Shown one piece after another: positions 1 through 23,121 of a stretch of 23,121 bases of DNA. A model generated the notes under the pieces. The model was not told where the DNA came from, searched no databases, and was given only the letters and a program-made list of their open reading frames with translations. Source of the DNA: Candidatus Gastranaerophilales bacterium (GTDB lineage: Bacteria > Cyanobacteriota > Vampirovibrionia > Gastranaerophilales > Gastranaerophilaceae). The stretch lies in NCBI GenBank assembly GCA_900548405.1, contig UNSJ01000031.1, positions 1-23,121 on the forward strand, written 5' to 3'. How positions within the stretch are numbered: position 1 is the first letter of the stretch; each line of letters opens with the position of its first letter. The translations under genes and the position numbers were made by a program.

Positions 1-405
1 CATAATATTTCTCCATTTATTATTCCTTTTACAAGCATTTATTTTATTCTTTTTGTATCTAAACTTATTGCGCCGTTAATCAAAGAGGGCAGCTTAGCTG
101 ATAAAATAGGTCGTAACACTTTACATATAATGGCTAATCACAAATTTGTTATATTCTTAATTCAGCTTGTTATTTTTTACATAGACGGCAAACCCTTCAG
201 TCAACTGCCGCATGAACTTACCAATTTATATTATAAACTTTATAAATATAAATTTTTATATACATTTTTATCAATAGTTATTTGCACATATATAGGAGAA
301 GCATTACATACGACCGGGCAATATATTAAATCAAGATTTAATAAAAAATCTACTGTAAAACTTTTCGCGCAATCTGATGACGTTCAAGCATTACCATTAA
401 AATAG
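1..405 (+). CDS. C-terminal part of a membrane acyltransferase (acyltransferase-3-like), 5' end outside window
   Basis: The frame is open from the first base, so the gene starts before the window. About 134 residues are visible. The segment IGRNTLHIMANHKFVIFLI resembles the 'IGKNSLxIlxlH' stretch of the acyltransferase-3 / fucose 4-O-acetylase family, and hydrophobic segments lie around it (start of the fragment, and about residues 48-60 and 88-103). Such proteins are multipass inner-membrane enzymes that transfer acyl groups to sugars or polysaccharides. That function is an inference from a short motif. The last 56 bases overlap the end of the convergent mnmG gene, and no terminator is visible. 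An internal ATG at 130 is not a likely start, because the motif lies across it. The fragment could also belong to another multipass membrane family. Confidence 0.55.
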   Translation, partial: HNISPFIIPFTSIYFILFVSKLIAPLIKEGSLADKIGRNTLHIMANHKFVIFLIQLVIFYIDGKPFSQLPHELTNLYYKLYKYKFLYTFLSIVICTYIGEALHTTGQYIKSRFNKKSTVKLFAQSDDVQALPLK

Positions 406-2242
406 AAATATCAGCAGGTTTTACACCTCCTATACGGGAAGCTTGTGCAAGTGTCTTAGGTCTTATTTTATTTAATTTATCCTTAGTTTCTGATGAAATA
501 TGGTCAATTTTTGTATAATCAATATCTTCAGGAATTTTATACTTATCAAGTTTTCCTGCCTGCTCAACCTGAAACTCCTGACGTTTTAAATAGCCGTCAT
601 ATTTAACAAGGATTTCAACCTGTTCTGCAACATCAGAAGGAATATTTAATGAAGTAGTAACAGAATCAATTTCTTTTATAACTTTATAATCAATATTAGG
701 GCGTTTTAAAAGTTCTGTAATTTTAATTCCTCTTTCAATATGCTCATTATACTTTGACAATATTGAATTAACTTCTTCGCATGCTGAAATTTTTGCATCT
801 TTAATTCTTAATAATTCTCTTTCAATAGATTCTTGTTTATCCGTAAACACTTTAAATTGAGCCTCATCAATCAGTCCTATCTTTTTTCCAATAGGAGTAA
901 GTCGTGTATCAGCATTATCCTGTCTTAAAAGAAGTCTGTATTCAGAGCGGGATGTAAGCATTCTGTAAGGATCATCAATATCTTTAGTAACCAAATCATC
1001 GATTAACGTTCCAATATAGGAAGAACTTCTTGAAAGTTCAAGCATTTCTTTGTTATTCAGATAATTAAACGCATTAATACCTGCGATAAGCCCTTGTGCT
1101 GCTGCTTCCTCATAACCGCTTGTTCCGTTAATCTGACCGCCAAAGAACAAGCCTTTTATATCTTTAGACATTAACGAATGCATTGTCTGAACAGCAGGAA
1201 CATAATCATACTCAACAGCATATGCAGGTTTTATAACATGTGCATTTTCAAGTCCCGGTAAAGTCCTGAGCATTTTAACCTGAACATCTGCAGGAAGACT
1301 GCTTGAAAAACCTTGAATGTATACTTCATAAGTACCCAATCCCTCAGGTTCGATAAAAATATGGTGAGAAGGATTTTCGCTGAATCTAACAACTTTATCC
1401 TCAATCGAAGGACAATATCTCGGGCCTACCCCTTGAATTAATCCCTGAAACATAGGAGATTTATCAAGATTAGCTTTGATAACCGCATGAGTTTCTTCAT
1501 TAGTTCTTGTCAAATAACATGGATATTGCGCTCTTACAGGTCTGCCCGGCTTAAAAGAATAAAAATGAAGTTCTTCATCCCCAGGTTGAATTGTCATTTT
1601 TGAATAATCAATAGTTCTTTTATCAACTCTTGGAGGAGTGCCTGTTTTTAGTTTTTTAATATTTATGCCTAAACTTTTTAAAGAATCCGAAAGGCCGATA
1701 GCTGCCTTTTCTCCAAGTCTGCCTGCACTGTAAGATTTAAGACCGACAAAAATTTTGCCGGAAAGAGAAGTTCCTGTTGTCAAAATTACAGCTTGGGCAC
1801 TGTATTCAATACCGAATTCATCAACAGCACCGGCAATTCTTCTATCCTTAACCAACAAATCAGTTATACAAGCCTGACGCAGAAATATGTTTTCATTACT
1901 TTCAATAATATCTCTCATATATGTCATATACTGTTTTTTGTCAGATTGTGCACGAAGCGCACGAACAGCTGGACCTTTTGATGAGTTTAACATTTTCATC
2001 TGGATGTAAGTTGCATCTGCAGCCTCACCCATAACTCCGCCCAATGCATCAATCTCTCTAACGAGAGTAGATTTAGCAGGACCGCCGATAGCAGGGTTGC
2101 AAGGCATTAAAGCAATATTATCAACATTTAATGTACACAATAAAACTTTTGCACCGAGTCTTGCACAAGAGATAGCTGCTTCACAGCCTGCATGTCCTGC
2201 ACCTACAACTATTACATCGAATTTATTATTTAAGTAATCCAT
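350..2242 (-). CDS. mnmG: tRNA uridine-5-carboxymethylaminomethyl modification enzyme MnmG (GidA)
   Basis: The 630-residue product has the usual MnmG length. With MnmE it adds the carboxymethylaminomethyl group to U34 of certain tRNAs, using FAD and methylene-tetrahydrofolate, in the cytoplasm. The N-terminus carries the FAD dinucleotide fold VVGAGHAGCEAA (residues 12-23). The family stretches PCNPAIGGPAKS, TGTPPRVD and SRSEYRLLLRQDNAD follow. The C-terminal helical domain, which contacts MnmE and tRNA, ends in the conserved GGVKPADIS. The ATG at 2242 precedes the FAD fold by the usual short lead. The gene stands alone, divergent from the TPR gene at 2432, and its 3' end runs 56 bases into the convergent acyltransferase gene. 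No partner mnmE is in the window. Confidence 0.97.
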   Translation of the reverse strand: MDYLNNKFDVIVVGAGHAGCEAAISCARLGAKVLLCTLNVDNIALMPCNPAIGGPAKSTLVREIDALGGVMGEAADATYIQMKMLNSSKGPAVRALRAQSDKKQYMTYMRDIIESNENIFLRQACITDLLVKDRRIAGAVDEFGIEYSAQAVILTTGTSLSGKIFVGLKSYSAGRLGEKAAIGLSDSLKSLGINIKKLKTGTPPRVDKRTIDYSKMTIQPGDEELHFYSFKPGRPVRAQYPCYLTRTNEETHAVIKANLDKSPMFQGLIQGVGPRYCPSIEDKVVRFSENPSHHIFIEPEGLGTYEVYIQGFSSSLPADVQVKMLRTLPGLENAHVIKPAYAVEYDYVPAVQTMHSLMSKDIKGLFFGGQINGTSGYEEAAAQGLIAGINAFNYLNNKEMLELSRSSSYIGTLIDDLVTKDIDDPYRMLTSRSEYRLLLRQDNADTRLTPIGKKIGLIDEAQFKVFTDKQESIERELLRIKDAKISACEEVNSILSKYNEHIERGIKITELLKRPNIDYKVIKEIDSVTTSLNIPSDVAEQVEILVKYDGYLKRQEFQVEQAGKLDKYKIPEDIDYTKIDHISSETKDKLNKIRPKTLAQASRIGGVKPADISILMVMLERHQIARKVLQ

Positions 2243-2431
2243 TTTCTTATCCCTAATTCGGCTATAATCCCATTATATTACAAAGAAAAATTTTATTTTA
2301 ATAAGATTAAAATAGATTAACCACTTATCTAATACATATGGATGATTTTAAATAGAATTAATAAAGATTAATATTATTTATATCGTTATAAGAATTCACA
2401 TACAGATTATACATCTTATTGGAGCTCATTG

Positions 2432-4090
2432 ATGTCAGAACAGATTTTATTACAGCCTATACAGGTGGCAAATAGCGACAAAGCAAAGGAAGCTTTGGAA
2501 AAAGCCCGAATAGCACACGAGAAATACCTAATACGACAGCAAAACTGCGACCTGGAAGAAGCGATTGAAAATTATATAGATGCGGTTAAATATGATCCTA
2601 CGATGCCTGAATCATATTACAGGCTTGCGACTTTAATGTGGGAACAAGGACAAATAAGCCTTGATACTGCTATTGAACAGTGCAAAACCGCAATATCACT
2701 TGCCCCGCAAAATGTCAATGCGCACCTTTACACCGGATTTTTCATGAAAATGGCACAGGATTTCAAATCTGCCGAATCAGAATTTAAATCTGCAATTAAA
2801 ATGGGCAAGTTGAAATCAGGTCGGCCGAGGTTAATTCTCTCTCAATCAATTTTGCAGAAAATTAATACTCAAAACGGTAATGCATCTGACTACCTGAACT
2901 TTTTATATTACTTCTTGTCAGGAAGTCTTATGCTTGCATGGGACAGACCGTCAATGAAAATGTTTTACAAAAACATGTCCGATGATTTTTCAGTATTCAG
3001 CTACAATACTATTGGAAAATTCTTAGAAAAATTTAAAATGTACCCTTCTGCTGAAAACATTTACAGAAAAGCTATTGCTGCAACTAATCACAGCGAAATC
3101 TTTTACAGCAAAATGGGGGATTTGGCATTAAAAAATCAAGAAATGGATTTAACAATTGACTGTTACAGAAAAGTTCTTGAAGCTAACCCTTTAAACAGAG
3201 AAGTACTTGTTAAGCTTGCAACTGTATTACAGACATATTTCCCTGATAATACTGATGAAACAATTGATTGTTATGAAAAACTTCTTGAATTTGACATAGA
3301 TACCCCGCAAATTTATTATGAACTCGGACATTTATACCTTAGAAAAGAAGATAAAATTAATTCTATAAGTGCGTTTAAACTTGCATTGGAAAGAGATTCA
3401 GAAAATCCTTTTTATAACAATTCATTAGCTTATGCATATTCAAAAGCAGAACTATATGATGATGCAATAGAACATTATCAAAAAGCTATTGCCTTAAACC
3501 CTGATAAAGAATGGACTTCAATAGTTTGTCAGGCATTAGGCTCGATATATGCGGAAATTAAAGGAAATATTGAAGCAGCAGTGTCTACTTACCAGGCAGG
3601 AATAATTCTTGATCCTAACAATTATGATTTATATCTTTCTTTAGGCGATGTTCATATGGCTGCATATGATTTAGACAATGCAATCAGGGCATACTGCGAT
3701 GCGATAACGCTTAATCCTGAAGATTACAGAGCGTATTCAAAAGCGGGTATTGCGCTTTGGGAAAAAGATTTTCTTGAAGAAGCACTTGTATCGTTCCATA
3801 AAGCAATTGATTTAAACCCCGATAATGAATTTGCCCAGAATAATTTGGGTATATTATACTTAGACGGTTTAGGCGATGCGGAAGAAGCTCTTGAATATTT
3901 TGAAACAGCAGTAGAATTAAACCCCAGCTATACTTTAGCTTACTTTAATGCAGGCAGAGCAAGTCAGGCTATGGGATTTATAAATGATGCCGCGAATTAC
4001 TATCAAATGGCAATTGATTTAAATAAAATCACTCAAGACCTTGATGAAGAAGACATTCAAACAAGACTTCACAAACTGTTTGATATATAG
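2432..4090 (+). CDS. TPR-repeat protein, 552 residues
   Basis: The protein consists almost entirely of tetratricopeptide repeats of about 34 residues. Units such as 'YYRLATLMWEQGQ', 'YYELGHLYLRKEDKINSI' and 'AYFNAGRASQAMGFINDA' recur, with the typical 'A(I)xLNP' unit ends. There is no signal peptide or membrane segment, so it is probably a cytoplasmic scaffold for protein contacts. Its partner cannot be told from the sequence. A TTG at 2429 lies in frame directly before the ATG at 2432. The GGAG at 2421-2424 is seven bases from the ATG, so ATG is preferred. The gene is followed at once by a promoter-like sequence and the prepilin gene. A second, unrelated TPR gene lies at 10997-12442. Confidence 0.85.
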   Translation: MSEQILLQPIQVANSDKAKEALEKARIAHEKYLIRQQNCDLEEAIENYIDAVKYDPTMPESYYRLATLMWEQGQISLDTAIEQCKTAISLAPQNVNAHLYTGFFMKMAQDFKSAESEFKSAIKMGKLKSGRPRLILSQSILQKINTQNGNASDYLNFLYYFLSGSLMLAWDRPSMKMFYKNMSDDFSVFSYNTIGKFLEKFKMYPSAENIYRKAIAATNHSEIFYSKMGDLALKNQEMDLTIDCYRKVLEANPLNREVLVKLATVLQTYFPDNTDETIDCYEKLLEFDIDTPQIYYELGHLYLRKEDKINSISAFKLALERDSENPFYNNSLAYAYSKAELYDDAIEHYQKAIALNPDKEWTSIVCQALGSIYAEIKGNIEAAVSTYQAGIILDPNNYDLYLSLGDVHMAAYDLDNAIRAYCDAITLNPEDYRAYSKAGIALWEKDFLEEALVSFHKAIDLNPDNEFAQNNLGILYLDGLGDAEEALEYFETAVELNPSYTLAYFNAGRASQAMGFINDAANYYQMAIDLNKITQDLDEEDIQTRLHKLFDI

Positions 4091-4092
4091 GC

Positions 4093-4121
4093 TTGACAAA
4101 CAAGCAAAAATCACAAATAAT
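4093..4121 (+). promoter_or_regulatory. Sigma-70-type promoter of the prepilin gene
   Basis: TTGACA (4093-4098), a 17-base spacer and AATAAT (4116-4121, five of six consensus bases) start two bases after the TPR stop codon. They lie 25 bases upstream of the prepilin ATG. The match is good, but no transcription data support it. Confidence 0.6.
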
Positions 4122-4145
4122 AAATAAAAAGATGGAGGATGAAAT

Positions 4146-4843
4146 ATGTTTAGACAAGAAGCTTTGAGAGTGCCCCCCCCCCACAAAACATAAGCGGCTC
4201 TAAGATTTTTGCGTTTACTCTTGCTGAGGTCTTGGTCACACTCGGCATTATTGGTGTGGTTGCAGCTCTTACCATGCCATCATTAATTGCCAATCACAAG
4301 AAAAATGAAGCATCTGCAAGACTTAAAAAGTTTTACAGTGTTATGTCGCAGGCAATTCTTTTTGCCGAAAACGAACATGGTCCTGCTGGAGAGTGGGATA
4401 AAGCTGAAATGGATGTAGCAGACCCGGATACAGGGGAATACTCCGACAATGATGCTATAAATACAGAAAAATTTTTTAATAAATATTTGAAACCATATAT
4501 TATATATTTGAAAACAGAAAAAGATTCTAAAACAAAATTATTCAAATTTATACTAAATGATGGCAGCACTGTAATGTTAAGAAACGGATCATGCACAGAT
4601 TTTATATTTGATTATAACGGTGAAAAAAAGCCAAATGTAACAGGCAGAGATATTTACAGGTTTCTGCTATGTCCGAGTGGAGAAAAAGGCAGACCCGGCG
4701 GAAAATTTATTACATACAGATATGATGCGGACAATACAAGAGAAAAAAAATTACTCAGATGTAAATCATCCCCTATATACTGCAGCAGCCTTCTTGAATA
4801 TGATGATTGGGAGTTCAAAAACGATTATCCGTTCAAGCCTTAA
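4146..4843 (+). CDS. Prepilin-like (type IV pilin/pseudopilin) protein with start codon out of frame across a C10 tract
   Basis: The class III signal region FTLAEVLVTLGIIGVVAAL has Glu at +5 and a hydrophobic helix. This is a prepilin peptidase substrate, so the mature protein would join a type IV pilus or pseudopilus. The remaining 170 residues form a cysteine-containing globular domain (C at 'GSCTDF', 'LLCPSG', 'LLRCKS', 'IYCSS'). A strong GGAGG (4134-4138) sits seven bases before ATG 4146. From that ATG the frame runs MFRQEALRVPPP, enters ten consecutive C (4173-4182), and stops at TAA 4191. The pilin frame has no usual start between its upstream stop (4151) and the FTLAEVL motif. Eight or eleven C would join the start to the domain. 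It is therefore either phase-variable and OFF here, or the tract length is a sequencing error. The gene abuts convergent rnhB with no gap. Confidence 0.8.
4173..4182 (+). repeat. Homopolymeric C10 tract in prepilin leader
   Basis: Ten consecutive C in an otherwise AT-rich gene, nine codons after the start. The tract length sets the reading frame: 8 or 11 C is ON, while 9 or 10 C ends within about 20 codons. Such tracts mutate by slipped-strand mispairing in other bacteria. Confidence 0.85.
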
Positions 4844-5575
4844 TTAAAATAAGCTTAGCTGCTCTTGCTTTGCAAAATGTTTTTGAAGATAAGACGGTCT
4901 GTGATATTTACATAGTCCGTATTTATCTATTGCCGCCATATGATCTTTTGTAAGGTACCCTGCATTATTAATCCAATTATATTCAGGAAATTCAGCATCA
5001 AGCTTTTCCATATATCTGTCACGGCTGACCTTGGCAAGAATACTTGCAGCAGCAATAGATGCGGAACGACTGTCTCCTTTTACAACATATCTTTGTGAAT
5101 AATCAAAATCCCAAATTCTTTTGTTTCCGTCTATAAGTATCATTAATTCGCTTCTTGCAAGCAAATTACGCGCCAATAATTTTTCCGGCTGTTCCGGTAC
5201 AGGATAAAGCTGATTGATAACATCTTCACAGGCCAATCTCATAGCTTTTAAAGAAGCATTTAATATATTAATGCTTTCAATTTCTTCAACCTCAATGCAA
5301 ATGGTTGAATTTACAGTGTTATCTTTTATAATGTCATACAAAGCTTCTCTTTTTTTCTTTGAGAGCTTTTTACTGTCATTCATTTCTGCAAGTTCTTCAA
5401 CAAGTTTTTGAGAACGCTCCTTAAAGCAAACAGCACTGGCAAACACACCGCCTGCGCCGCAGCCTCTGCCAGCTTCGTCAGTACCTATTACCACTCTTTT
5501 CTGATTTAAATCAAATGTAAAAAGCTGAATTATATGTGAATCTGCCGTTAAATCTGTCTTTAATTTGCGAGCCAT
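4844..5575 (-). CDS. rnhB: Ribonuclease HII
   Basis: A cytoplasmic enzyme that cuts the RNA strand of RNA-DNA hybrids and starts removal of single ribonucleotides from DNA. The RNase HII motifs are present in order: GTDEAGRG (residues 31-38, with D33 and E34), NDSKKLS (66-72), LIDGNK (147-152, D149) and KGDSRSASIAAASILAKV (166-183, D168). The 243 residues include about 25 extra at the N-terminus before the first motif, which is at the long end for the family. It is last in a three-gene block after rbgA, and its ATG shares one base with the rbgA stop (TAATG), which suggests translational coupling. Its stop codon directly abuts the convergent prepilin stop. Confidence 0.96.
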   Translation of the reverse strand: MARKLKTDLTADSHIIQLFTFDLNQKRVVIGTDEAGRGCGAGGVFASAVCFKERSQKLVEELAEMNDSKKLSKKKREALYDIIKDNTVNSTICIEVEEIESINILNASLKAMRLACEDVINQLYPVPEQPEKLLARNLLARSELMILIDGNKRIWDFDYSQRYVVKGDSRSASIAAASILAKVSRDRYMEKLDAEFPEYNWINNAGYLTKDHMAAIDKYGLCKYHRPSYLQKHFAKQEQLSLF

Positions 5576-6426
5576 TACTGCACCTCAAAATTGTCCAAAA
5601 TAAATTTACCGATTTTACCCTCTCTAAAATCTCTTAAAATATAAACTGCAGTACGCTCAATATCAGGATTACCGCCAGAAATTATCCAATTTCTGGAATT
5701 TGCAACATCATCAATTGTTAAATTCTCAACTTTATAAAATTCTTTTGTTTGCTGGGCATACTTAGCATCAAGCAATTCTAAAAGCTCTTTAGCAACAACT
5801 TCATTTGAATATGCATTTTCAGAAACAGCGTTTACAAATGCAAGTTTCTTTGCCCTGTCCTGATCTTCCTGCTTCATCGGGATAATACCGGGAGTATCCA
5901 AAAGTTCAAGTTGAGGGTTAATCCTAACCCACTGCTGCTGTCGTGTTACACCTGCCTTTGCCCCTATTTTAGTTTTTGATGATTTGGTAAGTTTATTAAT
6001 AATACTTGATTTACCGACATTTGGCATTCCCACAACCATAACCCTGGCAGGTCTTCTCAAAAGACCTTTTTTCATCAATGCCTGTATTCTCGGCTCTGAA
6101 AGTTCGACAGCTTTTTTAACAATATAACTTAAATCTTTTGAATTTTTAGCATCCGTTGTCAAAACAGGAAAACCTGTTTTTTTTTCAAGAATTCCAATCC
6201 ATTTTTTCAGTTCTGTTTTATCTGTTAAATCAGATTTATTAAGCAAAATTAAACGAGGCTTTTCACCTAAAAGCCTCGTAATATTATCATAACTGCTTGA
6301 AAAAGGCAGTCTCGCATCCAGAACTTCTATAACGGCATCCACTAAAGAAAGCTGTTCTTTAAGTTTTTTTTCAGCTTTCGCAATGTGTCCGGGATACCAA
6401 TGAATATGAAGCTTATCTTTTTTCAA
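5575..6426 (-). CDS. rbgA: Ribosome biogenesis GTPase RbgA (YlqF)
   Basis: A circularly permuted GTPase that acts late in assembly of the large (50S) ribosomal subunit. The order of motifs shows the permutation: G4 NKSD (residues 63-66) comes before G1 GMPNVGKS (133-140), with G3 DTPG at 177-180. The N-terminal 'HWYPGHIAKAEK' is characteristic of YlqF/RbgA. The C-terminal helical part (about 195-283) is the usual RNA-binding region. At 283 residues it matches the family. The gene overlaps rplS by 14 bases upstream and rnhB by one base downstream. The order rplS-rbgA-rnhB recurs in many bacteria and fits a shared ribosome-related operon. Confidence 0.95.
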   Translation of the reverse strand: MKKDKLHIHWYPGHIAKAEKKLKEQLSLVDAVIEVLDARLPFSSSYDNITRLLGEKPRLILLNKSDLTDKTELKKWIGILEKKTGFPVLTTDAKNSKDLSYIVKKAVELSEPRIQALMKKGLLRRPARVMVVGMPNVGKSSIINKLTKSSKTKIGAKAGVTRQQQWVRINPQLELLDTPGIIPMKQEDQDRAKKLAFVNAVSENAYSNEVVAKELLELLDAKYAQQTKEFYKVENLTIDDVANSRNWIISGGNPDIERTAVYILRDFREGKIGKFILDNFEVQ

Positions 6427-6766
6427 TTTTTTCCTTGATACGAGTTGCTTTACCTGAACGTTCTCTCAAGTAGTATAATTTAGAACGTCTTACATCACCT
6501 TTTCTAAGAACATTAATTTTTTCGATTCTTGGAGAGTTAAGTAAGAATACACGTTCTACACCAACGCCTTGAAATACTTTTCTAACAGTAATAGTTTTGT
6601 TTACGCCTGAACCATGTTTTTTAATAACAGTTCCTTCGAAAGCCTGAGTTCTTTCTTTGTTACCTTCAATAATTCTAACGAATACTTTAACTGTATCGCC
6701 AGGATTAGCTTCTGGAAGGTTTTCTCTTAAATAAGATTTTTCCAATTCATCAATAATAGGGTTCAT
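6413..6766 (-). CDS. rplS: 50S ribosomal protein L19
   Basis: The 117-residue product matches the size of L19, which sits at the interface of the two ribosomal subunits. Recognisable stretches are 'PGDTVKVFVRI', 'RTQAFEGTVI', 'ITVRKVFQGVGVERVF', 'LNSPRIEKINVL' and 'RRSKLYYLRERSGKATRIKEK'. An AAGGAAAT Shine-Dalgarno region precedes ATG 6766. It is first in the rplS-rbgA-rnhB block and overlaps rbgA by 14 bases. About 70 bases of leader with a hairpin lie between its start and a promoter-like sequence, which would allow control at the mRNA level. Confidence 0.98.
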   Translation of the reverse strand: MNPIIDELEKSYLRENLPEANPGDTVKVFVRIIEGNKERTQAFEGTVIKKHGSGVNKTITVRKVFQGVGVERVFLLNSPRIEKINVLRKGDVRRSKLYYLRERSGKATRIKEKIEKR

Positions 6767-6815
6767 TTCAATTTCCTTTATAATTATATTTTCGTACTTA
6801 AATTAATTCCTTTAA

Positions 6816-6880
6816 TCGATGTTCCACAACTACATCGACGCACGTAAAATAATGGTAGACCAAAGGTGTTTAAATTTCAA
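6816..6880 (-). promoter_or_regulatory. rplS promoter-like sequence and leader hairpin
   Basis: On the minus strand TTGAAA (6880-6875), a 17-base spacer and TACCAT (four of six consensus bases) form a modest promoter. Transcription from it would begin just before a hairpin with a perfect 7-bp stem, TCGATGT/ACATCGA (6816-6822 with 6832-6838), and a 9-base loop. L19 autoregulatory leaders are known in other bacteria. Whether this hairpin is one is not shown. Confidence 0.4.
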
Positions 6881-6913
6881 GTAGCTTTTAAGATTTTGTA
6901 ATATAATATATGT

Positions 6914-7069
6914 ATGGCAGGCGATTATAAAAAATTATTAAACAAAAATAAAAAGAAAAAATTTGCAGATCCCAAAAACATGGGGGTAAACATTGACAAA
7001 AACGAGTATTACGAAATAATACTTTCGAATTCTGCGCATCCGGAAAGACTCAACAACGGCTTAAAATAA
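6914..7069 (+). CDS. Small basic hypothetical protein, 51 residues
   Basis: An open frame beginning MAGDYKKLLNKNKKKKFADP and ending with 'HPERLNNGLK'. It has a lysine-rich N-terminus, an amphipathic 'EYYEIILSNS' stretch, and no cysteine or membrane segment. I do not recognise it. A TATAAT (6902-6907) lies only seven bases upstream of the ATG and no Shine-Dalgarno sequence is visible. If the gene is real, its mRNA may be leaderless. It lies divergent from rplS and upstream of the tRNA-Leu promoter. Protein-like composition in an otherwise AT-rich gap supports it, but the short length leaves doubt. Confidence 0.5.
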   Translation: MAGDYKKLLNKNKKKKFADPKNMGVNIDKNEYYEIILSNSAHPERLNNGLK

Positions 7070-7074
7070 AACTC

Positions 7075-7103
7075 TTGACATGAAATTATTTTCAAGCTAA
7101 ATT
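7075..7103 (+). promoter_or_regulatory. Promoter for the tRNA-Leu transcription unit
   Basis: TTGACA (7075-7080), a 17-base spacer and TAAATT (7098-7103, four of six). It is preceded by ACTC, as in the tRNA-Pro promoter at 20408 (GCTCTTGACG). Transcription would start near 7110, so the tRNA-mimic unit at 7116-7230 would be in the leader of the tRNA-Leu precursor. Confidence 0.55.
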
Positions 7104-7115
7104 AGGTATACGCGC

Positions 7116-7230
7116 TAATAAAACCCTTTGGGTCTGTGGCACTCTGCCGAGAAAAACAATACTTAATTGTTTTTCGAGAGGTTGGTAGATATAGTCTAGC
7201 AATTTCGCAGTAACCCGTTGAAAATTAAAT
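7116..7230 (+). repeat. tRNA-mimic hairpin unit A (partial tRNA-Leu 5' copy)
   Basis: GGGTCTGTGGC (7130-7140) copies the first 11 bases of the downstream tRNA-Leu with one change, and the roughly 14 bases before it also match those before the tRNA. Then come ACTCTGCCGAG (7141-7151), a perfect 9-bp stem AAAAACAAT/ATTGTTTTT (7152-7160 with 7166-7174) and CGAGAG (7175-7180). The copy resumes with GTTGGTAGA, matching the tRNA D-loop, then diverges. It ends in TTGAAAATTAAAT (7218-7230), 13 bases identical to 20554-20566 in unit B1. There is no 3' tRNA half. I know of no named family that matches. Confidence 0.8.
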
Positions 7231-7241
7231 AAAAACCTTTT

Positions 7242-7326
7242 GGGCCTGTGGCGAAATTGGTAGACGCACTAGACTTAGGATCTAGCGCAGCGATGTGTGA
7301 GAGTTCGAGTCTCTCCGGGCCCACCA
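7242..7326 (+). tRNA. tRNA-Leu (anticodon UAG)
   Basis: A full cloverleaf can be drawn. The acceptor stem is GGGCCTG (7242-7248) with CGGGCCC (7316-7322). The D stem is GCG/CGC, and the anticodon stem CTAGA/TCTAG encloses TAG at 7276-7278. A class II variable arm CGCA/TGTG is capped by a GCGA loop. The T arm is GAGAG-TTCGAGT-CTCTC. The discriminator A and CCA are encoded. It reads CUA and other CUN leucine codons. Confidence 0.97.
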
Positions 7327-7331
7327 CTTAT

Positions 7332-7360
7332 AAAAAGCACTCATTAATGAGTGCTTTTTT
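7332..7360. terminator. Bidirectional intrinsic terminator between tRNA-Leu and ugd
   Basis: A near-perfect palindrome, AAAAAGCACTCAT with ATGAGTGCTTTTTT, with A and T runs at its two ends. It serves tRNA-Leu on the plus strand and ugd on the minus strand. Confidence 0.9.
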
Positions 7361-7383
7361 GTTTGTAATTGTTAAATTTTATC

Positions 7384-8688
7384 TTAATATTTCCTGCCGA
7401 CACAAATATATTCAAATCCGCGCTGTTTCATACGTTCTGCATCATATTGATTTCTACCGTCAAAAATTACAGGAGTTTTCAACATATCTTTTATTTTATC
7501 AAAATCAGGTCTTCTAAATTCATTCCATTCTGTAAGAAGCAGCATGCAATCTGCACCTTCAAGTGCTTCATAAGAACTTTTAGCATAAGTAATTTTATCT
7601 TTCCAAATTGTTTTTGCCTGCTCAAATCCCTTAGGGTCATAAGCCTGAACTTTTCCGCCATGTTCCAATAATGCGTTAATAATTGTGATAGCAGGAGACA
7701 TTCTCATATCATTTGTTTTTGGTTTAAATGTCAATCCCCATACTGCAAAAGTTTTTCCGCTGAGATTTTGACCGTATTTATGCAAAATTTTATTTATAAA
7801 AATAACCCTTTGCTCTTTATTTACTTCATCTGCCGATTCTATTAAACGATAACCGCAATTGTTGTCTTTAGCTGTCTTTAATAATGCCTTAACATCTTTC
7901 GGGAAGCAGCTTCCTCCATATCCTAAGCCGGGAAATAAAAATTGGGAACCGATTCTTTTATCAGAACACATTCCTATACGAACCATTTCAGCATCAGCTC
8001 CTACCGCTTCACAAATATTTGCAATTTCATTAGCGTACGAGATTTTAATTGCCAGGAAAGAATTCGCAGCATATTTAGTCATTTCTGCTGATTTAACATC
8101 CATAATAACAAATCTGCTTGCCGTTCTGAAAAACGGAGCATAGACTTCCTGCATTATAGCGGTGGCACGAGGAGAATCAGAACCTATTACAACTCTGTCA
8201 GGTTTTAAGAAATCATCAACAGCAGCCCCTTGTTTTAAGAATTCAGGATTTGAAACAACATCAAATTCACCGTCATAATGTTTTGAAATAGCTGCTTTCA
8301 CCTTCTCAGCCGTTCCAACAGGAACTGTAGATTTATCGACAATAACTTTATAACCGTTTATAGCTTTACCGATACTTTCGGCGACATTCATAACAAACTG
8401 CATATCAGCAGAACCGTCTTCACTTTGCGGAGTTCCGACAGCTATAAAACAAACAAGAGATTTTTTAACAGCTTCTGCTAAATCCGATGAAAATTTTAAA
8501 CGACCTTCCATAACATTTGCTTTTATAAGTTCTTCTAACCCGGGTTCATAGATAGGAACAATACCTTTTTCAAGCATTTCCAATTTTTTCAAATCATTGT
8601 CAACACAAATTACTTCATTGCCCATATCTGCAAGACATGTACCTGCAACAAGTCCCACATAGCCGGTCCCTATAACACAAATTTTCAT
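7384..8688 (-). CDS. ugd: UDP-glucose 6-dehydrogenase
   Basis: Oxidises UDP-glucose to UDP-glucuronate with two NAD+, supplying precursor for acidic polysaccharides, capsule or lipid A sugars in the cytoplasm. The NAD fold GTGYVGLVAG lies at residues 7-16. The family stretches 'STVPVGTAEKV', 'SNPEFLKQGAAVDDF' and 'PDRVVIGS' follow, and the catalytic cysteine is in GYGGSCFPKD (C261). At 434 residues it is a normal length. The start ATG 8688 leaves six residues before the glycine motif, as expected. It is a single gene closed by the shared terminator at 7332-7360, divergent from the ABC exporter. No neighbouring glycan-synthesis genes are in the window. A UDP-N-acetylmannosamine dehydrogenase is less likely, given the UDP-glucose dehydrogenase-type motifs. 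Confidence 0.95.
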   Translation of the reverse strand: MKICVIGTGYVGLVAGTCLADMGNEVICVDNDLKKLEMLEKGIVPIYEPGLEELIKANVMEGRLKFSSDLAEAVKKSLVCFIAVGTPQSEDGSADMQFVMNVAESIGKAINGYKVIVDKSTVPVGTAEKVKAAISKHYDGEFDVVSNPEFLKQGAAVDDFLKPDRVVIGSDSPRATAIMQEVYAPFFRTASRFVIMDVKSAEMTKYAANSFLAIKISYANEIANICEAVGADAEMVRIGMCSDKRIGSQFLFPGLGYGGSCFPKDVKALLKTAKDNNCGYRLIESADEVNKEQRVIFINKILHKYGQNLSGKTFAVWGLTFKPKTNDMRMSPAITIINALLEHGGKVQAYDPKGFEQAKTIWKDKITYAKSSYEALEGADCMLLLTEWNEFRRPDFDKIKDMLKTPVIFDGRNQYDAERMKQRGFEYICVGRKY

Positions 8689-8755
8689 ATCTGTTCTCTC
8701 CTGTTATTCTTAATATGGTTAAAATATAGCACAAAATTGTTTATCATTCATCTTT

Positions 8756-8784
8756 TTGTAAATTAAAAATTTTTATGAAATAAT
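8756..8784 (+). promoter_or_regulatory. Promoter of the ABC exporter gene
   Basis: TTGTAA (8756-8761), a 17-base spacer and AATAAT (8779-8784, five of six). It lies 42 bases before the start codon, which has an AGAAGGGA Shine-Dalgarno sequence at 8812-8819. It shares the AATAAT -10 with the prepilin promoter. Confidence 0.5.
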
Positions 8785-8826
8785 AATAGCATGTTCTTGA
8801 AACAATAATTAAGAAGGGAAATGTGA

Positions 8827-10668
8827 ATGGATTATAAACTAAAGCAAACCGAATCAGAAAATGCTTTTAATTACGGACTTTTATTAAAAAGAATATTTCC
8901 ATATATCAAGCCTGTAATAGGGCGTGTCTTATTAAACATTGCAATAGCAGTGCCTTTAGGGCTGCTTGACGGTGTCGTTGCATTATCTTTAAAACCTTAT
9001 TTGGATTATGTAGTTAACGGCAATCCTCAAGATACTTGGACATTTATGGGACATACTGTCTATATTCAGGCGTGGCTTGCAGCTGTAATTCCATTCGGCA
9101 TCGTTGCATTTGCATTGTTTCAGGGAATCCTTAAATATGTCAGCAACTATCTTACTGATTGGACAGGAAACAAAATTTCTAATTCGTTAAAAGTTGATTT
9201 GTTTAAAAAATTAACTAAGATGGATCCGCAATTCTATGATGTAAATTCATCAGGCGTAATTCTTGCAAGATTTTTAACAGATCCTGACACAGCTTCAAAA
9301 GACATTATTAATAATATGAAATCATTTATCGCAACATTCTTCGGCTTAATAGGGCTTGTGGGTGTATTGCTTTATAACTCATGGCAGCTTGCAATTATAG
9401 GGGTTACTGTAATGGGTATTGCTATTACTCCTGTTACTTTAATCAGAAAAAGAATTAAAAAAGTTTCAAACGCGAATATGGTTGTATCAAGTGATATGAA
9501 TACAAACTTTAACGAAACTTTTGCCGGCAACAAAATAGTTACCGCTTATAATTTGGAGGCAGAACAAAACCACAAATTCGAAAATCAAATTAACGAGCAA
9601 TTCCAGCTTGTTATGTCATTGACAAAAAGAGTAGGCTGGATGTCACCTATTATGTATTTTGTTTGTTCAATAGGTATTGCACTTGTTATGGCATACGGAA
9701 ATCACTTAATTCTTTCAGGTCAAATTACTGCGGGAAGTTTTGCTTCATTCGTAACTTCATTATTACTTTTGTATAAGCCGACAAAGACATTAGGAAATAC
9801 TTTAACAAACCTTCAGACAACATTTGTTGCTATGGGACGTGTGTTTGAACTGTTTGATTTACATCCGAACATTAAATCATCAGAAAATGCTGTAAAAATG
9901 AACGGATTAAACAATTCTATTGAATTTAAAAATGTTTCTTTTGAATATGAACCTGAAACACCTGTGTTAAAAGACTTCAGTTTGAAAGTAAATAAAAATG
10001 AAACCATTGCTTTAGTAGGCAATTCAGGCGGAGGTAAAAGTACGGTTGTAAGCTTGCTACCAAGATTTTACGATGTAAAAAAAGGTTCAATTCTTTTTGA
10101 CGGTGTTGATATAAGAAACTTTGACCTAAAATCATTAAGAAATAATATTTCTTTTGTTTTTCAGGATAACTTCTTATTCACAGGTTCTATTAAAGACAAT
10201 ATTTTAATGGGTAATGAGCAGGCTAATGATGAACAAATTCAGAAAGTTGTAGCAATGGCACACCTTGACGAGTTTGCACATACTTTAGAAAATGGTTTGG
10301 ACACATTTGTAGGAGAACGAGGAGCATCATTATCGGGTGGTCAACGTCAGCGTGTGGCAATAGCAAGAGCAATGCTTAAAGATTCGCCTATTGTAATTCT
10401 CGATGAGGCAACTTCTGCTCTTGACAACAAATCCGAAGCTATTGTTCAAAAAGCTCTTGACAACTTAATCCAAAACAAAACGGTTTTCATTATAGCACAC
10501 AGATTGTCAACAATTAAAAATGCTGACAGAATTGCGGTTATAAACGAAGGACAGCTTGTAGAAATCGGAACTCATGACGAATTGATGCAAATTGATAACG
10601 GCAGCTACAAACGGCTTTATGAAATGCAGTTCCAAAATCAGGAAGAAAATGAAGCCGCTGAGGTATAA
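8827..10668 (+). CDS. MsbA-like ABC transporter, fused membrane and ATPase domains
   Basis: A half-transporter that would act as a homodimer in the inner membrane. About residues 30-335 form the six-helix exporter domain. Residues 365-610 form the ATPase: Walker A GNSGGGKS (398-405), signature LSGGQ (502-506), Walker B PIVILDEATS (521-530, catalytic E527), and the H-loop in 'IIAHRLSTI'. At 613 residues it is close to MsbA, the lipid A flippase, and to other lipid or drug exporters. The substrate cannot be fixed from sequence. The unknown 108-residue gene at 10670 starts one base after its stop and is probably co-translated. The start is supported by AGAAGGGA a few bases upstream. Confidence 0.9.
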   Translation: MDYKLKQTESENAFNYGLLLKRIFPYIKPVIGRVLLNIAIAVPLGLLDGVVALSLKPYLDYVVNGNPQDTWTFMGHTVYIQAWLAAVIPFGIVAFALFQGILKYVSNYLTDWTGNKISNSLKVDLFKKLTKMDPQFYDVNSSGVILARFLTDPDTASKDIINNMKSFIATFFGLIGLVGVLLYNSWQLAIIGVTVMGIAITPVTLIRKRIKKVSNANMVVSSDMNTNFNETFAGNKIVTAYNLEAEQNHKFENQINEQFQLVMSLTKRVGWMSPIMYFVCSIGIALVMAYGNHLILSGQITAGSFASFVTSLLLLYKPTKTLGNTLTNLQTTFVAMGRVFELFDLHPNIKSSENAVKMNGLNNSIEFKNVSFEYEPETPVLKDFSLKVNKNETIALVGNSGGGKSTVVSLLPRFYDVKKGSILFDGVDIRNFDLKSLRNNISFVFQDNFLFTGSIKDNILMGNEQANDEQIQKVVAMAHLDEFAHTLENGLDTFVGERGASLSGGQRQRVAIARAMLKDSPIVILDEATSALDNKSEAIVQKALDNLIQNKTVFIIAHRLSTIKNADRIAVINEGQLVEIGTHDELMQIDNGSYKRLYEMQFQNQEENEAAEV

Positions 10669-10669
10669 T

Positions 10670-10996
10670 ATGCATAAAATACTTACTAAATGGATAGAGC
10701 CATATGTTTTATTGGAAACTTTAAAAGCTAACAGTGAATTGCAAAAAGATTTTATTTTTGACGGTTTTTCAAAGAACAATTTAAAGAAAGAATTTTTAAA
10801 ATCACTTGAAAAAGAAAATACTTTCGGACTATACATGAAAAACGTTAATAAATTTTATTTGTTTAAGGGTAATGTAAACATTGATGAAATATTCAATCTT
10901 ATGCCTGAGGATTATGAAGTTACCGATGATATAGACAGACCTTTTAATAGTGTTGATTTGGGAAAAGCCGAAGCAGGTTTTATCAACTTACATTAA
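10670..10996 (+). CDS. Hypothetical protein, 108 residues, coupled to ABC exporter
   Basis: I do not recognise this protein. It starts MHKILTKWIEPYVLLETLK, is rich in charged and aromatic residues, and has no membrane segment or cysteine. It ends with an acidic stretch ('MPEDYEVTDDIDRPF'). ATG 10670 follows the transporter stop after one base (TAATATG), a typical coupled start. The open frame continues further upstream inside the transporter gene (first ATG 10592), but that part lies in another frame of a conserved domain and is unlikely to be coding. It abuts the convergent TPR gene with zero gap. A role with the transporter is an inference from position alone. Confidence 0.75.
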   Translation: MHKILTKWIEPYVLLETLKANSELQKDFIFDGFSKNNLKKEFLKSLEKENTFGLYMKNVNKFYLFKGNVNIDEIFNLMPEDYEVTDDIDRPFNSVDLGKAEAGFINLH

Positions 10997-12442
10997 TCAG
11001 ACACTTTCGACAAAACCCAGTTCTACTGCTTTCTTATATGCAATTTCTGCTTCTTTATTTTTACCTAACGCACCCATAATGCTTGACTTATGCCAGAAGG
11101 TCCAGCAGTCATTCTCACCCATAAGAATTGATTTGTTAATATATTCAAGAGCTTTTGAATATTCTTCTTTTGCTTCATAACAGCATGCCAGCCAATAGTA
11201 AACAACTCCGTTTTCACCAAATTCAAGCGCTTTTTCAGCTGCTTCTATTGCTTCATCAAACCTTTCAAGTCTGAAAAGAAAACAGGTTTTTTCGCCGTAA
11301 TTTAAAGCATCTTTTTCAATTAAAAGCTGTTTATTAATATGGATTAGTGCATTTTTATAATCCTGCAAGTCAGCATAAAGCTGAGCAAAATAGTAATTTA
11401 AGTTAGGACTTTCAGGAAATTCCTTTTGCAGTTTTTTCAAACATTCAATAGCCTTTTCCGGTTTTCCAAGACTTCTAAGACAAACAGCTTTTAAGGAATA
11501 CGCACTTTCAACATTGATATTATTCAAAATTGACTTATTGGCATATTCCAAACAGGATTTGTAATCGCCTATCTCTTTGTATGCCGCGCTCAGCATATAA
11601 TAACACTGAGTATATGTGCTGTCTTTTTCCAAAATATCTTTATAGATTTCAATAGCTTCATTATATTTCTCCCAAAAAAGAAAAATTTCAGCTTTTCTTT
11701 GCAAATATTGAGGCTTTTGATTTATTTCACAAGCCTTATTAATTAAATCCATTGCTTTTTCAGGGTTGTCATACATACAAATTTCCGCACGACAATAATA
11801 CTTTTCATCTTTAGGTAAAAATATTGTTAATAATGATTGCCAAAAACATGGATTTTTCAGAGGAGTAAATATCAATGAAAAGAAAGAAATACATATTAAT
11901 ACAAAACTTGTACAATCTATATTTGGAAATGCTTTTAATGAGTAAAAAGAATATTTTAATACATTTTTGTAATCCTGTTCATAAAAACAAACCAATGCCT
12001 TCATCAAGCTGCAATCAGGTGTTTTAATATTTGTCTGTAATAATTTATCCGAATACTTTTTTACAATATCAAGTTCTTGTTTTAAATAATATAAAGATGA
12101 AGCTGCAAAATATGCAAAATAATAATCATCAGGACATTTTTCTAACATTTGTACGAGATATTTTTCGGCTTTACAAGGATTATCTTCGTTAATATATATA
12201 ATTGTCAGTATAAAATCAGCATAGAAATAATTTTCATCAAGCTTTTTAGACTTCAAGGCATATTTAAGCGCATTTACATTATCATTTTTAATAAAATAAG
12301 CGTTTGCAAGAAATCCATAATTAGGAGCGGATACTTGTCCGTTAGCAATTCTTTTTTTTAACAGTTTAATTACTTTATCAGCATTAAATTCCGTAATAAC
12401 ATATTCAGCATCATCATAGAATGTATAAATATTATCGAACAT
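10997..12442 (-). CDS. TPR-repeat protein, 481 residues
   Basis: Tetratricopeptide repeats fill most of the length, for example 'YYMLSAAYKEIGDYKSCLEYANKSI', here shown only in part, and 'AYSLKAVCLRSLGKPEKA'. There is no signal peptide, so a cytoplasmic scaffold is likely. A longer reading from ATG 12469 is open, but that start lacks a Shine-Dalgarno sequence. ATG 12442 has GAGG six bases upstream, so the shorter form starting MFDNIYTFYDDAEY is preferred. The gene is not obviously a duplicate of the TPR gene at 2432. It lies downstream of the KdpE-like gene on the same strand with a gap of about 76 bases, so co-transcription is possible. Confidence 0.8.
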   Translation of the reverse strand: MFDNIYTFYDDAEYVITEFNADKVIKLLKKRIANGQVSAPNYGFLANAYFIKNDNVNALKYALKSKKLDENYFYADFILTIIYINEDNPCKAEKYLVQMLEKCPDDYYFAYFAASSLYYLKQELDIVKKYSDKLLQTNIKTPDCSLMKALVCFYEQDYKNVLKYSFYSLKAFPNIDCTSFVLICISFFSLIFTPLKNPCFWQSLLTIFLPKDEKYYCRAEICMYDNPEKAMDLINKACEINQKPQYLQRKAEIFLFWEKYNEAIEIYKDILEKDSTYTQCYYMLSAAYKEIGDYKSCLEYANKSILNNINVESAYSLKAVCLRSLGKPEKAIECLKKLQKEFPESPNLNYYFAQLYADLQDYKNALIHINKQLLIEKDALNYGEKTCFLFRLERFDEAIEAAEKALEFGENGVVYYWLACCYEAKEEYSKALEYINKSILMGENDCWTFWHKSSIMGALGKNKEAEIAYKKAVELGFVESV

Positions 12443-12518
12443 GACTAACCTCATTTTAAATATCGGCATGATTGAGGCAAATCTTTAATTATATTTACAT
12501 ACATTTACATTGAACTAA

Positions 12519-13229
12519 TTATACTTCAGATGAGTTCTCATTTGAAATCTGAAGCATTCTGTAACCTATACCTACATGAGTTTTAATATAATCGGATGCA
12601 TTCAACTTTTTTCTTAAATTAGTTACGAATACTCTCAATGAAAGTTGAGAATCACACCCGTTGTCATCAAGCCAAATCTCTTTTTTAATATAATTATGAG
12701 TTAGCACTTTACCAAGATTTTTGGCTAACAAACATAAAAGCTTATACTCAATTGCGGTTAAATGTACTTCTTTATCGTCAACATAAACACAACCTTGCGC
12801 GTAATCTATCTTTAAATTACCGTTTATAAATATTGAATCTTGTACTTTTTCATCATTTGAATAGCTTTTACGTCTTAAAGCTGCTCTAATTCTTGCAAGT
12901 AATTCTTCAGTATTAAACGGCTTTGTTAAATAATCATCAGCTCCTGCATCTAAAGCCGAAATTTTATCATCATTATCTACTCTTGCACTTACAACAATAA
13001 CAGGCGTACATGAAAAAGAACGAACTCTTTTTATAACTTCAATTCCGTCAATATCCGGAAGTCCCAAATCAAGTATTATAACATCAGGATTATAAGACGC
13101 AGCTTTTAAAATACCTTGCTCTGCATTCGAAGCAATTTGGAAATTATAATTACTTATCTCAAGTGTTGTAGCCATAAGGTTTTGTATCATTTTATCATCT
13201 TCAATAACAAGAATTGTTCCCTTATTCAT
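12519..13229 (-). CDS. kdpE: KdpE-like OmpR-family response regulator
   Basis: The 236-residue product has a receiver domain (1-120) with the acidic pair E10/D11, phospho-acceptor D54 in 'IILDLGLPDIDG', and K103 in 'DDYLTKPF'. A winged-helix DNA-binding domain follows (about 135-230) with the 'LTAIEYKLLCLLAKNLGKVLTH' and 'VGIGYRM' stretches. The sequence and its pairing with a KdpD-type kinase favour KdpE, which activates potassium-uptake genes in other bacteria. No kdpFABC genes are in the window, so the target could differ. The start overlaps the kinase end by eight bases. Tandem 11-bp-spaced boxes upstream of the kinase suggest autoregulation. Confidence 0.88.
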   Translation of the reverse strand: MNKGTILVIEDDKMIQNLMATTLEISNYNFQIASNAEQGILKAASYNPDVIILDLGLPDIDGIEVIKRVRSFSCTPVIVVSARVDNDDKISALDAGADDYLTKPFNTEELLARIRAALRRKSYSNDEKVQDSIFINGNLKIDYAQGCVYVDDKEVHLTAIEYKLLCLLAKNLGKVLTHNYIKKEIWLDDNGCDSQLSLRVFVTNLRKKLNASDYIKTHVGIGYRMLQISNENSSEV

Positions 13230-15123
13230 TAGCTTCTCCTTTTAATTTAAATGAAAAAATTGTTCCTTTCGGTGAATTGTCTTTAATTTCTATTTCTCCG
13301 CCATGAGCCTCAACAACAGCTTTACAAAGAGCCAGTCCCAAGCCGAGCCCGCGCCTGCCGTCTGTTATTGAATTATTTACCGTATAAAACATATCAAAAA
13401 TTTTCTCTTTGTCCTCGTCTTTAATGCCGTTTCCTTCATCTTCAACTGAAATCTCGATATAATCAGTTACAGCCTTTGCACCCACTGTTACAGTTGTATT
13501 ACACGGAGAATATTTCATTGCATTATCAACCAAATTAAAGATTACCTGCGATATAAGCTTTCCGTCCATTTTTGCACACAAAGTTTCATCTTCTATCTTT
13601 GTTTTAATAATAAAATCATCTTTTTTTCTCCCCAAGTGTGACAGAGCTTCAGAAATTACATCCGAAACTGACTCAGATTCTTTTTTAAGAGTAATTTCAT
13701 TCCTGTCAAATCTTGTAATTGAAAGCAAATTCTCAACAAGATTTAACAGCCAGATAGAGTCGTCATAGATATCTGTATAGATTTCCTGTTTTTTATTATC
13801 AGTAATTTTTGAAGAATTCTTTAACAACAACTCTGCATAGCCTGAAATGCCTGTTAAGGGAGTACGTAAGTCATGAGAAATTGCCCTCAAAAGAGTTGAA
13901 CGCAGCTCCTCCTGATTATTTTTAATCATAAGCTCGTTTTTCAGTTGTGATATCGCATCTTTCTCATAAGCCAGAGCAGATTCTCTTAACATAGCTATTA
14001 AAAGACTTTTTTCAAACTCGCTAATTTCATTCTTTTCAATCTTAACTACCGCAAATACTTTATTAACATTGCTTATCGGAAGATAAAAATTGACTGATTG
14101 AGAAAAATTTTCAGTTGTATTTCCTGCCTGCTGATTGTTATCAAAAACCCAATTAACAATTTCATCATCATTTTTATTAGTGAATAAATCCACATTGCAA
14201 TTTAAAAGTTTTTTCAGCTGTTCACGTGTAACTTCGTTAATTTCGTTTTTCATACCGAACTGCTGTAACTTTTGACTCATTTCAAGCATTACCTCTGTTC
14301 TGTATGCCTTTAAAGAAGAAAGTTCTGCCTGTTCTTTAAACTTTTTTGCAATAATGCTTGCAAAAAGAGCAACCAGAAACATTATTACAAAAGTCACGGA
14401 ATACTCTGAACCGTAAACCTCTAAAGAATGGTAAGGAATTATGAAAAAGAAATTAAAAATCATAACGGAAAGCAAAGATGAAACAATACTGAAAATTTTG
14501 CTGTCTGTGATATATGCTATTAACACAACCGCCAGAATATAAATCATTATGATATTAGCTTCATCTATATTAAGCATTCTGAAAATGCTGCTGATAAGAG
14601 TAACTGCAATTAGAACCGTTATAGACTTTAAAGCATCTTTTAAAGACATTTTTGGCAGTTTAAACTGCTCATTATGCTTTTGCCCTATGTATAATTTTTG
14701 AGCCTTATCAGGAATTACATAAATTTCAATATCAGGCGTAAGACCTATTAATTTATCTATAAAATTAGGCGGTGTAAAAAAGCGGCTTGGCTTATAACCT
14801 GACCGGCCTATAATGATTTTTGTAGCCCTGCTTGCTTTAGCGTATTGGGAAACCTGAAACGGTATATCATCACCGTTTACTGTTACAATTTTTGCTCCAT
14901 TTTGCTTTGCCAGACGAGTGTTATCATAAAGCCTTTTTTTATTGTCTTCTGTCAAAGTTTTAGATGTTTCAATATACAAAGCCGTAAACAAAGCATTATA
15001 AACCTTTGCCATTTCCGATGCGGCTGTAATAACCTTAGGATTTGATGGCGAACTTGAGATACAAACTAAAATATGCTCTGTTTTATTGTTATTCCCTGTC
15101 ATAGATATGATTTTATCATGCAT
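13222..15123 (-). CDS. KdpD-like sensor histidine kinase lacking the N-terminal KdpD domain
   Basis: The domains are in the KdpD order but without the usual first module of about 200 residues with its Walker motif. A UspA-like domain (15-140) comes first, then four membrane helices (about 167-182, 191-206, 210-230, 243-260; DUF4118 type), a GAF-like region (270-390), HisKA with H417 in SHDLRTPL, and HATPase_c with NLVDNAMKYSP (530-540), DEGNGI (562-567) and GLGLGLALC (592-600). At 633 residues it compares with about 900 for full KdpD. It would sense ionic or osmotic state at the inner membrane and phosphorylate the adjacent regulator. Start ATG 15123 lacks a clear Shine-Dalgarno sequence. ATG 15102 is an alternative. 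Confidence 0.88.
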   Translation of the reverse strand: MHDKIISMTGNNNKTEHILVCISSSPSNPKVITAASEMAKVYNALFTALYIETSKTLTEDNKKRLYDNTRLAKQNGAKIVTVNGDDIPFQVSQYAKASRATKIIIGRSGYKPSRFFTPPNFIDKLIGLTPDIEIYVIPDKAQKLYIGQKHNEQFKLPKMSLKDALKSITVLIAVTLISSIFRMLNIDEANIIMIYILAVVLIAYITDSKIFSIVSSLLSVMIFNFFFIIPYHSLEVYGSEYSVTFVIMFLVALFASIIAKKFKEQAELSSLKAYRTEVMLEMSQKLQQFGMKNEINEVTREQLKKLLNCNVDLFTNKNDDEIVNWVFDNNQQAGNTTENFSQSVNFYLPISNVNKVFAVVKIEKNEISEFEKSLLIAMLRESALAYEKDAISQLKNELMIKNNQEELRSTLLRAISHDLRTPLTGISGYAELLLKNSSKITDNKKQEIYTDIYDDSIWLLNLVENLLSITRFDRNEITLKKESESVSDVISEALSHLGRKKDDFIIKTKIEDETLCAKMDGKLISQVIFNLVDNAMKYSPCNTTVTVGAKAVTDYIEISVEDEGNGIKDEDKEKIFDMFYTVNNSITDGRRGLGLGLALCKAVVEAHGGEIEIKDNSPKGTIFSFKLKGEANE

Positions 15124-15146
15124 AACATCAAAATAGAATTAAGTTT

Positions 15147-15176
15147 TTTATACAGACGTTAAGATGGCATTAAGAT
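15147..15176 (-). promoter_or_regulatory. Tandem boxes and promoter of the kdpDE-like pair
   Basis: TTAAGAT occurs at 15159-15165 and again at 15170-15176, an exact 7-base direct repeat with an 11-bp period. On the minus strand these read ATCTTAA twice and are followed after six bases by TATAAA (15152-15147) preceded by TG. The kinase start is at 15123. The spacing fits dimer binding by an OmpR/PhoB-type winged-helix regulator in the place of a -35 box. Confidence 0.55.
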
Positions 15177-15247
15177 TTAAATTTTAGTGTTGAAATTATT
15201 TTTAAACAGAGTTTAAATATCCGTACAAACAGATTATCAGTTCATGC

Positions 15248-15280
15248 AGGAGGAACTTTCGCGGGAAAGTCAAAAAGATG
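15248..15280 (+). promoter_or_regulatory. Shine-Dalgarno sequence separated from start by a hairpin
   Basis: AGGAGG (15248-15253) lies 24 bases before ATG 15278, too far for normal initiation. The gap contains ACTTTC-GCGG-GAAAGT (15255-15270), a 6-bp hairpin. With the hairpin folded the spacing falls to eight bases. No other start fits this Shine-Dalgarno sequence in frame. Confidence 0.55.
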
Positions 15281-15985
15281 ACAATAAATATTAACAGCAT
15301 AAATAACACATACTTACCTCAATATAATTTAAGAAGAAATAAGAAGAATACATTAACAAAAACAGCTTCCATAGCAGGAAGCACAGCAGGGGTTATTACA
15401 GCATTAGGTCTTATTTCCAGAAAACACGGAATAAAAATTCCAAGTTCATTTATAAAACAGCCCCAAAAGGTCCTTGATGTATTCAAGAAATTAGAATTTA
15501 ATGAAACAGATGTAATTAAAATTGCATCATCCTCAATTCTTGGCGGTTTTGCATTCGGCTCCGCTGCTGATTTTAAAAATATAAAGGCTAAAGCTCAGGA
15601 AGGAATTGTACAACTTGCGGGAAACTACATTATACCGACTTTATTTGCAGGTGCAGGCATAAGGCTAAACAAAGCATTAAATAAAAAATTTAATTTTCCT
15701 CCGATAACAAAACCTATTCAATTTGCTTTCGGTTTAACAAGTTTAATTGCAGGCGTAATTGCAGGGAACAAAGTTTCAAAAGTAATTAATACAAATGTAT
15801 TTGATGAAGATATGCACAGAAAATTATCCTGGAAAGATTGGGCTGTGCAATTTGATAACGTTTGTTTGGTAACTTCGGTATCCAATTCAGGCACTAAACT
15901 TGCCAAAATGGCTTCAAGGGTAATCCCAGCTGCGCATATAATACCGGGTTATTTAACAGGAACCAAAAAGGAGAACATACATTAA
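15278..15985 (+). CDS. Hypothetical protein, 235 residues, with hydrophobic segments
   Basis: I do not recognise this protein. The N-terminus is Asn- and Lys-rich (MTININSINNTYLPQYNL). Several glycine- and alanine-rich hydrophobic stretches follow, near residues 30-47, 84-97, 118-130 and 147-167, which may be membrane or membrane-associated helices. There is no cleavable signal peptide. The C-terminus is polar. The style resembles the metallopeptidase-like protein at 19570: a short disordered start followed by glycine-rich helices. The start has the unusual hairpin-bridged Shine-Dalgarno arrangement described separately. It is divergent from the kdpDE-like pair, so the boxes at 15159-15176 could act on it too. 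An intrinsic terminator at 16014 closes it as a single-gene unit. Confidence 0.75.
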   Translation: MTININSINNTYLPQYNLRRNKKNTLTKTASIAGSTAGVITALGLISRKHGIKIPSSFIKQPQKVLDVFKKLEFNETDVIKIASSSILGGFAFGSAADFKNIKAKAQEGIVQLAGNYIIPTLFAGAGIRLNKALNKKFNFPPITKPIQFAFGLTSLIAGVIAGNKVSKVINTNVFDEDMHRKLSWKDWAVQFDNVCLVTSVSNSGTKLAKMASRVIPAAHIIPGYLTGTKKENIH

Positions 15986-16013
15986 TTTAAAAATCACAAC
16001 AAAACGTCACTTT

Positions 16014-16041
16014 CCTGCTATTTAAATTAGCAGGATTTTTT
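16014..16041 (+). terminator. Intrinsic terminator after the 235-residue gene
   Basis: CCTGCTA (16014-16020) pairs perfectly with TAGCAGG (16028-16034), followed by A and seven T. Confidence 0.9.
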
Positions 16042-16077
16042 TAATTTTTTTTAACATAAAGCAATTTTTTATAAAAA

Positions 16078-16121
16078 AAATACTTTATATAATCATCAGG
16101 GGAAAATATAAGGGGATATAA
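16078..16121 (+). promoter_or_regulatory. Leader of first CHAP-like gene
   Basis: AAATACTTTATATAAT contains TATAAT at 16088-16093, with no clear -35. AAGGGG (16110-16115) sits six bases before TTG 16122. The paralogous gene at 16976 has the same AAATACTTTATAT block and the same AAGGGGATAT before its TTG. Confidence 0.5.
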
Positions 16122-16898
16122 TTGTTTTTCAAATTCGGATTTAACAATTCGTATATGTTTAATAATCCATGCATGTGCAATCCGTTCTTGAATTTTCACA
16201 TGCCTGTGAACTTTATATCCTATAATAATTTTGGGGCTTTAAACTCTTTCAGTCCTTTAAATTATTTTCAAATGTTTCAAATGCCTGCAAGCAACTCAAT
16301 TTGGCAGCAGGCTGAATATAATATTCCAAAACTGGAAGATTCTCTCGTGACTAGTGAAGGTAACAAAAAAGAGAGCATTAATGTAAATACTCGTGTATCT
16401 GTACAGCAAAAATCCGTAAAAAGAAAAGAAAGAAGCAAAACTGTTTCTGCAGAAACAAATGTTCAAGAAGCAAAAAATACAAAAGCCGGCGAAGATAAAA
16501 TAATTGTCAAAGGTGTCGAATACAACAAAAAGAATGGAGAAAAACTTGCACAAAGAGTTCTTGACGGTCTGCCCGCAAACAGAACCGAGCCTTTATGTGC
16601 AAAATATGTAAAAGAAGCTATAAGAGATGTAGGGTTAGGCCCCTACATAGAAGGAGATGGCTACTACTGTCAATACATTCTCAGAGCAAACCCGAATTTT
16701 GAAGAAATCAAAGTAAAAGGCAATGAGCTCTCGTCACTGCCTGCGGGCTGCATTATAGTTTATGACAAAGGCGACGGCGGATACAGCACTGATAGCGGTC
16801 ATGTTGAAATTACTCTTGGCGACGGCAGAGCATGCAGCGACATTATTACAAATAATATTGAACCGTCAGATAATGCTCACGTTTTTGTTCCTGTTTAA
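16122..16898 (+). CDS. CHAP/NlpC-P60-like cysteine hydrolase, paralogue 1
   Basis: The C-terminal 130 residues resemble papain-like amidases that cleave peptidoglycan peptides or similar amides. A cysteine opens a helix in 'LCAKYVKEAI' (C159), and a histidine follows in 'SGHVEITLGDGRA' (H227) after the strand 'LPAGCIIVYD'. The N-terminal 120 residues are low-complexity, first Asn/Phe/Met-rich, then Lys/Glu-rich. There is no signal peptide, so the export route is unknown. The start is TTG 16122 with AAGGGG six bases upstream. The same layout in the paralogue at 16976 supports it over ATG 16155. Both share a C-terminal block and an 'SNS(S)IW' motif in the N-terminal part. Family assignment rests on the Cys/His pattern, so the true substrate is uncertain. 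Confidence 0.7.
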   Translation: MFFKFGFNNSYMFNNPCMCNPFLNFHMPVNFISYNNFGALNSFSPLNYFQMFQMPASNSIWQQAEYNIPKLEDSLVTSEGNKKESINVNTRVSVQQKSVKRKERSKTVSAETNVQEAKNTKAGEDKIIVKGVEYNKKNGEKLAQRVLDGLPANRTEPLCAKYVKEAIRDVGLGPYIEGDGYYCQYILRANPNFEEIKVKGNELSSLPAGCIIVYDKGDGGYSTDSGHVEITLGDGRACSDIITNNIEPSDNAHVFVPV

Positions 16899-16932
16899 AA
16901 AAGTTTACAATAAAGGCAATTTCTACCTTTAA

Positions 16933-16975
16933 AAATACTTTATATGTATAGAGGAAATTTTAAGGGGATATTACA
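16933..16975 (+). promoter_or_regulatory. Leader of second CHAP-like gene
   Basis: AAATACTTTATAT (16933-16945) repeats the block of the first paralogue's leader. TTAAGGGGATAT puts AAGGGG (16962-16967) eight bases before TTG 16976. Shared sequence between two tandem genes suggests shared control or a recent duplication. Confidence 0.5.
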
Positions 16976-17590
16976 TTGAGTTTATTAAACTTCAATATTG
17001 ATAATACAAAATATTTGCGTGATTTCAGCAGTTCATCAGGCTCAATTGGTTTGTCCTCATACGGTTCTCTTTCAAGCGGTAATATATTCAATCTTTATAA
17101 TACTCTTTATTCAAAACCGGTTTTAAAGTCAAACTCAAGTATATGGACTTCATCTCAAAACAGAAAACTTCTTTATAATACAGGTTCTTCAAAAATCCTT
17201 CCGTCTTTGAAAGAAGCCGGCTATAACGCTAAAAAAGGAAACAGACTGGCAAGTATCGCAGCTCAAAATGCAAAAGATTTTACAGGTCAATGCGCAACAT
17301 ATGTAAAAAATGCAATCCAAGAAGCAGGTATGGGCAAATACATAAAAGGAGATGCATATGAATGCGCTAATATATTAAAAAGAAACAAAGAAAACTTTAA
17401 AGAAATTTCCACAAAAGGACTTGATTTATCTTCACTGCCAAAAGGCTGTGCACTAGTCTATGACAGAGGTGTTTCTAATTACAGTTCAGACTCAGGTCAT
17501 ATAGAAATAACTTTAGGAAACGGAAAAGCAGCAAGCGATGGTATTACAAACAATATCAGACCCGGCGCAAGAGTATTTATCCCTGTTTAA
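16976..17590 (+). CDS. CHAP/NlpC-P60-like cysteine hydrolase, paralogue 2
   Basis: The 204-residue product has the same C-terminal domain as its neighbour: 'GQCATYVKNAIQEAGMGKYI' (C106), 'LPKGCALVYD', and 'SDSGHIEITLGNG' (H175), ending in 'RVFIPV' as the neighbour ends in 'HVFVPV'. The N-terminal 90 residues are Ser/Asn/Tyr-rich with no signal peptide and contain 'SNSSIW'. A peptidoglycan or peptide amidase role is inferred. The N-terminal parts of the two paralogues have diverged far more than the catalytic parts, which suggests they set targeting or specificity. The TTG start is supported by AAGGGG eight bases upstream. The end overlaps convergent coaE by 14 bases. Confidence 0.72.
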   Translation: MSLLNFNIDNTKYLRDFSSSSGSIGLSSYGSLSSGNIFNLYNTLYSKPVLKSNSSIWTSSQNRKLLYNTGSSKILPSLKEAGYNAKKGNRLASIAAQNAKDFTGQCATYVKNAIQEAGMGKYIKGDAYECANILKRNKENFKEISTKGLDLSSLPKGCALVYDRGVSNYSSDSGHIEITLGNGKAASDGITNNIRPGARVFIPV

Positions 17591-18158
17591 GCTCAAGCAA
17601 AACTTTGCTCACGGATTCCTTTAACAATTCTAAATCGCCGTTATTATTAATTACATAATCACTTTGTTCAGCTTTCTTATCCTGAGGCATTTGTGAGTTT
17701 ATACGTGCTTTTGCATGCTCAACCGTATAGTTATTTCGTTTTAAAAGCCTTTCAAGACGTATTTCATCATCTGTATAAACAAAAATTATTTTATCAAACA
17801 TACTCTGCATATTTGCCTCAAACAGCAAAGGTATCCCAACAAAAAGCAGTTCATCTGATTTATTATCCTCAAAAAACTTGTTTATAACCTCACCGATTTG
17901 AGGATGCATAATTGATGCAATTAAAAGCCTTGCAGGTTCATTTGAAAAAATAAGCTGCGCAACTTTATATCTGGAAAATTCACCGTTTTCAAATACATCG
18001 TAATCTTTGAACGCATCATACAGCGTTTTATTTTTGACGGTAAGAATTTCTCTTGATACATCATCTGTATCAAGCACTTTGTATCCCTTTTCTTCAAGAA
18101 TTTTTTGTACTGTGGTTTTACCGGAAGCAATATTACCGCAAATAGCAATTCTTTTCAT
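17577..18158 (-). CDS. coaE: Dephospho-CoA kinase
   Basis: Phosphorylates the 3'-hydroxyl of dephospho-CoA with ATP, the last step of coenzyme A synthesis, in the cytoplasm. The P-loop GNIASGKTT is at residues 8-16, followed by 'GYKVLDTDDVSREIL', where the family has 'DaD.iar'. 'MHPQIGEVI' and the 'VGIPLLFEANM' stretch match the family's 'HP.v' and 'vPLLfE' motifs. At 193 residues it is a normal length. It is last in the minus-strand block ybgC-rluB-coaE, and its ATG shares a base with the rluB stop (TAATG). It overlaps the convergent hydrolase gene by 14 bases. Confidence 0.95.
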   Translation of the reverse strand: MKRIAICGNIASGKTTVQKILEEKGYKVLDTDDVSREILTVKNKTLYDAFKDYDVFENGEFSRYKVAQLIFSNEPARLLIASIMHPQIGEVINKFFEDNKSDELLFVGIPLLFEANMQSMFDKIIFVYTDDEIRLERLLKRNNYTVEHAKARINSQMPQDKKAEQSDYVINNNGDLELLKESVSKVLLELKQG

Positions 18159-18886
18159 TATTTAGAAATCCTGTTTAAAAAGTTTTTCAATTCTCTAATC
18201 TGTATAGGCTTTATCGGTTTGAATTCACCACGTTTCAGTCCGTCCAAATTTAATGTAGCATGCTGAATACGTTTTAAAGTTTTAACTTCGTAGCCGAAAT
18301 GCTCAAACATCTTTCTGATCTGTCTGTTTAATCCCTGATAAAGTGTAATTCTCATCATTGTATGACTGTTATCCATTTCAAGAACCTGAATATCAGCATA
18401 AGCAGTTTTTCCCTGCTCTATTTCAATACCGTTTGCCATTTGTTCAAGCTCATGTCTGTGAACTTTAGCCTCAACAGAAACAAGATAGATTTTCGGAACT
18501 TTAATTGAAGGATGTGTAAGTTCATTTATCAAGTCACCGTCGTTTGTCAAGATTAAAAGGCCTGTCGAATCTTTATCCAAACGACCGACAGGTTTTAAAC
18601 CAAGCATGTTTTCAGGCAATATATCATATATTGTTTTTCTGCCTTTTTCATCATCGGAAGTAGTGATATAACCCGCAGGTTTATAAAATCTGTAATATTC
18701 ATGTTTAGCAGGTCTTACAAGCTTTTGATTAACAAAAACTTTATCTTTAGGCTGAACAAGAAACCCAAGTTCCTTAACAATTTTCCCGTTAACATTAACA
18801 ACACCGCTTTCAATAAGCTCGTCGGCTTTTCTTCTTGAGCACAGTCCTGATGATGCTATGTATTTATTTAAACGGATGCCGGACAT
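18158..18886 (-). CDS. rluB: RsuA/RluB-family pseudouridine synthase
   Basis: Converts a uridine of rRNA to pseudouridine. An N-terminal S4 RNA-binding domain ('RLNKYIASSGLCSRRKADELI', quoted in part, residues 5-45) precedes the catalytic domain. The family motif GRLDKDSTGLLILTNDG has the catalytic aspartate D104. 'GLNRQIRKMFEHFGYEVKTLKR' is the second conserved block. The 242-residue length and motif wording fit RluB-type enzymes, which act on 23S rRNA helix 80-93 positions in other bacteria. RsuA or RluF cannot be ruled out. The start overlaps the thioesterase gene by 19 bases and the stop overlaps coaE by one, so the three genes are likely one operon. Confidence 0.88.
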   Translation of the reverse strand: MSGIRLNKYIASSGLCSRRKADELIESGVVNVNGKIVKELGFLVQPKDKVFVNQKLVRPAKHEYYRFYKPAGYITTSDDEKGRKTIYDILPENMLGLKPVGRLDKDSTGLLILTNDGDLINELTHPSIKVPKIYLVSVEAKVHRHELEQMANGIEIEQGKTAYADIQVLEMDNSHTMMRITLYQGLNRQIRKMFEHFGYEVKTLKRIQHATLNLDGLKRGEFKPIKPIQIRELKNFLNRISK

Positions 18887-19293
18887 AATTCAAGCTCCTT
18901 TTTAAATATATCAGCAAGAATTTCAGGCATTCTTCTGTAAAGTTTGCCGTCATTGGTAATAGCGACAACATCAACTTCGGCTTCAATAAATGTTTTGCCT
19001 GTTTCTTTAGATTTGATAACCTGCTTAAAGGTAACCGAAAGACTATTGAATTTTTCTATCCATGTTTCAATAATCAAGATGTCATTAAGTTTTGCAGATG
19101 ACTTATACTTTACATTTAAATTTACAACAGGCAGGACAATATCTTGTGCTTCAAGTTCAATAAGGTTATAACCTTGCATCTCGCACCAATCAACCCTTCC
19201 CATCTCAAGCCATCTTAAGTAAGAGCCGTGCCATACTACACCATAGGCATCTGTATCGGAATAAAAAACTTTTTGTTCAAATATATGTTTCAT
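18868..19293 (-). CDS. YbgC-like hot-dog acyl-CoA thioesterase
   Basis: The 141-residue product starts with 'FYSDTDAYGVVWHGSYLRWLE', matching the 4-hydroxybenzoyl-CoA thioesterase / YbgC pattern with the active-site Asp15 and the 'WHGSY' segment. Such enzymes hydrolyse short-chain or aromatic acyl-CoA esters in the cytoplasm. In proteobacteria YbgC is tied to the Tol-Pal system, but no tol genes are here. It is first in the ybgC-rluB-coaE block, with a 19-base overlap into rluB. Only 32 bases separate its start from the divergent rubredoxin gene, too few for two full promoters back to back. Confidence 0.85.
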   Translation of the reverse strand: MKHIFEQKVFYSDTDAYGVVWHGSYLRWLEMGRVDWCEMQGYNLIELEAQDIVLPVVNLNVKYKSSAKLNDILIIETWIEKFNSLSVTFKQVIKSKETGKTFIEAEVDVVAITNDGKLYRRMPEILADIFKKELELCPASV

Positions 19294-19325
19294 AGGTTAA
19301 TTATAACACAAAAGGAGAGAAAAAA

Positions 19326-19460
19326 ATGAGATATAAATGTGATGTTTGCGAATGGATTTTTGATGAAGAAAAAGAAGATATTAAATTTGAAGACTTAGCA
19401 GATGATTGGACTTGTCCTATATGCGGCGCTGCTAAAGACATGTTCAGCAAAATTGATTAA
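19326..19460 (+). CDS. Rubredoxin-like iron protein, 44 residues
   Basis: A complete small gene: [20 protein letters not shown], then '[20 protein letters not shown]'. The two cysteine pairs CDVC and CPIC would bind one iron as in rubredoxins, which carry single electrons in anaerobe redox and peroxide-defence chains. At 44 residues it is slightly shorter than the usual 52-55. Missing residues lie in the loop between the pairs, while '[10 protein letters not shown]' is typical. GGAG (19314-19317) lies eight bases before the ATG. It faces away from the thioesterase gene. A possible promoter would lie inside that gene. No partner such as rubrerythrin or a reductase is visible. Confidence 0.92.
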
Positions 19461-19569
19461 TCAGTTAGAAAATATAATGGCGGGTGTGTTTTCCTAAATT
19501 ACCATATAGCCCGCTGTTATTTTCTTAACATTATGGCAATTTTCTGTCTTTTCGTGTTTTATAGAAAAC

Positions 19570-20382
19570 GTGAATGGATTAAGTAGTGTAAAAGCAGACT
19601 ATAACAGAAATTCTAATTATTATTTAATGCCGAATAATAATGTACCTGTTCGTGCCGTTAAAATACAGGAGGTTCCTCAATCACCGGATGCAGCAAGAAC
19701 AGCAGCCACAGCAGGCATATTGCAGGCTTTTGCATTGTTTTTACATAAAGCTTCAGAGTATTGCGGCAACGAGCTTATGAAAGGTCAAGAATTTACAGAC
19801 GAAACAAGCGTCAAAAAAGTTGCCGAAAACATGGTTAAGAAAAATAAACTTAATGTAAAAGTTGATTTTATTGACAAATCTAACATAAAAAATTATTCGA
19901 AAGAAATTCAGGAAGCTTTAGGACCTGTTGCAAGAGGAGAAAACGCATTTTACACAGACAGTTATAAGCTTGCAGTTGCACCAAAGAGCAAACCTTCATT
20001 AATTCTTCACGAACTTGGACATGCTATAAATGCACACAAAGGAAAGTTCTTGAAATTCCTGCAGAAATCACGTATGTATGTTTCTGCCGTACCTACTGCC
20101 CTCATAGTTCTTAACGGATTGCTTAAAAGAAAAGATGACAAACCAAACTTTGTTGAACGCAATGCAGGAATAATAGGCTTTGCATCATTCCTGCCTACCA
20201 TTGCAGAAGAAGGCCTTGCATCAATTAGAGGTGTAAAAGCTGCAAGAGAAACTTTAGGTAAAGCTGTAAACTTAAATCCGCTTCGAAGAAATTATTTGTT
20301 TGCCTGGATGACATATGTTATAGCAGGCTTAGGCTTGGGAGTTGCGGCAAAACAAGCAGTTATAGAAAGCAAAAAGCAATAA
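19570..20382 (+). CDS. HExxH metallopeptidase-like membrane protein
   Basis: The 270-residue product contains 'SLILHELGHAINAHKGKF' with HELGH at 147-151, the zinc-binding HExxH of many peptidases. A downstream 'AEEGLASIRG' (212-221) could give the third ligand. Hydrophobic segments near 170-184, 200-212 and 243-262 suggest a membrane location with the active site at the inner face. There is no cleavable signal peptide. I cannot place it in a named family, and the substrate is unknown. The start is GTG 19570, with no clear Shine-Dalgarno sequence and no other usual start codon back to the stop at 19507. It is a single gene between rubredoxin and the tRNA-Pro locus. Confidence 0.75.
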   Translation: MNGLSSVKADYNRNSNYYLMPNNNVPVRAVKIQEVPQSPDAARTAATAGILQAFALFLHKASEYCGNELMKGQEFTDETSVKKVAENMVKKNKLNVKVDFIDKSNIKNYSKEIQEALGPVARGENAFYTDSYKLAVAPKSKPSLILHELGHAINAHKGKFLKFLQKSRMYVSAVPTALIVLNGLLKRKDDKPNFVERNAGIIGFASFLPTIAEEGLASIRGVKAARETLGKAVNLNPLRRNYLFAWMTYVIAGLGLGVAAKQAVIESKKQ

Positions 20383-20407
20383 ATTTTAAATTTTTTAGCA
20401 AAAGCTC

Positions 20408-20436
20408 TTGACGTTTAAAAATGTTTATTTTAAAAT
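20408..20436 (+). promoter_or_regulatory. Promoter for the tRNA-Pro transcription unit
   Basis: TTGACG (20408-20413), a 17-base spacer and TAAAAT (20431-20436, five of six). The flanking GCTCTTGAC resembles the tRNA-Leu promoter (ACTCTTGAC). Transcription would start near 20443, before both tRNA-mimic units. Confidence 0.6.
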
Positions 20437-20466
20437 AATTCTTGTCGCCATTACGGTGATATACCC

Positions 20467-20566
20467 CGTCGGGATGTGGCACTCTGCCGAGTGAAATAAT
20501 CCGGGGAATTGTTTCACGAGAGGTGGTAGCGCACCTTTTCAAATGTGGAACATTTGAAAATTAAAT
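20467..20566 (+). repeat. tRNA-mimic hairpin unit B1 (partial tRNA-Pro 5' copy)
   Basis: CGGGATGTGGC (20470-20480) is identical to the first 11 bases of tRNA-Pro. Then come ACTCTGCCGAG (20481-20491), a stem with at least 10 bp outside a small mismatch (GTGAAATAAT with ATTGTTTCAC, 20491-20500 with 20508-20517), and CGAGAG (20517-20522). TGGTAGCGCACCT, as in tRNA-Pro up to the anticodon stem, follows. In place of the anticodon arm is a second hairpin, TTTTCAAATG/CATTTGAAAA (20536-20560), ending in TTGAAAATTAAAT as in unit A. Confidence 0.8.
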
Positions 20567-20569
20567 ATC

Positions 20570-20660
20570 TTCGGGATGTGGCACTCTGCCGAGAAAAACG
20601 ATTGAGTATCGTTTTTTGAGAGGGGTAGCGCACCTGAGCAAAACGTAAGTTTTGCGAATA
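20570..20660 (+). repeat. tRNA-mimic hairpin unit B2 (partial tRNA-Pro 5' copy)
   Basis: The second tandem unit starts 102 bases after B1 and 99 before tRNA-Pro. CGGGATGTGGC (20572-20582), ACTCTGCCGAG (20583-20593), a perfect 9-bp stem AAAAACGAT/ATCGTTTTT (20594-20602 with 20608-20616), TGAGAG, then GGTAGCGCACCT. The anticodon arm is replaced by GCAAAAC-GTAA-GTTTTGC (20638-20655). Compared with unit A, the stem differs at one base with the compensating change on the other strand. Confidence 0.8.
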
Positions 20661-20670
20661 ACATAACTGT

Positions 20671-20747
20671 CGGGATGTGGCGCAGCTTGGTAGCGCACCT
20701 CGCTTGGGACGAGGGGGTCGCACGTTCAAATCGTGTCATCCCGACCA
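20671..20747 (+). tRNA. tRNA-Pro (anticodon UGG)
   Basis: The acceptor stem is CGGGATG (20671-20677) with CATCCCG. D stem GCGC/GCGC, anticodon stem CCTCG/CGAGG enclosing TGG at 20705-20707, T arm GCACG-TTCAAAT-CGTGT, then discriminator A and an encoded CCA (20745-20747). It would read CCN codons. Its 3' side borders the putative integrated element. Confidence 0.97.
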
Positions 20748-20756
20748 TTTAGAACA

Positions 20757-20791
20757 AAAGGCTTTTAGGAATTTTCCTGAAAGCCTTTTTT
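20757..20791 (+). terminator. Intrinsic terminator of tRNA-Pro
   Basis: AAAGGCTTTTAGGA pairs with TCCTGAAAGCCTTT (14 bp with one T-G pair) around a 4-base loop, followed by six T (20786-20791). Confidence 0.92.
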
Positions 20792-20797
20792 AATACC

Positions 20798-20818
20798 ATT
20801 ATGTAATTATTATGTAAT
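20798..20818 (+). repeat. Tandem 10-bp repeat next to tRNA-Pro
   Basis: ATTATGTAAT occurs at 20798-20807 and 20809-20818, an 11-bp period. It lies about 50 bases past the tRNA 3' end. Short direct repeats in this position are often integrase arm or excisionase sites, but in AT-rich DNA chance is possible. Confidence 0.35.
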
Positions 20819-20848
20819 CGAAAGTTTGTTCGTTAAAATCTGTTAGGT

Positions 20849-21286
20849 TTATTGTTTATTTTTAACAGAATGTTTGCCATAAGACAAATCGATACCAACT
20901 AGAATATTAGCAGCAACGTCAGTAGGTACGCCATAAGCTACTAGAGCGTCAACCAATATATCGCTAGGGTCTTTTTTAGTCGGGTCTTTATGTACTATTT
21001 CTCCAAAAATAATTCGTAAAAACTCATCATTCTTTATTTCAAGAGTTTTTGCTAGTGCAATTAAGGTATAAAGATTAGGTATTTTATCTTTACCATTTTC
21101 TAAATCTGAAATTACTCCTATACTAACTCCAGATTTCTGGGAAAGTTCCTGTAATTTCATTTCTTTATCTTTTCTCGTTTTGGCAACAATAGCACCAAAT
21201 TTTCTGATTATAGCTTTAACCTCTTCCTGTATTTTGAGTATATCTGGGGTTATTTCTTTTTTATTTTCCATATTGAATTTACGCAT
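20849..21286 (-). CDS. XRE-family HTH transcriptional repressor
   Basis: The 145-residue product has a Cro/CI-type helix-turn-helix at about residues 33-92: 'AKTRKDKEMKLQELSQKSGV', then 'SIGVISDLENGKDKIPNL' and 'LIALAKTLEI'. This is the layout of phage and mobile-element repressors. The C-terminal 50 residues have no recognisable domain and no self-cleavage Ser/Lys motif. ATG 21286 has AGAGG five bases upstream. It sits between tRNA-Pro and a divergent set of unknown genes, with paired inverted sites in the gap, as in a lysis-lysogeny or transfer-control switch. A plain chromosomal regulator is possible but less likely, given the position. Confidence 0.85.
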   Translation of the reverse strand: MRKFNMENKKEITPDILKIQEEVKAIIRKFGAIVAKTRKDKEMKLQELSQKSGVSIGVISDLENGKDKIPNLYTLIALAKTLEIKNDEFLRIIFGEIVHKDPTKKDPSDILVDALVAYGVPTDVAANILVGIDLSYGKHSVKNKQ

Positions 21287-21324
21287 ATATACCTCTTTTA
21301 ATAACTATACACCAAAAATTCATT

Positions 21325-21386
21325 CTAACAAAATTTTCGCTCAACTATTAAGAATTGTAACAATATTTTAGCGAAATTTTCGTTAG
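21325..21386. promoter_or_regulatory. Paired operator-like sites upstream of the XRE gene
   Basis: CTAACAAAATTTTCGCT (21325-21341) and AGCGAAATTTTCGTTAG (21370-21386) form an inverted pair over 62 bases, with two or three mismatches. The core of the second, CGAAA-T-TTTCG, is itself a perfect palindrome, and the first is one mismatch from it. They lie 39-100 bases upstream of the repressor start, a plausible position for control of both divergent promoters. Confidence 0.55.
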
Positions 21387-21453
21387 AGGTTGAAATAAAA
21401 TCTTAATATTGTTTAATTGTAGTTGAATGAAAATTATTTTCAAAAGAAAGTAG

Positions 21454-22005
21454 GTGTTATCAAAAGTAACTAATATATTAAAAGCTGCTATTGATAATAA
21501 AGAAGATAGTAATAGATGAATTAACATATTAAATGAACAAATAAGAATAATATCCTCATATAGGATAACTGATGTTGAAAGGTATAGAGTTATTTTTGAT
21601 GATTATACTAATAAATACCTCAATGACTCTATTGGTGCAGTAGAGCAGTTTATAAGTGATTGGACAGAAAATAATATAAGTAGATACTTTAAGGTCAAAT
21701 ATATTGGAAACAAAAGACAAAAGGCACAAGGCGGTAATAAAAATCCTAAAAATATTATAATGGATTTTAAAGCGGATTTCTTTGTACAAATAACAGGAAG
21801 GGTTGAAGATATACCTTTATACCCTACATGTTATTGTCATTATTTTATGATTGCCTTTTTATTGGATATTATAAATTCAGCAAAAATAACATTACCACAA
21901 TATAGTCAAGATGAGTCTTTTTATACAAACTTTTTAGGAATATTGTTTGAAAAACTTAATTCATCAGTCTTAACTGGTTTAGAAGCCTTTGCAGAATACG
22001 AATAA
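21454..22005 (+). pseudogene. Unknown element gene with in-frame TGA after 21 codons
   Basis: From GTG 21454 the frame reads MLSKVTNILKAAIDNKEDSN, then R and TGA (21517-21519). It then stays open for 161 codons to TAA 22003. The open part has no usual start codon before ATG 21760, yet it looks coding throughout ('DVERYRVIFDDYTNKYLND', 'FISDWTENNISRYFKV', 'FYTNFLGILFEKLNSS'). It is probably a nonsense-mutated or misread gene, or one that starts at a rare codon. I do not recognise the product. The next ORF continues in the same frame 33 bases later. Confidence 0.5.
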
Positions 22006-22038
22006 GACTACCCCTATGACTGTTTATACGGTGAATTA

Positions 22039-22827
22039 ATGAAATTAACTTCTTTTTATCAAGATAAACTGGTATTCTATGCTACACCACATAATAAAAG
22101 TTTTGAAGTAACAATAAAAGAGTATTCCTTAATTACAAAGATGTTCGTTAAATATAGAGGCGTTTGGAGTGATAAAGATGTCGGCAGGATTATCTCAAAC
22201 ACTTCTTCATCAAAAAGTAAAAAGTATAAAATTAAACATCAAGACGTTATACATATAAATTCAGATAGAGAACACGTTAAAGTTCAAGGAGTATTCTCAA
22301 AGTTAAGAATCACAGAAGGTACAAATGAAAATAGAATGAGAGTATATTTAACCTTGTCAGGACAGAGAATTATTAACCGTATATTCAACAGTTCAAGTAA
22401 TGTAAATGGTAATGTTAAAACTTGTAATATTTTTGAATATATACCTAGTACTGCATATATGATTGCTTTCATTCTGTGGATAGTTCTGAATTGCACCGTT
22501 GAAGCAAATAATAAATTTCAAGACTTTGGGTATTCAAATATACCAATATTTTGTCAATATATTGATGAATATTTAGAAACCAAAGGAAATAAACAACCTA
22601 GAAATGTAGTTGTAAATACAGCTATTTCAATAATGTTGTCTTCTAAAACAAAGGAAGAACAAGAAGAATTTATAAACAGTCATTTTTTAAAAAGTCAATC
22701 TCAGCAAAAAGCGGTTATTAGAGCTGGATTAAATAGAATTAATGAAATTAAACAACAAGTACCTGATAATGTTATACCCTTTACTGAAAGATTGATAAAG
22801 GAGCTAGAAAATGCCTATAACTGGTAA
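22039..22827 (+). CDS. Unknown element protein, 262 residues
   Basis: I do not recognise this protein. It begins MKLTSFYQDKLVFYATPHNK, is basic in the first 100 residues, has one hydrophobic stretch ('YMIAFILWIVLNCTV', about 141-155), and ends in a helical Lys/Glu/Gln-rich tail. It lies in the same frame as the open stretch ending at 22005. The 11 codons between are also free of stops, so it could be the end of one longer broken gene. ATG 22039 has only a weak GGTG upstream. It overlaps the next gene by 17 bases. Position after an XRE regulator suggests an early gene of a phage-like or conjugative element. Confidence 0.6.
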   Translation: MKLTSFYQDKLVFYATPHNKSFEVTIKEYSLITKMFVKYRGVWSDKDVGRIISNTSSSKSKKYKIKHQDVIHINSDREHVKVQGVFSKLRITEGTNENRMRVYLTLSGQRIINRIFNSSSNVNGNVKTCNIFEYIPSTAYMIAFILWIVLNCTVEANNKFQDFGYSNIPIFCQYIDEYLETKGNKQPRNVVVNTAISIMLSSKTKEEQEEFINSHFLKSQSQQKAVIRAGLNRINEIKQQVPDNVIPFTERLIKELENAYNW

Positions 22828-23121
22828 TATTCTGATTGATAAACTCAGGTTTAATATTCCTTTGGCAATATTAGAGGGGGTTGGTATAAATGCTGAAATA
22901 TATAAACAACAGATAAGAAATACGCTTGAAAAATATTTTATTAATAAAAATGCTTACTCTGTAACAATAGCTTATAATTATATAAGAATAACCCTAACTC
23001 CTACTAGGTTTAAACCTGATGACAACGGTGTTTATACAGATACAAATTTAGAAATGCCGTTAGAAGAATGGTTATTGAACCTTTTCCAAGAGTTAGGGTT
23101 TAATAAAAATAGAAGGATTGA
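22811..23121 (+). CDS. Unknown element protein, 3' end outside window
   Basis: ATG 22811 has GGAG (22799-22802) eight bases upstream, a good Shine-Dalgarno sequence, and the frame runs open to the window edge (103 codons seen). It starts MPITGNILIDKLRFNIPLAI and contains 'MPLEEWLLNLFQELGF'. The 'IDKLRFNIP' opening is faintly like replication-initiation proteins of rolling-circle elements, but no catalytic residues are visible in the part shown. That idea is weak. It overlaps the preceding gene by 17 bases, which supports one operon. Confidence 0.6.
   Translation, partial: MPITGNILIDKLRFNIPLAILEGVGINAEIYKQQIRNTLEKYFINKNAYSVTIAYNYIRITLTPTRFKPDDNGVYTDTNLEMPLEEWLLNLFQELGFNKNRRI

Follow-up and report, generated by a model that had tools for sequence, protein, structure and literature searches.

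Many tRNA genes of Gastranaerophilales are preceded by hairpin-interrupted copies of their own start

Tandem repeats that adjoin a tRNA gene and each open with a copy of a tRNA end are known from the tyrT locus of E. coli (rtT RNA); they copy the 3' end of one tRNA and are located downstream. T-boxes recognise tRNA through complementarity and for the most part regulate protein genes, integrative elements attach at tRNA 3' ends, and integrons use hairpin attC sites. Small dispersed repeats exist in cyanobacteria; to our knowledge these have no tRNA-specific flanks. REP elements are GTAG- or CGTC-tagged palindromes associated with RAYT transposases, and the paper describing them mentions tRNA four times, in connection with tRNA synthetase and pseudouridine synthase genes (PMC3733652). 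A literature search at the level of result listings returned no description of tRNA-copying units of the kind reported here, and our data point to a type of repeat, so far unrecognised, that resides on tRNA genes and may influence them.

The analysed stretch of DNA (the window; 23,121 nt of a Candidatus Gastranaerophilales contig) contains two units, B1 and B2, before tRNA-Pro(tgg) and one unit before tRNA-Leu(tag), all on the forward strand. Both Pro units consist of bases 1-11 of tRNA-Pro, a hairpin of 40-42 nt with constant ends (ACTCTGCCGAG-stem-GAGAG; module A), GGTAGCGCACC, a second hairpin and an A+T-rich spacer. In B1, the tRNA copy or mimic CGGGATGTGGC (20470-20480) is identical at 11/11 positions to 20671-20681 and is followed by a 42-nt module A (20481-20522), whose stem covaries across distinct cores. 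The sequence GTGGTAGCGCACC (20523-20535) then resumes the 3' strand of the tRNA-Pro D-arm, as read directly, and the second hairpin TTTTCAAATGT-GGA-ACATTTGAAAA (20536-20560) occupies the place of the would-be anticodon arm. B2 repeats this layout with the mimic CGGGATGTGGC (20572-20582; 11/11 identical), a 40-nt module A (20583-20622), the directly read D-arm 3' strand copy GGGTAGCGCACC (20623-20634) and a second hairpin GCAAAAC-GTAA-GTTTTGC (20638-20655). The intact tRNA-Pro(tgg), recognised by ARAGORN and Rfam, extends from 20671 to 20747. A sequence-only reading of 20467-20671 had claimed that B1 and B2 share the core of the Leu unit while their flanks copy tRNA-Pro, with a tandem spacing of about 100 bases; this observation proved real, and the mimic-to-mimic distances are 102 and 99 nt.

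The Leu unit begins at 7130-7140 with a copy of tRNA-Leu bases 1-11 that has one mismatch (GGGTCTG for GGGCCTG), followed by a 40-nt module A (7141-7180) and the D-arm copy GTTGGTAGA (7181-7189). It also contains, additional to what the earlier reading had described, an inverted copy of tRNA-Leu bases 10-24, GTCTAGCAATTTCGC (7194-7208; 14/15 identical, score 12 with 6 for the best other isotype), which includes D-loop bases missing from the unit's own sense copy. The intact tRNA-Leu(tag) lies at 7242-7326 (ARAGORN, Rfam). The exact 11-mer ACTCTGCCGAG occurs three times in the window, each time inside a unit; allowing two mismatches there are 7 matches, compared with a mean of 1.85 in shuffled sequence (7 reached in 2/100 shuffles). 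Promoter-like sites are found upstream of both Pro units (TTGACG-17-TAAAAT, 20408-20436) and of the Leu unit (TTGACA-17-TAAATT, 7075-7103), each by its consensus match alone, with 0.8 and 0.7 such sites, respectively, expected by chance. Lying between these sites and the tRNAs, the units would be expected in the pre-tRNA, and they are probably transcribed as part of its leader. A TTGAAAATTAAATA-like spacer recurs right before units and tRNAs in many leaders and presumably resembles one from rRNA operons.

A search of the window against Rfam 15 at gathering score detected no family except the two tRNAs, and when the threshold was relaxed for 20420-20760, the highest-scoring match other than tRNA had 21.7 bits against a cut-off of 50. 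The E. coli tyrT repeats appear to be the nearest arrangement, as they too are tandem repeats next to a tRNA gene that each start with a copy of a tRNA end; unlike them, the window units copy 5' ends and lie upstream, and across the order many isotypes are copied and a hairpin is inserted. The units gave no Rfam match, and 3' units occur at other tRNAs of the order. As in T-boxes, the leader sequence relates to one tRNA, but here the leader is a sense copy of that tRNA and lies in front of the tRNA it copies, and Rfam gave no T-box match. With the small dispersed repeats of cyanobacteria the units share their very small size and a related phylum.

Sequences matching the module A core pattern were found in at least 119 stretches of a species-genome collection, with a pattern that required GC in front of the core and G behind it, which biases the loci to this context. 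Among the 80 matches listed, seven titles name other groups and the rest name Gastranaerophilales, Melainabacteria, cyanobacteria or unnamed bacteria; six of the seven lack a hairpin by the palindrome test, and the seventh is locus L076. The pattern CTCTGCCGAG-N(6-36)-GAGAG is present in 87 of 146 Gastranaerophilales genomes, and the reversed control pattern gave 0 matches in every one of the 146. Carrier genomes mostly hold 1-13 copies, one holds 17, and five hold 30-55 (G001, G035, G091, G095, G119). The 55 copies of G001, as far as inspected, mostly lie outside tRNA loci within a longer repeat (GTCCGAGAAAG ... TTAGACAGC-core-...). Module A ranges from 36 to 46 nt in length. A search of phage records revealed no similarity to the units, and viral contigs gave at least 120 loose matches, among which two of those listed are hairpin-like and one is convincing (L174). 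This IMG/VR contig has a module A hairpin at about 3450-3500, in a locus without a tRNA gene, and might represent a phage carrier.

REP elements resemble module A in being small intergenic palindromes with variable loops that are dispersed and sometimes clustered (PMC3733652). Module A is likewise a short palindrome with a conserved stem (an inner palindrome in 266 of the 275 distinct matches at the loci in hand; stems covary), and RAYT-like genes are present in Gastranaerophilales. Unlike REP elements, module A has no constant tag (GTAG right after it in 43/266 copies; GTAG or CGTC right before it in 0/266), most carrier genomes hold no more than 17 copies, five being richer as listed above, and 183 of 266 copies sit in copies of tRNA ends. 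By the definition in PMC3733652, REP elements are the nearest kind to module A, but the defining tag is missing.

The 266 hairpin-forming copies comprise 170 that follow a tRNA 5' end, 13 that follow a reversed 3' end and 83 that follow neither, at a threshold of one mismatch to the tRNA ends of a library assembled in this analysis; random 12-mers matched a 5' end in 3/600 and a reversed 3' end in 2/600 cases. By eye, some of these 83 still derive from a tRNA and fell outside the threshold (e.g. the Pro-like units of L355). These counts, and those of the 139 units below, describe the loci in hand, many of which were picked by their core, and are not a random sample. The expectation that flanks always track the downstream tRNA is thus unsupported in this form, given the 83 copies that match no tRNA end at this threshold. 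The tracking flanks set the units apart from a plain dispersed repeat, as had been proposed, but a dispersed palindrome nevertheless forms part of the story, as these 83 copies and G001 show.

A set of 139 module-A-like units lies no more than 330 nt upstream of a tRNA. In 121 of them the left flank matched its own tRNA better than every other isotype, with 10 ties and 8 that did not; in 105 it had no mismatch to its own tRNA. The mean mismatch score of the left flank was 0.66 for the own tRNA versus 4.64 for other isotypes, and the longest exact run in the right flank averaged 8.5 nt versus 2.9 nt. The match extends to the variant within an amino acid: all 98 testable units (at least two tRNA variants, insertion at base 10-13, at most two mismatches; three Lys units with one variant left out) were closest to their own tRNA variant, often by one base. 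That the core is common and the flanks fit the local tRNA therefore holds in many genomes and down to the single base. In homologous units on differing tRNAs, with the rest of the unit at least 80% identical over 75 nt, the mimic changed in lock-step with the tRNA in 101/101 pairs. These pairs cover Pro, Met, Leu and Val, excluding units with more than two mismatches or with the module outside tRNA positions 10-13, and are non-independent, as three Pro tRNA contrasts account for 92 of the 101 and few independent events underlie them. The tracking reaches tRNA position 9, a base that takes part in no stem of the tRNA, and this favours copying over pairing as its cause.

These results bear on whether the units could be an ordinary dispersed repeat that lies near tRNAs by chance, or an assembly artefact. 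Several MAG contigs end inside arrays, as repeats cause. Chance placement is already refuted for the flanks by the 98 variant-specific matches and the rarity of random ones (3/600), the two Pro units of the window differ from each other in sequence, and arrays occur within long contigs, e.g. two Leu(cag) units inside a 1.03 Mb contig of G007. We consider this explanation extremely improbable. Assembly collapse, which had been named as a possible refutation, does not account for units that recur across many assemblies with differing sequences.

The units are not restricted to module A. Among 261 distinct tRNA contexts we detected 165 copies of a tRNA 5' end, of which 133 hold module A, 13 hold module B (AAGGACTCC ... 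GGAGG) and 19 hold another insert by a simple motif rule, a few of these 19 being decayed module A. Module A is thus not the sole insert: module B and other sequences occupy the same place, and module B can replace it. Module B units were found in the Pro leaders of L384, L390, L392, L397 and L402, where they are 88-95% identical between species, and in L013, L024 and L098. Unlike a tandem tRNA gene duplication, the 5' copies are interrupted and cease matching at tRNA base 8-28, in 131/165 at base 11-12. A 6-base tRNA stretch returns after at least 12 bases in 132/165, and a stem of at least 6 pairs lies within the next 70 bases in 143/165, a value given without shuffle control. One copy of the 165 has no insert, an 11-nt repeat located 14 nt before Thr(ggt) in L438 (G007). 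This bare repeat leaves no room for a hairpin and is possibly a remnant or a chance match. The survey of 5' copies, like that of two genomes below, detects only copies with at most one mismatch in an 11-base probe.

Mirror images of these units exist at tRNA 3' ends. Copies of at least the last 12 tRNA bases lie downstream of tRNAs in 51 cases, one of which (L038) spans 44 bases; 20 of the 51 hold reversed module A and 13 a module T motif, which in some 3' units is carried in the T-loop. Several 3' units repeat a terminator-like hairpin by eye. Copies of the 3' end were also noted 77-209 nt downstream of intact tRNAs in L062 (5325-5660), L081, L018, L020, L114, L023 and at tRNAs of G020. Module T is moreover nested within module A in L374, L377 and L385; in L374 and L377 it has GAGC on both sides by eye, which suggests the insertion of one small palindrome into another.

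The hairpins of the units are retained while their sequences change. In 50 distinct 40-nt cores, 96% of the pairs are standard versus 77% in shuffles, and 94 double-sided changes were counted versus 23, both values being reached by 0/500 shuffles, with a pairing register picked on the same sequences as tested. In 38- and 44-nt cores extra pair types were not above shuffles (reached by 309 and 173 of 500). The second hairpin, which had been reported for both Pro units, is general: its sequence varies and its stem is kept, with a stem of at least 7 pairs in 42/107 units versus 0.7 expected from two-base-block shuffles. A Pro unit of type A is 91-96% identical over 82 nt among five loci of the window's genus (10 pairs), whereas in the same five species a linked gene shares only 36-45% identity at its fourfold sites. 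The 5' flank of this unit is less conserved and gapped in most pairs, although one such flank (L392-L402) reaches 0.89 across 36 aligned bases; among B units, too, some 5' flanks are well conserved (0.82-0.91 in 4/10 pairs). In these sequence comparisons the excess conservation is clearest for unit A taken as a whole; it favours constraint or function, or else recent spread, and argues against pure junk.

Such conservation would fit a cis-acting leader RNA, in which a half-tRNA decoy with two hairpins gates the folding or the 5' processing of its tRNA. The strand identical to the tRNA would compete with the authentic 5' half for pairing with the 3' acceptor strand, and the inverted D-arm copy that some units possess could pair with the tRNA or the decoy; the flanks would track the tRNA because both strands must match the same partner. 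The position of the units downstream of promoter-like sites is consistent with this model, as are the mostly perfect mimics (105/139) with few intermediates, the maintenance of both hairpins described above and a conservation of unit A far beyond fourfold sites. Inverted tRNA-specific segments beat all other isotypes in 40/154 units (mean score 7.4 vs 5.7); they are pronounced in Leu(caa), Phe, Asp, Arg(cct), the Leu(taa) unit of L277 and the Leu unit of the window, and average no more than control level in the sets of Val, Ile, Thr(ggt) and Leu(tag), of which single members, the Val unit of L022 and the window's Leu unit, do have such a segment. In thermodynamic folds of 111 leaders, the predicted acceptor stem of the tRNA dropped from 0.95 to 0.15 when the leader was present, which is of weak help, since the effect is unspecific: with 110 control leaders it was 0.04 when the mimic was kept and the rest shuffled, 0.35 with the mimic shuffled, 0.38 with the leader wholly shuffled and 0.51 with that of another isotype. 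Folding competition was thus rejected as proof of a switch, as control leaders disrupt the stem too, one kind more strongly. The leader model also leaves the tracking of position 9 without a stem partner, units are often absent or decayed, and the inspected 3' units lie beyond a terminator-like hairpin. The non-tRNA copies, these 3' units and the frequent loss argue against an essential role, and we regard a leader RNA of this type, the main alternative to the reading favoured below, as possible but doubtful. A more general version, a system of hairpin-armoured, tRNA-specific half-tRNA decoys at tRNA 5' and 3' ends that coevolve with their own tRNA base by base, gate the folding or processing of the co-transcribed tRNA and so place each tRNA under a leader control of its own, seems to us unlikely. 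If the units did act in the transcript, they would form a tRNA-specific control layer that is absent from the sources searched; in either case, conserved hairpins that covary are present in the tRNA leaders of these gut bacteria, those of the window being unmatched by Rfam.

Comparison of orthologous loci, as the earlier reading had suggested, revealed gain or loss, with 0, 1 or 2 units at the same tRNA in relatives. At tRNA-Pro(tgg), 10 of 25 loci (24 relatives and the window) have units and 15 have none; the count of 10 includes altered, decayed or nested units (L402, L404, L385), and at one unit-free locus the sequence extends just 84 nt upstream. The tRNA-Leu(tag) set comprises 27 loci, 23 of which include the tRNA; 12 of these 23 carry units and 11 do not, one of the 11 having just 57 nt upstream. 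These states were read from the sequences by eye. Filled and empty neighbours with similar upstream flanks are L384/L389 and L393/L403, and decayed or altered units were seen in L402, L404 and L373. Genome G020 has 5' copies at 10/38 tRNAs and 3' copies at 9/38, or 10 with one base of slack, which adds Asn. G007, close to the window as judged by a 1.3-kb gene with 79% similarity, carries 5' copies with a hairpin at 1/43 tRNAs plus the bare Thr(ggt) repeat, which likewise enters with one base of slack, and no 3' copies among the 43. A search of two genomes for a clean empty site of a dispersed module A copy gave 0 matches, which counts against transposition of module A. Related species that differ in this way make the origin, turnover and effect of the units directly testable.

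Alternatively, the units could be non-coding cassettes, each specific to one tRNA, that a site-specific recombinase inserts with the tRNA 5' end serving as its attachment site, by analogy to integrative elements and integrons. Pro units A and B keep conserved bodies wherever they recur and differ in order (L392, B before A; L402, A before B; the window, two of type A), Pro(tgg) and Pro(cgg) loci share unit bodies with up to 96% identity, each with the flank of its own tRNA, and the ends of the hairpins are conserved around a variable middle, all of which would suit cassettes. The position of the module within the tRNA varies, however, from base 6 to 26, no recombinase gene was found linked to the units in a search that covered Y1_Tnp, and the duplicated stretch has no sharp edge: in 111 units, the identity of the first unit to the tRNA's own leader starts at 0.81 at position -1 and fades gradually to roughly 0.5 by position -18 (control 0.23-0.47). 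We judge cassettes to be quite improbable. A model with a sharp target-site duplication was rejected on the same gradual fading upstream of base 1.

The reading that we favour, to which we give about an even chance, is that mobile, palindromic, REP-like hairpins sit in partial copies of tRNA ends, which are kept identical to the tRNA by recombination between repeats. Each unit is a partial 5' copy of the tRNA that it precedes, comprising bases 1-11, a D-arm stretch and some of the upstream leader, and this copy is interrupted by module A, a small palindrome belonging to a family with members outside tRNA loci. As a REP-like mobile hairpin, module A may settle in the arms of tRNA gene ends, and only insertions adjoining an intact tRNA would persist. 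Recombination or slippage between the tRNA-identical direct repeats could then expand or contract the number of units, and this turnover would repeatedly re-copy the tRNA's own bases into the unit, which would explain why the flanks track even position 9. Units in the putative pre-tRNA could, in addition, compete with the tRNA for its 3' strand. The family would thus be one whose flanks are rewritten by the neighbouring gene, a natural record, at single-base resolution, of concerted evolution between a gene and its truncated copies.

Hints of mobility are the copies outside tRNA loci, module T nested in module A, and a RAYT gene in the loop of a module A hairpin (L490). Against a mobile hairpin counts the conservation of the Pro A unit, which exceeds that expected of a neutral remnant, and the near-lack of insert-free copies (1/165) is not predicted by a two-step history of duplication followed by insertion. 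Genomes that carry Y1/RAYT genes are not clearly richer in module A (31/46 carriers vs 56/100 non-carriers by hand count). RAYT was rejected as the mover of module A, as it has no clear association with module A presence and its own palindromes differ. A scan of 26 Y1_Tnp loci detected module A sequence near four (L488, L490, L495, L509), and the palindromes adjoining the RAYT genes at those four are of a GTAG/GTCG-GTTGGG type and not module A. In L488 (G060) and L490, a RAYT-like gene with GTAG/GTCG palindromes lies inside, or replaces, the module A hairpin of tRNA-Phe 3' units; in L490 (700-1800; G085) the RAYT gene with its own GTAG palindromes is located in the loop of this hairpin.

In a different part of the window, at 16122-17590, two adjoining ORFs have similar C-terminal halves (SGHVEITLG-type) and are apparently tandem paralogues.
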